NCBI GenBank assembly: GCA_004297465.1 | Contig: SCUB01000015.1 | Location: 1-64,000 of the forward strand | Source of the DNA: Xanthobacteraceae bacterium | GTDB lineage: Bacteria > Pseudomonadota > Alphaproteobacteria > Rhizobiales > Xanthobacteraceae | Length of the DNA: 64,000 bases | Direction: 5' to 3' | Shown here: one piece after another, positions 1-64,000 of the stretch | Layout of the letters: the number at the start of each line of letters is the position of its first letter | How positions within the stretch are numbered: position 1 is the stretch's first letter | Translations under genes and position numbers: made by a program | Notes under the pieces: generated by a model | What the model was told of the DNA's origin: nothing | The model's input: only the letters and a program-made list of their open reading frames with translations | Database searches by the model: none

Positions 1-31
1 CGGCCGGACCGCATCATCGGGTGGGTATTTC

Positions 32-768
32 ATGAGCAAAGTCTATCCTGACGCACCGGCGGCGCTCGCCGGGCTCTTGCGCGACGGCATGACCATCATG
101 TCGGGCGGGTTCGGCCTGTGCGGCATTCCGGAATTCCTCTCCGACGCCATCCGCGATTCCGGCGTCAGGAACCTCACCGTGATCTCCAACAATGCCGGCG
201 TCGACGGCATCGGGTTGAGCGTGCTGCTGGAGACGCGCCAGATCAAGAAGATGATCTCGTCCTATGTCGGCGAGAACAAGCTGTTCGCCCAGCAGTACCT
301 CGCCGGCGAACTGGAGCTCGAATTCAATCCGCAGGGCACGCTGGCCGAGCGCATCCGCGCCGGCGGCGCCGGCATTCCCGCCTTCTTCACCAAGACCGGC
401 GTCGGCACCATCATCGCCGAGGGCAAGGAAGTGCGCGAATTCGACGGCGAGCAATATGTCATGGAGCGCGGCCTGGTCGCCGACCTCGCCATCGTGCACG
501 CCTGGATGGGCGACGCCGAGGGCAACCTCGTCTACCGCAAGACCGCGCGCAACTTCAATCCGATGATGGCGACGGCGGCGGAAGTCACCGTGGCGCAGGT
601 CGAGCACCTGGTGCCGGTCGGGCAGATCAATCCCGACCACATCCACACGCCCGGCATCTACATCAAGCGCCTGGTCGCGGTCGGCGCCGAGCGCAAGCAC
701 ATCGAGCAGCGCACCACGCGCAAGCGCTCGGCCGCCTCGATGCCGGCCGGCGCGGGGGAGGAAGTCTG

Positions 769-769
<1 letters not shown>
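32..769 (+). CDS. 3-oxoacid CoA-transferase subunit A
   Basis: This is the alpha subunit of a family I CoA-transferase (SCOT/PcaI type), which moves CoA from succinyl-CoA or an acyl-CoA to acetoacetate or another 3-oxoacid in ketone-body, PHB or aromatic catabolism. The 245-residue length fits a separate A subunit, and the glycine-rich segment [10 protein letters not shown] lies at residues 25-34. The ATG follows a GGGTGGG stretch. Its stop overlaps the start of the B subunit (TGATG), so the two are translationally coupled. The acceptor substrate cannot be read from sequence. Two phasin genes lie about 6 kb downstream, which fits use in PHB turnover, but that link is inference. Confidence 0.93.
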
Positions 770-1391
<622 letters not shown>

Positions 1392-1413
<22 letters not shown>

Positions 1414-3137
1414 CTGCTGGAGAATTTGGTGGCCGCCTGCGGCGCTTCTTCTTTATCGGCGGCGCGGGCGTGGCTGTCGGAGAGCCTTGCCAGCAGCACC
1501 ACCGGGACGATACCGACCGCGACGATGATGAGCGCGGCCAGCGCGCCGTCCTCGAAGCTGCCGCGGCTGGCGTACTGGTAGATCGAGGTCGCCAGCGTCT
1601 CGACATTGAGCGGGCGCAATAGCAGCGTTGCCGGCAATTCCTTCAGGCAGTCGACGAACACCACGATGGCCGCGCCCCAGATCGAGGGTTCGAGCAGCGG
1701 CAGGTAGACGCGGCGAAGCCCCGCCTGAGTGCGTGCCCCGGTGATGCGCACGCTGTCGTCGTATTCGTGCGGGATGCGGGCAAAGCCGGCCTGCGCGAAG
1801 CCGCTGGTCACCGCCACGAAGCGAATGACATAGGCGATGACGATCGCCGCTCCCGAGCCGGCGATGACAAGGCCGAGCGCCGGGCCGCCGAACGCGCGCG
1901 AGACCGCGTTGAGCGCCTCGTCGACGGCGACCAGCGGCGACAGGAGCCCGAGCGCCAGCACCGTGCCGGGCAGCGCGTAGCCGGTGCCGGCGATCATCAG
2001 CAGATGGGCCAGCCAGCGTTGTGGCCGCCAGCGATGGGCGAGGGCGATGCACGGGCCGAGAATGAGCGCGATCGCCGTGCCGCTCAGCGCATAGACGACG
2101 GAGTGGGCGCTGTCGCGCATCAGGCTGCCGAGATCGCCGATGTTGCGGTGCCAGGCTTCACCGGCGAGGAATAGCACCGGCATCACGAAGCCCGCCATGA
2201 CCGGCAGCGCGCAGGCCAGCGTCGCGCCGGCGGCGGCGCTGCCGCGAAGCCGCCGCCGCTCTGCGAGACGCGGGCTTTCGGCGGAGGCCGCGACGTTGCG
2301 CGCGCGGCGGCCGTATTGCTCGATCATCACCAGCACCGCGACCATGAGCAGCATGATGCAGGCGAGTTGCGCCGCGCCCGCCAGGCTGCCGCGGTTGAGC
2401 CAGGTGGTGAAGATCGAGACGGTGAGCGTGCGCACCCCGAGGTATTCGGTGGCGCCGATGTCGTTGAGCGTCTCCAGCATGATGAGTGACAGGCCGACCG
2501 CGATGGCCGGCCGCGCCATCGGCCACGACACATGGCGCAGCACCTGCCATGGCCGGGCGCCGAGCATGCGCGCGGCCTCGGCGAATTCCGCGCTCTGGGT
2601 CTGGAACGTCGCCCGCGCCGACAGGAACAGATACGGATAGAGCACGATGCCGACGATCAGGATGGCGCCGGCAAGTGAACGCACATTGGGCAGGAACGCC
2701 GCCGCGCCATCGAGGCCGGTGCGCGCCAGCGCCATGTGCGCGACGCCGAGCGGCTCGAAGATTTCGACGTAGATGTAGGCGCAGATATAGGTCGGCAGCG
2801 CCAGCGGCAGCGGCAGCAGCCACACGTACAGCGAGCGCAGCGGAAAGTCGAAACTCGACACCAGCCACGCCGTGCCGACGCCGATCACCAGCGCCACCAC
2901 GCCGACGCCGCCGAGCAGCGCCAGCGTGTCGCGCAGCGCGACGGGCAGCACGTAGGCGACCAGATGCGGCCACAGCTCGGTGGCCGGCTGCGCGGCGAGC
3001 GCGACCACGGCGATGACCGGCGCCGCGACCAGCGCCGCCGTGGCGAGCGCCAGCGCAACCACCGTCGTGATGCCCCAGGATCGTTCGCGGCGGCGGCCGC
3101 GGACGATCGACATGGCATCATGGGGCTGGCGTGTCAT
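1392..3137 (-). CDS. Fe(III)-type ABC transporter permease (FbpB/SfuB-like)
   Basis: Inner-membrane permease with two fused transmembrane domains, 581 residues, of the FbpB/SfuB/FutB family that moves ferric iron from a periplasmic binding protein into the cytoplasm. About twelve hydrophobic segments can be seen in two similar halves. Each half carries an EAA-type loop: EAARMLGA near the middle and DDSVRITGA near the end. The ATG at 3137 is 17 bases after the stop of the binding-protein gene; an internal ATG at 3113 is the alternative. An ATPase gene is not adjacent and must be supplied from elsewhere. The last 22 bases overlap the CoA-transferase B gene tail to tail. Confidence 0.88.
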
Positions 3138-3154
3138 TTGGCGCGCATCGTGCC

Positions 3155-4207
3155 CTAGTTGTCGAAGCCGACCTTGTCGACCAGGTTGGCGGCGGCCTTG
3201 CGGCTGGCGGCGATGGCGCTGACCGGCATTGTATCCGGCTTGAGCGCGCCGTAGCTTGCAACCGTGGGGTTGACCGCGACGCCGGCGCGCACCGGATATT
3301 CGTAGTTCATGTCGGCATACATCTGTTGCGCCGCCGGGCTGACCAGCCATTCGACCAGCTTGAGCGCGTTGGCCTTGTGGGGCGCGTGCCTGGCGATCAG
3401 CACGCCGGACAGGTTCACATGGGTGCCGCCGCCGGCGAACGTCGGCAGGATCACGCGCGTGGCGTCGGCCCACGGCTTGCGGTCGGGCTCGTTGTCGTTC
3501 ATCAGCGCCCAGTAATAGGTGTTGCCGACGCCGATGTCGCACTTGCCGGCCGCGACGTCGCGCGCGGTCTCGCGGTCGCCGCCGGAAGGCTTCTGCGCCA
3601 GGTTGGCGCGCAGGCCCTTGAGCCAGGCCTCGGCCTTGGCCTCGCCGTGCTTGGCCACCATCGCGGCAAACAGCGCGTTGTTGTAGATGTGCTGGCCGGA
3701 ACGGATGCAGATGCGGCCCTTCCATTTCGGGTCGGCCAGCTCCTCGTAGGTGATGGCGCTGTCCTTGACGCGCTCCTTCGAGGCGTAGATCACGCGCGCG
3801 CGCATCGAAATGCCGTACCAGTGGCCGGCCGGATCGCGCAAACCGGCCGGGACGGTCTTGTCCAGCGTCTCCGACTGGATCGGCTGGCTGATGCCGGCCT
3901 GCACCGCTTCGTCGATGTGGCCGATGTCGACTGTGAGCAGCACGTCGGCCGGGCTGTTCTCGCCCTCGGTCTTGATGCGCTGCTCGAGACCGGAACTGGC
4001 CGAGACGACGTTGACCTTGATCCCGGTGTCCTTGGCGAAGGCGTCGAACAGCGGCTGAATCAGCTTGGCTTCGCGGTAGGTGTAGACGTTGACCTCACCG
4101 CTCTGCGCCGCGGCGGGCAGGGTGGAGACGAGCGCCAGCGCGCCGGTCGTGGCGAGCATGCGGGCAAGCGTGAGCGGGCGGAAGCTCGAAAGCGGACGGA
4201 CCATCAT
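3155..4207 (-). CDS. Periplasmic Fe(III)-binding protein (FbpA/FutA-like)
   Basis: Extracellular solute-binding protein of the iron(III) class, 350 residues. A signal peptide of about 35 residues ends in LPAAAQ. The mature start GEVNVYTYRE is typical of FbpA/FutA, and the paired tyrosines in VGNTYYWAL are the iron-ligand pair of this family. The double ATG at 4207/4204 is preceded by CTGGAG, which supports this start. It is first in a two-gene operon with the permease. A half Irr-type element lies about 130 bases upstream, but regulation by iron is not proven by sequence. Confidence 0.9.
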   Translation of the reverse strand: MMVRPLSSFRPLTLARMLATTGALALVSTLPAAAQSGEVNVYTYREAKLIQPLFDAFAKDTGIKVNVVSASSGLEQRIKTEGENSPADVLLTVDIGHIDEAVQAGISQPIQSETLDKTVPAGLRDPAGHWYGISMRARVIYASKERVKDSAITYEELADPKWKGRICIRSGQHIYNNALFAAMVAKHGEAKAEAWLKGLRANLAQKPSGGDRETARDVAAGKCDIGVGNTYYWALMNDNEPDRKPWADATRVILPTFAGGGTHVNLSGVLIARHAPHKANALKLVEWLVSPAAQQMYADMNYEYPVRAGVAVNPTVASYGALKPDTMPVSAIAASRKAAANLVDKVGFDN

Positions 4208-4328
4208 GACGACTCCAGGGGTTACGGACGCGCGCGGGAATGGCTTGCGCCTGCAAGGCATTCGCACTCTTGCTTGTTTAATCGAGGAGAACCGTCGGAT
4301 GAACCGGTGCGAGGCCGGAAAGAGCGCA

Positions 4329-4346
4329 GCTTCGAGTAATTCTAAA
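4329..4346 (-). promoter_or_regulatory. Possible iron-response (Irr/ICE-like) half site upstream of the iron transporter
   Basis: On the minus strand the sequence reads TTTAGAATTACTCGAAG. Its left half matches the TTTAGAA arm of the iron control element bound by Irr in rhizobia; the right arm is poor. It overlaps the end of the sensor kinase gene and is about 120-140 bases upstream of the binding-protein ATG. Weak support. Confidence 0.2.
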
Positions 4347-6426
4347 CTGCGGCGGACTGCCGCGGGACGGCGGGAAACAGCACCTCGACCAGCGTGCCGC
4401 CATGGGCGCCCCCGCCTGGCGCCGTGGAGCGGATCTGGAACCGCGCGCCGTTGGCTTCGGTGAGCGCCTTGGTCAGCGACAGGCTGATACCGGCGCCGTC
4501 GCTTTCGGCCTGGTCGGAGATGCGGAACGGTTCGAGCGCGGCGGCGATCTGTTGCGCGCTCAGGCCGGGGCCGGTGTCGCGCACCCGCAGCGCCGTCTCG
4601 CCGAGATCGGCGGCCGCCGTCGAGACGATCACCTGTCCGCCGGGTTGGGCCAGGCGGATCGAGTTGCCGATCAGGTTGAGCACGATCTGGCGCAGCGAGC
4701 GGGCATCGGCCCGCACCGGCATGGCCGCCGGCGCCAGCGCGGTGCGGATGATGATGCGCTCGCGGTTGGCCTGCGGCTGCATCAGCGCGACGCACTGCTC
4801 GACCATCTCGTTGAGGTGGATGTCGGTCGGCACGAGGTCGAGCCTGCCGGTCTCGGCGCGCGACAGATCGACGAATTCGTTGATGAGCGCGACGACGCGC
4901 TCGCCCGAGGCGCGGATGTCCTTGAGGTAGTCGAGGTAGCGCTCGTTGCCGAGCGGGCCGAAGCGTTCGTCGATCATGACCTCGGAAAAACCGATGATGG
5001 CGCTCAGGGGCGCGCGCAGCTCATGGCTGATCTTGGCGAGGATGTCGCTTTTCGTTGCCGCCGTGTGCTCGGCCTGGCGTTTCACCGCGGCCAGTTCGGC
5101 CCGCAGCGCCACGTTCTCGTTTGCGTCGGCAGCCGGTTGCGGCTGCGACGTCGGGACCGGATTGAAGATCAGCGCCAGCGCCGTCTCGCCTTCCCACGGC
5201 ACCGAATAAAGCCGCGCATCGACCGGCACCTGGCCGCCGCGCGTGGTGGAGAGCGCCAGCGGCGTGCCGGCGCCGGCGCTGTTGCCGGTGCTGCCAGGCT
5301 CGACGTCGACAAACAGCGCATCGAGCCCGCCGGCGCTCGCAAGCGCATGGAGCGAGTCATAGCCGGTGGCTTCGAGGAAGGCGCGGTTGGCATAGAGCAA
5401 CTGATCGAGACGGTAGACCAGCACGCCGACCGGCAGCCGGTCGAGCACGGCCTTCTCGGTGGCGGAAGCCTGCGGCGGCGATGCCTCGGCCTCGCGGGAC
5501 GCCGCGGCAGCGGGGCTGTCGTCATCGGCGGCGGTGGTGTCGGCGTTGAGCCGTTGCGACAGCTTGCGCGCCAGTTCGTTGAAGGCGTGATTTTCCATCG
5601 CGCTCAGGATCGGCGCCGGGACGGCCTTCGGCTCGGCGCCGGGAAACGGCACCACGTTGCGCGGCGGTTCGCTGGACGATGTCATGATGGCTGGCGTGTC
5701 CGTGGCGGGAGGCAGGGGGGCGATGCCCGTCTGCGGGCTTTGCTCGGGCGCGCGCGGCAGCGGCGCGGCAGAAGGCGTCATCAGCACGACGATCGCCGCT
5801 TCGGCGCCCGACCCGATCCGCACCAGCTCGCAGCGCCCGGGAGTGGCGATCATCTCGGCGCGGCCGTCGCGCAGGACGTCGCCGCGCACCGCCTCGAGGC
5901 CGAGCGCTTCGAGGCTTGCGGCGTCGCCGATCAGCGGACGCGCCGCGGCGTTGGCTTCGCTCAACGAACCGTCGGCAAGAAAGGCGGCGAGCGGCGTGGC
6001 GATGCCATCGATCAGGCGGCTGAGCCGCTCGGCAAGCGGCAGCGGTTTGCCGAGCGGTTCGGCGGCGGCGAGCAGCACGCCGACGCTGCCATCGGCGAGC
6101 ACGAGCCGCGAGCAGGCGAATGTCGCCAGCCGTCCGAACGGTCCGCCGAAGCCGCGCAGGCGTTCGAGCCGCGCCGCGCCATTGGGCGACAGCCGGCCGG
6201 CGAGTTGCGCCACCTGGCGACGCAGCGGATCGGCGGGGCTGATCTCGAGACTGAGCGCCGCGACGCTGGTGGTGGCCCCCAGAAGCGCCGCGCCGGCGGC
6301 GTTGGCCCAGATCACGCGCGCGCCGTCGATCGACCACAGCCAGGCCGGTTTGGCCGCGGCGGCGAGCGCGGCCAGCCGCGCGTCGCGCAGGCCGCGCAAC
6401 TGGATCTCGGTGCCGCTGTCGCTCAT
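4342..6426 (-). CDS. PAS sensor histidine kinase, PdhS/DivJ/PleC-like
   Basis: A 694-residue kinase without obvious membrane segments. The N-terminal half holds weak PAS-like modules (an early SIDGARVIWANAAG stretch), then a Pro/Ala-rich linker and a second PAS-like segment (DRLPVGVLVYRLDQLLYANR). The HisKA domain has the phospho-acceptor in SHELRAPL near residue 468, followed by GFSEVMIDERFGPLGNERY, a signature of the alphaproteobacterial PdhS/DivJ/PleC family. The N box (LNLIGNSIRLAQPGG) and G1 box (RDTGPGLS) are present. The G2 box reads GAGISLSL where GTGLGLPL is usual, so ATP binding may be altered. An upstream in-frame TTG at 6450 is possible; the ATG at 6426 was preferred. A role in CtrA/DivK signalling is inference. 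Confidence 0.82.
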   Translation of the reverse strand: MSDSGTEIQLRGLRDARLAALAAAAKPAWLWSIDGARVIWANAAGAALLGATTSVAALSLEISPADPLRRQVAQLAGRLSPNGAARLERLRGFGGPFGRLATFACSRLVLADGSVGVLLAAAEPLGKPLPLAERLSRLIDGIATPLAAFLADGSLSEANAAARPLIGDAASLEALGLEAVRGDVLRDGRAEMIATPGRCELVRIGSGAEAAIVVLMTPSAAPLPRAPEQSPQTGIAPLPPATDTPAIMTSSSEPPRNVVPFPGAEPKAVPAPILSAMENHAFNELARKLSQRLNADTTAADDDSPAAAASREAEASPPQASATEKAVLDRLPVGVLVYRLDQLLYANRAFLEATGYDSLHALASAGGLDALFVDVEPGSTGNSAGAGTPLALSTTRGGQVPVDARLYSVPWEGETALALIFNPVPTSQPQPAADANENVALRAELAAVKRQAEHTAATKSDILAKISHELRAPLSAIIGFSEVMIDERFGPLGNERYLDYLKDIRASGERVVALINEFVDLSRAETGRLDLVPTDIHLNEMVEQCVALMQPQANRERIIIRTALAPAAMPVRADARSLRQIVLNLIGNSIRLAQPGGQVIVSTAAADLGETALRVRDTGPGLSAQQIAAALEPFRISDQAESDGAGISLSLTKALTEANGARFQIRSTAPGGGAHGGTLVEVLFPAVPRQSAAV

Positions 6427-6770
6427 CGCCCGATCCACGCTTCGATCCAACGTCCGTTCGCCGGCCGGATGCGGCTTCGCCGGGGTGCCGGTCCTTCAGG
6501 GTAAATCAATTCTTAAGTACCGTCTGGCGCCGGCGCGGTCCATCGGCGCGGCCCGCGGAGGGCGGTGAAATGGCGATAACCTTAATTGCCGGCGCCAGGG
6601 CGGCCGCCGGGCGGCGGCTATCCATTTGGTGTTGCAAAACATCGGTAACAGGTCACGATGGCGGAACCTGTCTGCCCTCTGGCGGGTGCGGTGCCGTATG
6701 GCCAGGCAACACGCAAAGGGGGAAGATCGGTACGGGGGACGGTTGAGAGGATACGGCTAGGAGGCCGACG
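6427..6770. other. Divergent intergenic region, kinase / phasin
   Basis: 344 bases between two divergently read genes. No credible gene is present. A TGTTGCAAAACA element at 6630-6641 shares the TTGCA core seen before the second phasin and could be a phasin operator. GCTAGGAGG just before 6771 is the ribosome binding site of the first phasin. Confidence 0.4.
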
Positions 6771-7154
6771 ATGAACCAGGATGCAGGCGATCGTTTCGAG
6801 GTTCCGCCGGACATACGCTCCATGGCGGAAGCCAGCGTGGAGCAGGTGCGTAAGGCGTTCGAGAACTTTCTCGGCGCAGCCCAGAAAGCCGCCAGCACGA
6901 TCGAAGGCCAGGGCACCGCCGCGCGCGCCGGCGCCAAGGAGATCGGCAACAAGGCCATCTCCTTTGCCGAGAAGAACGTGTCGGCTTCGCTCGACTATGC
7001 CGAGCGCTTGGTCCAGGCCAAGGACATCACCGAGATCATGCGGTTGCACAGCGAATATGTGCAGGGCCAGATGCGGGCGCTGGCGGAGCAGGCCAGCGAG
7101 ATGGGCCAGGCGGTGACGCGGGCGGCCATGGACGTGTCGCGGCCGAAGACCTGA
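6771..7154 (+). CDS. Phasin family protein
   Basis: A 127-residue phasin, a small amphipathic helical protein that coats polyhydroxybutyrate granules. The family features are seen: an N-terminal proline-containing stretch, then long Ala/Glu/Gln-rich helices with no Cys and no membrane segment, and a segment (NKAISFAEKNVSASLDYAERL) matching the phasin_2 core. A strong GGAGG site precedes the ATG. It is followed after about 350 bases by a second phasin with its own promoter. It could instead be a general stress-type phasin homologue; the granule role is inferred from family. Confidence 0.85.
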   Translation: MNQDAGDRFEVPPDIRSMAEASVEQVRKAFENFLGAAQKAASTIEGQGTAARAGAKEIGNKAISFAEKNVSASLDYAERLVQAKDITEIMRLHSEYVQGQMRALAEQASEMGQAVTRAAMDVSRPKT

Positions 7155-7236
7155 CGGCCGCGAGGTAAGCCTGATCGCGACCGGGTAAGGCAGGGATGCC
7201 GGGGACCGGACGCGCGAGGAGCCTTCACAGAGCGTA

Positions 7237-7286
7237 TGCTGCGGTGCAATATTTATGTTGCATTGCACAAAACGGTCTGCTATAGA
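7237..7286 (+). promoter_or_regulatory. Promoter with overlapping TGCA-rich operator before the second phasin
   Basis: A near-consensus promoter is visible: -35 TTGCAT at 7258-7263, a 17-base spacer, and -10 TATAGA at 7281-7286. TGCTGCGGTGCA (7237-7248) and TTGCATTGCA (7258-7267) form repeated TGCA-type half sites that overlap the -35. PhaR repressors of alphaproteobacteria bind TGC/GCA-rich sites at phasin promoters, so this is the likely PhaR operator. The promoter is read directly; the regulator is inferred. Confidence 0.6.
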
Positions 7287-7506
7287 CTCTTCCCAGAGCC
7301 GAGGTCGCAGGAGGCTCCCAAAATCCAGGCCAGGCGGCAGCCCAAGGGCTCCGCCGGTGCGAATACCGGCCTGGAATGGAAATGGAAATCGCTGCGGACC
7401 TGCCGTTGTGTCGGCCCTGCCGCGCCAGACGGAAAGCCATTGGATCCCCGTTCCCAGGGCCCAGGTGCGCCGCGCCCAAGGGAAACCACAGCAAGGATGC
7501 AAAGCC

Positions 7507-7947
7507 ATGACCCAGTTCCCCGAAACCCTGTTCCCCGAGTCCCTTTTCCCCGGCAAGACCGCCCTCGAAGTTCCCGTGGCATTCCGCGAGATGGCCGAGA
7601 AGAGCGTGACCCAGGCCCGCGAGACCTACGAGAAGTTCAAGGAAGCCGCGGAGAACACCAACGGCGTGATCGAGGTGATGTTCTCGACCGCGACCAGGGG
7701 CGCCACCGACTACAGCTCCAAGCTGGTCGAGATCGCCCAGATCAACACCAATGCCGCGTTCGACCTTGCCACCCAGCTGATCGGCGCCACCTCGGTGGCC
7801 CAGGCCGCCGAGCTTCTGACCGATCATGGCCGCAAGCAGCTTGAGACGCTGCAGACGCAGGCCAGGGAACTGGCCGAGCTTGGCCAGAAGGTTGCCACCG
7901 ATGCTGTCGAGCCGATCAAGAACTCGGCCAGCAAGGCGTTCAAGTAA
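7507..7947 (+). CDS. Phasin family protein
   Basis: A 146-residue phasin. The core AEKSVTQARETYEKFKEAAE, then Ala/Gln/Glu-rich helices and the C-terminal AVEPIKNSASKAFK are typical of the PHB-granule phasin_2 family of rhizobia. The ATG at 7507 has AAGGA upstream; longer in-frame extensions back to 7255 would run through the promoter and were rejected. A strong intrinsic terminator follows 36 bases after the stop. The promoter with a TGCA-rich operator suggests control by the amount of polymer, through PhaR release. Confidence 0.9.
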   Translation: MTQFPETLFPESLFPGKTALEVPVAFREMAEKSVTQARETYEKFKEAAENTNGVIEVMFSTATRGATDYSSKLVEIAQINTNAAFDLATQLIGATSVAQAAELLTDHGRKQLETLQTQARELAELGQKVATDAVEPIKNSASKAFK

Positions 7948-7982
7948 GCGGCCCCACGCGCATCGCGTGACGTGGAATCGAG

Positions 7983-8013
7983 AAAGCCCGGGCCGCGCGC
8001 CCGGGCTTTGTCT
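7983..8013 (+). terminator. Rho-independent terminator of the second phasin
   Basis: A perfect 10-base-pair stem, AAAGCCCGGG (7983-7992) with CCCGGGCTTT (8000-8009), loop of 7, ending in a short T-rich tail (TTTGTCTT). Confidence 0.8.
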
Positions 8014-8134
8014 TGATAAGGGCTGTGCGGGGCGGGAAATCGCGGCCGGGGTCTTTCCCGGCCTTGCCAAAGCGCTGGCTTGACCCTAGTTTCCGGCCGC
8101 TTCGGCCCGCGTATTTTTAGCGCGCGTGCCTCGT

Positions 8135-8211
8135 GCAGCTGTAGCTCAGTTGGTTAGAGCGCCTGTCTGTGGAACAGGAGGTCGGTGGTTCGAGCCCACC
8201 CAGCTGTACCA
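8135..8211 (+). tRNA. tRNA-His (GTG), lacking G-1
   Basis: A full cloverleaf can be drawn. The acceptor is GCAGCTG/CAGCTGT with a G1-U72 pair, the D arm is GCTC/GAGC, and the anticodon arm CCTGT-CTGTGGA-ACAGG carries anticodon GTG at 8169-8171. The T arm is GGTGG/CCACC with loop TTCGAGC, and CCA is encoded. The base before position 1 is T, not G, and the discriminator is A73. This is the exception known from a clade of alphaproteobacteria whose HisRS does not need G-1, and it is a useful taxonomic marker. Confidence 0.97.
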
Positions 8212-8290
8212 GCGCCTGGCGCAAAATTCCCCTTACGGTCTTTTTGAGAAGGGCACTGCGCTTGGGTCCGGCGCTCGCCTGCCGCTTATT

Positions 8291-8322
8291 CAAAAAATAA
8301 GCCGGGCACGAGGCCCGGCTTA
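8291..8322 (-). terminator. Intrinsic terminator, minus strand
   Basis: Read on the minus strand: TAAGCCGGGC, loop CTCGT, GCCCGGCTTA, then six T. This is a perfect 10-base-pair stem with a U-run. It ends the candidate small RNA or the 3' tail of lsrB. On the plus strand the hairpin could also stop tRNA-His transcription, but there it lacks a U-run. Confidence 0.8.
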
Positions 8323-8440
8323 GTCTGACAGTGACAGGATCCTCGCGGATCCCGAACACCTTCCAGAGGGACAGAGCTGATCGGCCGCAATGCTGGAGGG
8401 GGGAGAGTGCAGTTGCGACTAATCAGCAGATGTAAAGTAT
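8298..8440 (-). ncRNA. Candidate structured small RNA upstream of a strong terminator
   Basis: No coding ORF is credible in 8323-8552, yet the minus strand looks like an RNA gene. A possible -35 TTGCGA with a -10-like CATACT about 18 bases later lies at 8437-8466. The RNA would begin near 8440 and end at the U-run terminator at 8291-8322. The segment TTAGTC near the 5' end can pair with GACTAA just before the terminator, closing a long structure. Inside, CCTCCAG can pair with CTGGAAGG, and GGATCC-GCGA-GGATCC forms a small hairpin. Size and long closing helix recall 6S RNA, but I do not recognise the conserved bubble and give no family. It could also be the 3' UTR of lsrB. Confidence 0.4.
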
Positions 8441-8552
8441 GACTGGAAACCTGACCGACTCGCAATAAAAACCATCGCATGTCAGTCATGCAATTGGGCG
8501 GGATGGCTATCGCCTATCAGCATTGCGGTACCGGCGCTTCGTAGGGCCTCGC

Positions 8553-9476
8553 TCAGCCCGGCCAGCGCTGCGCCTTGTTGACGATGAAGTCACGGAATGC
8601 CTGCACGCGGGCCACCGACTTCAGCTCTTCCGGATAGACGAAATAGGTATCGATCTCGATCGAGTCGGCCTCGCCGAACAGCTGCACCAGGCCGTGACCT
8701 TCCTCGACCAGGTAGTCCGGCAGCGAGGCGATGCCGAGACCCTGCTGGCAGGCGCGCAACAGCCCGAAGATGTTGTTGACCCTGAAATACGGTTCGCGCG
8801 GGCCGCGGCCGTTGCGTCCGGCCTCGATCAGCCAGTTGCGGTTCTGGATGGTGCTGGCGACAAAGGCGTCGCCGAGTACCAGCAGGCGGTGGTTATCGAG
8901 GTCTTCCAGTGTGCGCGGCGTGCCGAAGCGCTTGAGGTAGTCCGGCGAGCACCAGGCGTGTAAGCGGATCGAAAACAGCTTGCGCTGGATGAGGTCCGGC
9001 TGGGTCGGCTTGCGGATGCGGATGGCGACGTCGGCCTCGCGCATCGACAGATCGAGTTCCTCCTCGGTCAGCATCAGCGTGATGCGGATTTCCGGGTAGA
9101 GCGCGGCGAACTCGCCGAGCCGGGGCGTCAGCCAGTTGACGCCGAACGCCGGCGTGGTGGTGACCTTGAGCTCTCCGCTCGGCAACTCGCGGCTGTCGGA
9201 GAGCTTGGCGCGCGCCGCCTGCAGCTGCATGAACACGTCATGGGCGGTGCGGAACAGGAGGTCGCCCTGCTCGGTGAGGATGAGGCCGCGGGCATGGCGA
9301 TGGAACAGCGACACCGACAGTTCCTGCTCCAGCGCGGAAACCTGGCGCGACACGGCCGACTGCGACAGGCCGAGCTGCTCGCCGGCATGGGTAAAGCTGC
9401 CGGCCTCCGCCGCGGCATGGAACACCTTCAGCTTGTCCCAGTCCATGTTGAAAAAGCCATCGCGACGTAAGGGCAT
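8553..9476 (-). CDS. lsrB: LysR-type transcriptional regulator, LsrB/VtlR-like
   Basis: A 307-residue LysR-type regulator. The N-terminal winged helix-turn-helix (MDWDKLKVFHAAAEAGSFTH onward, then QLGLSQSAVSRQVSALEQEL) is followed by a substrate-binding domain. Sequence and position directly behind trxB match LsrB of Sinorhizobium/Agrobacterium and VtlR of Brucella, regulators of oxidative stress, surface polysaccharide and host interaction. Two cysteines (about Cys176 and Cys243) lie in the effector domain, where LsrB uses cysteines as redox sensors. The ATG at 9476 has GGAG inside the trxB tail; homologues often start at the internal MDWDK (9446). The gene starts two bases after the trxB stop, so the two are co-transcribed. 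Confidence 0.8.
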   Translation of the reverse strand: MPLRRDGFFNMDWDKLKVFHAAAEAGSFTHAGEQLGLSQSAVSRQVSALEQELSVSLFHRHARGLILTEQGDLLFRTAHDVFMQLQAARAKLSDSRELPSGELKVTTTPAFGVNWLTPRLGEFAALYPEIRITLMLTEEELDLSMREADVAIRIRKPTQPDLIQRKLFSIRLHAWCSPDYLKRFGTPRTLEDLDNHRLLVLGDAFVASTIQNRNWLIEAGRNGRGPREPYFRVNNIFGLLRACQQGLGIASLPDYLVEEGHGLVQLFGEADSIEIDTYFVYPEELKSVARVQAFRDFIVNKAQRWPG

Positions 9477-9478
9477 GG

Positions 9479-10444
9479 TTACTCCGCTGCCGCACGTTCA
9501 GTTTCATGCTGGGCCAGAAACTTTTCGGCCTCCAGAGCCGCCATGCATCCCATGCCGGCGGCGGTGACGGCCTGCCGGTAGATCTCGTCGGCGACGTCGC
9601 CGGCCGCGAACACGCCGGGCACCGAGGTCGCGGTCGAATGCGGCGCCACCTTGATGTAGCCCGACGGCTTGATCGCGATCTGGCCAGCCACCAGCTCGGT
9701 CGACGGCGCATGGCCGATGGCGATGAACACGCCGTCGGTCGCGATGTCGCTCAGGCCGCCGGTCTTAAGATTGCGGATGCGCACATGGGTGACCCTGGTG
9801 GGATCGTTGCCGCCGCGGATTTCCTCGACCGCGCTGTCCCAGATCACCTTGATCTTGGGATGCTTGAACAGCCGGTCCTGCAGGATGCGTTCGGCGCGGA
9901 AGCCGTCGCGGCGGTGGATCACCGTCACGGAGGTCGCGAAATTGGTGAGGAACAGCGCCTCCTCGACCGCCGAATTGCCGCCGCCGACCACCACGACGCT
10001 CTTGCCGCGATAGAAGAAGCCGTCGCAGGTGGCGCAGGCCGAGACGCCGAAGCCCTTGAACGTCTCCTCGGATGGGATGCCAAGCCAGCGCGCCTGCGCG
10101 CCGGTGGCGAGCACCAGGGAGTCGGCAAGATAGACATCGCCCGATTCACAGATCAGCCGGAACGGCCGCCGGCCGAGATCGACCGCATTAACGTGATCGG
10201 TGACGATACGGGTGCCAACATGGCTTGCCTGGGCTTCCATCTGCTGCATCAGCCACGGGCCCTGGATCGCCTCGGCGAAACCGGGATAGTTCTCGACGTC
10301 GGTGGTGATGGTGAGCTGGCCGCCGGGCTGGATGCCCTGGATCAGAATCGGTTCCAGCATGGCGCGGGCCGCGTAGATCGCCGCGGTATAGCCGGCCGGA
10401 CCGGACCCGATGATGATGACTTTGGCATGGGTAGGGGCGGCCAT
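9479..10444 (-). CDS. trxB: Thioredoxin-disulfide reductase
   Basis: NADPH-dependent flavoprotein that reduces thioredoxin, 321 residues, the normal length. FAD-binding IIGSGPAGYTAAIYAAR is at the N terminus, the redox-active pair CATC at residues 137-140, the NADPH motif VVGGGNSAVEEALFL follows, and FAAGDVADEIYRQAVTAAG near the C terminus binds FAD. The ATG at 10444 has AAAGGA eight bases upstream; the open frame further upstream is not homologous. It leads a two-gene operon with lsrB, which couples thiol reduction to a thiol-sensing regulator. Confidence 0.97.
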   Translation of the reverse strand: MAAPTHAKVIIIGSGPAGYTAAIYAARAMLEPILIQGIQPGGQLTITTDVENYPGFAEAIQGPWLMQQMEAQASHVGTRIVTDHVNAVDLGRRPFRLICESGDVYLADSLVLATGAQARWLGIPSEETFKGFGVSACATCDGFFYRGKSVVVVGGGNSAVEEALFLTNFATSVTVIHRRDGFRAERILQDRLFKHPKIKVIWDSAVEEIRGGNDPTRVTHVRIRNLKTGGLSDIATDGVFIAIGHAPSTELVAGQIAIKPSGYIKVAPHSTATSVPGVFAAGDVADEIYRQAVTAAGMGCMAALEAEKFLAQHETERAAAE

Positions 10445-10623
10445 CGCAGCGTCCTTTACGGCATCGCGAAAACTGTGGCGAAAGCAAAAACAGCGGCGCG
10501 CCGCCGGAAAACCAGCCACAGGGACAATTCGTCCAGCCAATCTAGGTCATCCCAGCAGCTATGCAAGTTACGCAACCCGGATTTTTCCAGTCATTCCGAA
10601 TTGCCAACAGAATGTGGATGCCC

Positions 10624-10642
10624 CGCGCAATAATATTTCGCG
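10624..10642. promoter_or_regulatory. Palindrome between trxB and the lrp-type gene
   Basis: CGCGCAATAATATTTCGCG is a 19-base near-perfect inverted repeat centred on A10633, with one mismatched pair. It sits 70 bases before the GTG of the Lrp/AsnC gene. AT-rich palindromes with GC arms are typical Lrp-family sites, so autoregulation is plausible. No other gene lies in the 267-base divergent region 10445-10711. Confidence 0.45.
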
Positions 10643-10711
10643 TGCGGTCCGACTAGGGTAGAAGAATCCAGGGCCGCAAGCCGTAAAAGCGCCTCCGGGG
10701 GCCATCCGTCC

Positions 10712-11194
10712 GTGACCAGACATCTCGATCCGATCGATCTGAAGATCCTCGCCGAAATCCAGGCCGATGGCCGCATCACCAATGTCGAGCTGGCGCGCCG
10801 GGTCGGCATTTCGCCCCCGCCCTGCCTGCGCCGGGTGCGCGCGCTTGAGGAGGCCGGCTACATCCACGGCTATCGCGGCCTCCTCGACGGCCGCAAGCTC
10901 GGCTTCGACGTCACGGTGTTCGCCTCGGTGCATCTGGCGAGCCAGGCCGACGCCGACCTGCGCGCGTTCGAGCAGTTCGTGCGCCAGGAGCCGATGGTGC
11001 GCGAATGCTGGATGCTGTCGGGCGAGATCGATTTCATCCTCAAATGCGTGGCGCCCGACATGGCGACGTTTCAGGAATTCGTCACGCGCCTGACCGCAGC
11101 GCCGCAGGTGCGCAATGTCAAGACATCGCTGGTGCTGCATAACTCCAAGGACGCGCCCGGCGTGCCGCTGGAAGTGCTGATTCCGGCCGGCTGA
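10712..11194 (+). CDS. Lrp/AsnC family transcriptional regulator
   Basis: A 160-residue Lrp-type regulator starting with GTG after a G-rich site. The N-terminal helix-turn-helix is clear (DPIDLKILAEIQADGRITN, then ELARRVGISPPPCLRRVRAL). The C-terminal RAM domain (residues about 70-145) binds an amino-acid effector and forms octamers or dimers. The TSUP transporter starts seven bases after its stop, so the pair is likely one transcript and the regulator may control that exporter. The effector cannot be read from sequence. Confidence 0.9.
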   Translation: MTRHLDPIDLKILAEIQADGRITNVELARRVGISPPPCLRRVRALEEAGYIHGYRGLLDGRKLGFDVTVFASVHLASQADADLRAFEQFVRQEPMVRECWMLSGEIDFILKCVAPDMATFQEFVTRLTAAPQVRNVKTSLVLHNSKDAPGVPLEVLIPAG

Positions 11195-11201
11195 GGCACC
11201 C

Positions 11202-11957
11202 ATGGAATTCCTGCATATCCTCCTGCTGGCGGTGGCCGGGTTCGCCGCCGGCGTGGTCAACGCGGTCGCCGGCGGCGGCACCTTCTTCACGTTCTCGGCG
11301 CTGGTCGCGGGCGGGATGCCGACGCTCGACGCCAACGCCACCAGCGCGGTGGCGCTGACGCCCGCCAACATCGCCTCGGTGGCCGGCTATCACCGCGAGC
11401 TGCGGCTGTACTGGCGCGAGATCGTGCCGTTCGCGGCGATCGGCGCGGTCGGCGGGCTTGGCGGCGGCATGCTGCTGATCGGACTGGGTGATGCCGGGTT
11501 CCGGCCGCTGGTGCCGTGGCTGCTGCTTGTCGCCACGATCCTGTTCGCGCTGTCGGGCCGCATCCGCGCCCTGATCGCGCCGTTCATCGATGGCGCGCAT
11601 CCGGGGGCGCGCGCGAGCGCCTATGCGCTGATGGCGGTGGTCGCGGTCTATGGCGGATTCTTCGGCGCCGGCATGGGCATCATGATGCTGGCCGCGATGG
11701 CCATCATCGAGGCCGGCAACTTTCACAAGGCCAACACCATCAAGAACGTGGTGTCGTTCTTCGCCCAGGGACTGGCGATCGTGCTGTTGATCGCCAGCGG
11801 CCTGGTGCACTGGCCGCAGGCGCTGGTGACGATGGCGTCGTCGATCGCCGGCGGCTATCTCGGCGTCATGGTGGCGCGCCGCGTGCCCGAGCAGGTGGTC
11901 CGCGCCATCGTGGTGACGGTCGGCGCGGCCCTCACGGGGGTCTTCTTCCTCCGGTGA
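11202..11957 (+). CDS. TSUP (TauE/SafE) family membrane transporter
   Basis: A 251-residue integral membrane protein with seven to eight hydrophobic segments and the TSUP signature near the N terminus (AAGVVNAVAGGGTFFTF), repeated weakly in the second half (YGGFFGAGMGIMMLA). Members export or import sulfite, sulfoacetate, sulfolactate or related organosulfur anions; the substrate here is unknown. It follows the Lrp-type regulator directly. Its last ~115 bases were copied in a tandem duplication and survive as a broken remnant at 12480-12591. Confidence 0.88.
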   Translation: MEFLHILLLAVAGFAAGVVNAVAGGGTFFTFSALVAGGMPTLDANATSAVALTPANIASVAGYHRELRLYWREIVPFAAIGAVGGLGGGMLLIGLGDAGFRPLVPWLLLVATILFALSGRIRALIAPFIDGAHPGARASAYALMAVVAVYGGFFGAGMGIMMLAAMAIIEAGNFHKANTIKNVVSFFAQGLAIVLLIASGLVHWPQALVTMASSIAGGYLGVMVARRVPEQVVRAIVVTVGAALTGVFFLR

Positions 11958-11961
11958 CGGT

Positions 11962-12366
11962 TCAGCCGCTGCCCTTGCGCAGCGCGTCGAGGCTCCACGA
12001 GCCGCCGCCGGCAAACACCAGATAGAAAAACACGAAGCAATACAGCGCCGCGAGCTCGCCGCCGTTGGCGATCGGATAGAAGCTCTGGGGGGCGTGGACG
12101 ATGAAATAGGCGGACGCCGAAAGGCCCGACAGGATGAAGGCGACGGGGCGCGTGAACAGCCCGATCGCCAGCAGCGCGCCGCCGATCAGCTCGATGATGC
12201 CGCTTGCGCCGAACAGGGACATCACCTGAAGTTTGGCGAACACGGGGACCGCCGGAAAACCGAGGATCTTGGCGGTGCCGTGCTCGAACAGAAACAATGC
12301 CGCCATGATGCGCAGCAAGCTCAGTACTCGCGGCGTCCAGGTGGCGCAAATGTGTTTGTAGTCCAT
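11962..12366 (-). CDS. DoxX family membrane protein (copy A)
   Basis: A 134-residue DoxX-family protein with four hydrophobic helices and the core GIIELIGGALLAIGLFTRPVAF. DoxX-type proteins are quinone/thiosulfate-linked or redox-stress membrane proteins; the role here is unknown. GGGGAG precedes the ATG at 12366. It is convergent with the TSUP gene, with 4 bases between stops. Copy B at 12596-13000 has the same length, and a hand alignment without gaps gives 102 identical residues out of 134. A 14-base palindrome TCACAAATCCGTGA lies about 90 bases upstream of both copies. Confidence 0.88.
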   Translation of the reverse strand: MDYKHICATWTPRVLSLLRIMAALFLFEHGTAKILGFPAVPVFAKLQVMSLFGASGIIELIGGALLAIGLFTRPVAFILSGLSASAYFIVHAPQSFYPIANGGELAALYCFVFFYLVFAGGGSWSLDALRKGSG

Positions 12367-12456
12367 GAGATGCTCCCCATCGTCCGCTTTCCCACGAACG
12401 CGGATCGATTTAGGCATTCTCATACGCAATCGCCCCGGGCGGAGCGTCACAACGTC

Positions 12457-12470
12457 TCACAAATCCGTGA
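12457..12470. promoter_or_regulatory. Palindromic box upstream of doxX copy A
   Basis: TCACAAATCCGTGA, with inverted arms TCAC/GTGA around a 6-base spacer. The same 14-mer is present upstream of copy B at 13085-13098. The position, about 90 bases before each ATG, suggests an operator. The regulator is not identified. Confidence 0.5.
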
Positions 12471-12479
12471 AAAATCGGC

Positions 12480-12591
12480 GACGATCCTATCGCTCGCCGG
12501 CGGCGATCCCGGCGTCGTGGCGGCGCGCCGCGGAGCAGGTGGACCGCGCCGTCGTGGTGACGGTCGGCGCGGTCCTGACGGTGATAGGTGA
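12480..12591 (+). pseudogene. Remnant of the TSUP transporter 3' end
   Basis: These bases align with the last ~115 bases of the intact TSUP gene (11829-11957). Shared runs include GAGCAGGTGG and GTGGTGACGGTCGGCGCGG, and the ending GGTGACGGTTCAG is the same. Small deletions break the frame, for example GCGTGCCCGAG has become GCGGAG, and about 15 bases are missing before the stop. It lies at the same place relative to doxX copy B as the real TSUP end does to copy A, so it marks a tandem duplication junction. Confidence 0.85.
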
Positions 12592-12595
12592 CGGT

Positions 12596-13000
12596 TCAGT
12601 CGTTGCCCTTGCGCAGCGCGTCGACGCTCCAGGCGCCGCCGCCGGCGAAGATCAGATAGAAGAACACGAAGCTGTACAGCACCGCGAGTTCGCCGCCGTT
12701 GGCGATCGGATAGAAGCTCTTGGGAGCGTGGGCCATGAAATAGGCCACCGCCGTAAAGCCCGACAGGATGAAGGCGACCGGGCGCGTGAACAGCCCGATG
12801 GCCAGCAGCGCGCCACCGATCAGCTCGATCAGGCCGCCAATGCCGAACATCGACGTGATCGAGACATTGGCGTATTGCGGCAGCGCCGGAAAGCCGAGGA
12901 TCTTGGCGGTGCCGTGCTGCAGGATAAGCAACGCCGCCATGAGGCGCAGCAGGCTCAGCACCCGCGGCGTCCAGGCGGCGCAGACGTGTTTGTAGTCCAT
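12596..13000 (-). CDS. DoxX family membrane protein (copy B)
   Basis: A second 134-residue DoxX protein, collinear with copy A and sharing the blocks WTPRVLSLLR, HGTAKILGFPA, ELIGGALLAIGLFTRPVAF and SFYPIANGGELA. Differences cluster around residues 42-58 (periplasmic or interhelical loop) and 86-96, so the two proteins may have separated in specificity. The ATG at 13000 follows a G-rich stretch. The same upstream palindrome as copy A is present. A tandem duplicate, not a random homologue, because the flanks are duplicated too. Confidence 0.88.
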   Translation of the reverse strand: MDYKHVCAAWTPRVLSLLRLMAALLILQHGTAKILGFPALPQYANVSITSMFGIGGLIELIGGALLAIGLFTRPVAFILSGFTAVAYFMAHAPKSFYPIANGGELAVLYSFVFFYLIFAGGGAWSVDALRKGND

Positions 13001-13084
13001 GGAACAGATACCCCCTCGCGACCGCCTCCCCATGAGCGCGGATCGGATGCGGCGTTCATACGGAATTGCGCCGGCCCGGGTGTT

Positions 13085-13098
13085 TCACAAATCCGTGA
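13085..13098. promoter_or_regulatory. Palindromic box upstream of doxX copy B
   Basis: TCACAAATCCGTGA, identical to the box at 12457-12470 and at nearly the same distance (85 bases) from the ATG. Conservation of this 14-mer, while nearby bases differ, supports function. Confidence 0.5.
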
Positions 13099-13126
13099 GA
13101 GACATGCATTGTCGCGTGGGGTGTCT

Positions 13127-13600
13127 TCAGCGCCACTCGATCTTGGCGACCTCGTAGGCCTTGGCGCCGCCCGGCGCGTTGACCTCGACGGTGGCGCCCT
13201 TCTTCTTGCCGATCAGGGCGCGCGCCAGCGGTGAGGTGATGGAGATGCGGCCTTTCTTGGCGTCGGCCTCCGGCTCGCCGACGATCTGCCACACCGCTTT
13301 CTTGTCGGTGTCCTCGTCGATCAGCGTGACGGTGGCGCCGAACTTGACGGTGTCGCCGGACAGCTTCGACACGTCGATGATGTCGGCGCGCGCCAATTTA
13401 TCCTCGAGTTCGGCGATGCGGCCCTCGTTGTGCGACTGCGTTTCCTTGGCGGCATGATATTCAGCGTTCTCGGACAGGTCGCCATGGGAGCGCGCGTCGG
13501 AAATCTGCTGGATGATCCGCGGCCGCTCGACCTGCTGGCGGTGCTTCAGTTCGGTTTCCAATGCGGCGTAACCCGCATGGGTCATTGGAATCTTTTCCAT
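13127..13600 (-). CDS. greA: Transcription elongation factor GreA
   Basis: GreA, 157 residues, binds the secondary channel of RNA polymerase and stimulates cleavage of backtracked RNA. The N-terminal coiled coil is seen ([18 protein letters not shown] through [11 protein letters not shown]), with the acidic tip [13 protein letters not shown] carrying the catalytic acidic residues. The C-terminal FKBP-like domain ends with [23 protein letters not shown] lies about 10 bases before the ATG. It follows carB on the same strand after a terminator-like hairpin, an order common in alphaproteobacteria. Confidence 0.97.
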
Positions 13601-13711
13601 TCGCTGTCATCTCCCGGCTTCGCGGGCTGCGGGGACCCATGAGGGGCGCCTGCCGTGAAGCGGCCTTGTTGAACCTGATTCGCAACCGGCGCCATCGGGC
13701 GCCTGCCGCCA

Positions 13712-13756
13712 ACGAAAAAGACCTCACGGGTGGCGGGCCTGACCGGCCACCGCGTG
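13712..13756 (-). terminator. Terminator after carB
   Basis: On the minus strand, CACGCGGTGGC pairs with GCCACCCGTG (one bulged base) across 13725-13756, followed by AGGTCTTTTT. It lies between the carB stop and greA and would separate the two transcripts. No gene is credible in 13601-13799. Confidence 0.6.
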
Positions 13757-13799
13757 GTTGACCTTTTTGTTACTTCCGCCTGGGGATTATCCCACCCGG

Positions 13800-17291
<3,492 letters not shown>

Positions 17292-17486
17292 CCGGGGTCT
17301 CGCTCGGCGGGGCACAAAAATCGGCGGCACAAAAAAAGGGCGCGCCTGCCGCGCGTCCCCCGGTCCAGCCTGGCGCCGGAGCAGCACTCCGCGCGGCTCT
17401 CGTGTAGACCAGAATCCGTGTTCGGGGAAGGGGTTGGGACGGCGGAATCGGTGGCCCCGGTTCGGGCCGCGACAGAAATTGTCCTG

Positions 17487-17506
17487 AAAAACCCGCTGTT
17501 TTCAGC
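17487..17506 (-). terminator. Possible terminator after tRNA-Cys
   Basis: On the minus strand GCTG-AAAA-CAGC is followed by GGGTTTTT. The stem is only 4 base pairs but the U-run is good and it lies 15 bases after the tRNA. The 17292-17520 gap holds no other gene and must contain the carB leader. Confidence 0.35.
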
Positions 17507-17520
17507 CGATCCAGGGTATT

Positions 17521-17593
17521 TGGAGGCCCGGCCTGGACTTGAACCAGGATAAGGGGTTTTGCACACCCCCGCGTGAACTTCCGCCACCGGGCC
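17521..17593 (-). tRNA. tRNA-Cys (GCA) with an unusually short D arm
   Basis: On the minus strand the acceptor GGCCCGG/CCGGGCC, discriminator T73 and encoded CCA are intact. The anticodon arm is GGGGT-GTGCAAA-ACCCC with anticodon GCA, and the T arm is CCTGG-TTCAAGT-CCAGG with a 4-base variable loop. The D arm is only 14 bases, GCG-GAAGTTCA-CGC, and its loop lacks the G18-G19 pair that normally contacts the T loop. Total length is 73. Position 32 is G instead of the usual pyrimidine. It is located between carB and the methyltransferase gene. It may be the sole tRNA-Cys, a second copy, or a decaying gene. Confidence 0.75.
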
Positions 17594-17688
17594 GGATAGG
17601 AGCTTAGGTCAAGGTGGCGGCCGGAGTCTTTAACCGCCGGACCCAACTCCCGATCAAGGTAAACCGGGCTTGTCGCGTTGGGGCGGGC

Positions 17689-18408
17689 TTAGGCCTCCGG
17701 CGTCGCCACGAACGTCATGCGCCACGGATTGTGGCCGAGATTTTCCGGCGCGCGGCGCGCGGAAAAGCCGGCGGCGGCAAGCTTGGCCAGCATCGCGGCT
17801 TCCGAATAGCGCGTCAGCCCGAGACGCCAGCGCAGATAGCGGTAGTCGGACAGCGCGGTGCGCATCAGGCCGAGCACGGCGTCGATCAGGAAGCCCGCGC
17901 GCGCGCCGAACCGGATCAGCGACCAGGCATCGGCGAACATGCCGACGCGGGGATCGAGCACGTCGCCGAGCACCAGAAGGCCGCCGGGCCTGAGCAGGCG
18001 GCGGACCAGCGCGAACGTGGCGTCGAGTTCATCGGGCGTGAGGTACTGCGCCACCGAGATCACGGTCACGAGGTCGAGCGAGTGCGGCGGCAGGCCCGCC
18101 AGTTCGTCGAGCGAGCGCACCTCGATATTGGGATGGCCGGCAAACCGCGCGGTCAGGCGCGCCCGCACGGTCGGCGCGGGCTCGGCCAGGATCAGGCGGC
18201 CGCAGGCGTGCGCGACGCGGCCGGCGTCGAGCGCCTCGCCGCAGCTATAGTCGAGCACGGCGGCGTCGGGGGAGGGGATGGCGGCGATGATGCCGTCGGC
18301 GATGACCTTGAAATGCAGCCGGCGATGCCGCTCGCTCACATAGAGGGTGTGCGCCGAGTCGTAATAGTCGATCCAGTGACCGGTGGATGCGGGCATGGAC
18401 TGCGGCAT
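17689..18408 (-). CDS. Class I SAM-dependent methyltransferase
   Basis: A 239-residue protein with a Rossmann methyltransferase fold. Motif I is AVLDYSCGEALDAGRVA (residues about 54-70), a variant of the usual DxGxGxG, followed by an acidic motif II region (RLILAEPA) and motif post-I SLDLVTVISVAQYLTPDEL. The C-terminal part has a hydrophobic stretch around DAWSLIRFGARAGFLIDAVLG that could touch membrane. The substrate is unknown. The ATG at 18408 lies two bases after the stop of the thioesterase gene, so they are coupled. A second ATG at 18396 is possible. It lies between carA and carB with no clear metabolic link. Confidence 0.75.
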   Translation of the reverse strand: MPQSMPASTGHWIDYYDSAHTLYVSERHRRLHFKVIADGIIAAIPSPDAAVLDYSCGEALDAGRVAHACGRLILAEPAPTVRARLTARFAGHPNIEVRSLDELAGLPPHSLDLVTVISVAQYLTPDELDATFALVRRLLRPGGLLVLGDVLDPRVGMFADAWSLIRFGARAGFLIDAVLGLMRTALSDYRYLRWRLGLTRYSEAAMLAKLAAAGFSARRAPENLGHNPWRMTFVATPEA

Positions 18409-18410
18409 GC

Positions 18411-18920
18411 TCACGGTTGCGGCGCTGCCTGCGGCGCTGGCGGAAGGTCCATGATCAGGCATGTCGAGGTGGCGTGCACCAGCAGCCGGTCCCTGTCGTC
18501 GACGAGGCGGCCCTCGGAGGTGCCGATGCGGCGGCCGACATTGATCGCGGTGCCGACGGCGCGGATCATCCCGGTGTCGGCGACGTAGCCGCGCACGAAG
18601 CTGACCTTGAATTCCAGCGTGGTGAGGCCGAAGCCCGCCGGCACCCGCGATTGCACGGCGCAGGTCATGGCGCTGTCGAGCAATGCCGCGCTGTAGCCGC
18701 CATGGACGGTGCCGTAGGGATTGAGATAGCCGTACGAGGTCTGGCCGGAAAACACCGCGTGGCCTTCGGCGACCTCGGTCAGGGCAAAGCCCAGCGTCTG
18801 GCAGATCGGCGGCGAGGGAATGTCCCCCGCCATCATGGCGCGCAGGATCTCGAGGCCGGTCATCCGGTACGGGAGCGCGGCCGGCACGAGGCCGATGCTG
18901 GCGTGCTGGGGACGGGTCAT
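18411..18920 (-). CDS. PaaI family hotdog thioesterase
   Basis: A 169-residue hotdog-fold protein of the PaaI/YigI type, which hydrolyses acyl- or aryl-CoA thioesters. The family motif HGGYSAALLDSAM is around residues 73-85, with the preceding LNPYGTV. The ATG at 18920 has AAGG about nine bases upstream; a start at 18944 would overlap that site. It is co-transcribed with the methyltransferase downstream and lies 52 bases after carA. The CoA substrate cannot be told from sequence. Confidence 0.85.
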   Translation of the reverse strand: MTRPQHASIGLVPAALPYRMTGLEILRAMMAGDIPSPPICQTLGFALTEVAEGHAVFSGQTSYGYLNPYGTVHGGYSAALLDSAMTCAVQSRVPAGFGLTTLEFKVSFVRGYVADTGMIRAVGTAINVGRRIGTSEGRLVDDRDRLLVHATSTCLIMDLPPAPQAAPQP

Positions 18921-18972
18921 CGCGCATGCCTTTTCGTGGAGCATTTGCCGGCCAGTGTCCTCGAAACCGGCC

Positions 18973-20163
18973 TTACGCGCGCGCGCGCGCGCGCATCAGG
19001 TCGGTGAAGCGTTGAAACAGATAGTGCGAATCGCGCGGACCGGGCGAAGCCTCGGGGTGGTACTGCACCGAGAACACCGGCTTGTCCTTGAGCGCGATGC
19101 CGCAATTGGAGCCGTCGAACAGCGACACGTGGGTTTCGCTGACGCCAGCCGGCAGCGAGTCGCGGTCGAGCGCGAAGCCGTGGTTCATCGAGGTGATCTC
19201 GACCTTGCCGGTGACGAGGTCCTTGACCGGATGATTGGCGCCGTGGTGGCCCTGATGCATCTTTTTCGTCTTGCCGCCGAGCGCGATGCCGAGCATCTGG
19301 TGGCCAAGGCAGATGCCGAAGGTCGGCAGGCCGGCCTCGATCACGTCGCGGATCACCGGCACCGCATAGGCGCCGGTCGCGGCGGGATCGCCGGGGCCAT
19401 TGGAGAGGAACACGCCGTCGGGCTTGAGCGCGAGGATGTCGTTGGCCGGAGTGGCCGCCGGCACCACGGTGACCTTGCAGCCGGCGCCGGCCAGAAGGCG
19501 CAGGATGTTGCGCTTGACGCCGTAGTCGATCGCCACGACGTGGAATTCCGGCTGCTCCTGACGGCCATGGCCGATGTCCCATTGCCACGGCGTCTCGTCC
19601 CAGCTGAAGCGCTGGCTACTGGTCACCATCGGCACCAGGTCCATGCCTTCGAGGCCGGGCCATGCGCGCGCCTCGCGGGCGAGCGCTTCGCGGTCGAAGC
19701 GGCCGTCGGCGGCGTGGGCGATCACCGCGTTGGGCATGCCGGTGTCGCGGATCAGCGCGGTGAGCGCGCGGGTGTCGATGCCGGCGAGGCCGACGATGTT
19801 GCGCGTCTTCAGCCACTGGTCGAGGTGGCGCGTGGCGCGGTAGTTCGACGGCCCGGTGATGGCGGTGCGCAGGATGACGCCGCGCGCGCCCGAACTCGCC
19901 GCCATGTTCACCGTCTCGATGTCGGTCTCGTTGGTGCCGACATTGCCGATGTGGGGGAAGGTGAAGGTGATGATCTGGCCGGCATAGGACGGATCGGTGA
20001 GGATCTCCTCGTAGCCGGTCATCGCGGTGTTGAAGCAGACCTCGCCGACCGCATGGCCCTCGGCGCCGAGGCCGAAGCCTTCCAGTATGGTGCCGTCGGC
20101 GAGCACGAGGAGTGCGGTCGGGGTGGATTCCGGCCAGCCGGGAGAGGATATCGGATGCGTCAT
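18973..20163 (-). CDS. carA: Carbamoyl-phosphate synthase small subunit
   Basis: CarA, 396 residues, is the glutamine amidotransferase that delivers ammonia to CarB. The N-terminal domain (TALLVLADGTILEGFGLG onward) precedes a class I GATase with the catalytic cysteine in GICLGHQ and the His-Glu pair in YHPEASPGP. Extra residues near TSSQRFSWDETPWQW are usual for alphaproteobacteria. The last residues, MRARARA, are written by a (CG) dinucleotide run of 19 bases just before the TAA. The divergent gap to 20313 should hold its promoter. Confidence 0.97.
   Translation of the reverse strand: MTHPISSPGWPESTPTALLVLADGTILEGFGLGAEGHAVGEVCFNTAMTGYEEILTDPSYAGQIITFTFPHIGNVGTNETDIETVNMAASSGARGVILRTAITGPSNYRATRHLDQWLKTRNIVGLAGIDTRALTALIRDTGMPNAVIAHAADGRFDREALAREARAWPGLEGMDLVPMVTSSQRFSWDETPWQWDIGHGRQEQPEFHVVAIDYGVKRNILRLLAGAGCKVTVVPAATPANDILALKPDGVFLSNGPGDPAATGAYAVPVIRDVIEAGLPTFGICLGHQMLGIALGGKTKKMHQGHHGANHPVKDLVTGKVEITSMNHGFALDRDSLPAGVSETHVSLFDGSNCGIALKDKPVFSVQYHPEASPGPRDSHYLFQRFTDLMRARARA
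18976..18994. repeat. (CG)9C simple-sequence tract at the end of carA
   Basis: Nineteen bases of alternating C and G directly before the carA stop codon. Slippage by two bases would change or extend the CarA C terminus, but the residues involved (RARARA) lie beyond the conserved domain. Confidence 0.9.
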
Positions 20164-20313
20164 GAGCGAACTTCATAGCGGCCGGGCCGGCCGCCGTCAA
20201 AGTGCGGCGTGGAAATCATATTCGCGGCCCGGGATGGCGGGATCGCGGCGGCGCTTGTCCGGCCGGGTTCATTCACCTATGACGAATGCCCGTATCAGAC
20301 TTGCCGGATTTGC

Positions 20314-21879
20314 ATGGTGCCCCTTCCAAACCGCACGGATCCCGCTCCCGCCCGCTGGCGGCGCCCGTTCGAGCTGTGGTTCGACGCCGCCGACCGCGGC
20401 TGGCCGCTGGCGGTTTTCCTCGGCCTGTTCCTGGTGGTGTGGAGCCTGGTGCTGATCGTTGCCTACCACGGGCTCGGCCTGAACCCGGACGTGGTCGAGA
20501 TCTATGCCCTGAGCAAGGACCTGGCGTGGGGCTATGCCAAGCATCCGCCGCTGCCGTCCTGGATCATGGCGGCCTGGATGGCGGTGTTTCCCTTCGCCGA
20601 CTGGCCGCCCTACCTGCTCGCGATCCTGAACGCGGCGCTGGGGCTTTATTTCGTCGACCGCATCGCGCGCCGTTACCTGCGGGGCGACAGGCGTCTCCTG
20701 CTGCTGCTGCTTTTGGTGTTCGTGCCCGGCTACCATTTCCTCGCCGCCGTGTTCAACCACAACATCGTGCTGTTGTGGCTGTGGCCGCTGGCGACCTGGT
20801 GTTTCCTGCGCTCGTTCGAGACGCGGCGGGCGTCGTGGGCGGTGGCGGCGGGAGCAACGGCGGCGCTCGCCCTGCTCGGCAAGTATTATTCGGCCATTCT
20901 GCTGGTTTCCTTCGCGATCACGGCACTGGTGCACCGCGACCGCCGGGCCTATCTGCGCTCGCCGGCGCCATGGGTGTCGGCCATCGTCGGCGCCGTCGTG
21001 CTGATGCCGAATATCGTGTGGCTGCTCAAGGCGGGCGCGATCCCGCTCAACTACGCGATCGAGGCCCATGTCGTGCCCTCGCGCTGGACCTCGCTGCGCT
21101 TTGCCGGGGAATTCGTCGCCGGCGCGCTCGGCTATGCCGTCCTTCCGGTGGCGATCTGGCTGGCGGCGACGGCGACGGCGACGTCGCCGCGCCGGGCGCT
21201 GGCGCTGATTTTTTCCGGCATGTCGGCGGAGCGGCAGCTGCTGCTGATCCTTGGCATCATGACATTGAGCCTGCCGCCGATCGTCGCGGTGCTGATCGGC
21301 ACCAACATGCCGCCTTTGTGGGCGCTACCGGGGGTGTTCCTGCCGGTTCTGTTCATCGTGTCCGCGCCGGGCTTTACCCTGACCCGCGCCAGGGCGGTCA
21401 ATGTCGCCGCGCTCACCGTCGTGTTCGCGCTGGTGGCGATCCTGGGCAGCCCGTTTCATGCCTGGCTCGAAAGCCAGCGACGGGATGACCGCCACAGGAT
21501 TTACGCGCGGCCGGCGGCCGGGGAGCTGGAACGGCTATGGCGCAAGGTCACGGACCGGCCAATGCTGACGGTCACCGGCGAATACGAGCTGGCCTGGGCC
21601 GCGAGCTATTACGTCACCTGGCATCCCGACTTTGTCGCGAGCTACGATGCGCGCCGCGGTGGTGGCAACCCCATTCCCGCGACGATTCCCTCGGCCGGCT
21701 GGGCCGGGCTGTGCGCCGCCGAGAGCCTCGGCTGCATCGCGTGGACGACGCAACTCGCCGCAACCGTACCGCGGGCGCGGCGGGAGGAATTCACCGTCAC
21801 CCCGGCGGGGTGGGGCTGGACCGCAACTCCCGGCCGCATGATCGCGGTCATCGTGCCGCCGTCGGGGGCCGCGGACTAG
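20314..21879 (+). CDS. GT39-like (ArnT/PMT family) membrane glycosyltransferase
   Basis: A 521-residue protein with 10-12 hydrophobic helices. The first periplasmic loop reads NPDVVEIYALSKDLAWGYAKHPPLPSW, matching the ArnT/PMT family, where an acidic residue (here in PDVVE) and the HPP motif form the site for polyprenyl-phosphate sugars. It probably transfers a sugar from a lipid carrier to lipid A, a polysaccharide or a protein in the periplasm; the acceptor is unknown. The C-terminal soluble domain has three cysteines. ATG at 20314 was chosen; the open frame runs back to 20209 into the carA promoter region. It is divergent from carA. Confidence 0.8.
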   Translation: MVPLPNRTDPAPARWRRPFELWFDAADRGWPLAVFLGLFLVVWSLVLIVAYHGLGLNPDVVEIYALSKDLAWGYAKHPPLPSWIMAAWMAVFPFADWPPYLLAILNAALGLYFVDRIARRYLRGDRRLLLLLLLVFVPGYHFLAAVFNHNIVLLWLWPLATWCFLRSFETRRASWAVAAGATAALALLGKYYSAILLVSFAITALVHRDRRAYLRSPAPWVSAIVGAVVLMPNIVWLLKAGAIPLNYAIEAHVVPSRWTSLRFAGEFVAGALGYAVLPVAIWLAATATATSPRRALALIFSGMSAERQLLLILGIMTLSLPPIVAVLIGTNMPPLWALPGVFLPVLFIVSAPGFTLTRARAVNVAALTVVFALVAILGSPFHAWLESQRRDDRHRIYARPAAGELERLWRKVTDRPMLTVTGEYELAWAASYYVTWHPDFVASYDARRGGGNPIPATIPSAGWAGLCAAESLGCIAWTTQLAATVPRARREEFTVTPAGWGWTATPGRMIAVIVPPSGAAD

Positions 21880-21943
21880 CCCCACGGTTGTCAGCGCCGC
21901 CGAAACGCCGTAACGCTGCGGGCGGATGACAGGAGAGCCGGCC

Positions 21944-22396
21944 ATGTTGCGCGACGACATCAACACCGCCATCAAGGACGCCATGAAGTCCAAGGACGAG
22001 CGCAAGCTCTCGACCTTGCGCATGGTCAACGCCGCGCTGAAGAACGCCGACATCGACGCGCGCGGCCAGGGCAAGGGGCCGCTCGACGATGCCGCCGTGC
22101 TCGGCCTTCTGCAGAAGATGATCAAGCAGCGCCAGGAGTCGGTGGAACTCTACGACAAGGGCGGCCGCGCCGATCTGGCGCAGGGCGAACGCGAGGAGAT
22201 CGCCGTTATCGCCGCCTACCTGCCGCAGCAGATGGGCGAGGACGAGGTCAAGGCGGCGATCGCCGCCGCCGTCGCCGAGACCGGCGCCGCCGGCATCAAG
22301 GACATGGGCAAGGTGATCGGCGTCCTGAAGGCGAAACACGCCGGGCAGATGGATTTCGCCAAGGCCAGCGCGCTGGTCAAGGCCGCGCTGGGCTGA
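21944..22396 (+). CDS. GatB/YqeY domain protein
   Basis: A 150-residue YqeY-family protein related to the tRNA-binding tail of the GatB amidotransferase subunit. It starts MLRDDINTAIKDAMKSKDE and has the conserved core LRMVNAALKNADID and AYLPQQMGEDEV. AGGAGAG precedes the ATG. In alphaproteobacteria yqeY usually stands just upstream of dnaG-rpoD; here two extra genes lie between. Its exact biochemical role is not established; a role in tRNA-dependent amidation is inferred from the domain. Confidence 0.93.
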   Translation: MLRDDINTAIKDAMKSKDERKLSTLRMVNAALKNADIDARGQGKGPLDDAAVLGLLQKMIKQRQESVELYDKGGRADLAQGEREEIAVIAAYLPQQMGEDEVKAAIAAAVAETGAAGIKDMGKVIGVLKAKHAGQMDFAKASALVKAALG

Positions 22397-22468
22397 ACGC
22401 CGGCCCGCCTGCGCGGGCAGTACGCTGGAACTCTTACCGGGGCCGTTGCGGCACCGTGACCTGCAGCG

Positions 22469-22765
22469 CTACCTGCGGCCGACCCCGGTGGAATCGAGCG
22501 CGGCCTTGCAGGCGTCGCTCACCTTGGACTTGTTGGCCTCCAGGCAATCGCGGACGCCGCCGCGGCCATGCCGCTCGTCGGCACAGAACGCCTCGATGTC
22601 CTTCTGGCACTGCATGGCAACCGGTCCCATGCCGGGCCCCATCCGTTGTCCCGTGCCTTGGCCGGGACCCATGCCTCCCTGTCCCATCATCCCCTGCGCG
22701 AAGACGGGAGCGCTCAAGGCACTTGCGAGGCCGACTGCCGTTGCAAGCATCGCGAATTTCTTCAT
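22469..22765 (-). CDS. Small exported cysteine-rich repeat protein
   Basis: A 98-residue protein with a clear signal peptide (MKKFAMLATAVGLASALSAPVFAQ). A Gly/Met-rich stretch (MMGQGGMGPGQG and so on) follows, then a four-cysteine module CQKDIEAFC...CLEANKSKVSDAC resembling the Cys-rich GLG1 repeat found in bacterial exported proteins. GGAGGTC precedes the ATG at 22765. The Met/Gly stretch might bind metal, but this is only a guess. It is read opposite to yqeY and LysE, a single-gene insert in the yqeY-dnaG-rpoD order. Confidence 0.8.
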   Translation of the reverse strand: MKKFAMLATAVGLASALSAPVFAQGMMGQGGMGPGQGTGQRMGPGMGPVAMQCQKDIEAFCADERHGRGGVRDCLEANKSKVSDACKAALDSTGVGRR

Positions 22766-22957
22766 GATGACGACCTCCATTTATCTTCCCCCGACCGTTC
22801 GGTGAAATTCACGCACGGGACTTGCGCGGCTGCATTGACCGTGGTCATGAACGGGGGGTACGCGGCATGAATTCTGGGTAATGGAGCCAACGCGTCGCGC
22901 TCGCACGGGGATTTTCCCGGATGAGACGCGTTGCGGCCGAGGCGGGAAGGTGTTCGC

Positions 22958-23575
22958 ATGTCACTCGAACTTTATCTCGCCTTCGTCGCCGCCTGCGTGG
23001 CGCTGGCACTGCTGCCGGGGCCGATCGTCACCCTCGTCATCGCCAACGGCCTGCGTCACGGCTCCCGCGCCGCGCTCGTCAACGTCGCTGGCGCACAGGC
23101 CGGCCTAGCGGTGGTGACCGGCATCGTCGCCGCCGGCCTCGCCACGCTGATGGCGACCATGGGCGTGTGGTTCGACTGGGTGCGGCTGGCCGGCGCCGCC
23201 TACCTGATCTGGCTCGGCATCAGGGTGCTGCGCGAGCCGGCGGCGGCGGGCATTGCCGGCGAAGCGCCGCCGCGTCCGCGCGGCGGCTTCTTCCTGCAGG
23301 GCTTCCTGGTGCTGATGAGCAACCCCAAGGCGCTGCTGTTCTTCGGTGCGTTCATCCCGCAGTTTGTCGACATGGACAAGCCGCATGTGCCGCAGGTGAT
23401 GCTGCTGGGCGCGACCTTCATGGGCGTTTCGGCGGTGACCGACGCCGCCTACGGGCTGCTCGCCGGCCGCGCCCGGCACTGGCTGAGCGCGCGGCGCACG
23501 CGCGCTCTGGCGCGCCTGTCCGGCGGCTTCATGATCGGTGGCGGGGTGTGGCTGGCCCTGATGCGGGCGCGCTGA
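22958..23575 (+). CDS. LysE/RhtB family amino-acid exporter
   Basis: A 205-residue inner-membrane exporter of the RhtB/LysE family. Six hydrophobic segments, the N-terminal signature CVALALLPGPIVTLVIANGLRHG and the mid-protein FFLQGFLVLMSNPKALLFFGAFIPQF are characteristic. GGGAAGG lies before the ATG at 22958. It probably exports amino acids or homoserine lactone-like compounds; the substrate is unknown. It is followed by dnaG after 127 bases and shares its strand. Confidence 0.88.
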   Translation: MSLELYLAFVAACVALALLPGPIVTLVIANGLRHGSRAALVNVAGAQAGLAVVTGIVAAGLATLMATMGVWFDWVRLAGAAYLIWLGIRVLREPAAAGIAGEAPPRPRGGFFLQGFLVLMSNPKALLFFGAFIPQFVDMDKPHVPQVMLLGATFMGVSAVTDAAYGLLAGRARHWLSARRTRALARLSGGFMIGGGVWLALMRAR

Positions 23576-23702
23576 GGCCGGTCGCCACGGCCTGTGGATA
23601 GCCGGGACAACCGGCGCGCCGTACGCTTTCGCCGCGCGATGCCCTATATCCATGAGGGTTCGGCATCATGCCAGACCGGACGGTCGAGGCCAGCGAAGTC
23701 CC

Positions 23703-25706
23703 ATGCGTTATCCGCCCCAGTTTCTCGACGAGCTGCGCGCGCGGCTTCCGGTGTCGGAAGTCGTGGGCCGCCGCGTCAGGCTGAAGAAGGCCGGGCGCGA
23801 GTGGAAGGGGCTGTCGCCGTTCAACAAGGAGAAGACGCCCTCGTTCACGGTCAACGACCAGAAGGGCTTCTATCACGACTTCTCCTCCGGCAAGCACGGC
23901 GACATCTTCGGCTTCCTGATGGAGACCGAGGGCGTTACCTTCACCGAGGCGGTGGAGCGGCTCGCCGCCATGGCGGGCCTTGCCGTGCCCGCCGCCACGC
24001 CCGACGACGCCCGGCGCGCCCAGCGCCGCAAGACGCTGCACGAGGTCATGGAGCTGGCGGCGAAATACTTCGCCGAGACGCTGGCCTCGCGGACGGGGGC
24101 CAGGGCGCGCGGCTATCTCGCCGATCGCGGCATCGACGCCGCGACCCAATTGAAGTTCCGCATGGGTTACGCCACGCCGGAGCGCTTCGCGCTCAAGGAG
24201 CATCTCGGCGGCCACGGCGTTTCCGTCGAGGACATGGGCGAGGCGGGGCTGCTGATCGCCGGCAACGACATTCCGATCCCCTACGACCGCTTCCGCGACC
24301 GCGTGATGTTCCCGATCACCGACCTGCGCGGCCGCGTCATCGCGTTCGGCGGCCGCGCGCTCGAAAAGGACGTGCCGGCGAAATATCTCAATTCGCCGGA
24401 GACGCCGCTGTTTCACAAGGGCGACAATCTCTACAACCTCGCGAGCGCGCGGCTTGCCGCCCATAACGGCGCGGCGCTGATCGCGGTCGAAGGCTATGTC
24501 GACGTCATCGCCATGGTCGGCGCCGGCTTCGAGGCCACCGTCGCCCCGCTCGGCACGGCGCTGACCGAGAATCAGCTCGCGCTGCTGTGGAAGATGGCCG
24601 ACGAGCCGCTGTTGTGTTTCGACGGCGACAAGGCCGGCCGCGCCGCCGCCTATCGCGCCGCCGACCTCGCGCTGCCGCTGCTCAGGCCGGGAAAGAGCCT
24701 GCGCTTCGCGTTGTTGCCCGAGGGACAGGACCCCGACGACCTGGCGCGCTCCGGCGGCCGCGCCGCCCTCGACGAGGTGATCGCGGCGGCCCGTCCGCTC
24801 GCCGACATGATCTGGGCGCGCGAGGTCGAGGGCGACACCTACGCCACGCCGGAGCGCCGCGCCGCGCTCGAGGCGCGGGTCGGGGAACTCGCCAACACCG
24901 TGCGCGACGAGGTGGTGCGCAAGTATTACCGGCAGGACCTGGCCGAGCGGCTGCGCCGCTTCCTCACCCCCGAGGCGGCCGAGCCGGCCTGGCGCGGTGG
25001 CGGCGGAGCCCGGTTCTGGCGCGGCGGCGAACCGTCGCGGCGTTATCCCTCCGGCGGCGGCGCCCGCGCCATGCCCGCTGGCCGGCCGGGCGCCCGGCCG
25101 CTGACCCCGTCCGGTCCGGGGCGGGCCTATCAGGCCATGAGCCCGCAGCTGGCCGGCAGCCCGCTGATGCGCGGCCAGCGCAGCGCCATGCCGCGACGCG
25201 AGGCGCTGATCCTGCAGTCGCTCATCAACCACCCTTGGCTGCTGCACGACCATCTCGAGGAGGTCGCGGCGCTGGAATTCGCCCATCCCGAGGCTCACCG
25301 TCTGCGCGCCGCGATCATCGCCGCCTTCGCCCACGCCGCCTCCGCCGAGGCCGATCCGGCGGCGGCCGCCGCCGATTTGCGCGAGAAGCTCGCAGGGGAT
25401 GGTTTTCGTGATATATTGCAAAGGGTTGACGGCGCCATCACGACCGGGGCGGTGTGGGGCGCGCGGTTCGGGGCGGCGGCCGACGACGTGCTGATGACCT
25501 GGCATCAGCTTGTGTCCTTGCATCGGCAATGGAATTCCTTAACTAGAGAACTCAAGGACGCCGAAATGGCGCTCGGCCAGGAGACTTCGGAAGCGAATTA
25601 CTCCTGGCTTCGGGACGTCAAGGCGCGGCTCGCGGCGGTCGATGGCCTCGAGGCCCAGATCGAGGGCTTCGGGGAGGAATCGGGCCGCAGGGCGGGCGGG
25701 GTCTGA
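23703..25706 (+). CDS. dnaG: DNA primase DnaG lacking zinc ligands
   Basis: DnaG primes leading and lagging strands at the fork and works with DnaB. The 667-residue protein has an N-terminal zinc-ribbon region, a Toprim catalytic core with EGYVDVIAM (acidic Glu) and FDGDKAGRAAAYRA (DxD-type metal ligands), and a C-terminal DnaB-binding domain. In the zinc ribbon all four usual ligands (CHC2) are replaced: the segment reads LSPFNKEKTPSF then FYHDFSSGKHGD, with Ser, Asn, Asp and Ser in place of Cys, His, Cys and Cys. The fold and aromatic residues are kept, so it may hold without zinc. I recall similar DnaG in Bradyrhizobium relatives. A Gly/Arg/Pro-rich linker precedes the C-terminal domain. 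Confidence 0.95.
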   Translation: MRYPPQFLDELRARLPVSEVVGRRVRLKKAGREWKGLSPFNKEKTPSFTVNDQKGFYHDFSSGKHGDIFGFLMETEGVTFTEAVERLAAMAGLAVPAATPDDARRAQRRKTLHEVMELAAKYFAETLASRTGARARGYLADRGIDAATQLKFRMGYATPERFALKEHLGGHGVSVEDMGEAGLLIAGNDIPIPYDRFRDRVMFPITDLRGRVIAFGGRALEKDVPAKYLNSPETPLFHKGDNLYNLASARLAAHNGAALIAVEGYVDVIAMVGAGFEATVAPLGTALTENQLALLWKMADEPLLCFDGDKAGRAAAYRAADLALPLLRPGKSLRFALLPEGQDPDDLARSGGRAALDEVIAAARPLADMIWAREVEGDTYATPERRAALEARVGELANTVRDEVVRKYYRQDLAERLRRFLTPEAAEPAWRGGGGARFWRGGEPSRRYPSGGGARAMPAGRPGARPLTPSGPGRAYQAMSPQLAGSPLMRGQRSAMPRREALILQSLINHPWLLHDHLEEVAALEFAHPEAHRLRAAIIAAFAHAASAEADPAAAAADLREKLAGDGFRDILQRVDGAITTGAVWGARFGAAADDVLMTWHQLVSLHRQWNSLTRELKDAEMALGQETSEANYSWLRDVKARLAAVDGLEAQIEGFGEESGRRAGGV

Positions 25707-25878
25707 CGGGTGTTGCAGGTTCAAGCTGGCGGCGGGTCATGGGGGCGCCTTGACCCCGCCTCAAACGACCGGCACTCGGGCGCCCGGGGAATACGGTTAA
25801 GCGGGGCTTAACGTCCCCGCCAGAGACTGGACGGGTGATTCGGGGGTGGTTCCGCGCCGGGGGCCGCCCTTTTGGTGC

Positions 25879-25921
25879 GCCGGCAATTTCCCGAGCCGGC
25901 AAGGCGAAGCCGGATTTTTTT
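25879..25921 (+). promoter_or_regulatory. Attenuator-like leader just upstream of rpoD
   Basis: Three mutually exclusive pairing segments are seen: GCCGGC (25879-25884), GCCGGC (25895-25900) and GCCGG (25909-25913). Segments 2 and 3 make a hairpin CCGGC-AAGGCGAA-GCCGG followed by seven T at 25915-25921, an intrinsic terminator. Segments 1 and 2 can pair instead and would prevent it. The T-run ends 34 bases before the rpoD ATG. The rest of the 249-base dnaG-rpoD gap has no gene and presumably holds rpoD promoters. Confidence 0.5.
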
Positions 25922-25955
25922 GCGGTACCGCATCGGCGTTTCGGAGTTTGAAGGC

Positions 25956-28088
<2,133 letters not shown>

Positions 28089-28100
28089 TCGCCATCGGCG

Positions 28101-28130
28101 TCATTGCCGGGCTTGCCCCGGCAATCCATC
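28101..28130. repeat. REP-type hairpin after rpoD
   Basis: TCATTGCCGGGCTTGCCCCGGCAATCCATC: ATTGCCGGG (28103-28111) pairs with CCCGGCAAT (28117-28125). The same element, in varied forms, recurs near 28.7, 33.5, 38.0 and 41.1 kb. Confidence 0.8.
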
Positions 28131-28138
28131 GGAAAACA

Positions 28139-28173
28139 TAAACGGTGGGCTGAAAGGCCCGCCGTTTATCTTT
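28139..28173 (+). terminator. Terminator of rpoD
   Basis: TAAACGGTGGGC (28139-28150) pairs with GCCCGCCGTTTA (28157-28168) with one G-U pair, loop of 6, then a short T-rich tail (TCTTTG). Confidence 0.75.
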
Positions 28174-28231
28174 GCTGCAGGTGCGGCTGTGCTCGTTGTT
28201 GACCACATGGATGGCGACACTCAGTGCCCCC

Positions 28232-28522
28232 TCACTGCGCGCAGGGACCCAGCGGCGGCGGGGTGCGGTGCAGGAAGGTGATGGTCAGGTAGGCGCCGAG
28301 CCACGAGCCCGCCGCGGCGAACACCACATAGACCCAGTTGCTGGTGTAGCTGATCACCGCGAACGAGGAGAGCAGGTACCAGAGCCCGCTCCAGTTCGCG
28401 GCCGGCAGGCGGCGGCGCTCGACCACCGACGACGTGAACATGACATAGGCGGCGTCCGTGGTCGCGGTCGCGACCAGGACGCCGAGCGCAATCAGGGGAT
28501 CGATCTGCAGCGACGACAACAT
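28232..28522 (-). CDS. Small membrane protein of unknown function
   Basis: A 96-residue protein with three hydrophobic segments: residues 8-20 (LIALGVLVATATT), about 40-58 and about 62-80. I do not recognise a named family. GGAGGACTTC is a strong ribosome binding site before the ATG at 28522. It stands alone between the rpoD terminator and a REP cluster. It has no signal-peptide cleavage motif and is probably an inner-membrane protein. Confidence 0.65.
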   Translation of the reverse strand: MLSSLQIDPLIALGVLVATATTDAAYVMFTSSVVERRRLPAANWSGLWYLLSSFAVISYTSNWVYVVFAAAGSWLGAYLTITFLHRTPPPLGPCAQ

Positions 28523-28624
28523 GGGAGAAGTCCTCCGGGGAACGAATGGCCCCAACCTTAGGCCCTGATCCGACCGGGCATCAATCGTTCCACGGGCGCA
28601 AGGTCGGCGCGGCGCTTCTTTCCT

Positions 28625-28770
28625 TCGTCATCACCGGGCGTAGCGTCGCGCAGACCCGGGGATGCATTTGCGAAAGAAGGTGGATTGCCGGGTCAAGCCC
28701 GGCAATGACGAAAAGGGGTAACGGCAAGGACTCTCCCCTCGTCATGCCCGGGCCTGGCCCGGGCATCCAG
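28625..28770. repeat. REP cluster, three hairpins
   Basis: Three elements in tandem: an imperfect one at 28627-28655 (TCATCACCGGGCG ... CAGACCCGGGGATGC), GGATTGCCGGGTCAAGCCCGGCAATGACG at 28682-28710, and GTCATGCCCGGGCCTGGCCCGGGCATCC at 28741-28768. They fill the 28523-28809 gap, where no gene is seen. Confidence 0.85.
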
Positions 28771-28809
28771 CTTCCTTCGTCAAAGCACTTGGATCACCGG
28801 ATCGCGCGC

Positions 28810-29514
28810 TTATCCCCGCGCCGGGATCGTCAGCCCGCGCTGCACCGCCGGCCGCGCGAGGCCGCGCTCGAGCCACGCGCCGACGTGCCTGAATCTGTCG
28901 TAGTCGACCAGCTCGCGCGCGCCATAGAAGCCGATGAGATTGCGCACCCAGCCGAGCATCGAGACATCCGCGATGGTATAGTCGTCGCCCATGAACCATT
29001 GCCGGCCGTCGAGCTGCTGGTCCATCACGCCGAGCACGCGCTTCGACTCGCCGACATAGCGGTCGCGCGGGCGCTTGTCCTCGTAGTCCCTGCCGGCGAA
29101 TTTGTGGAAGAAGCCGACCTGCCCGAACATCGGCCCGACGAACGCCATCTGGAAATAAACCCACTGGATCGTCTTCCAGCGCAGAGCGGCGTCGGCTGGC
29201 AGGAGCTTGCCGGTCTTCTCCGCGAGGTATTGCAGGATCGCGCCGGACTCGAACAGCGCGAGCGGTTTGCCGCCCGGGCCGTCCGGATCGATGATCGCCG
29301 GAATTTTTCCGTTCGGGTTGAGCGACAGGAATTCCGGGGTCTTCTGGTCGCTCCGGTCGAATTCGACGAGATGCGCCTCATATGGCAGGCCGATCTCCTC
29401 CAGCATGATCGAGACCTTCACGCCGTTCGGGGTGGGGAGCGAGTAAAGTTGCAGCCGCTCCGGATGCGCGGGCGGCCAGCGCGAGGTGATGGGGAAGGAG
29501 GAGAGGGAGGACAC
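28810..29514 (-). CDS. Glutathione S-transferase family protein (YfcG/Nu-like)
   Basis: A 234-residue GST. The N-terminal thioredoxin-fold domain starts at RLQLYSLPTPNGVKVSIMLE, the S/T/P-N-G catalytic region of Nu-class GSTs such as YfcG and Ure2-like enzymes. LNPNGKIPAIIDPDG contains the cis-proline of the glutathione site, and LFESGAILQYLAEKTGKLLP finishes the domain. The C-terminal helical domain has QWFMGDDYTIADVSMLGWV. It probably acts as a disulfide-bond reductase with glutathione or glutathionylspermidine. It is divergent from the transglycosylase gene. Confidence 0.9.
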   Translation of the reverse strand: MSSLSSFPITSRWPPAHPERLQLYSLPTPNGVKVSIMLEEIGLPYEAHLVEFDRSDQKTPEFLSLNPNGKIPAIIDPDGPGGKPLALFESGAILQYLAEKTGKLLPADAALRWKTIQWVYFQMAFVGPMFGQVGFFHKFAGRDYEDKRPRDRYVGESKRVLGVMDQQLDGRQWFMGDDYTIADVSMLGWVRNLIGFYGARELVDYDRFRHVGAWLERGLARPAVQRGLTIPARG

Positions 29515-29707
29515 CGAGAGCTCCAGATTGCGATACAGCGGAAACAGGCGGTCTATTGCCCAGCGACCGTAACTTTACATACATATATGATCGCTCTTTT
29601 CATAGAGATTGGTTCATACCCCAACCAAGACCGATTTCGTCCGGTCATCTTCCACCCCGCGCTCCCGCATGCCATTCTTCCCCCGTTGGCAAACAAAGAG
29701 GCTGAAG

Positions 29708-30517
29708 ATGATCGCGCGCCTGTTCGCGGCCCTTCTTTTCACGCTCGCCGCCGCCGTTTCCGCCCACGCCGCGCCATGCGGCGGCGATTTCTCCGCCTTC
29801 CTCGCCACGATGGCGCGCGAGGCGCAGGCGCGCGGCATTTCGTCCTCGGTCACCGACGCGGCGCTTGCCGGCGTGACGCAGGATGCGGGCGTGCTGGCGT
29901 TCGACCGCCGCCAGCGCAACACCTTCAACAAGAGCTTCGAGCAGTATGTGGCGACCCGCGTCGGCGCCGGACGGCTTACCCGCGGCGCGCAGATGATGCA
30001 GCGCCACGCCGCGCTGCTGTCGCGCATCGAGCGGCAATACGGCGTGCCGCCGCAGATCCTGGTCGCGATCTGGGGCCTCGAGAGCGATTTCGGCGTCGGC
30101 GACATGGGCAGGCTGCCGGTGTTCCGCGTGCTCGCGACCATGGCGCACGACTGCCGCCGCACCGAGCTGTTCCAGCGCGAGCTTCTCGCCGCCCTGCAGA
30201 TCGTCCAGCGCGGCGATCTCGCGCTGTCCGACATGGTCGGCGCCTACGCCGGCGAGATCGGCCAGACCCAGTTCCTGCCGTCGTCCTACATCAAGTACGG
30301 CGTCGATTACGACGGCAACGGCCGCGTCGATCTGCGCCACTCGGTCGCCGACGTGCTGGCCTCGACCGCGAACCTGTTGCGCGCCAACGGCTGGCAGGCG
30401 GGTGCCCCCTACGGCGAGGGCACGGCGAATTTCGAGGCGATGCGCGAGTGGAACCGGGCGGTGGTGTACCGCAAGACCATCGCCTATTTCGCCGACCGGC
30501 TGGCGGGAGCGCAATAA
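29708..30517 (+). CDS. Lytic murein transglycosylase, MltB/GH103 type
   Basis: A 269-residue exported enzyme that cleaves peptidoglycan glycan strands to give 1,6-anhydromuramyl products. The signal peptide is MIARLFAALLFTLAAAVSAHAA. The catalytic glutamate is Glu125 in IWGLESDFG, and GEIGQTQFLPSSYIKYGVD and DYDGNGRVDLRHS are hallmark GH103 stretches. There is no lipobox, so it is a soluble periplasmic form, and no peptidoglycan-binding domain, unlike the paralogue at 39.5-40.8 kb. AGAGG precedes the ATG; an upstream in-frame ATG at 29609 would hide the signal peptide and was rejected. Confidence 0.92.
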   Translation: MIARLFAALLFTLAAAVSAHAAPCGGDFSAFLATMAREAQARGISSSVTDAALAGVTQDAGVLAFDRRQRNTFNKSFEQYVATRVGAGRLTRGAQMMQRHAALLSRIERQYGVPPQILVAIWGLESDFGVGDMGRLPVFRVLATMAHDCRRTELFQRELLAALQIVQRGDLALSDMVGAYAGEIGQTQFLPSSYIKYGVDYDGNGRVDLRHSVADVLASTANLLRANGWQAGAPYGEGTANFEAMREWNRAVVYRKTIAYFADRLAGAQ

Positions 30518-30536
30518 GGGGCGCCGGACACGCGCC

Positions 30537-31112
30537 TTACTCTCCCAGCACCTTCTCGATCCGCTTGTCCGGCACCAGCCACATCAGCGCCACCGCGACA
30601 TAGAGCGCGCCGGCGATCCACGGCGAAACGAACGCCAGCGGAATCGCGGCGAGATAGATCAGCGGCGAGATCTTGCCCTTGAGGTCGCGCCCCAGCGCTC
30701 GCGCGAGCTTGGCCTGCGGTCCTTCGCCGCGCAGGATCGCCAACTGCAACAGATAGTAGGCGACCGCGGCGGCGAGCAGCACGCCGCCATAGAGCGCGGT
30801 CGGCAGCGGCGCGAAATGGTTCTCGCCCATCCAGGCGGTGGCGAACGGGAACAGCGACAGCCAGAACAACAAGTGCATGTTGGCCCACAGCACCAGGCCG
30901 CTGACGTGGCTCGGCGTATGCAGAAGATGATGGTGGTTGTTCCAGTAGATCGCGACATAGATGAAGCTGAGGATGTAGCTGACGAACACCGGCGCCACGG
31001 AAGCGAGCGTGGCGAGGTCGGCGCCATGGGGCGGTTTCATCTCCAGCACCATGATGGTGATGATGATGGCGAGCACGCCGTCGCTGAAAGCCGCCAGCCG
31101 CTCGGTGCGCAT
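30537..31112 (-). CDS. TMEM175 family potassium channel-like protein
   Basis: A 191-residue membrane protein with the family signature FSDGV at residues 9-13 in the first helix and six hydrophobic segments. Bacterial TMEM175 proteins form tetrameric potassium-permeable channels without the usual selectivity-filter motif. It also has the histidine-rich NNHHHLLHT in the second to third segment, common in this family. It is followed after 18 bases by a DUF2798 gene in the same direction (upstream), suggesting a two-gene operon. Confidence 0.85.
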   Translation of the reverse strand: MRTERLAAFSDGVLAIIITIMVLEMKPPHGADLATLASVAPVFVSYILSFIYVAIYWNNHHHLLHTPSHVSGLVLWANMHLLFWLSLFPFATAWMGENHFAPLPTALYGGVLLAAAVAYYLLQLAILRGEGPQAKLARALGRDLKGKISPLIYLAAIPLAFVSPWIAGALYVAVALMWLVPDKRIEKVLGE

Positions 31113-31130
31113 CGGGCGCCTCCGCCGTAA

Positions 31131-31391
31131 TTACGTTTCCGTCTCCACCAGCAGCGCCACGATACGCCGCACCACCGGCAGCACCGCGAGCAGCGTCGGG
31201 TACGCCACCACCCACGACAGCGCCCATGCCTTCATCCAGATCGCGACCAGATGGGGGCTGGCGCCGACGCCGATCAGCGTCGCGATCAGCGAGATGATGA
31301 ATGTCATCATGATGGAGAGCACCAGCGGCATCACAAGACCGGCATAACGCGCGGGCAGCTTGCGGCGTGGGGCGAGATCAGAAAAGGTCAT
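31131..31391 (-). CDS. DUF2798 family membrane protein
   Basis: An 86-residue protein with two transmembrane helices. The pattern PARYAGLVMPLVLSIMMTFI then WMKAWALSWVVAYPTLLAVLP is that of DUF2798, a family of unknown function. The ATG at 31391 was chosen because the conserved region begins soon after; an upstream ATG at 31436 is possible. It lies just upstream of the TMEM175-like channel gene and may be co-transcribed with it. Confidence 0.78.
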   Translation of the reverse strand: MTFSDLAPRRKLPARYAGLVMPLVLSIMMTFIISLIATLIGVGASPHLVAIWMKAWALSWVVAYPTLLAVLPVVRRIVALLVETET

Positions 31392-31514
31392 GGGCTGGCC
31401 GTCGGAAGTTGGCGAAAAGGAAAGCTGGCGAAACACCCGGCGGATGCCTAGGCGCTCCGCCGCATATAAGCGGAATGCGCGGTTCGCGCAAATCGCGGTT
31501 GGAAGGGCGGCGCG

Positions 31515-32558
31515 TCAGCCGCCCCCGGCGGTGCTGTTCCTCACCACCGCCGACGACAGCGCGCCGCCGACCACGCAAGGCAGCCCGAGCGCCACCTGTC
31601 CGGCAGCGGCCGCGCCGATGCAGCCGAGCGCGATCGCGCTCTCGCCCATGCGGCTCCACCACGCGACGTCACGGCTGGTGGCCGAGCCCTTGCGCTTGAT
31701 CTCCTCGACGGCGGCCATCGCCTCGGCGCGGATGGCGCCGACGTCGACGGTGTCGGCGGCGACGATCACCTCGTCGAGCTGCTTGCCGGTTTCCTTGCCG
31801 ACGTGCGGGCGCGCGCGCTTGAGAAGACCGATCAGTTCGGGGTCGCGCGCCGCGTTGGTGGCCAGCGTGAACTTGGCCATCGAGCCGAGCATCAGGAGAT
31901 CGACATGGTCGCGGTCCTTGGCCCATGGCAGCATGGCGACGATGCGGCCGATCGGCTGGTAGTGCCGGCTGGCGAAGTGATAGCCCCACAGCGCGTCGAT
32001 GAGGTCGGGTGTCGGCGTCAGCATCGTGCCCTTGGCTGGCGCCGGGGTCGATTTGAAATAGCCGCGCACCTTGTGCCAGAAGCCGCGCTCGCCGATGGCG
32101 AGCGTGAGTTGCTGCAGGGTGGGCATTTCGCCGGCGAGATATTTCTCCATCATGACCTGGCGCGTGGGGAACCGCGCGCCATGGCGGCGCATCAGCGCTT
32201 TCCACTCCGGCAGCCCCGACCAGGCGATGGCGCGCACCGCGACCCACTGGTCTTCCGCCGGCAGCGTGCCGAGCGCGGCGACGAGCGTGTCGGCCTCGGC
32301 TGGCTGCGCGGCCAGCGCGCCGGCCAGGAAGCCGACATAGACTCCTGCCGAATCCGGATTGTGGAACACGCCGAACTGGCTCATGGCGCGCACCGCCGCC
32401 GGCAGGTCGCGATGGTCGCTCGCCGCGCGGTAGTGCGAGATGAAGCGCAACAGCGCCGCGTTGGAGGCGAAGTCAGCCGGCGCGGCGGCGGCCGGACTCC
32501 AGGCCGGCAACAACAGGCCGGCAAGGATGAGAACGGCGAGGCCGAGACGGGTGCGCAT
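31515..32558 (-). CDS. Exported protein of unknown function
   Basis: A 347-residue protein with a signal peptide (MRTRLGLAVLILAGLLLPAW, then SPAAAAPA). The rest is largely helical and TPR/HEAT-like in composition, with LRFISHYRAASDHRDLPAAV and LPAEDQWVAVRAIAWSGLPEW. The C terminus ends in a Gly/Ala-rich hydrophobic stretch (IALGCIGAAAAGQVALGLP) that could anchor it in a membrane. I do not recognise a family. It is divergent from the amidase gene at 32741, and the two exported proteins may share a control region. Confidence 0.7.
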   Translation of the reverse strand: MRTRLGLAVLILAGLLLPAWSPAAAAPADFASNAALLRFISHYRAASDHRDLPAAVRAMSQFGVFHNPDSAGVYVGFLAGALAAQPAEADTLVAALGTLPAEDQWVAVRAIAWSGLPEWKALMRRHGARFPTRQVMMEKYLAGEMPTLQQLTLAIGERGFWHKVRGYFKSTPAPAKGTMLTPTPDLIDALWGYHFASRHYQPIGRIVAMLPWAKDRDHVDLLMLGSMAKFTLATNAARDPELIGLLKRARPHVGKETGKQLDEVIVAADTVDVGAIRAEAMAAVEEIKRKGSATSRDVAWWSRMGESAIALGCIGAAAAGQVALGLPCVVGGALSSAVVRNSTAGGG

Positions 32559-32740
32559 GCGGGTTCCTCCGCGGGGTTGGCTTGGGCGGCAGGACGCACA
32601 ACACCGGGCGGGACAGGCATTTTCGTGACAGGGCGGCGGCGAAGTGACGGCGAAACCGGCCCGATGGATCCGATTTCGCTGAATGGAATCCGTCGGTTAT
32701 CCTTAAGGCGGGAAGCCGCCAGGCGGGAGGGGCATCGGAA

Positions 32741-33415
32741 ATGGCTGCGAGCAGGGCCGTGCATGCGATGGCCATCGTGACGATGTGGGTCGCGGCCATC
32801 GCCATGGCGCGGGCGGGGCCGGAAGCAGATTTCGAGGCCGCGTCATGGCGCGCGCTGGCGCGCGCCTCAGGCGAGCCGCGCATTCCGGGATTGACGATCG
32901 TCTACCTGCATCCGCTCGGCGCGCCGGAGGCGGCCAATCGCTGGGACAACATCATCGTGCATCAGACCGAGGGCCCGCCGGGCTCGGCACGCATCGGGGC
33001 TGCGGCGCAGGCGAAGAATCCGGCGCGGCGCGGCGTCACCGTCTGGGTCGAGACCGATGGCACGGTCATCTGGGCCGCGCCCGAATACGCCGTCCCGACC
33101 CACGGCGACGGCGCCAACCGCAACGACAACAGGTATGTCGACAACCGCGCCACCTATCGCGCCGTGCTCGCGCGCAATTCCATCGGCGTGGAATTTTCCG
33201 GCAACTATCCCGATGTGACGGCGCCGGCGACCGAAGCGCAGGTGGCGGCATGGCGCGTGCTGGTGCGCTTCCTGCAGGAGCGCTACGCCATCCCGCCCGA
33301 ACGCATCTATGCCCACAACTGGATCGACTACAAGGACGCGCGCTATTGCGAGGGCTGCGCGCTCGCGACGCTGGCGCGCGAACTCGGCTACCGTCCGTCG
33401 CGGGTGCGCGATTGA
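32741..33415 (+). CDS. N-acetylmuramoyl-L-alanine amidase (amidase_2 type)
   Basis: A 224-residue exported zinc amidase that cuts the stem peptide from muramic acid. The signal sequence occupies the first ~25 residues. Zinc ligands are suggested by His74 in IIVHQTEGPP and by the His and Cys of YAHNWIDYKDARYCEGC. The domain fits the T7-lysozyme/PGRP fold in length and order. An ATG at 32741 follows CGGGAGGGG. It lies back-to-back with another exported protein and is followed by a REP cluster. Confidence 0.85.
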   Translation: MAASRAVHAMAIVTMWVAAIAMARAGPEADFEAASWRALARASGEPRIPGLTIVYLHPLGAPEAANRWDNIIVHQTEGPPGSARIGAAAQAKNPARRGVTVWVETDGTVIWAAPEYAVPTHGDGANRNDNRYVDNRATYRAVLARNSIGVEFSGNYPDVTAPATEAQVAAWRVLVRFLQERYAIPPERIYAHNWIDYKDARYCEGCALATLARELGYRPSRVRD

Positions 33416-33426
33416 GAGTTTTGTTT

Positions 33427-33584
33427 CGTCATCGCCGGGCTTGACCTCGGTTCGTCTTCGTCATTGCCGGGCTCGGCAATCCAGCTTCCTTTGCGGCGGC
33501 TATCTTGGCGGGTCTTTGTGGATGCCCGGGTCGAGCCCGGGCATGACGAGGGAGAGTCATCGCCGGGTCTGACCCGGCAATCCC
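33427..33584. repeat. REP cluster, four hairpins
   Basis: Elements at 33428-33450 (partial), 33460-33483 (GTCATTGCCGGGCTCGGCAATCCAG), 33530-33556 (GGATGCCCGGGTCGAGCCCGGGCATGACG) and 33556-33583 (GTCATCGCCGGGTCTGACCCGGCAATCCC). The last one codes the final residues (GLPGQTRR) and stop of the reductase gene on the minus strand. Confidence 0.85.
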
Positions 33585-34816
33585 GCTTGCAGCACCGATT
33601 TCAGCGCGAAGGCGGGGTCGGCGGCCTCGCCCGGCGAAAGCGCCGCGCCGCTGTCGAGAATCTTGCGCGCCACGACGTGATCGGCCGGCCGGTTGATCGA
33701 ATCGACCGCGATCATGCGGCCGGCGCGGAAATAGAACGCCGAGAACGCGCGCGCTTCCGGCGCACCGCGCAACACCACGCCGTCATAGCCGGCCGACAGG
33801 CCGGCCATCTGCAGCTTGACGTCATACTGGTCCGACCAGAACCATGGCGCGGCGGTGAACGGCCGCTCCAGGCCCATCAATGCGGCGGCCGCCGACTTGC
33901 CCTGCTCGATGGCGTTCTGCACCGATTCCAGCCGCAAGAACCGGTCCGAGCCGTCGATGCGCCGCGCCGTGCAGTCGCCGGCTGCGGTGATGCGCGGATC
34001 GGAGGTGCGCGCGCAGGCGTCGACGATGATGCCGGCATCGCAAGCCAGCCCGCAGGCTTTGGCGAGGTCGTCGTCGGGAATGATGCCGATGCCGACGATG
34101 ACGAGATCGGTCGCCTCGCGCGCGCCGTCGCCGGTCACCACGGCGCTGACATGGCCGTCCTCGCCTTCAAGCGCGGCGACCGTTGTGTCGAGACGCAGCC
34201 GCACGCCGTTGGCCTCGTGCAGCGCGCGGAAGAAATCCGAGATCGGCGGCGCCACCGCGCGCGCCATCAGCCGCGGCACCGCCTCGTACACCGTCACTTC
34301 CTTGCCGAATTTCTTGCGCGCGGTCGCTGCGATCTCGAGACCGATGAAGCCGCCGCCGATCACCGCGACGCGTTCGGCGCGCGCCAGCCGGGCGAGGATG
34401 GCCCTGGAATCGTCGAGGCCGCGCAGGTAGGCGACGCCGTCGAGATCGGCGCCCGGAACCGGCAGCAGGCGCGGCCGCGAGCCGGTGGCGAGCACCAGCC
34501 CGGAATAGGACAGCGTCCGGCCGTCGCCAAGCGTCACGGTTCGCGCGGCGCGGTCGATCGCGGTGACGCGCGCGGCGCGGTGCAGTTCGATGCGATGCTC
34601 GGCCAGCGCCTCGGCCGAGCGCATGACCAGGCGCTCCTCGTCGGTTTCGCCGGCGAGATACTGCTTGGAGAGCGGCGGACGGTGATAGGGCAGGTAGGGT
34701 TCTTCGCCGATCAGCAGGAGTTCGCCGTCATAGCCGTCGGCGCGCAGCGATTCCGCCGCCTGCAGCCCGGCCTGTCCGGCGCCTACGACGATGATGGGCG
34801 CGGCGGCGGAACTCAT
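33557..34816 (-). CDS. FAD-dependent ferredoxin/rubredoxin-type reductase
   Basis: A 419-residue pyridine-nucleotide-disulfide-type oxidoreductase of the ferredoxin or putidaredoxin reductase class (CamA/RubB/ThcD-like). The FAD motif is IIVVGAGQAGLQAAESL, the NAD(P)H motif VAVIGGGFIGLEIAATA, and the second FAD motif ITAAGDCTARR. YLPYHRPPLSKQYL is typical of this branch. It would pass electrons from NADH to a small ferredoxin for a cytochrome P450 or dioxygenase; no partner is nearby. The ATG at 34816 is the likely start, and the upstream open frame is not homologous. The C terminus was replaced by a REP element. Confidence 0.9.
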   Translation of the reverse strand: MSSAAAPIIVVGAGQAGLQAAESLRADGYDGELLLIGEEPYLPYHRPPLSKQYLAGETDEERLVMRSAEALAEHRIELHRAARVTAIDRAARTVTLGDGRTLSYSGLVLATGSRPRLLPVPGADLDGVAYLRGLDDSRAILARLARAERVAVIGGGFIGLEIAATARKKFGKEVTVYEAVPRLMARAVAPPISDFFRALHEANGVRLRLDTTVAALEGEDGHVSAVVTGDGAREATDLVIVGIGIIPDDDLAKACGLACDAGIIVDACARTSDPRITAAGDCTARRIDGSDRFLRLESVQNAIEQGKSAAAALMGLERPFTAAPWFWSDQYDVKLQMAGLSAGYDGVVLRGAPEARAFSAFYFRAGRMIAVDSINRPADHVVARKILDSGAALSPGEAADPAFALKSVLQAGLPGQTRR

Positions 34817-34986
34817 CCCTGGCTCATCCCTGAAAGCGGCGGCAACGCCGATGCGCCGGCGCTGTCCAGGTTCATTGTCCCGTGCCGGAAGGAGCCTGGC
34901 AAGCCGGCATCCCCGGCAGGCCGGCCTTGCGAAAACCGGATCGCGCTTTAACATTCGTCGCGGCAGGCTGCGGTCGGAGGGACATT

Positions 34987-35406
34987 TTGAGCGGGATCAT
35001 CACCTATCGCGGCACGGTCTATCCGTGGCACTGCGACCACATGGGCCACATGAACGTGATGTGGTACGTCGGCAAGTTCGACGAGGCGACCTGGCAGTTC
35101 TTCACCACCATCGGCGTGACGCCGGGCTACATGCGCGACAGCCATTGCGGCATGGCGGCGGTGCAGCAGAACATCAGCTACCGGCGTGAACTGATGGCGG
35201 GCGAGTGCGTCGAGGTGCTCACGGTGCTGATCGAGATGCGCGAGCGCGTCATCCGCTTCACCCATGAGATGCGCAACGTCGAGACCGGCGACGTGTCGGC
35301 CATTTGCGAACTGACCGGCGTGCACATGGACCGCCAGGCGCGCAGGTCGTGCGCGTTTCCCGTGGCGATCCGCAGCGCGGCGCAGGTCTATGCCGAGGTC
35401 GAATAG
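34987..35406 (+). CDS. Acyl-CoA thioesterase (4HBT hotdog family)
   Basis: A 139-residue hotdog-fold thioesterase with the 4HBT motif YPWHCDHMGHMNVMWYVGKFDEA, where an aspartate (CDHMGHMN) is catalytic in this family. The start was set to TTG at 34987 because GGAGGGACA precedes it at the right distance; the upstream ATG at 34882 would run across the divergent reductase's control region. Its TAG stop abuts the msrB stop on the other strand with no base between. The substrate is unknown; small acyl or hydroxybenzoyl-CoA is usual. Confidence 0.88.
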   Translation: MSGIITYRGTVYPWHCDHMGHMNVMWYVGKFDEATWQFFTTIGVTPGYMRDSHCGMAAVQQNISYRRELMAGECVEVLTVLIEMRERVIRFTHEMRNVETGDVSAICELTGVHMDRQARRSCAFPVAIRSAAQVYAEVE

Positions 35407-35802
<396 letters not shown>

Positions 35803-35826
35803 GCGGGCTTTCCTTAGCGGCCTCCT

Positions 35827-36534
35827 TCAGTTGGTCTGCGCCTGGCCGATCAGCACCGGCGTTGAGCGATAGACGTCGCCGAACGTCTTCTTGAGGTTTT
35901 CGATCTTGGGGCGGTCGTTGAAATAGATGTAGGGCTGGTTCGGGTGCAGCGTGGCGTAGTCCTGATGATAGGCCTCGGCGCGGTAGAACGCGCCGAGCGG
36001 ATCGAGCCGCGTCACGATCGGGCGGGCGAACGCCTTTGTTGCGGTGAGCTGGTCGATATAGGCCTGCGCGGCGCGCTTCTGCTCGCCGTCGCGGAAGAAG
36101 ATCGCGGAGCGGTATTGCGTCCCGACGTCGTTGTCCTGGCGGTTGAGCTGGGTCGGGTCGTGCGCGACCGAGAAGAAAATCTGCAGGATGCGGCCGTAGG
36201 AAATCTGCTTCGGATCGTAAGTGACCTCGACCGCCTCGGCGTGGCCGGTGTTGCCGCGGCTGACGAGGTCGTAGCGCGCGCTTTCGGCGCCGCCGCCGGC
36301 ATAGCCGGAGATCGCCCGCACCACCCCCTTGGTGTGCTGGTACACCGCCTGCACGCCCCAGAAGCAGCCGCCGGCGAGCACGACCGTCTGCGGGCCGTCG
36401 CCGGGCGGCAGGTCGGCGGTGGGTGGCGGCAGCGTCATGGCCTCTCCGGCGGGCACGGGCCGCGCGATGAGCGGCAGCGCCAGCAGGGCGGCGATCAGTG
36501 GAAGGGCGCGGCGGCGGTCGGGGCGAAGGGGCAT
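35827..36534 (-). CDS. msrA: Exported peptide-methionine (S)-S-oxide reductase
   Basis: MsrA reduces methionine-S-sulfoxide. The active-site motif is GGCFWGVQAVYQ, followed by the conserved GYAGG and the C-terminal YHQDYATLHPNQPYI. A signal peptide precedes it (MPLRPDRRRALPLIAALLALPLIARPVPAG), so this is a periplasmic form, 235 residues. The ATG at 36534 has AAGGA eight bases upstream; ATG at 36543 would be too close to that site. It precedes cytoplasmic msrB in one operon. The reductant in the periplasm is unknown. Confidence 0.94.
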   Translation of the reverse strand: MPLRPDRRRALPLIAALLALPLIARPVPAGEAMTLPPPTADLPPGDGPQTVVLAGGCFWGVQAVYQHTKGVVRAISGYAGGGAESARYDLVSRGNTGHAEAVEVTYDPKQISYGRILQIFFSVAHDPTQLNRQDNDVGTQYRSAIFFRDGEQKRAAQAYIDQLTATKAFARPIVTRLDPLGAFYRAEAYHQDYATLHPNQPYIYFNDRPKIENLKKTFGDVYRSTPVLIGQAQTN

Positions 36535-36637
36535 GGCGGTCATCCTTGGGTGATGCGGATTATGCCTTTCAAATACGCGCCGGCGCGGGCCGCGATCGGC
36601 CGCCGCCGCACACAAGTTCGTGAGCGATCTCCGGATC

Positions 36638-37750
36638 TTAGGTGACGATGCTCAGCCGTTTGGCGGCCCGCGTGATGCCGGTGTAGAGCCAGCGCGCGCG
36701 GCTCTCGGCAAAGGCGAAGCTCTCGTCGAACAGCACCACGTCATCCCATTGCGAACCCTGCGCCTTGTGCACGGTCAGCACATAGCCGAAGTCGAATTCG
36801 TCGTAGGGCTTGCGGTTGTCCCACGGCACGTCGTCGAGCGTGCCGTCGAAGCATTCCGGGCGCACCGACACCTTGACCGGCCGCCCGCCGATGTCCTCGT
36901 CGGGCACGAGGCGCATGGTGATGATGCGCGACTTCGAGGCGGCGCGCTCGCGCACCGTCCACAAGCCGCCGTTGAACAGCATCTTGCGGCGGTTGTTGCG
37001 CAGGCACACCAGCTTGTCGCCCGCCACCGGCAGCGCCTCGACGAGGCCGCGCCGCTCGCGCAAGCGCTTGTTGTAGGCGCGCCGCGTGGCGTTGCGCCCG
37101 ACCAGCACCTGATCGGCGTTGAGCACGCGCGCCGGATCGAGGTTGCCGCGCGCCACCACCTCGGTCTCGCCGTAGCGGCCGGGTTCGAGGTCGCGGCCCT
37201 CGCGCACGTCCATGGAGAGCCGCACGATGGGATCGTCCTGGGCCTGGCGGTGCACCTCGGTCAGCATGGCGTCGGGCGCCTCGCTGGTGAAGAAGCCGCC
37301 GCCCGAGATCGGCGGCAGCTGCGCCGGATCGCCGAGCACCAAGAGCGGCACGCCGAACGACAAGAGGTCGCGCCCCAGCTCGGCGTCGACCATCGAGCAT
37401 TCGTCGATGATGATGAGTTTGGCTTTCGAGGCCGGCGCGTCGTCCCACAATTCGAAGCTCGGCTGCTCGTCGCCGCTCTCGCGCGTGCGGTAGATTAGCG
37501 CGTGGATGGTGGAGGCGCCCTCGCAGCCGCGTCCGCGCATGACCAGCGCCGCCTTGCCGGTGAAGGCGGCGAACTTCACCTCGCCGTCGACGCCCTCGGC
37601 GATGTGGCGCGCCAGCATGGTCTTGCCGGTGCCGGCATAGCCGAACAGGCGGAACACCTGCGGCGCGCCGCCGCGGCGGCTCGGCTTGTCCTTCAGCCAG
37701 GCCGCCACCCTGGCGAGCGCTTCGTCCTGATGCGGCGTGAAGGCGGGCAT
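36638..37750 (-). CDS. RecD-like ATP-dependent helicase / AAA family
   Basis: A 370-residue superfamily 1 helicase of the RecD/UvrD_C_2 type. Walker A is GYAGTGKT at residues 37-44, Walker B LIIIDECSMV, motif III LVLGDPAQLPPI, and the C-terminal motifs are TVHKAQGSQWDDVV and YTGITRAAKRL. It is shorter than RecD2, so it lacks the long N-terminal extension. A role in DNA repair is likely; partners are unknown. GTG at 37759 or ATG at 37750 may be the start. It is not adjacent to recB or recC. Confidence 0.85.
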   Translation of the reverse strand: MPAFTPHQDEALARVAAWLKDKPSRRGGAPQVFRLFGYAGTGKTMLARHIAEGVDGEVKFAAFTGKAALVMRGRGCEGASTIHALIYRTRESGDEQPSFELWDDAPASKAKLIIIDECSMVDAELGRDLLSFGVPLLVLGDPAQLPPISGGGFFTSEAPDAMLTEVHRQAQDDPIVRLSMDVREGRDLEPGRYGETEVVARGNLDPARVLNADQVLVGRNATRRAYNKRLRERRGLVEALPVAGDKLVCLRNNRRKMLFNGGLWTVRERAASKSRIITMRLVPDEDIGGRPVKVSVRPECFDGTLDDVPWDNRKPYDEFDFGYVLTVHKAQGSQWDDVVLFDESFAFAESRARWLYTGITRAAKRLSIVT

Positions 37751-37872
37751 GGGATCCACCGCTCCATGCCGGCGCGTGGCTTTCTGCGCGTCGGCGTCGA
37801 TGATTCGGGATCACCGACGCTGGCGGATCGGGCATGCGAAGGCAAGGGAAGCTTCTGTCGCGCCCACCTCTG

Positions 37873-38033
37873 CCCCTATCATACGCGGGCCTGACCCGCG
37901 CATCCATTTTTTTCGTGAGACAAGATGGATTGCCGGATCAAGTCCGGCAATGACAAGCGGGGGTGGATGGCCGGGTCAGGCCTGGCAATGACGAGCGGGG
38001 GGTGGATGGCCGGATCAAGTCCGGCCATGACGG
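37873..38033. repeat. REP cluster, four hairpins
   Basis: Hairpins at 37879-37906 (TCATACGCGGGCCTGACCCGCGCATCC), 37924-37953 (GGATTGCCGGATCAAGTCCGGCAATGAC), 37965-37993 (GGATGGCCGGGTCAGGCCTGGCAATGACG) and 38003-38031 (GGATGGCCGGATCAAGTCCGGCCATGACG). They fill most of the 312-base gap 37751-38062, which has no gene. Confidence 0.85.
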
Positions 38034-38062
38034 GCGGGAAGATGTCGCGGGGGAAACGTCCC

Positions 38063-38311
38063 TCAGGATTCGAACGTCACGCCGGCTTCGGTATCGCTGC
38101 GCCACACCACGCGGGCCGGCGTGTCGATGTCGCGGGCACGGATGATGAGGTCGAAGGTGTTCGGCAGCGTGCCGGTGTCGGCCAAGTGCAGCCTGGCGCC
38201 GGTCTCGGAAAGATTACGCACGGTGCAGTTTATGGTCGAGCAGCGCTTGTTGAAAGTGATGACGCCACCGAAGAAGGTGCGAATGCGGGGATGCCGGCGC
38301 TGGTCTTGCAT
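38063..38311 (-). CDS. PilZ domain protein
   Basis: An 82-residue single-domain PilZ protein, a likely c-di-GMP receptor. The N-terminal RRHPRIRT corresponds to the RxxxR ligand motif and the later NLSETGARL to the [D/N]xSxxG motif. No other domain is present. The ATG at 38311 was chosen as it begins just before the arginine motif. It stands alone on its strand between REPs and a divergent gene and might control motility or polysaccharide, which is inference. Confidence 0.8.
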   Translation of the reverse strand: MQDQRRHPRIRTFFGGVITFNKRCSTINCTVRNLSETGARLHLADTGTLPNTFDLIIRARDIDTPARVVWRSDTEAGVTFES

Positions 38312-38544
38312 TTGCGTATTCCAACCGGGAATACCGACACAGCGGTGCGCTGGTCGGGTGTGCTCCATCATTTGCGGTATCCTAGCACAAGCGGGAACCG
38401 ATGCCGACCGCCCGCGTTTCATGTAGAGCGTAAATTTGGTCTTAACGTAAATTGTTGGTTGCTGGACATTTTGGCCAATCGTGGCGGAATTCCAGCATGA
38501 GCGTTCAGGTGGCGTTCAAGGCCGGTTGCGCAAGATCCGACGCT

Positions 38545-38574
38545 CCACCATCTCAAGACCAGGTTCGATGGTGG
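38545..38574 (+). promoter_or_regulatory. 5' leader hairpin before the Gly/Tyr-rich gene
   Basis: CCACCATC (38545-38552) pairs with GATGGTGG (38567-38574), 8 base pairs with a 14-base loop, ending 24 bases before the ATG at 38599. It could be a stability or RNA-binding element; it may also be chance in GC-rich DNA. Direct repeats CGTAAATT near 38429-38455 lie farther upstream. Confidence 0.35.
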
Positions 38575-38598
38575 TGGACCTAACTTTTGAGGTGCCAC

Positions 38599-38955
38599 AT
38601 GAAGAAAACCATTCTGGCTTTGGCGACCGCAGCGACGGTCGCAGCAGGCGTCATCGCGGCGCCGCAAACGGCGGACGCGCGCGCGCGCTGGTGGCCGGGC
38701 GCGGTCATCGGCGGTCTTGCCGCCGGCGCCATCATCGGCGGAGCCGTCGCCAACCGCGGCTATTATTACGGCGGCCCCTACGCCTACGACTCCTACGCCT
38801 ATTATGACGACTCCTATTACGGTGACCCCTACGCCTATGGTGGCGGTCCCTACGCCTATGGTGGCGGTCCCTACGGTCGGATTTACTCCGGACCTTATGG
38901 CGCCTATGGCGCCTATAACGACAAATACGGCTACCGCCACGATCCGGCGCCGTGA
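38599..38955 (+). CDS. Small exported Gly/Tyr-rich protein
   Basis: A 118-residue protein with a signal peptide (MKKTILALATAATVAAGVIA, then APQTADA). Near residues 36-50 a Gly/Ala segment GAVIGGLAAGAIIGGAVA could span a membrane. The rest is Tyr/Gly/Pro-rich with near-repeats (DPYAYGGGPYAYGGGPY). GAGGTG precedes the ATG. The layout resembles a small exported protein common in rhizobia with no known function. The downstream gene at 39164 shares the signal peptide plus Gly/Ala segment plan. Confidence 0.75.
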   Translation: MKKTILALATAATVAAGVIAAPQTADARARWWPGAVIGGLAAGAIIGGAVANRGYYYGGPYAYDSYAYYDDSYYGDPYAYGGGPYAYGGGPYGRIYSGPYGAYGAYNDKYGYRHDPAP

Positions 38956-39163
38956 GGACCCGAAGGCGGCGTCCCAGCGTCAAGACGGTGGGGCGCCGCT
39001 ATCGTATTTTCGCCGTCATGGCGGGACTTAAAATCGTTAACCGGGTTGTCGCGGTACGCTTTGAGTGACAGTCCGGAAGGGAGTAGAATGCCAAGGCGAT
39101 GCGAGGCTGATGCCAATGTCGGCACCAGACCTGCTCAGTTCTCATGTTGAGGAGACAATCGCG

Positions 39164-39481
39164 ATGAAGAAGGTTTTCACAGCGTTTCTCGCGGTCGCGG
39201 CCGTGGCCGGAACGCTAGCGGCTTCGACCTCCAGCGCCGACGCGCAGCGGTGGCGCCACGGTCCGGGGGCCGGTGCCGTTATCGGCGGCGTTGCCGCGGG
39301 TGCCCTGCTGGGCGCAGCCATCGCCGGCAGCGGTCCGGTCTACGCCGCTCCGCCGCCCGATTACTATTACGGCTATGGCCCGGGCCCGGTCTACGTTGAG
39401 GAGCCGCCGTGCCGCGTCGTGCGCGAACGGTTCTGGGACGGCTATGCCTGGCGCGCCCGTCGCGTGCAGGTGTGCGACTGA
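39164..39481 (+). CDS. Small exported Gly/Pro-rich protein
   Basis: A 105-residue protein with a signal peptide (MKKVFTAFLAVAAVAGTLAA, then STSSADAQ). A Gly/Ala segment GAVIGGVAAGALLGAAIAG matches the one in the gene at 38599, followed by PPPDYYYGYGPGPVYVEEPPC and a C-terminal basic/aromatic part with two cysteines (PPCRVVRERFWDGYAWRARRVQVC). GAGGAGAC precedes the ATG. The two genes are probably distant paralogues in one locus, 208 bases apart. I cannot name a function. Confidence 0.75.
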   Translation: MKKVFTAFLAVAAVAGTLAASTSSADAQRWRHGPGAGAVIGGVAAGALLGAAIAGSGPVYAAPPPDYYYGYGPGPVYVEEPPCRVVRERFWDGYAWRARRVQVCD

Positions 39482-39522
39482 CCGGACGTGACTGAGATGC
39501 GAGCCGGCGCGCTGCCGAGGGT

Positions 39523-40770
39523 TCAGCGCGTCGCGCCCATCGCGCGCAAGACATCGGCGCCCGGCCAGCAGTCGGGCGTCATTCCCTTCGCCTTCTGGAA
39601 CGCGCCGACCGCGGCGCGGGTTTTCATGCCCGCCTTGCCGTCGATCTTGTCGGCATAGAGTCCGGCGCTGGCGAGCCGGCGCTGGATCGCCTCGACCTCG
39701 GCGGTGCGCAGCTGCGTGGTCTTGGTCCAGGCCGCCTCGAACGGCGGCGCGCCGCCGATGCGGTCGGCGAGATGGCCGACGAACAACACGTAAAGATCCG
39801 AGAAATTGTAGTCCTTGATGACGAAGTAGTTGCGCGTCACCAGGAAGGCGGGGCCGTCGCGCCCCTCCGGCTGCAGCAGCGAGGCGGACTCGGCGAGTTC
39901 GCGCGCGCTCAGGCGGCGGTCATGGGCCAGGGTGAAGCCCGCGCGCAGCCACTCGCCGAGCGGGCGGGTCTGTTCCGGCACCCCTTGCGTGCAGTCGGCG
40001 GTGGGGGGCGCGTGCACCTCGTAGGCCCAGCGCAGCCCGCCCTGCCAGCCCTTGGCGACGAGTTGCTGCGCGGCGGAGGCGAGCGCGTCCGGCACCGAGC
40101 TCCAGATGTTGCGGTGGCCGTCGCCGTCGAAATCGACCGCGTGCTTGTAGAACTCCGAGGGCAGGAACTGCGTCAGCCCCATCGCGCCGGCCCATGACGC
40201 GCGCATGTCCTTGAGCGCGACGTGGCCTTCGTCGAGAATCTTCAGGGCGAGGATGAACTCCTCGCGGAACTGCGCCTTGCGGCGTCCCGCATAGGCCTGC
40301 GTCGCCAGCACGCGGATGGCGTTGTGCGGCAGGACGTGGCGGCCGAAATCGGTTTCGCGGCCCCAGATCGCCAGCACCACCGTGGTCGGCACGCCGTAGC
40401 GCTGCTCGATCGCGGTCAATGTGGCGCGATGATGCTGGGCGAGCGTGCGCGCGTGCGTCGCCAGCCGCGCGATCGTCGCCTCCTTCACATAGTCGGCCGG
40501 CACCTGCACGAACTCGGCCTGCGCCGGCGCCGCCGATGGCGCGCGACCGGGCAGCACCAGGTCGGGCAGCTTGTAGTCGGGTTCGAGATCGCGCGTCGCG
40601 GCGTCAAAGGTTTTGCGCGACACGCCGGCGGCTTCGGCCTCCGGCCACAGCGAGGCGATGAACCGGGAAAATCCCGCGTCGCCCGCGCGCGCCTGATTCG
40701 CGGCGGTCACGCCGGCGATGACAAGGAGAGCCACGACAGCTTGTGCCGCAAGGTGACGCAGGATCAACAT
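39523..40770 (-). CDS. Lytic murein transglycosylase with peptidoglycan-binding domain (MltB/GH103 type)
   Basis: A 415-residue exported enzyme of the same family as 29708-30517. The signal peptide begins MLILRHLAAQAVVALLVIAG. The catalytic glutamate is Glu139 in AIWGRETDFG, then GLTQFLPSEFYKHAVDFDGDG. Unlike the shorter paralogue it has a C-terminal peptidoglycan-binding domain (AEVEAIQRRLASAGLYADKI then AVGAFQKAKG). The ATG at 40770 gives a proper signal peptide; the frame upstream is not homologous. Alone on its strand before a REP cluster. Confidence 0.92.
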   Translation of the reverse strand: MLILRHLAAQAVVALLVIAGVTAANQARAGDAGFSRFIASLWPEAEAAGVSRKTFDAATRDLEPDYKLPDLVLPGRAPSAAPAQAEFVQVPADYVKEATIARLATHARTLAQHHRATLTAIEQRYGVPTTVVLAIWGRETDFGRHVLPHNAIRVLATQAYAGRRKAQFREEFILALKILDEGHVALKDMRASWAGAMGLTQFLPSEFYKHAVDFDGDGHRNIWSSVPDALASAAQQLVAKGWQGGLRWAYEVHAPPTADCTQGVPEQTRPLGEWLRAGFTLAHDRRLSARELAESASLLQPEGRDGPAFLVTRNYFVIKDYNFSDLYVLFVGHLADRIGGAPPFEAAWTKTTQLRTAEVEAIQRRLASAGLYADKIDGKAGMKTRAAVGAFQKAKGMTPDCWPGADVLRAMGATR

Positions 40771-41173
40771 CGGGCATGGCTCCGAACATCGCACGAACGT
40801 TCGCGGAACACGGACGAATCGGAAACAGAGCGTAGACGGTAAAGAAGACATTAATGCGCGTCGGAATTTTCCGTCAAAACGATTTCGTGCGCGAGAAAAA
40901 GCGGCGCGAATGGCGGCGGCGTTTGCCCATCACGTCGTCGCGGATTTTTCGAGCCGCCGGAGCACTGGGATGATCGCATCCTGTCCCAGTTGCCGTAACC
41001 GGATCGCTTGCGTATTATCGCCAGCCTCGTCGTTACCGGGCCGCTGCGAAGCAGCGTGACCCGGTGATCCATCGGCGTTGAGAGGATGGATGGCCGGGTC
41101 ACGCCCGGCCATGACGAGCGGAGATGCTAATGGCTTTCGGCAGACGGCTTCACGCCGCGCGTCCACGCCCCGC
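40771..41173. other. Intergenic region with REP elements
   Basis: 403 bases between the transglycosylase start and the ettA stop. 40771-41030 has no gene with support; short frames here lack a ribosome site and look like chance. It should contain the transglycosylase promoter. The REP pair from 41028 is listed separately. Confidence 0.5.
41028..41119. repeat. REP cluster, two hairpins
   Basis: A long imperfect hairpin at 41028-41070 (CGTCGTTACCGGGCCGCTGC then GCAGCGTGACCCGG, ending before TGATCC) and GGATGGCCGGGTCACGCCCGGCCATGACG at 41087-41115. Confidence 0.8.
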
Positions 41174-42826
<1,653 letters not shown>

Positions 42827-42930
42827 CGCCGACCCGCGCTCCATTCGACTTGAAAAGGATGTCGGGCGCTGATGTACCGGCGGGCCGGGCAAAGGGCAAG
42901 CGGCGGGGGAACTCCCCGCGCCGCGCCGGC

Positions 42931-43488
42931 CTAGTGGGTCGTGCCGGAGCCGGCGCCCGCGTGGCGCTGCCACCATGCCTCGATGGTGGCGACATCGGCG
43001 GCGATGTCGTCGGCAAGCGGGCCGGCGAACTGCTGCCACACCTCGGTCACCGCCGGCGAAACGGAGGTGAGCACCGGCAGGCCGGCCAGGAGGGCGGCCC
43101 GGAACGCATCGCTCAGGCCCCCGCGCTCGGCTTCCTGCTTGCCGAACTTGCTCAGGATCACCAGGTCGGCGCCGTCGCGGATGGCGCGCTCGACCGCGCC
43201 GCAGGCTCCGGCCAGGCCGCTGGAATCGAGATTGCAGGAGGTCGAGCCGCTGCCCAGTTCCTGGGAGAGCGAAAACACCTTGCCGCTGACGATGTCGCGC
43301 AGCGCCACGTGGCCGCAGGGGCCGCCGTTGACGGTGGCGGGCACCTCGATCACGCCGGCCACCCGCACGCCCCGCGCGACAAGGCGGCGGGAGATCTCCA
43401 CCAGCACCTCGCGGACCTGCTCGGCCGAAGTTCCCTTCACGGCCAGCACGGGCTGGTTGACGTCGTCCTGCGCGGTTTCGCTCTGCAT
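42931..43488 (-). CDS. DUF2478 domain protein
   Basis: A 185-residue protein of DUF2478, a family often found near nitrogenase and molybdenum genes. It starts with a degenerate P-loop-like [17 protein letters not shown] and continues [18 protein letters not shown], then [16 protein letters not shown] and [16 protein letters not shown], the family core (an NRFGKxE-like motif). The true Walker A is missing, so NTP binding is uncertain. AGAGGACAC precedes the ATG. A molybdenum-linked role is only inferred from family context; the nar locus is 10 kb away. Confidence 0.75.
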
Positions 43489-43693
43489 CGTCGTGTCCTC
43501 TCTGGACCCTGCCCTCAGGGCCGGGAAACAACCACGGAATGAAGGAACCGGCCATGACAAACGGCAAGCCGCCAGGTGTCCTCCGCCCGGGGCGGGTAGG
43601 ACTTTGGAAAGGCTATGTCAAAGCCGCCCCGCCGGGGCCGGCCACTCTACCGCTTTTTAATCTTTTCCGAGTCATTCTCATCTGAACCGGATG

Positions 43694-43724
43694 GGGGGTC
43701 TGTGCATCAAACAGATGGACCCCC
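43694..43724 (+). promoter_or_regulatory. Stable hairpin in the leader of the 61-residue ORF
   Basis: GGGGGTC (43694-43700) pairs with GACCCCC (43718-43724), with an inner CATC/GATG pairing (43704-43707 with 43714-43717) and a TGTG bulge. It lies 48 bases before the ATG at 43773. A CAAGGGA direct repeat follows (43747-43753 and 43760-43766). Confidence 0.4.
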
Positions 43725-43772
43725 TGGATTTCCGAGGTTGGTTTCAAGGGATGGTTCCAAGGGAGTGGTGTC

Positions 43773-43958
43773 ATGGCCCTGGTCGGAACAGCCACATCAT
43801 CAACGCCCGCCGCGGCAAGGACGCGCCTCTGGAGCGCGCCGCTGGTCGCGCTGTGGCGCGGCATCGTCAGGGATCTGTCGTATCGGCCCGAACTGCATTA
43901 CATGCGCGGTCCCGGACCGGCCTGGCGCGCCAAGCACGGCATTCCCGAGCGCCGCTGA
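43773..43958 (+). CDS. Small orphan protein, 61 residues
   Basis: A short protein of 61 residues with no membrane segment or cysteine: MALVGTATSSTPAAARTRLW, then VALWRGIVRDLSYRPELHYM and a basic end. I do not recognise a family. CAAGGGAGTGG is a good ribosome binding site. A stable hairpin leader precedes it. The alternative is a non-coding leader or chance ORF; no homologue can be named. Confidence 0.5.
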   Translation: MALVGTATSSTPAAARTRLWSAPLVALWRGIVRDLSYRPELHYMRGPGPAWRAKHGIPERR

Positions 43959-44042
43959 GCCCCTCGCATCGCGGCTTGTCCGCGTCCACCATTCGCGTCA
44001 CCATGCGCGCCGTTTTATGACAGGCACCCATGGGAGCGGCCA

Positions 44043-45002
44043 TTGCGCTATCGCTGCGCGATCCTCGACGACTATCAGGCCGCGGCCGCCGGCCTGGCCG
44101 ACTGGAATTCGCTGTCCGATGTCGACGTGACGTTCTTCACCGCTCCGTTCGCGGATGCGCAAGCCGCCGCGCGGGCGCTGAAGGATTTCCACATCGTCGG
44201 CCTGATGCGCGAGCGCACGCCATTTCCGCGCGCGCTGCTTGCTGGCCTGCCCAACCTGCGCCTGCTCATGACCTCCGGCATGGGCAATGCCGCCATCGAC
44301 CTTGCCGCCGCGCGCGACCACGGCGTGACGGTGTGCGGCACCGGTCATTTCGGCGCGCCGGCCGCCGCGCTCGCCATCGGGTTGATGCTGGAACTGACCC
44401 GCCGCATCGGTTTCGAGGATGCCCGGTTGAAAGCCGGCGCGCCGTGGCAGGTGACGCTGGGGCGGGATCTCGAAGGCATGACGCTGGGCATCGTCGGTCT
44501 CGGCCGGCTCGGCCGCCGCGTCGCCGCCATCGCGCAAGCCCTGGGCATGGAGGTGATCGCCTGGAGCCAGAACCTGACGCCCGAGGCCTGCCGTGACGCC
44601 GGCGTCGCCTATGCCAGCCGCACGGAACTGTTCGCGCGCGCCGACATCGTCAGCATCCATCTCGCCTTGAGCGAACGCACGCGCGGCCTGATCGGCTGCG
44701 ACGAGCTTTCCCGCATGAAGCCGACCGCCTATCTCGTCAATACCGCGCGCGGTCCCATTGTCGTGGAGGACGACCTGGTCGACGTGCTGCGCCAGCGGCG
44801 CATCGCCGGCGCCGGCCTCGACGTGTTCTGGACCGAGCCGTTGCCGCTCGATCATCCGCTGCGCGGGCTCGACAATGTCGTGCTGACCCCGCATCTCGGC
44901 TATGTGACCGAGCAGGGTTACCGCCGCTTCTATGCGGACATGGTGGAGGACATCGCGGCCTGGCTGGCCGGTGCGCCGATCCGCCGGATCGAGGCCGAAT
45001 GA
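44043..45002 (+). CDS. D-isomer-specific 2-hydroxyacid dehydrogenase
   Basis: A 319-residue NAD(P)-dependent dehydrogenase. The dinucleotide-binding motif is LGIVGLGRLGRRVAAIAQ. The catalytic residues are seen as Arg in NTARGPIVVED, Glu in FWTEPLPLDHPL and His in LTPHLGYVTEQGY. It belongs to the D-3-phosphoglycerate dehydrogenase-like branch, but the substrate is unknown (glyoxylate, hydroxypyruvate or 2-hydroxyacids). The start is TTG at 44043 with GGGAGCGG upstream; no ATG gives the N-terminal strand MRYRCAILDDYQ. It is read toward the L,D-transpeptidase gene, four bases apart at the stops. Confidence 0.9.
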   Translation: MRYRCAILDDYQAAAAGLADWNSLSDVDVTFFTAPFADAQAAARALKDFHIVGLMRERTPFPRALLAGLPNLRLLMTSGMGNAAIDLAAARDHGVTVCGTGHFGAPAAALAIGLMLELTRRIGFEDARLKAGAPWQVTLGRDLEGMTLGIVGLGRLGRRVAAIAQALGMEVIAWSQNLTPEACRDAGVAYASRTELFARADIVSIHLALSERTRGLIGCDELSRMKPTAYLVNTARGPIVVEDDLVDVLRQRRIAGAGLDVFWTEPLPLDHPLRGLDNVVLTPHLGYVTEQGYRRFYADMVEDIAAWLAGAPIRRIEAE

Positions 45003-45006
45003 GGCT

Positions 45007-46173
45007 TCAGCGTTGCGGAGGCGGCGGCAGCGGCGCCGACGTGATCGGTCCGCCCGAAGTGTTGGCCGCGCCGGACTGGCCCGGCACGTAGGGCCCGCCC
45101 TGCGGCGCACTCAGCGGCTGCGGAGCGCCGGCCTGCGGCGCGGCGGCGGTCTCGGAACCCGCGCCGCCGGGCAGGATGACGACCTTGGTGCCGAGTTTCA
45201 CCCGTTCGAACAGATCGGAGACATCCTCGTTGAGCAGGCCGAAACAGCCCGACGACACCCGCTTGCCGATGGTCGAGGGCTGGTTGGTGCCGTGGATGCG
45301 GTAGACGGTGTTGCCGAGATAGAGCGCGCGCGCGCCCAGCGGATTGCCGGGGCCGCCGGCCATGAAGCGCGGCAGGTAGGGCTGGCGCTCGATCATCTCC
45401 GCCGGCGGATGCCAGTCGGGCCACTCGACCTTGCGGGTGATCTTCTGCGTACCGGACCAGCGGAAGCCGTCGCGGCCGACACGGATGCCGTAGCGCAGCG
45501 CCCGGCCGCCGCCGAGCACGAAATAAAGCTGGGTGTGGGCGGTATCGACGATGATCGTGCCCGCGGGTTCCTTGGTCGGATAGTTGACCTCCTGCCGGCG
45601 CAGCTGCGGGGGCAATTCCTCCGGCGTGCCGGTTTCCGGCTGGTCCTCGGGCGGCAGGATGGACACCGCGGCGGTGTTGGGGCCGGCCGGGGCCTGAGTG
45701 GAGCCGATGGCGGCCGGCGGACGCAGCGCGTCCGGCGCGCCGACATTGGCGGGAGGCATTGGCTGGGCCGGCGGCAAGGACTGGGCCCGCGGCGGCGGCA
45801 CCGGCTCCGGGGCGCGGTTGTCATCCGGATAGATGAAACCGGGGCCGCGCTCGGAATAGACCGGCGGCGGAGCGGCCGGGCGGCCATAGCGCGGATCGTT
45901 CGGCGACAGCACGGGTCCGGGCGGCGGCAGGGCGCTGGCGCCGCGCGCGGGATCACTGTCCTCGATGGCGTTGAAATCCGGATCTTCCTCCACCGTCACC
46001 TGTCCGGGCTGGCCGTAAGCCGGCGGATAGGCCGGCGGCGGCGCGGCCGAAGGCGCATAAGGCGGCGGCGGATAGCCCTGGGCATGAGCGGATGGAGCCG
46101 GGAAACCGGCGGCCAGGACGCCAAGGGTGAATGCGCTGGCCGCCAGCAGGTAAACGTTGCGTATTGCCATCAT
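45007..46173 (-). CDS. L,D-transpeptidase (YkuD), with proline-rich region
   Basis: A 388-residue exported YkuD-domain protein. The signal peptide (first ~31 residues) is followed by a Pro-rich, low-complexity region to about residue 190. The catalytic domain holds His294 in YRIHGTNQPS and Cys310 in RVSSGCFGLLNEDV. The usual SHGCxR signature is SSGCFG, with Ser for His and Gly for Arg. The first Met of a double ATG at 46173/46170 was taken as the start. It crosslinks peptidoglycan 3-3 or anchors proteins; which one cannot be told. The C terminus is again Pro/Gly-rich. Confidence 0.85.
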   Translation of the reverse strand: MMAIRNVYLLAASAFTLGVLAAGFPAPSAHAQGYPPPPYAPSAAPPPAYPPAYGQPGQVTVEEDPDFNAIEDSDPARGASALPPPGPVLSPNDPRYGRPAAPPPVYSERGPGFIYPDDNRAPEPVPPPRAQSLPPAQPMPPANVGAPDALRPPAAIGSTQAPAGPNTAAVSILPPEDQPETGTPEELPPQLRRQEVNYPTKEPAGTIIVDTAHTQLYFVLGGGRALRYGIRVGRDGFRWSGTQKITRKVEWPDWHPPAEMIERQPYLPRFMAGGPGNPLGARALYLGNTVYRIHGTNQPSTIGKRVSSGCFGLLNEDVSDLFERVKLGTKVVILPGGAGSETAAAPQAGAPQPLSAPQGGPYVPGQSGAANTSGGPITSAPLPPPPQR

Positions 46174-46662
46174 GAAACTGTTTATACCCGTGAGCCCGCA
46201 CCGGATGGTTAACGGCCGCTTTTTTCCGAGCCTATTGGCTTGAACATCGCGGCACATTCAAGACTTTTTCAGGGAGGAATGGCTCATTGCCCGGCGAAAG
46301 ACAAAAAAGTCCGGCGGGTCCTTCAGGCACCTCGCCGCAACCGCCGGTAGTCAGGGTCCGCAACTGTTGGGACGCGCCGCGGGATCGGGATCGGCGCATC
46401 GTGGCGGACAGGTCACAGGCCGGCTTAGCGATTGCGTGACAATTGCGTGCCAGCGGTTTTGTTGCGGCGGAAAGATGCGGCTGCGGTATCCTTTAACGAC
46501 ATGCTCTGATTCGATTTTCCGTATCCGTGTCAATTCGATGAATGGCGGTGCGGCAGGCGCAAGCGAGAGCGTTCGGTGGTGTTTTTCCGTACTGGCGTTT
46601 TCCGGCAACCTTGCGAGAAGGCGTTCATGCCGCGGTGAGCGGCGGGAACGGTGGAATCCGAG
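46174..46662. other. Divergent intergenic region with a possible small ORF
   Basis: 489 bases between the transpeptidase and the coiled-coil repeat gene. It is moderately AT-rich for this genome (TTTAACGACATGCTCTG, ATTCGATTTTCCG) and probably holds both promoters. One weak small ORF at 46287-46439 is listed. No RNA gene is recognised. Confidence 0.45.
46287..46439 (+). CDS. Possible 50-residue small protein (TTG start)
   Basis: AGGGAGG lies eight bases before TTG at 46287, and the frame runs 50 codons to TGA at 46437-46439 (MPGERQKSPAGPSGT..., ending QAGLAIA). It is Pro/Arg-rich. An overlapping ATG two bases from the GGAGG is too close. Only the strong ribosome binding site argues for it; codon use is not convincing. 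Confidence 0.25.
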   Translation: MPGERQKSPAGPSGTSPQPPVVRVRNCWDAPRDRDRRIVADRSQAGLAIA

Positions 46663-47322
46663 ATGCTTCCCAACCTGCGCTTCGTATTCGCCACCATTCT
46701 CATTACCTTCTCGGTAGTGATTTTCGCGCTGGGTGCGGCGTCGCTGTTGCGCACCGCGCACGAGGATTTCGCCAACCTGCCCGGCCGCCGTGCCCCGGTG
46801 GGCAACGAGCAGGTGCCGATGCTGGCCTTGTTGCGGCTCGATCCGGCCACGGCGCGTGAACAGGCGGCGTTGCGAGAGAAGGAGATGCTGCGCGAGCAGG
46901 CGGCCTTGCGCGAACAGGAGGCCTTGCGCGAGCAGGAGGCGCTGCGCGAACAGGAGGCCTTGCGCGAGCAGGCGGCGTTGCGCGAGCAGCAGCTGCCATC
47001 CACCGAGCGCCCGACGTCGACGCCGGACGCGCCGTCGCACGATGCGGTTCCGACGGCCAGCGAGGCGGACAAGAAAGACAAGACCGATTCTCCGCGCGAA
47101 GCTGCGCAGCAGACCGTCGCGCTGACGCCGGCGGCAGAGGTGACGGCGGAAGTTCCCGCGGCCGAACCGCAGGCGGCAAAGCCAAATAAGCGCAATCTTC
47201 GGGCGGCACACAATGCGCGCCTGAAGCGCCTGCGCCTGCTGCAGGCCCGACGCGCGGCGGCCATGCAACCGGCAGCCTCGACGGCCAATTTCAATGCCGC
47301 GATTTTCAACGGGCCCAACTAG
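46663..47322 (+). CDS. Membrane-anchored protein with REQEAL hexapeptide repeats
   Basis: A 219-residue protein. One N-terminal hydrophobic helix (LRFVFATILITFSVVIFALG) anchors it. Eight tandem six-residue units (consensus REQEAL) occupy residues about 65-112, a charged amphipathic helical or coiled-coil rod. A Pro/Thr/Ala-rich and then basic C-terminal region (KRNLRAAHNARLKRLRLLQ) follows. GGAATCC lies before the ATG. I do not recognise a family. Its stop shares CTAG with the stop of the sulfurtransferase gene on the other strand, a four-base overlap. Confidence 0.75.
   Translation: MLPNLRFVFATILITFSVVIFALGAASLLRTAHEDFANLPGRRAPVGNEQVPMLALLRLDPATAREQAALREKEMLREQAALREQEALREQEALREQEALREQAALREQQLPSTERPTSTPDAPSHDAVPTASEADKKDKTDSPREAAQQTVALTPAAEVTAEVPAAEPQAAKPNKRNLRAAHNARLKRLRLLQARRAAAMQPAASTANFNAAIFNGPN
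46855..46998 (+). repeat. Tandem 18-base repeat, eight units
   Basis: Units such as CGCGAGCAGGAGGCGCTG encode REQEAL and variants (REQAAL, REKEML, REQQLP). Copies in the middle are nearly identical, so copy number may vary between strains. Confidence 0.9.
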
Positions 47323-48173
47323 GGCCCGTTCACGCCGCTGGTAATCGGCGGGCCGTCAGGCAATCCCCATTCGGCCCATGAGCCATCGTAGAGCGCGGTG
47401 GCGTCGACGCCGAGACGTGCCAGCGCCAGCGTGAGCGTGGCGGCGGTGACGCCGGAGCCGCAACTCGTCACCAGCGGCCGGGCAAGGTCGACGCCGGCGG
47501 CGGCGAAAATCCTGGCCAGTTCGTCCGCCGGCTTGAACACGCCGCTCGCGGCGTCGAACACCGCGCCGAACGGCACGTTGCGGCTCTGCGGAATGCGCCC
47601 CGGACGGCGGCCCGGCCATGGTTCGGCCGCCGTGCCCTCGAACCGCTCGCGGGCGCGCGCGTCGACGATTTGCTCGGCGCATGTCGCGAGGTTGGCGACC
47701 AGCGCCGCCTTGTCGCGCACCCGCGCCGGCTCGAAGGCGGCGGCAAAGCGGGCGGGCCGCGGCGTCACGCGGCCGGTTTCGAGCGGGCGGCCCTCGGCGC
47801 GCCATTTCTTCAGGCCGCCGTCGAGCACGCGCACGTTGCGATGGCCGAACACGCGGAAGGTCCACCACACCCGGGGCGCGCCCATGTAATTGCCGGCGTC
47901 GTACACCACCACGAGGTCGTCGTTGCCGATGCCGAGCGCGGCGACGGCGCGCGCGAAATCGTCCGGCGCCGGCAGCATGTGGGGCAGGGGACTGGCGCGG
48001 TCGGCGATGGCGTCGATGTCGAAGAACACCGCGCCGGGCAGGTGAGCGGCGGCATGATCCTCGGCGGCCGTGGGCTGTACGCCCGGCATCCTGAAGCTGC
48101 CGTCGACGACGCGCAGCGTCGGATCGCCGAACTGGCTTGCCAGCCATGCGGTGGTGACCAGCGGATCAGTCAT
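47319..48173 (-). CDS. sseA: 3-mercaptopyruvate / thiosulfate sulfurtransferase (SseA-like)
   Basis: A 284-residue two-domain rhodanese. The N-terminal inactive domain (DPTLRVVDGSFRMPGVQP) is followed by the C-terminal domain with catalytic cysteine in TSCGSGVTAATLTLAL. CGSGVTA is the 3-mercaptopyruvate sulfurtransferase loop. It makes pyruvate and a persulfide from mercaptopyruvate. The ATG at 48173 starts MTDPLVTTAWLASQ; the open frame upstream belongs to another frame of the rhodanese. It is 29 bases from the single-domain rhodanese gene, on the same strand. Confidence 0.9.
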   Translation of the reverse strand: MTDPLVTTAWLASQFGDPTLRVVDGSFRMPGVQPTAAEDHAAAHLPGAVFFDIDAIADRASPLPHMLPAPDDFARAVAALGIGNDDLVVVYDAGNYMGAPRVWWTFRVFGHRNVRVLDGGLKKWRAEGRPLETGRVTPRPARFAAAFEPARVRDKAALVANLATCAEQIVDARARERFEGTAAEPWPGRRPGRIPQSRNVPFGAVFDAASGVFKPADELARIFAAAGVDLARPLVTSCGSGVTAATLTLALARLGVDATALYDGSWAEWGLPDGPPITSGVNGP

Positions 48174-48202
48174 CGGAAGGGGTCCAGGTGAGGGGGATTG
48201 CG

Positions 48203-48643
48203 TCAGCGTGGAGATTTGGCGGGCGGGTGCGGCTCGGCCGGTTCGACGGCGCCGCCAGCCCGGCGCCAGGCTGAAAAACCGCCCTCGATATGCGCCACCG
48301 GCTTCAGCCCCATGTCCTGCGCGGTCTTGGCGGCGAGCGCCGAGCGCAAGCCCCCGGCACAGAAGAACACGAACTTGCGGTCCTGCTGGAACACCGGCTT
48401 GGCATAGGGGCTGTCCGGGTCGATCCAGAATTCCAGCATGCCGCGCGGACAGTGAAACGCGCCGGGAATCTTGCCTTCGCGCTCGCGCTCGCGCGGGTCG
48501 CGCAAATCGACCAGCACGACGTCGTCGCATCCGACGTTGCCGTTGGGAAACGCCGCGACCGCGTCGGCGGCGGGAATGGTTTCGATCGCGGCGCTGGCCT
48601 CGTCGACCAGGACCTTGTAGCCGCGATGGATGGTCTGGGGCAT
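48203..48643 (-). CDS. Single-domain rhodanese
   Basis: A 146-residue rhodanese. The active cysteine is in FVFFCAGGLRSALAAKTA, a six-residue loop typical of sulfur-transferring rhodanese. VVLVDLRDPRERERE is the conserved substrate-strand motif. A Pro-rich tail ends the protein. AGGAACC precedes the ATG at 48643. It is followed by sseA and preceded by the CoxE-like gene, all on the minus strand, a likely three-gene operon. Rhodanese may carry sulfur for metallocofactor maturation, inferred from context. Confidence 0.9.
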   Translation of the reverse strand: MPQTIHRGYKVLVDEASAAIETIPAADAVAAFPNGNVGCDDVVLVDLRDPREREREGKIPGAFHCPRGMLEFWIDPDSPYAKPVFQQDRKFVFFCAGGLRSALAAKTAQDMGLKPVAHIEGGFSAWRRAGGAVEPAEPHPPAKSPR

Positions 48644-48672
48644 CGGGATGGGTTCCTGTCGGCTCGCCAGCG

Positions 48673-49848
48673 TTACCGCACCAGTTCTCGCATCGCCGCC
48701 TCGAGGCCTTCAAGGGTGAGCGGAAACATGCGGTTGGCGAACAGGCGCTGGATCATCGTCGTCGACGGCGTGTAGGGCCACTGCCGCTCGGGCACGGGAT
48801 TGAGCCACACCGCATGCGGATAGGTGCGCGTCACGCGCTCCAGCCACGCCGCGCCCGGCTCCTCGTTCATGTGTTCGACCGAGCCGCCGGCCTGGATGAT
48901 CTCGTAGGGGCTCATCGCCGCATCGCCGACAAAGATCACCTTGTAGTCGTGCGGGAAGGTGTGCAGCACGTCCCAGGTCGGCGTGCGGTCGGCGTAGCGG
49001 CGCTCGTTATCCTTCCACACGCTCTCGTAGAGGCAGTTGTGGAAGTAGAAATATTCCATGTGCTTGAATTCGGTCTTGGCCGCCGAGAACAGTTCCTCGA
49101 CCTGCGCGATGTGCCAGTCCATCGAGCCGCCGATGTCGAAGAACAGCAGCACCTTGACGGCGTTGCGCCGCTCGGGACGCATGCGCAGGTCGAGATAGCC
49201 GTGGTTGGCGGTCTCGCGGATGGTGGTGTCGAGATCGAGTTCGTCGGGCGCGCCGGTGCGGGCGAACTTGCGTAAGCGCCTGAGCGCCACCTTGATGTTG
49301 CGCGTGCCCAGCTCGATGTCGCCGTCGAGATCCTTGAACTCGCGCTTGTCCCAGACCTTGACGGCGCGGAAGCTGCCATTCTTCTCCTGGCCGATGCGGA
49401 TGCCGGCCGGCGCATAACCGTAGGCGCCGAACGGCGAGGTGCCGCCGGTGCCGATCCATTTGCTGCCGCCCTGATGGCGCTCCTTCTGCTCCTTGAGCCG
49501 CTCGCGCAGCTTTTCCATCAGATCGTCCCAGCCGAGTTCCTCGAGCTGCTTCTTCTCCTCGTCGGTGAGATATTTCTGCGCCACCTTCTGCAGCCAGTCG
49601 GCGGGAATTCCGGCCTGGTCGGTGCCGTCCGCGAGACTCTCCAGCCCCTTGAAGGTGGTGCCGAACACGCGGTCGAACTTGTCGAGGTTGCGTTCGTCCT
49701 TCACCAGCGCGGCGCGCGACAGATAGTAGAACCCCTCGACCGATTGGCCGGCGAGATCGGCGTCAAGCCCTTCCATCAGCGTGAGATATTCACGCAATGT
49801 GACCGGGAGCTGCGCCTCGCGCAGCGATGTGAAGAATTTCAGGAACAT
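48673..49848 (-). CDS. VWA domain protein, CoxE-like
   Basis: A 391-residue cytoplasmic protein with a CoxE-type von Willebrand A domain. The metal site is in LLFFDIGGSMDWH, a DxGxS MIDAS. The N-terminal half (FLKFFTSLREAQLPVTLREY) is typical of the CoxE family that works with MoxR-type ATPases in metal insertion, for example in CO dehydrogenase maturation. A MoxR gene is present 2 kb away on the other strand (51797-52639), so the pair is split and inverted here. ATG at 49848 gives the usual MFLKFF start; 49860 is an alternative. Confidence 0.88.
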   Translation of the reverse strand: MFLKFFTSLREAQLPVTLREYLTLMEGLDADLAGQSVEGFYYLSRAALVKDERNLDKFDRVFGTTFKGLESLADGTDQAGIPADWLQKVAQKYLTDEEKKQLEELGWDDLMEKLRERLKEQKERHQGGSKWIGTGGTSPFGAYGYAPAGIRIGQEKNGSFRAVKVWDKREFKDLDGDIELGTRNIKVALRRLRKFARTGAPDELDLDTTIRETANHGYLDLRMRPERRNAVKVLLFFDIGGSMDWHIAQVEELFSAAKTEFKHMEYFYFHNCLYESVWKDNERRYADRTPTWDVLHTFPHDYKVIFVGDAAMSPYEIIQAGGSVEHMNEEPGAAWLERVTRTYPHAVWLNPVPERQWPYTPSTTMIQRLFANRMFPLTLEGLEAAMRELVR

Positions 49849-50049
49849 GGGCGGCACCATGCCACAGGCCGTCCGCGCTTGTCACGGGCGCGGGAAGGGC
49901 AGTGCGCCATTGCTTTTGTTCCTTGTCTGTTCTAGCCTGCAAAGGCTGACTATCACCTTGTTGGGACGTGCATTTTTCCCCCGCCGGCGCCGGTTCACGG
50001 AGGCTCGCGGCCGGAAAGACCCGGCCCCATGCGTTTTCCGGGTTGTCCC

Positions 50050-51324
50050 ATGCGTCCCGCCAGCGGTCTCGACGTGCTGTTTCTCGACTTCAACAGCTAC
50101 TTCGCCAGCGTCGAGCAGCAGGACAACCCGCGGCTGCGCGGCCGCCCGGTGGTGGTGTCGCCGCTCGACACCGAGGTCACCTGCGCCATCGCCGCGAGCT
50201 ACGAGGCCAGGGCCCACGGCATCCGCACCGGCACCAAGATCTACGAGGCGCGGCGGCTGTGTCCCGGTCTTGTCGTGGTGCCGGCGCGCCACGAGGTCTA
50301 TGTCGCCTATCACCACCGGCTGATGGACGAGATCCAGAACCATGTTCCGATCCACAAGGTGCATTCGATCGACGAGGTGGCCTGCAAGCTGATCGGCGCC
50401 GAGCGCACGCCGGACAATGCGGTGGCGCTGGCGCGGCGCATCAAGGCTGGCATCGCGGCCAATGTTGGCGCCAGCCTGCGCTCATCCATCGGCTTCGCGC
50501 CGACCACGCTTCTGGCCAAGCTCGCGGCCGAACTGCACAAGCCCGACGGCCTGACGCTGCTGCCGCTCGAGACCCTGCCGGGGGCCATCGCGCATCTCGA
50601 TCTGGCCGACATTCCCGGCATCGGGCGCAACATGGCGGCGCGGCTGCATGCGGCCGGCGTGCACGGCGTCGCCGCGCTGTGGGGCCTCGCGCCCAAGCAG
50701 GCGCGCGCGCTGTGGGGCAGCGTGACCGGCGAACGGTTCTGGTATGCCCTGCACGGCTACGACGTGCCCGACCAGCCGACGGAAAAGCGCGCCATCGGCC
50801 ACAGCCGCGTGCTGCCGGTCGAATTGCGGCCGCCGCATCTGGCCAAGCTGGTGGCGCGGGCGCTGCTGCTCAAGGCGGCGCGCCGGCTGCGCCGCTACGA
50901 GCGCGCGGCCGGATGCCTCAGCCTTTCGGTCCGCGCCGCCGGCTCTCAGCGCCTGGACTCCGCCGCTTCCTTCGCGCCGACCCAGGACAGCTTCCGCCTG
51001 CTCGACGAACTCGACCGGCTGTGGGCGCGCCTTCATCTCGCCGACAGCCGCGCTCCCCGGCTCAAGATGGTGACGATCTACCTGACCGGGCTTGTCGGGC
51101 AGCAGCGCCGCCAGGGCGACCTGTTCGACGCCGCCGGCGCGGCGCATCGGGCGGGCATCCCGGCCGAGCGGCGCGAGCAGATCTGGCATGCGCTCGACGG
51201 ATTGCAGAGCCGCTACGGCCGCAACAGCGTGGCGCTGGCCTCGCAACTGGCCATCGATCTCAAATATCTCGGCGCCAAGATCGCGTTCACCCGCATTCCC
51301 GAGACGCGGGAATTTGACGACTAG
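50050..51324 (+). CDS. Y-family DNA polymerase (DinB/UmuC-like)
   Basis: A 424-residue translesion polymerase. The first catalytic motif is LFLDFNSYFASVEQQ (Asp, with Tyr near the steric-gate position), the second HSIDEVACKL (Asp-Glu). The DinB/UmuC palm continues ARGVRTG-like sequence AHGIRTGTKIYEA. A helix-hairpin-helix LADIPGIGRNMAARLHAAGV and the little-finger domain follow. DFNSYF looks UmuC-like while the rest reads like DinB. The start at ATG 50050 is one of several; 50029 is in frame. It is divergent from the CoxE-like gene. Confidence 0.88.
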   Translation: MRPASGLDVLFLDFNSYFASVEQQDNPRLRGRPVVVSPLDTEVTCAIAASYEARAHGIRTGTKIYEARRLCPGLVVVPARHEVYVAYHHRLMDEIQNHVPIHKVHSIDEVACKLIGAERTPDNAVALARRIKAGIAANVGASLRSSIGFAPTTLLAKLAAELHKPDGLTLLPLETLPGAIAHLDLADIPGIGRNMAARLHAAGVHGVAALWGLAPKQARALWGSVTGERFWYALHGYDVPDQPTEKRAIGHSRVLPVELRPPHLAKLVARALLLKAARRLRRYERAAGCLSLSVRAAGSQRLDSAASFAPTQDSFRLLDELDRLWARLHLADSRAPRLKMVTIYLTGLVGQQRRQGDLFDAAGAAHRAGIPAERREQIWHALDGLQSRYGRNSVALASQLAIDLKYLGAKIAFTRIPETREFDD

Positions 51325-51457
51325 CGCGGAAGGTTTGCCGGAATAGCGGTTTCCCTTTCCGAGGCGCGCTCTAGACTTGCTCTCGCACGTCCGAAAAAGC
51401 CGTGCGGACGGCGCCGGCGACCACCGGCGAAGTAAAAACGGCAAGGGGAGGAAAGGC

Positions 51458-51712
51458 ATGAGCATTGAATCGATTGTCATCTGGCTGATTGTCGGTGCGG
51501 TCGCCGGCTGGCTCGCCGGGATGGTCGTCAAGGGCGGCGGCTTCGGGCTCCTGCGCAACATCGCGATTGGCGTCATCGGCGCCGTGGTGGCCGGCTGGCT
51601 GTTGCCCCGGATCGGCCTGCGCATGAGCGGCGGCACGATGGCGGCGATCATCAACGCCACCATCGGCGGCATCATCGTCCTCGTCGTGCTTTCGCTCCTC
51701 AGACGGGCGTGA
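51458..51712 (+). CDS. GlsB/YeaQ/YmgE family membrane protein
   Basis: An 84-residue protein with three hydrophobic helices and the family pattern IVGAVAGWLAGMVVKGGGFGLLRNIAIGVIGAVVAGWLL. The family is tied to stress response in many bacteria; a molecular role is not known. GGGGAGGAAAGG is a strong ribosome site before the ATG. It is between the polymerase and the MoxR gene on the same strand. Confidence 0.92.
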   Translation: MSIESIVIWLIVGAVAGWLAGMVVKGGGFGLLRNIAIGVIGAVVAGWLLPRIGLRMSGGTMAAIINATIGGIIVLVVLSLLRRA

Positions 51713-51796
51713 TAGGACGCCAGGCGGCCGCAAGCCATGACGGTCGCCTGGCAGTGTCATCGGCGTTTTAGCTATCGAGAGACGAAGATCCGCATC

Positions 51797-52639
51797 ATGA
51801 AATTCACCGGCACGAAAAATTATGTCGCCACCGACGATCTCAAGGTCGCGGTCAATGCGGCCATCGTCCTCGAGCGGCCACTGCTGGTGAAGGGCGAACC
51901 CGGCACCGGCAAGACGGTGCTGGCCGAGGAGGTCGCCGGCGCCATCAACGCGCCGCTGCTGACCTGGCACATCAAGTCCACCACCAAGGCGCAGCAGGGG
52001 CTTTACGAATATGACGCGGTGTCGCGCCTGCGCGACAGCCAGCTCGGCGACCCGCGCGTCTCCGAAATTTCCAACTACATCAAGCGCGGCAAGTTGTGGG
52101 AGGCGTTCACCGCCGCCAACCGGCCGGTGCTGCTGATCGACGAGATCGACAAGGCCGACATCGAGTTTCCCAACGACCTCCTGCTCGAACTCGACCGCAT
52201 GGAATTCCATGTCTACGAGACCGGCGAGACCATCCGCGCCGCCAAGCGGCCGATCGTCGTCATCACCTCGAACAACGAGAAGGAATTGCCCGACGCGTTC
52301 CTGCGCCGCTGTTTCTTCCACTACATCAAGTTCCCCGACGCCGACACCATGAACCAGATCGTCGACGTGCATTTCCCCGGCATCAAGAAGCGGCTGGTGG
52401 AAGAGGCGCTGCGCGTCTTCTTCCAGGTGCGCGACGTGCCGGGCCTGAAGAAGAAGCCGTCGACCTCGGAACTGCTCGACTGGCTCAAGCTGCTACTCAA
52501 CGAGGACATCACGCCCGAGATGCTGCGCGAGCGTGATCCGCGCAAGCTCATTCCGCCGCTGCATGGCGCGCTGTTGAAGAACGAGCAGGACGTGCACTTG
52601 TTCGAGCGCCTGGCGTTTCTGAGCCGGCGCGAGGGCTGA
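51797..52639 (+). CDS. MoxR-type AAA+ ATPase (CoxD-like)
   Basis: A 280-residue MoxR-family AAA+ ATPase. Walker A is GEPGTGKT at residues 33-40, Walker B LLIDEIDKAD (Asp115-Glu116), and the sensor region is VITSNNEKELPDAFLRRC. It is the CoxD partner that energises CoxE-type VWA proteins during metal-cofactor insertion into enzymes. The VWA gene (48673-49848) is not adjacent but lies 2 kb away on the minus strand. An ATG at 51797 begins MKFTGTKNYVATDD. The 3' end carries a terminator hairpin overlapping the stop. Confidence 0.92.
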   Translation: MKFTGTKNYVATDDLKVAVNAAIVLERPLLVKGEPGTGKTVLAEEVAGAINAPLLTWHIKSTTKAQQGLYEYDAVSRLRDSQLGDPRVSEISNYIKRGKLWEAFTAANRPVLLIDEIDKADIEFPNDLLLELDRMEFHVYETGETIRAAKRPIVVITSNNEKELPDAFLRRCFFHYIKFPDADTMNQIVDVHFPGIKKRLVEEALRVFFQVRDVPGLKKKPSTSELLDWLKLLLNEDITPEMLRERDPRKLIPPLHGALLKNEQDVHLFERLAFLSRREG

Positions 52640-52661
52640 GGCGGCTCTCGCCGGCTTTTTG
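52621..52661 (+). terminator. Terminator of the MoxR gene
   Basis: AGCCGGCG (52622-52629) pairs with CGCCGGCT (52649-52656), a perfect 8-base-pair stem with a 19-base loop, then five T (52656-52660). The 5' arm is within the last codons of the gene. Confidence 0.55.
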
Positions 52662-52666
52662 CGCGC

Positions 52667-53365
52667 CTAGATGCCCGGATCGTCGATCAACGGCGTCGGG
52701 CGCGCCAGCTTGGTCAGGTCGGGGCGGCTTTTCAGCGTGATGATCTTGCCGTCGACCTTGACCCCGTAGTCCGCCAGAGTCGCGAAGGTGCGCGACAGCA
52801 CTTCGGGCGCCATGCCGAGGCGGGCCGCCAGCACCTTCTTGTCGAACGGCAACTCGAATCTGCTGCTGGAGCCGGTCTCGGCGTCACGGCGCAACAACCA
52901 GTTGGCCAGCCGTTCGAGGCTCGAACGCAGCTTCTGGTTCTTCAGTTCCTGGACGACGCCGCGATAGGCCAGCGCCTGCTGCCGGGCGATGGCGCGAGCG
53001 AACGCCGGGTCGGTGTCGAACGTCGTCCGCACGGTTTCGGCCGGCAGCATCAGGATGCGGGAAGCTTCCAGCGCGCGCGCCGATTTGAGGTAGGGGCGGT
53101 CGAGAATGACCGCGGCCAGGATGAAGGTGTGGCCCGGTCCCAGCACCGCGACGGTGGTCTCGCGGTCGCGATAGCGCGAGAACACCTCGATCTGGCCATC
53201 CACGACGAGATGCAGAAAATCCGCCGGCTCGCCTTCGTGGGTGAGTTCGACGTGTGACGGAAAGCGTTGCAGGAAGGCGCCATGCAGCAATCGATCGAGG
53301 CTTTCCTCCTTGATCCCTTCGAAGAGGGGCAAGGGAGCGATTGCTTCGCGGTCCTCATGGCGCAT
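52667..53365 (-). CDS. Crp/Fnr-family transcriptional regulator (nar-linked)
   Basis: A 232-residue Crp/Fnr-family regulator. A cyclic-nucleotide-type sensor barrel (residues about 15-130) is followed by a dimer helix (AYRGVVQELKNQKLRSSLERLAN) and a helix-turn-helix (FDKKVLAARLGMAPEVLSRTFATLADYGV). The cysteine cluster of oxygen-sensing FNR is missing, so it fits the NNR/Dnr/NarR type that senses NO or nitrite through another route. AAGGGATG precedes the ATG at 53365. It is divergent from narK with three FNR-type boxes between, which suggests it controls the nar operon and itself. Confidence 0.9.
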   Translation of the reverse strand: MRHEDREAIAPLPLFEGIKEESLDRLLHGAFLQRFPSHVELTHEGEPADFLHLVVDGQIEVFSRYRDRETTVAVLGPGHTFILAAVILDRPYLKSARALEASRILMLPAETVRTTFDTDPAFARAIARQQALAYRGVVQELKNQKLRSSLERLANWLLRRDAETGSSSRFELPFDKKVLAARLGMAPEVLSRTFATLADYGVKVDGKIITLKSRPDLTKLARPTPLIDDPGI

Positions 53366-53416
53366 GGGTCATCCCTTCAGAGGATTTTACATGGAATTTT
53401 CAGTACAATTTATGGA

Positions 53417-53430
53417 CTGATTTTGGTCAA
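53417..53430 (-). promoter_or_regulatory. FNR/NNR-type box near the regulator start
   Basis: Read on the minus strand: TTGACCAAAATCAG, close to TTGAT-N4-ATCAA. It lies 52 bases before the regulator ATG, suited to autoregulation. Confidence 0.4.
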
Positions 53431-53459
53431 TACAAAAATTGTCTGACTGGCGGAACATA

Positions 53460-53473
53460 TTGATCAAAATCTA
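53460..53473 (+). promoter_or_regulatory. FNR/NNR-type box, weaker
   Basis: TTGATCAAAATCTA: the left half TTGAT is perfect and the right half is ATCTA instead of ATCAA. Centred about 145 bases before narK. Confidence 0.35.
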
Positions 53474-53530
53474 AATAGCAACAGACATTCCTCATTTTGG
53501 TGCTTGAATCTGTGCGCTGCACAAACGCCG

Positions 53531-53544
53531 TTGATTTGGATCAT
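53531..53544 (+). promoter_or_regulatory. FNR/NNR-type box before narK
   Basis: TTGATTTGGATCAT matches TTGAT-N4-ATCAA at nine of ten positions. It ends 66 bases before the narK ATG, the best candidate site for anaerobic activation. Confidence 0.6.
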
Positions 53545-53610
53545 GGGGAAATCCGCCGTGCCGTTTTCTAAGTCCGCCCGCTTGCTTGATCGCATTTGCA
53601 GGGAACAACC

Positions 53611-56355
53611 ATGTCGTCGATCGACAAAGGTCAACAAAACCGCGCACTTTGGCTCTCCACCATTGCTTTCACCGTCTGCTTTGCCGTGTGGACGATCTTT
53701 TCGATCATCGGCATTCAGATCAAGCAAGACCTCGGGCTCAACGACACGCAGTTCGGCCTTCTGGTCGGCACGCCGATCCTCACCGGCAGCCTGATTCGGC
53801 TCATCCTCGGCATCTGGACCGACCAATACGGCGGCCGCGTCGTCTATACGCTGACCATGCTCAGCGCCGCGGTGATGACCGCGCTGCTGATCTATGCCCA
53901 TGACTATCCGACCTTCCTGCTCGCGGCGCTCGGCGTGGGTATCGCCGGCGGCTCGTTCTCGGTCGGCGTCGCCTATGTGGCCAAGTGGTACCCCAGGGAA
54001 AAGCAGGGCACGGCGCTCGGCATCTTCGGCGCCGGCAACGTCGGCGCGGCGGTGACCAAGTTCTTCGCTCCGATGGTGATGGTGGCCTACGGCTGGAAGA
54101 CCGTGGCGCTGGTGTGGGCCGCGGGTCTCGCGCTCACCGCGGTGATCTTTTTCCTGTTCACCAACGACGATCCCGACCTGCGGCGCCGCCGCGTCAGCGG
54201 CCAGAAGCCCGAATCGCTGATGTCGATGATGGAGCCGCTGAAGAACATCCAGGTCTGGCGCTTCTCGCTCTATTATTTCTTCGTGTTCGGAGGCTTCGTG
54301 GCGCTGGCGCTGTGGCTGCCGCGCTATCTGATCGGTGTCTACGGCCTCAACATCACCACGGCCGGCATCATCGGCGCAGTCTATTCGATTCCGGCGTCGG
54401 TCTTCCGCGCCTATGGCGGCCATCTGTCCGACAAGTTCGGCGCGCGCCGCATCATGTACTGGACGTTCATGGTTTCGGTGGTCTGCACCTTCGTGCTGTC
54501 CTACCCGCCGACCCAGTACATCGTGCGTGGCATCCAGGGCCCGATCGCCTTCACGACCGAAATGGGCATCGTCGGCTTCATGGTGGTCGCGTTCATCCTT
54601 GGCTTCTTCATGAGCCTGGGCAAGGCCGCGGTCTACAAGCACATCCCGGTCTATTATCCCGACCGTGTCGGCGCCGTCGGCGGGGTCGTCGGGCTTGTCG
54701 GCGGTCTTGGCGGCTTCGTGATGCCGATTGCCTTCGGCGCGCTCAACGACCTGACCGGAGTCTGGCAGAGCTGCTTCTGGCTCCTGTTCTTCATCGTCGC
54801 TGTCTCGCTGGTGTGGATGCACTTCGCCGTCCGCCAGATGGAGATTGAAGCCAACCTGGCCGGGGTGCCGGTCCAGCGTCTGCCGCAATTGCCGGAAATG
54901 CAGCCGATCCACGGCGCGGCCCAGCAGGGGGCGCTGGCGCCGGTCGCCTTGCAGGACTGGCATCCCGAGAACAAGCAGTTCTGGGAATCGGGCGGGCGCG
55001 CCATTGCGCGGCGCAATCTGTGGATCTCGGTCGCCTGCCTGCTGCTCTCGTTCGCGGTGTGGATGGTGTGGTCGGTCGTGGTCGCCAAGCTCCCCGCGGT
55101 CGGCTTCCGCTTCGACACCGAACAGCTGTTCTGGCTGGCGGCGTTGCCGGGTCTGTCGGGCGCGACGCTGCGCATCTTCTACAGCTTCATGCCGCCGATC
55201 TTCGGCGGCCGGCTGTGGACGACGGTGTCGACGTGGTCGCTGATAATCCCCGCGGTTGGCATCGGGCTGGCGGTGCAGAATCCCAACACGCCGTACTGGA
55301 TCTTCCTGGGCCTTGCCCTGCTGTGCGGCTTCGGCGGCGGCAACTTCGCCTCGTCGATGTCCAACATCTCCTTCTTCTTCCCAAAGGCGGAGAAGGGCAA
55401 CGCGCTGGCGCTCAACGCCGGTCTCGGCAATCTCGGCGTCAGCGTGGTGCAGTTCATCGTTCCGCTGGCGATCACCGCGGGCGTGTTCGGCTGGCTCGGC
55501 GGCGATGCGCAGACCGTGGTGGAGGGCGGCAGGACGACCCAGCTCTGGCTGCAGAACGCCGGCTACGTGTTCGTGCCCTTCATTGCCATCAGCGCGTTCG
55601 CGGCGTGGTTCGGCATGGACGACATCGACTCGATGAAGGCCTCCCTCGCCGATCAGGCGGTGATCTTCCGCCGCACCCACAACTGGATCATGTGCTGGCT
55701 CTACACCGGCACGTTCGGTTCCTTCATCGGCTTCTCGGCGGCGTTCCCGCTGCTGTCGAAGATCCTGTTCCCCGAGATCAATGCCCTGAAGTACGCCTTC
55801 CTCGGGCCGCTGGTCGGCGCCGTTGCGCGCGCGGTTGCCGGCAAGCCGTCCGACCGCTTCGGTGGCGGCCGCGTCACCTTCTGGGTGTTCGTCGGCATGA
55901 CGGTGGGCGTCGTCGCGGTGCTGTATGCGATCGGCCTCAAGGGGCAGCCCTTGGCATTCCCGCTGTTCCTGGCGAGCTTCCTGTTCCTGTTCGCGGTCAG
56001 CGGCGTCGGCAACGCGTCGACGTTCCAGATGATCCCGACCATCATGCGCAAGGAAGTGGCCCGGCTCGAACCGCAGCTTGATGCGGCCGAGCGCGTCAAG
56101 CAGTCGGACAAGGAATCGGCGGCGATCATCGGCTTTACCTCGGCGCTTGCCGCCTACGGCGCCTTCTTCATCCCCAAGAGTTTCGGCTCGTCGCTGGCGC
56201 TGACCGGCGGTCCGGAGGTGGCGCTATACGGCTTCCTCGCCTTCTACATCGTCTCCGTTGCGATCACCTGGGGAGTCTACACGCGGCGCGGCGGATTGCT
56301 GTTCGATGTCGAACGCGGTCTGACGCCCGTCTCGGCGACGACCCCGGCCGTTTGA
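53611..56355 (+). CDS. narK: Fused NarK1-NarK2 nitrate/nitrite transporter
   Basis: A 914-residue protein made of two complete major facilitator domains of about 12 helices each. The first half (residues about 1-420) has AGGSFSVGVAYVAKWYPREKQGTALGIFGAGN, the nitrate-signature region. The second half (about 470-900) has GFGGGNFASSMSNISFFFP and GNALALNAGLGN. In Paracoccus the two halves act as NarK1 (proton-nitrate symport, starts import) and NarK2 (nitrate/nitrite exchange). GGGAACAACC lies before the ATG. It leads the nar operon, and narG follows after 35 bases. Confidence 0.95.
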   Translation: MSSIDKGQQNRALWLSTIAFTVCFAVWTIFSIIGIQIKQDLGLNDTQFGLLVGTPILTGSLIRLILGIWTDQYGGRVVYTLTMLSAAVMTALLIYAHDYPTFLLAALGVGIAGGSFSVGVAYVAKWYPREKQGTALGIFGAGNVGAAVTKFFAPMVMVAYGWKTVALVWAAGLALTAVIFFLFTNDDPDLRRRRVSGQKPESLMSMMEPLKNIQVWRFSLYYFFVFGGFVALALWLPRYLIGVYGLNITTAGIIGAVYSIPASVFRAYGGHLSDKFGARRIMYWTFMVSVVCTFVLSYPPTQYIVRGIQGPIAFTTEMGIVGFMVVAFILGFFMSLGKAAVYKHIPVYYPDRVGAVGGVVGLVGGLGGFVMPIAFGALNDLTGVWQSCFWLLFFIVAVSLVWMHFAVRQMEIEANLAGVPVQRLPQLPEMQPIHGAAQQGALAPVALQDWHPENKQFWESGGRAIARRNLWISVACLLLSFAVWMVWSVVVAKLPAVGFRFDTEQLFWLAALPGLSGATLRIFYSFMPPIFGGRLWTTVSTWSLIIPAVGIGLAVQNPNTPYWIFLGLALLCGFGGGNFASSMSNISFFFPKAEKGNALALNAGLGNLGVSVVQFIVPLAITAGVFGWLGGDAQTVVEGGRTTQLWLQNAGYVFVPFIAISAFAAWFGMDDIDSMKASLADQAVIFRRTHNWIMCWLYTGTFGSFIGFSAAFPLLSKILFPEINALKYAFLGPLVGAVARAVAGKPSDRFGGGRVTFWVFVGMTVGVVAVLYAIGLKGQPLAFPLFLASFLFLFAVSGVGNASTFQMIPTIMRKEVARLEPQLDAAERVKQSDKESAAIIGFTSALAAYGAFFIPKSFGSSLALTGGPEVALYGFLAFYIVSVAITWGVYTRRGGLLFDVERGLTPVSATTPAV

Positions 56356-56390
56356 CCCATACATAAACATCCACGCTCAAGGACAAGATC

Positions 56391-59300
56391 ATGAGTCTTT
56401 TTCTCGACCGCCTGACCTTCTTCAACCGCGCCAAGGCGCCGTTCTCGGACGGCCATGGCATCACCACCAACGAAGACCGCAGGTGGGAAGACGGCTACCG
56501 CAAGCGCTGGCAGCACGACAAGATCGTCCGCTCCACCCATGGCGCCAACTGCACCGGCTCGTGTTCGTGGAAGATCTACGTCAAGGGCGGCATCGTCACC
56601 TGGGAGACGCAGCAGACCGACTATCCGCGCACGCGGCCGGATCTGCCCAACCACGAGCCGCGCGGCTGCGCGCGCGGCGCCAGCTATTCGTGGTACCTCT
56701 ATTCCGGCAACCGCGTGAAATATCCGCTGATCCGCTCCCGCCTGCTCAAGCTGTGGCGCGAAGCGCGCGCCATCCGCACGCCGGTCGCGGCCTGGGCCTC
56801 GATCGTCGAGGATCCGGCCAAGCGCGCGCAGTACACCCGGGTGCGCGGGAACGGCGGCTTCGTGCGCGCCAGCTGGGACGAGGTCACCGAGATCATCGCC
56901 TCGGCCAATGCCTATACCGCCAAGAAGCACGGTCCCGACCGCATCTTCGGCTTCTCGCCGATCCCGGCGATGTCGATGGTGTCTTACGCCGCGGGCGCGC
57001 GCTACCTGTCGCTGCTCGGCGGCGTCTGCATGTCGTTCTACGACTGGTATTGCGATCTGCCGCCGTCGTCCCCGCAGACCTGGGGCGAGCAGACCGACGT
57101 GCCGGAATCGGCCGACTGGTACAACGCCGGCTTCCTTATCCTGTGGGGCTCCAACGTCCCGCAGACCCGCACGCCGGATGCGCACTTCTATACGGAAGCG
57201 CGCTACCGCGGCGCCAAGAGCGTCGTCATCACGCCGGACTATTCGGAAGCCTCGAAGTTCGGCGACATGTGGCTGTCGGTCAAGCAGGGCACCGACTCGG
57301 CGCTGGCGATGGCGATGGGCCACGTCATTCTCAAGGAATTCCACGTCGACCGCGAGGTCGGCTACTTCCGCGACTACGTGCGCCAGTACACCGACATGCC
57401 GATGCTGGTGAAGCTGGTGCGCCAGGGCGACAAGCTGATCCCGGACCGCTTCATCCGCGCCGCCGACTTCGACCAGAGTCTCGGCGAGGCCAACAACGCC
57501 GAATGGAAGACGGTGGCCTATGACGAAACCAGCGGTTCCATCGTGGTGCCGCGCGGTTCGGTCGGTTTCCGCTGGGGCGAGCAGGGCAAGTGGAGCCTCG
57601 AGGAGAAGGCCGCCGACGGCAAGGACACCAAGCTGCGGCTGTCGCTGTCCGGCATCCAGGACGAGGTGACGGGCGTCGCCTTCCCGTATTTCGGCAACAT
57701 CGCCCACGAGCACTTCACCCACACCACGCACGACAGCGTGCTGGTGCGCAACGTACCGGTCAAGAAGCTGCAGCTCGCCGAGGGCGAAACGCTGGTCGCC
57801 TCGGTCTATGACCTGTTCCTCGCCAATTACGGCGTCGATCGCGGCTTCGGCGGCGACAATGTCGCGGCCTCGTACGACGACAACGTGCCGTACACGCCGG
57901 CCTGGGCCGAGACCATCACCGGCGTCAAGCGCGACCAGATCATCACCGTGGCGCGCGAGTTCGCCGCCAACGCCGAGAAGACCAACGGCCGATCCATGGT
58001 CATCATCGGCGCGGCGATGAACCACTGGTATCACGCCGACATGAACTACCGCGGCGTCATCAACATGCTGGTGATGTGCGGCTGCGTCGGTCAGTCGGGC
58101 GGCGGTTGGTCGCACTATGTCGGCCAGGAGAAGCTGCGCCCGCAGTCCGGCTGGACGCCGCTGGCGTTCGCGCTCGACTGGGGCCGGCCGTCGCGTCAGC
58201 AGAACGCGACCTCGTCGTGGTACGCCCACACCGACCAGTGGCGCTACGAGACCATCAATGTCGGCGAGATCATCTCGCCGACCGCGCCGGCCGGTCCGTG
58301 GGACGGCGCCATCATCGACTACAACATCCGCGCCGAGCGCATGGGCTGGCTGCCGTCCGCGCCGCAGCTTGAGCAGAACCCGCTCACCATTGCCAAGGAC
58401 GCGGCGGCGGCCGGGCTCGAGGCCAAGGACTACGTCGCGCGCGAGCTGAAGTCCGGCAAGCTCAAGATGTCGTGCGAGGATCCGGACAATCCGAAGAACT
58501 GGCCGCGCAACCTGTTCGTGTGGCGCTCGAACCTGCTCGGCTCGTCGGGCAAGGGCCATGAGTACTTCCTCAAGCACCTGCTCGGCACCTCGCATGGCGT
58601 CATGGGCAAGGATCTCGGCCAGCAGGGCCGTTCCAAGCCCACCGAGGCGGTGTGGCACGACCAGGCGCCGGAAGGAAAGCTCGACCTCCTGGTCACGCTC
58701 GACTTCCGCATGTCGACGACCTGCGTCTATTCCGACATCGTGCTGCCGGCCGCGACCTGGTACGAGAAGAACGATCTCAACACCTCGGACATGCACCCCT
58801 TCATCCACCCGCTGACCAACGCGGTCGACCCGGTGTGGGAGGCGCGCAGCGACTGGGAGATCTACAAGTCCATCGCGCGCAAGTTCTCGGACGTGGCGCC
58901 GGAAGTGCTCGGCGTCGAGAAGGACGTCGTGCTCACGCCGCTGATGCACGACACCGCGACCGAGATCGCCCAGGCGATCGACGTCAAGGACTGGAAGAAG
59001 GGCGAGATCGAGCCGATCCCCGGCCGCACCATGCCGTCGGTGACCGTGGTCGAGCGCGACTATCCCAACCTCTACAAGCGCTTCACCTCGCTCGGTCCGC
59101 TCATGGAGAAGGTCGGCAACGGCGGCAAGGGCATGTCGTGGGAAACGGTCCATGAGGTCGAGTTCCTCAAGCAGCTCAACGGCGTCGTCACCGAGGAGGG
59201 CGCCACCAAGGGGCTGGCGCGCATCAACAGCGACATCGATGCCGCCGAGGTCATCCTGAGCCTCGCGCCGGAGACCAACGGCGAGGTCGCCGTCAAGGCG

Positions 59301-60149
59301 TGGGCTTCGCTGGGCAAGGCCACCGGCCTCGACCACACCCATCTCGCCATCCCCAAGGAGGACGAGAAGATCCGGTTCCGCGACGTCGTCGCGCAGCCGC
59401 GCAAGATCATCTCGTCGCCGATCTGGTCGGGCCTCGAGTCCGAGAAGGTCTGCTACAACGCCTGCTACACCAACGTCCACGAGCTCATTCCGTGGCGCAC
59501 GCTGACCGGCCGTCAGCAGCTCTATCAGGATCACCTGTGGATGCGCGCCTTCGGCGAGGGCCTGTGCGTCTACCGGCCTCCGGTCGACGTCAAGGCGGTC
59601 AAGCCGGTGCTCGGCAAGAAGTCGAACGGCGAGAAGGAGATCGTGCTCAACTGGATCACCCCGCACCAGAAGTGGGGCATCCACTCGACCTACACCGACA
59701 ACCTCATCATGCTGACGCTGTCGCGCGGTGGCCCGATCGTGTGGATCAGCGAGGTCGACGCCGCCAAGGTCAACATCGTCGACAACGACTGGATCGAGGT
59801 CTTCAACGCCAACGGCGCGCTCACCGCGCGAGCGGTGGTGTCGCAGCGCGTCAAGGAAGGCATGGTCATGATGTATCACGCGCAGGAGAAGATCGTGAAC
59901 ACGCCGGGTTCCCAGATCACGGGCCTGCGCGGCGGCATTCACAACTCGGTCACGCGCGTGGTGCTCAAGCCCACGCACATGATCGGCGGCTACGTCCAGC
60001 TGTCCTACGGCTTCAACTACTACGGCACCATCGGCACCAACCGCGACGAGTTTGTCATCGTGCGCAAGCTCAATAAGATCGACTGGATGGAACGCCCTTA
60101 TCGGGAACCCGCGCAAGGCGCGGTCGCCCCCTCTCAGGCCGCCGAGTGA
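56391..60149 (+). CDS. narG: Respiratory nitrate reductase alpha subunit
   Basis: The molybdenum catalytic subunit of the membrane-bound nitrate reductase, 1252 residues. The FS0 cluster ligands are His50, Cys54, Cys58 and Cys93 (THGANCTGSCSW then PRGCARGA). The molybdenum aspartate lies in MSFYDWYCDLPP (Asp218). No twin-arginine signal is present, as in NarG, which faces the cytoplasm. CAAGGAC precedes the ATG. It reduces nitrate to nitrite with electrons from NarI through NarH. No frameshift or internal stop is seen. Confidence 0.98.
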   Translation: MSLFLDRLTFFNRAKAPFSDGHGITTNEDRRWEDGYRKRWQHDKIVRSTHGANCTGSCSWKIYVKGGIVTWETQQTDYPRTRPDLPNHEPRGCARGASYSWYLYSGNRVKYPLIRSRLLKLWREARAIRTPVAAWASIVEDPAKRAQYTRVRGNGGFVRASWDEVTEIIASANAYTAKKHGPDRIFGFSPIPAMSMVSYAAGARYLSLLGGVCMSFYDWYCDLPPSSPQTWGEQTDVPESADWYNAGFLILWGSNVPQTRTPDAHFYTEARYRGAKSVVITPDYSEASKFGDMWLSVKQGTDSALAMAMGHVILKEFHVDREVGYFRDYVRQYTDMPMLVKLVRQGDKLIPDRFIRAADFDQSLGEANNAEWKTVAYDETSGSIVVPRGSVGFRWGEQGKWSLEEKAADGKDTKLRLSLSGIQDEVTGVAFPYFGNIAHEHFTHTTHDSVLVRNVPVKKLQLAEGETLVASVYDLFLANYGVDRGFGGDNVAASYDDNVPYTPAWAETITGVKRDQIITVAREFAANAEKTNGRSMVIIGAAMNHWYHADMNYRGVINMLVMCGCVGQSGGGWSHYVGQEKLRPQSGWTPLAFALDWGRPSRQQNATSSWYAHTDQWRYETINVGEIISPTAPAGPWDGAIIDYNIRAERMGWLPSAPQLEQNPLTIAKDAAAAGLEAKDYVARELKSGKLKMSCEDPDNPKNWPRNLFVWRSNLLGSSGKGHEYFLKHLLGTSHGVMGKDLGQQGRSKPTEAVWHDQAPEGKLDLLVTLDFRMSTTCVYSDIVLPAATWYEKNDLNTSDMHPFIHPLTNAVDPVWEARSDWEIYKSIARKFSDVAPEVLGVEKDVVLTPLMHDTATEIAQAIDVKDWKKGEIEPIPGRTMPSVTVVERDYPNLYKRFTSLGPLMEKVGNGGKGMSWETVHEVEFLKQLNGVVTEEGATKGLARINSDIDAAEVILSLAPETNGEVAVKAWASLGKATGLDHTHLAIPKEDEKIRFRDVVAQPRKIISSPIWSGLESEKVCYNACYTNVHELIPWRTLTGRQQLYQDHLWMRAFGEGLCVYRPPVDVKAVKPVLGKKSNGEKEIVLNWITPHQKWGIHSTYTDNLIMLTLSRGGPIVWISEVDAAKVNIVDNDWIEVFNANGALTARAVVSQRVKEGMVMMYHAQEKIVNTPGSQITGLRGGIHNSVTRVVLKPTHMIGGYVQLSYGFNYYGTIGTNRDEFVIVRKLNKIDWMERPYREPAQGAVAPSQAAE

Positions 60150-60162
60150 AAGGAACATCGTC

Positions 60163-61692
60163 ATGAAAGTTCGTGCGCAAATCGCGATGGTGCTGAACCT
60201 CGACAAGTGCATCGGGTGTCACACCTGTTCGGTGACCTGCAAGAACGTGTGGACCAGCCGCGAGGGCATGGAATACGCGTGGTTCAATAACGTCGAGAGC
60301 AAGCCAGGCATCGGCTATCCCAAGGAGTGGGAGAACCAGAAGCGCTGGAACGGCGGCTGGCGCCGCAAGGCCAACGGCAAGATCGAGCCGCGCATCGGCT
60401 CGAAGTGGCGCGTGCTGGCCAACATCTTCTCCAATCCGGACCTGCCGGAGATCGACGACTACTACGAGCCGTTCACCTTCGACTACGAGCACCTGCAGAG
60501 GGCGCCCGAGCTTGAGGCGTTCCCGACCGCGCGGCCGCGTTCGCTGATCACCGGCGAGCGGATGGAGAAGATCAACTGGGGTCCGAACTGGGAGGAAATC
60601 CTCGGCGGCGAGTTCTCCAAGCGCTCGGCCGACTACAATTTCGAGGGCGTGCAGAAGGAGATCTACGGCCAGTTCGAGAACACCTTCATGATGTACCTGC
60701 CGCGGCTGTGCGAGCATTGCCTCAATCCGGCCTGCGTCGCCTCGTGTCCGTCGGGGGCCATCTACAAGCGCGAGGAGGACGGCATCGTTCTCATCGACCA
60801 GGACAAGTGCCGCGGCTGGCGCATGTGCGTGTCCGGCTGCCCGTACAAGAAGATCTACTACAACTGGTCGAGCGGCAAATCGGAAAAGTGTATCATGTGC
60901 TATCCGCGCCTCGAGGTCGGCCAGCCGACGGTGTGCTCGGAAACCTGCGTCGGCCGCATCCGCTATCTCGGCGTGGTGCTGTATGACGCCGATCGCATCG
61001 AGGAAGCGGCCTCCACCGAGTCCGAGCAGGACCTCTACGCCAGGCAGATGGCGGTCTTCCTCGATCCCAACGATCCGAAGGTGATCGAACAGGCGCGCAA
61101 GGACGGCGTGCCGGATGCGTGGCTCGCCGCCGCCAAGCTGTCGCCGGTGTGGAAAATGGCGATGGAGTGGAAGGTGGCGTTCCCGCTGCATCCGGAATAC
61201 CGCACGCTGCCGATGGTGTGGTACATCCCGCCGCTGTCGCCGATCCAGTCGGCGGCCGAGGCCGGCAAGATGGGCACCGACGGCGCCATGCCGGACGTGC
61301 GCAGCCTTCGCATCCCGCTGCGCTATCTCGCCAATCTGCTCACCGCCGGCGACGAGGAGCCGGTGGCGCACGGACTTGAGCGGATGCTGGCGATGCGCGC
61401 CTATATGCGCGCCAAGACCATCGACGGTGTCGTCGATGAGACGATCGCCAAGCGCGTCGGTCTCACGGCCCAGCAGATCGAGGACATGTACCGCGTGATG
61501 GCGCTGGCCAATTACGAGGACCGCTTCGTCATCCCGACCACGCATCGCGAGGTCACCGAAGACGCCTACGACATGCGCGGCTCGTGCGGCTTCACCTTCG
61601 GCAATGGCTGTTCGCCGGGCGACACCAAGACCAACCTGTTCAGCCTGCCGCACAAGGCCAAGAAGGCCAAGAACCCGATGGAGTTGGCGTGA
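60163..61692 (+). CDS. narH: Respiratory nitrate reductase beta subunit
   Basis: A 509-residue iron-sulfur subunit. Cluster ligands include Cys16, 19, 22 and 26 (KCIGCHTCSVTCKN), then LCEHCLNPACVASCPSGA, KCRGWRMCVSGCPYKK and KCIMCYPRLE. In the CRGWRMC set, tryptophan replaces a cysteine, making the 3Fe-4S cluster typical of NarH. It carries electrons from the NarI hemes to NarG. AAAGGAAC lies before the ATG at 60163. Its stop overlaps the narJ start (TGATG). Arrangement and length are normal. Confidence 0.98.
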   Translation: MKVRAQIAMVLNLDKCIGCHTCSVTCKNVWTSREGMEYAWFNNVESKPGIGYPKEWENQKRWNGGWRRKANGKIEPRIGSKWRVLANIFSNPDLPEIDDYYEPFTFDYEHLQRAPELEAFPTARPRSLITGERMEKINWGPNWEEILGGEFSKRSADYNFEGVQKEIYGQFENTFMMYLPRLCEHCLNPACVASCPSGAIYKREEDGIVLIDQDKCRGWRMCVSGCPYKKIYYNWSSGKSEKCIMCYPRLEVGQPTVCSETCVGRIRYLGVVLYDADRIEEAASTESEQDLYARQMAVFLDPNDPKVIEQARKDGVPDAWLAAAKLSPVWKMAMEWKVAFPLHPEYRTLPMVWYIPPLSPIQSAAEAGKMGTDGAMPDVRSLRIPLRYLANLLTAGDEEPVAHGLERMLAMRAYMRAKTIDGVVDETIAKRVGLTAQQIEDMYRVMALANYEDRFVIPTTHREVTEDAYDMRGSCGFTFGNGCSPGDTKTNLFSLPHKAKKAKNPMELA

Positions 61693-62405
61693 TGAAAACG
61701 CTCAAGGTGTTGTCGGCGCTGCTGACATATCCGACCGCGGAGATGGTCGCGGCGATCGGCGAGATGGCCGAGGCGCTCGATCGCGAGGCGCTGCTCGCCA
61801 AGGGCGAGCGGCGCGCGCTGCAGGCGCTGCTCGACGATCTGGCCTGCAACGACCTGTTCGACAGCCAGGAGCGTTATCTCCTGCTGTTCGACCGCACGCG
61901 GTCGCTGTCGCTGCATCTGTTCGAGCATGTCCATGGCGAAAGCCGCGATCGCGGCCAGGCCATGGTCGATCTCTTGCGGGTCTACGAGGAAAGTGGCTTC
62001 GATGCCACGACGCAGGAACTGCCGGACTTCCTGCCGCTGTTCCTGGAATACGCCTCGCTGCAGGCGCCGGAAGCCGCGCTCGAACTCATCCGCGAGCCGG
62101 CGCATGTGATCGCCGCGCTGGCCGAGCGGCTGCGCAAGCGTCAGTCGTCCTATGAGGGTGTGTTCCGCGCCCTGCTGGCGCTGTCCAAGGCCAAGCCGGA
62201 CGCCAAGGCGCTGGCGGCGCTGCAGGCCGAGCCCGATCCCGAGCCGGACGACCTCGAGGCGCTCGACGCCGCCTGGGAGGAAGAAGAAGTGCGCTTCGGC
62301 CCCGGGCCGGACAGCGCCATCGGCGGCTGCGGCAAGGAAGCGTTGACGGCGCGGTTGCGCCACGCCCGGCGCGCCGTGCCCACCGCCAACAACCCGCTAA
62401 ACTGA
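61692..62405 (+). CDS. narJ: Nitrate reductase assembly chaperone
   Basis: A 237-residue cytoplasmic chaperone that binds apo-NarG and allows molybdenum cofactor insertion before membrane attachment. It belongs to the TorD/DmsD/NarJ family: an all-helical core with LLLFDRTRSLSLHLFEHVHGESRDRGQAMVDL and ELPDFLPLFLEYASL. A C-terminal acidic stretch (LEALDAAWEEEEVRFG) follows. It starts with the TGATG overlap with narH, so levels are linked. No metal motif is expected. Confidence 0.95.
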   Translation: MKTLKVLSALLTYPTAEMVAAIGEMAEALDREALLAKGERRALQALLDDLACNDLFDSQERYLLLFDRTRSLSLHLFEHVHGESRDRGQAMVDLLRVYEESGFDATTQELPDFLPLFLEYASLQAPEAALELIREPAHVIAALAERLRKRQSSYEGVFRALLALSKAKPDAKALAALQAEPDPEPDDLEALDAAWEEEEVRFGPGPDSAIGGCGKEALTARLRHARRAVPTANNPLN

Positions 62406-62417
62406 GGAGACGACGCA

Positions 62418-63122
62418 ATGTCGGCGACCGTCAATCACATCCTGTTCGGATGGTATCCCTATTTCTGTCTCACTGTGTTTCTGGTCGGCAGCCTGATCCG
62501 CTTCGACCGCGAGCAGTACACCTGGAAGTCGAGCTCGTCGCAGCTGTTGCGCCGCCGCCAGCTGGCGTGGGGCTCCAACCTGTTCCACGTCGGCATTCTC
62601 GTCATCTTCCTCGGCCACTTCGCCGGCCTCCTGACGCCGATCTGGGTATTCGACGCGCTCGGCATCAGTCACGGCTTCAAGCAGATGATGGCCATCGTGA
62701 TCGGCGGCATCGCCGGCGTGGCCTGCTTCGTCGGCATGGCGCTGCTGATCCACCGCCGCCTGTTCGACTCGCGCATCCGCAAGACGTCGTCGTTCAGCGA
62801 CACCGCGATCCTGCTGCTGCTGTTTGCCCAGCTGATCGTCGGCCTCGGCACCATCCGCGTGTCGCTGGCCCATCTCGATGGCAATGAGATGGTCAAGTTC
62901 ATGTCCTGGGCGCAGGGCATCCTCACGCTGCAGCCCGATGTGTCGCAGCTGATCGCCGACGTGCATCCGGTGTTCAAGACCCACCTGCTGCTCGGCATGA
63001 CGATCTTCCTGGTGTTCCCGTTCACCCGCCTCGTCCACGTCTGGTCGGCGCCGGTGTGGTATCTTGGCCGCCGCGGCTATCAAGTGGTGCGTTCGCGCCG
63101 CTCGCTCGCGCCGGCCGAATAG
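62418..63122 (+). CDS. narI: Nitrate reductase gamma subunit (cytochrome b)
   Basis: A 234-residue membrane cytochrome b with five transmembrane helices. It takes electrons from ubiquinol and passes them to NarH, releasing protons outside. The heme ligands are seen at about His57 (NLFHVGIL), His67 (FLGHFAG), His189 (FKTHLLLGM) and His207 (RLVHVWSAP), as in E. coli NarI. GAGGAGACG precedes the ATG. It starts 12 bases after narJ. Confidence 0.97.
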   Translation: MSATVNHILFGWYPYFCLTVFLVGSLIRFDREQYTWKSSSSQLLRRRQLAWGSNLFHVGILVIFLGHFAGLLTPIWVFDALGISHGFKQMMAIVIGGIAGVACFVGMALLIHRRLFDSRIRKTSSFSDTAILLLLFAQLIVGLGTIRVSLAHLDGNEMVKFMSWAQGILTLQPDVSQLIADVHPVFKTHLLLGMTIFLVFPFTRLVHVWSAPVWYLGRRGYQVVRSRRSLAPAE

Positions 63123-63136
63123 GGAAGGTGACAGCC

Positions 63137-63958
63137 ATGACTTCCTGCGCAGTCCGTTCCGAGGCGCTGCCGCGATCCAATATGGTCGTCAGCGTCAATG
63201 GCGTGGTGATTCCGCGCGAGCAGATCTCGCAGGAAAGTCAGCATCATCCGGCGGCCTCGCCGCTCGAGGCCTGGCGCAAGGCCGCCGAGGCGCTGGTGGT
63301 GCGCGAGCTCCTGATCCAGCAGGCGCGGCGCGATGGCGTGTGCGCCGAGCCGGTGCTCGACGAAGACGGCCGCCGCGAGACGGAAGACGAAGCCGCGATC
63401 CGCGCCATGATCGAGCGCGACGTCAAGGTGCCGGAGGCCGACGACGCGGCATGCCGCCGCTACTACGACAGCAACCTGCGGCGGTTCCGCTCGCCGGCGC
63501 TGTATGAAGCCGCGCACATCCTGCTGGCGGCCGATCCGGCCGACAAGGAAGCCCGGGCGAACGCCCGTGCCACGGCGGAGCGGCTGGTCGCCGAGCTGCG
63601 CGAGGCGCCGGAGCGATTCGTCGCCCTGGCGGCCGAGCATTCCGCCTGCCCGTCGCGCCAGCAGGGCGGCAACCTGGGCCAGATCGGCCCCGGCCAGACC
63701 GTGGCCGAGTTCGAGGCCGCGCTCGCGGCCATGCCGGCCGGCACCACCAGCCAGGCGCCGGTTGAAAGCCGCTATGGGTTCCACATCATCCACCTTGACC
63801 GCAAGATCGAAGGGCGCCAGCTTCCCTACGAGATGGTCAGTGACCGTATCGCCGCCTATCTGGCGGCCAGCGTGCGTCATCGCGCGCTGGCGCAGTATGT
63901 CGGACTGCTCGCCGGCCGTGCCGAAATTTCGGGTATTGATCTTCCCTCCGTGGGTTGA
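63137..63958 (+). CDS. Parvulin-type peptidyl-prolyl isomerase of the nar operon
   Basis: A 273-residue PpiC-type isomerase. The parvulin domain spans about residues 140-240 (SPALYEAAHILLAADPADKE, then GNLGQIGPGQTVAEFEAAL and VESRYGFHIIHLDRK). The N-terminal ~130 residues form a SurA-like helical part. No signal peptide is seen, so it is probably cytoplasmic, and it is the NarM-like or PpiC gene often found after narI. It may help fold NarG or NarH. GGGAAGGTG precedes the ATG at 63137. The last 42 bases of the window carry no gene. Confidence 0.88.
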   Translation: MTSCAVRSEALPRSNMVVSVNGVVIPREQISQESQHHPAASPLEAWRKAAEALVVRELLIQQARRDGVCAEPVLDEDGRRETEDEAAIRAMIERDVKVPEADDAACRRYYDSNLRRFRSPALYEAAHILLAADPADKEARANARATAERLVAELREAPERFVALAAEHSACPSRQQGGNLGQIGPGQTVAEFEAALAAMPAGTTSQAPVESRYGFHIIHLDRKIEGRQLPYEMVSDRIAAYLAASVRHRALAQYVGLLAGRAEISGIDLPSVG

Positions 63959-64000
63959 TCGGTGCAATAATTCAAAGATGCTGATTGGGGAACTCATACG

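Follow-up and report, generated by a model that had tools for sequence, protein, structure and literature searches.

A terminator-type hairpin between a CtrA-type box and rpoD in the leaders of many Xanthobacteraceae

In many Xanthobacteraceae the leader of rpoD, the gene for the main sigma factor, contains a G+C-rich hairpin followed by a short T-tract and located between a CtrA-type box and the gene. We tentatively propose, with a probability of roughly 0.4, that this leader carries a promoter-proximal, leaky intrinsic terminator behind a CtrA-type promoter. The sequence under study was a window of 64,000 nucleotides (the whole stretch of DNA analysed: positions 1 to 64,000 of contig SCUB01000015.1, assembly GCA_004297465.1, Xanthobacteraceae bacterium). 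An initial annotation of this window had described a different arrangement in the rpoD leader, namely a transcription attenuator built from three GCCGG-type segments. As judged from the alignment of relatives, the element common to many of them is the hairpin at 25844-25873, which that annotation did not list.

Materials and Methods

The 196 rpoD leaders compared were obtained from 41 relatives searched, source genome included (30 leaders), from a search across 149 genomes of the family, 140 of them with a match (26 new loci and 60 more), and from 80 named loci. The named rpoD relatives were Bradyrhizobium, Afipia, Tardiphaga and related metagenome assemblies; the 80 named loci and the unnamed ones overlap in species, and their counts are not independent. 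Thinning by shared 8-mers reduced the 196 leaders to 95 non-redundant ones. If a match did not begin at a start codon, the start of rpoD was set at the closest in-frame ATG 5' of it. In genera with long N-terminal readings the true start may lie still further 5', and a scan of 150 nt may miss part of their leader. An Ala/Lys/Pro-rich, coding-like stretch was seen by eye 5' of the chosen ATG in L015, L016, L031, L186, L190, L192 and L194, and likewise in L196, L199, L209, L213 and L223; such stretches suggest N-terminally extended sigma factors in some genera.

For the alignment of the conserved hairpin, only matches with GG...CC arms were kept from the 52 hairpins detected, leaving 45; manual removal of L221, an unrelated match, reduced these to 44. 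L008 is misaligned in this alignment and L164 and L201 are partly misaligned; all three were counted. The hairpin model, R1, was built with the help of 11 of the 80 named loci.

Results

The source genome comprises 3.12 Mb in 27 contigs, and the window has a G+C content of 67%. Both gene identities proposed initially, dnaG and rpoD, were confirmed by NCBIfam matches (Table 1). A DnaG-like reading was found upstream of rpoD in 194 of the 196 loci; in the remaining two, which have no dnaG match in 1.5 kb, a dnaG-like reading lies further upstream. Rearrangements separating rpoD from dnaG were sought among these loci without yielding an informative case. At gathering scores, an Rfam search of the whole window returned tRNA only, leaving the rpoD leader without a match to a described family, and two matches below threshold fall within 25700-25980. 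No promoter was detected by a sigma-70 scan of positions 23000-29000, a scan that is also blind to CtrA-type promoters.

Table 1. Coordinates of the features of the dnaG-rpoD region within the window.
Feature	Position	Strand	Basis or remark
dnaG (DNA primase), upstream gene	23703..25706	+	NCBIfam TIGR01391, 411 bits
CtrA-type box TTAA-N7-TTAA	25797..25811	+	sole match in 64 kb
GAGACT, proposed -10-like element	25823..25828	+	inferred; by eye, similar hexamers lie roughly as far from the box in other leaders
GATTC (GANTC) site near the proposed transcription start	25837..25841	+	40 nt after box start
Conserved hairpin, 5' arm GGGTGGTTCC	25844..25853	+	relatives' alignment, R1 matches
Conserved hairpin, 3' arm GGGGCCGCCC	25860..25869	+	relatives' alignment, R1 matches
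T4 tract directly 3' of the conserved hairpin	25870..25873	+	T3-T6 in 44 aligned hairpins; T3 is the detection rule
Segment 1 of the initial annotation, GCCGGC	25879..25884	+	letters checked
Segment 2 of the initial annotation, GCCGGC	25895..25900	+	letters checked
Segment 3 of the initial annotation, GCCGG	25909..25913	+	letters checked; pairs with 25896-25900
T7 run after the 2:3 hairpin	25915..25921	+	34 bases before the rpoD ATG
rpoD (main sigma factor)	25956..28088	+	NCBIfam NF004208 RpoD, 943 bits

The exact TTAA-N7-TTAA box occurs in 52 of the 95 non-redundant leaders, against 0.15 expected by composition. Among the other spacings from N3 to N12, only N10 (3) and N11 (2) were found. With this conserved box, the region upstream of rpoD has the sequence form of a CtrA-type promoter. 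CtrA binding at the rpoD promoter has been reported in Brucella abortus (PMC2877005), and a CtrA motif upstream of rpoD in Sinorhizobium meliloti (PMC3616915). The leader studied here shares with these two CtrA-controlled promoters the CtrA site or motif upstream of rpoD; it differs from them in its hairpin 3' of the box, of which the excerpts of the two papers drawn on here make no mention. With GAGACT as a candidate -10-like element, transcription would start near 25836 and the conserved hairpin would be transcribed first. A GANTC site is present at offset 40-45 from the box start in 17 of the 61 leaders with a box, and the density of GANTC between 15 and 80 nt after the box is 0.0072 per nt, compared with 0.0048 overall.

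Hairpins of at least 7 pairs followed by T3 were found in 52 of the 95 non-redundant leaders, against 11.5 in shuffled sequences. In the window, the stretch 25842-25873 folds with -20.9 kcal/mol and a z-score of -2.1 (z-scores of five conserved hairpins ranged from -2.1 to -4.6), and 82 bases separate the end of the T4 tract from the rpoD ATG. In 22 of the 45 matches the stem has the same letters, GGGTGGCG/CGCCGCCC. The spacer between the 8-base arms ranges from 2 to 14 and the loop letters vary too, while the stem stays constant. A DNA palindrome bound by a dimeric regulator was also considered and is less likely, because this variable spacer fits an RNA element better. Relative to the box (exact or a one-letter variant), the hairpin lies downstream in all 37 leaders that have both, one unrelated match excluded, with 45-206 nt from the start of the box to the hairpin. 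The order is box, hairpin, gene.

In the alignment of 44 hairpins, 98.6% of the cells are paired, a percentage inflated by selection for pairing and T3. Three of the eight pairs (16-39, 18-37 and 19-36) changed on both sides, in 4 cells in all, and pair 15-40 is seen as U-G, C-G and U-A. The covariation score of the alignment was reached by none of 500 shuffles. A control slid by -3 also had 3 pairs changed on both sides, in 5 cells, with 60.7% of the cells paired. Given the few changes on both sides, the 5 in the control and the pairing-based selection, we take the covariation as suggestive only.

Model R1 matched at rpoD in all 80 named Bradyrhizobium/Afipia-type loci and in 64 of 106 other family loci, source genome included, leaving 42 without a match. 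The 64 comprise 14 of 20 and 26 of 26 loci (together 40 of 46) and 24 of 60 more diverse ones; three of these 24 matches are weak (L219, L217 and L180), and that of L219 may touch coding sequence. None of nine rpoD loci from other families of the order was matched. In the source genome the rpoD leader is the top R1 match, with 31.1 bits, followed by a site with 26.3. A family search with R1 covered 61 genomes, of which 55 had a match; the best one was the rpoD leader in 20 and lay elsewhere or was not placeable in 35. When only matches with E below 1e-6 were considered (13 genomes), the rpoD leader, identified by position, was best in all 13. In other families, R1 sites score as high as 37.1 bits; at the 31.1 bits of the source genome the model is therefore unspecific, and it is position that carries the argument. 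From an order-wide R1 search 26 loci were read, none with rpoD within reach. Seven of them follow a same-strand ORF by 12-40 nt, and in 17 a mechanically called ORF touches the site. One of the 26, L274, belongs to Xanthobacteraceae, and L264 is cut by a contig end.

We then compared rpoD sites with other copies of the stem. The same stem followed by TTT occurs at 1-4 sites in 9 of 10 family genomes, the reversed pattern never. Of eight such sites outside the rpoD leader, two follow a same-strand ORF at distances of 23 and 34 nt. T4 or T5 follows the stem at 5 of 8 sites elsewhere compared with 1 of 8 rpoD sites, whereas a GCGTC or GTGTC tail after the T-tract is present at 7 of 8 rpoD sites and at none of the 8 others. 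Since these other sites were found without using the tail as a criterion, its lack there weakens the terminator reading and strengthens that of a stem-loop that does not terminate. The conserved tail and stem letters exceed what a plain terminator needs, which suggests something more specific. The tail-bearing rpoD leaders are L276, L278, L279, L280, L284, L288 and L290. Tails resembling TTTTTGCGTC at R1 sites of other families were discarded as an argument, because R1 models the tail and the reasoning would be circular. In the aligned hairpins the T-tract is T3 only in 33 of 44 and T4-T6 in 11 of 44. A Term-seq study of Methylosinus sporium classes structured ends with at least three U after the stem as U-rich terminators, in the part of that report considered here (PMC12403871). 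With such a class, T3 is no bar to a terminator.

Two further features were noted in the leaders. A CATAGGGTAGGGGG-type motif lies at most 700 nt upstream of rpoD in L203, L204, L208, L012 and L164 (5 of 196, strict pattern), with two copies in L203 and L204, and looser look-alikes were seen by eye. A second hairpin, near the ribosome site at -50 to -26 from the rpoD ATG, is present in L003, L071, L073, L095, L166 and others. Its stem letters differ widely. It beat shuffled sequences at 0.05 in 8 of 43 leaders, and was set aside as a conserved element when RNAalifold gave no consensus.

The three segments of the initial annotation lie closer to rpoD. Their letters and coordinates, the T7 run and its 34-base distance from the rpoD ATG all proved exact, and pairings 1:2 and 2:3 do exclude each other, both using segment 2. 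Pairing 1:2 comprises 6 pairs (-12.3 kcal/mol); the 2:3 hairpin has 5 pairs and a loop of 8 (-9.7 kcal/mol) and is followed by one A and then by T7. Counting both strands, the window has three T7 runs, one of which is that of the 2:3 hairpin. A search of the 3.12-Mb genome for CCGGC-loop-GCCGG-T5 gave 16 sites and none for the reversed pattern; among the 7 sites inspected, 3 follow the end of a same-strand ORF by no more than 50 nt and 2 are located inside called ORFs. These counts indicate that the 2:3 hairpin is terminator-like beyond chance, and by its letters the hairpin with T7 belongs to a terminator-like class of the source genome. Under lax criteria there is nothing special about the region: 6 kb contain 4 terminator-like sites, and shuffled sequences 3.8. 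Fold z-scores were -1.4 for 1:2 and -1.6 for 2:3 taken alone, and -0.04, -0.28 and -0.14 for stretches spanning the segment region. A perfect 10-base palindrome, GCGGTACCGC, lies at 25922-25931, directly 3' of the T7 run. The 70-base insert was tried as a dispersed repeat and rejected: it has no second copy in the genome, and the next match has an E of 0.1.

The third segment adds little to this hairpin, because CCGG is its own reverse complement, the window contains 220 copies of GCCGGC, and an upstream competitor of at least 6 bases within 45 nt accompanies 13% of the 873 CCGGC sites of the window (44% for at least 5 bases). Equilibrium folding of the transcript 25838-25921 gave a probability of 0.94 for 1:2 and 0.06 for 2:3. 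Once 1:2 has formed, partners further upstream are available to segment 3, and the two states therefore do not make a clean switch. By the initial annotation, a lack of conservation of the three segments would refute the switch; they have no counterpart in the leaders of the relatives compared here, all of them from other genera. Six of the 196 leaders contain a T6+ run no more than 150 nt from the chosen start codon: that of the window, and L011 and L182-L185, where the run comes after the upstream hairpin or one occupying its position. At the place of the window's T7 run, none of the 195 other leaders, from other genera than the source, carries a T6+ run. Likewise, neither a relative carrying segments 1-3 nor a conserved or covarying antiterminator was found among these genomes, again all from outside the genus. 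Since congeners were outside the set, the segments and T7 may still be conserved within the source's own genus. Among the genomes searched, the three-segment arrangement is present in the source genome only. What survives of the attenuator layout is a terminator-type hairpin in the rpoD leader after dnaG; the switch, with segments not conserved among these genomes, a chance-level third segment and lopsided pairing, is not supported, and as drawn it is probably a lineage-specific terminator hairpin plus a chance third copy.

Discussion

Both hairpins of the source leader have the sequence form of an intrinsic terminator, a stable G+C-rich stem with a U-tract (with one A between in the case of 2:3, and T3 in most relatives). 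In the reading that we prefer, RNA polymerase would start near 25836 and, within the first 40 nt, meet the conserved hairpin and its T-tract, beyond which only part of the polymerase would continue into rpoD. The element would thereby set or trim rpoD output, and it may also block read-through from dnaG. The source genome would have a second, lineage-specific terminator (2:3 with T7) between the conserved hairpin and rpoD, which pairing 1:2 would mostly disarm.

A close rival, doubtful as we hold it, is that the conserved hairpin does not terminate but acts as a 5' stem-loop, either protecting the rpoD mRNA or serving as a protein-binding site. The identity of the stem letters in 22 of 45 matches, the prevalence of T3 only (33 of 44) and the tail found at rpoD sites and absent from same-stem sites elsewhere all speak for it, and in some genera the hairpin begins close to the proposed 5' end, which also favours it. 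However, the T-tract adjoins the stem and reaches T4-T6 in 11 of 44 hairpins, T3 being itself the detection rule, and a distance from the box that varies from 45 to 206 nt fits such a stem-loop poorly. It is slightly less probable, and in our view unlikely, that both hairpins are plain dnaG terminators with the rpoD promoter downstream of them. That 194 of 196 loci have a DnaG-like reading close 5' of rpoD agrees with this, as do the 3 of 7 inspected sites of the 2:3 class that lie just past ORF ends. Yet the CtrA-type box, a reported rpoD control site in other bacteria, precedes the hairpin in all 37 leaders with both, only 82 bases are left between T4 and the ATG in the window, and the sigma-70 scan, to which CtrA-type promoters are invisible, gave no promoter in 23000-29000.

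The switch originally drawn, a true attenuator in which a signal chooses between a 1:2 antiterminator and a 2:3 terminator, appears highly improbable. Its 2:3 hairpin with T7 does fall in the terminator-like class of the genome and its two pairings are mutually exclusive, but the T7 run is without equivalent in the 195 other leaders, all from other genera, its third segment is at the chance level of 13% of CCGGC sites, and its states are unbalanced (94% vs 6%) with other partners available to segment 3. More ambitious than our preferred reading, and unlikelier than either the stem-loop or the dnaG terminators, is a regulated early stop no more than some tens of bases into an rpoD transcript driven by CtrA. 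Shared by many genera and marked by the conserved tail, it would couple the supply of sigma-70 to either the elongation machinery or the cell cycle, the source lineage having added a second terminator with its own 1:2 antiterminator.

The conserved hairpin resembles intrinsic (Rho-independent) terminators in the G+C-rich stem, short loop and T-tract seen in the rpoD leader hairpins. It differs from them in sitting between a promoter box and the gene that it would serve, in keeping its stem letters and tail across genera, and in its T-tract, mostly T3. Leader attenuators, such as trp-type attenuators and riboswitch terminators, have a terminator-type hairpin in the leader. The rpoD leader shares this hairpin, and differs in that no conserved antiterminator was found in it and that leader peptides or ligand domains were sought via Rfam only.

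The case of the three segments illustrates that G+C-rich self-complementary words such as GCCGGC can mimic switches that are absent from relatives. CtrA binding at rpoD has already been published for Brucella (PMC2877005); a leader hairpin of rpoD was not met in the literature searched, and open-access searches found no description of one. Lying between the CtrA box and rpoD, this conserved hairpin of terminator type may offer a specific, testable candidate control point for the main sigma factor in laboratory strains of Bradyrhizobium.
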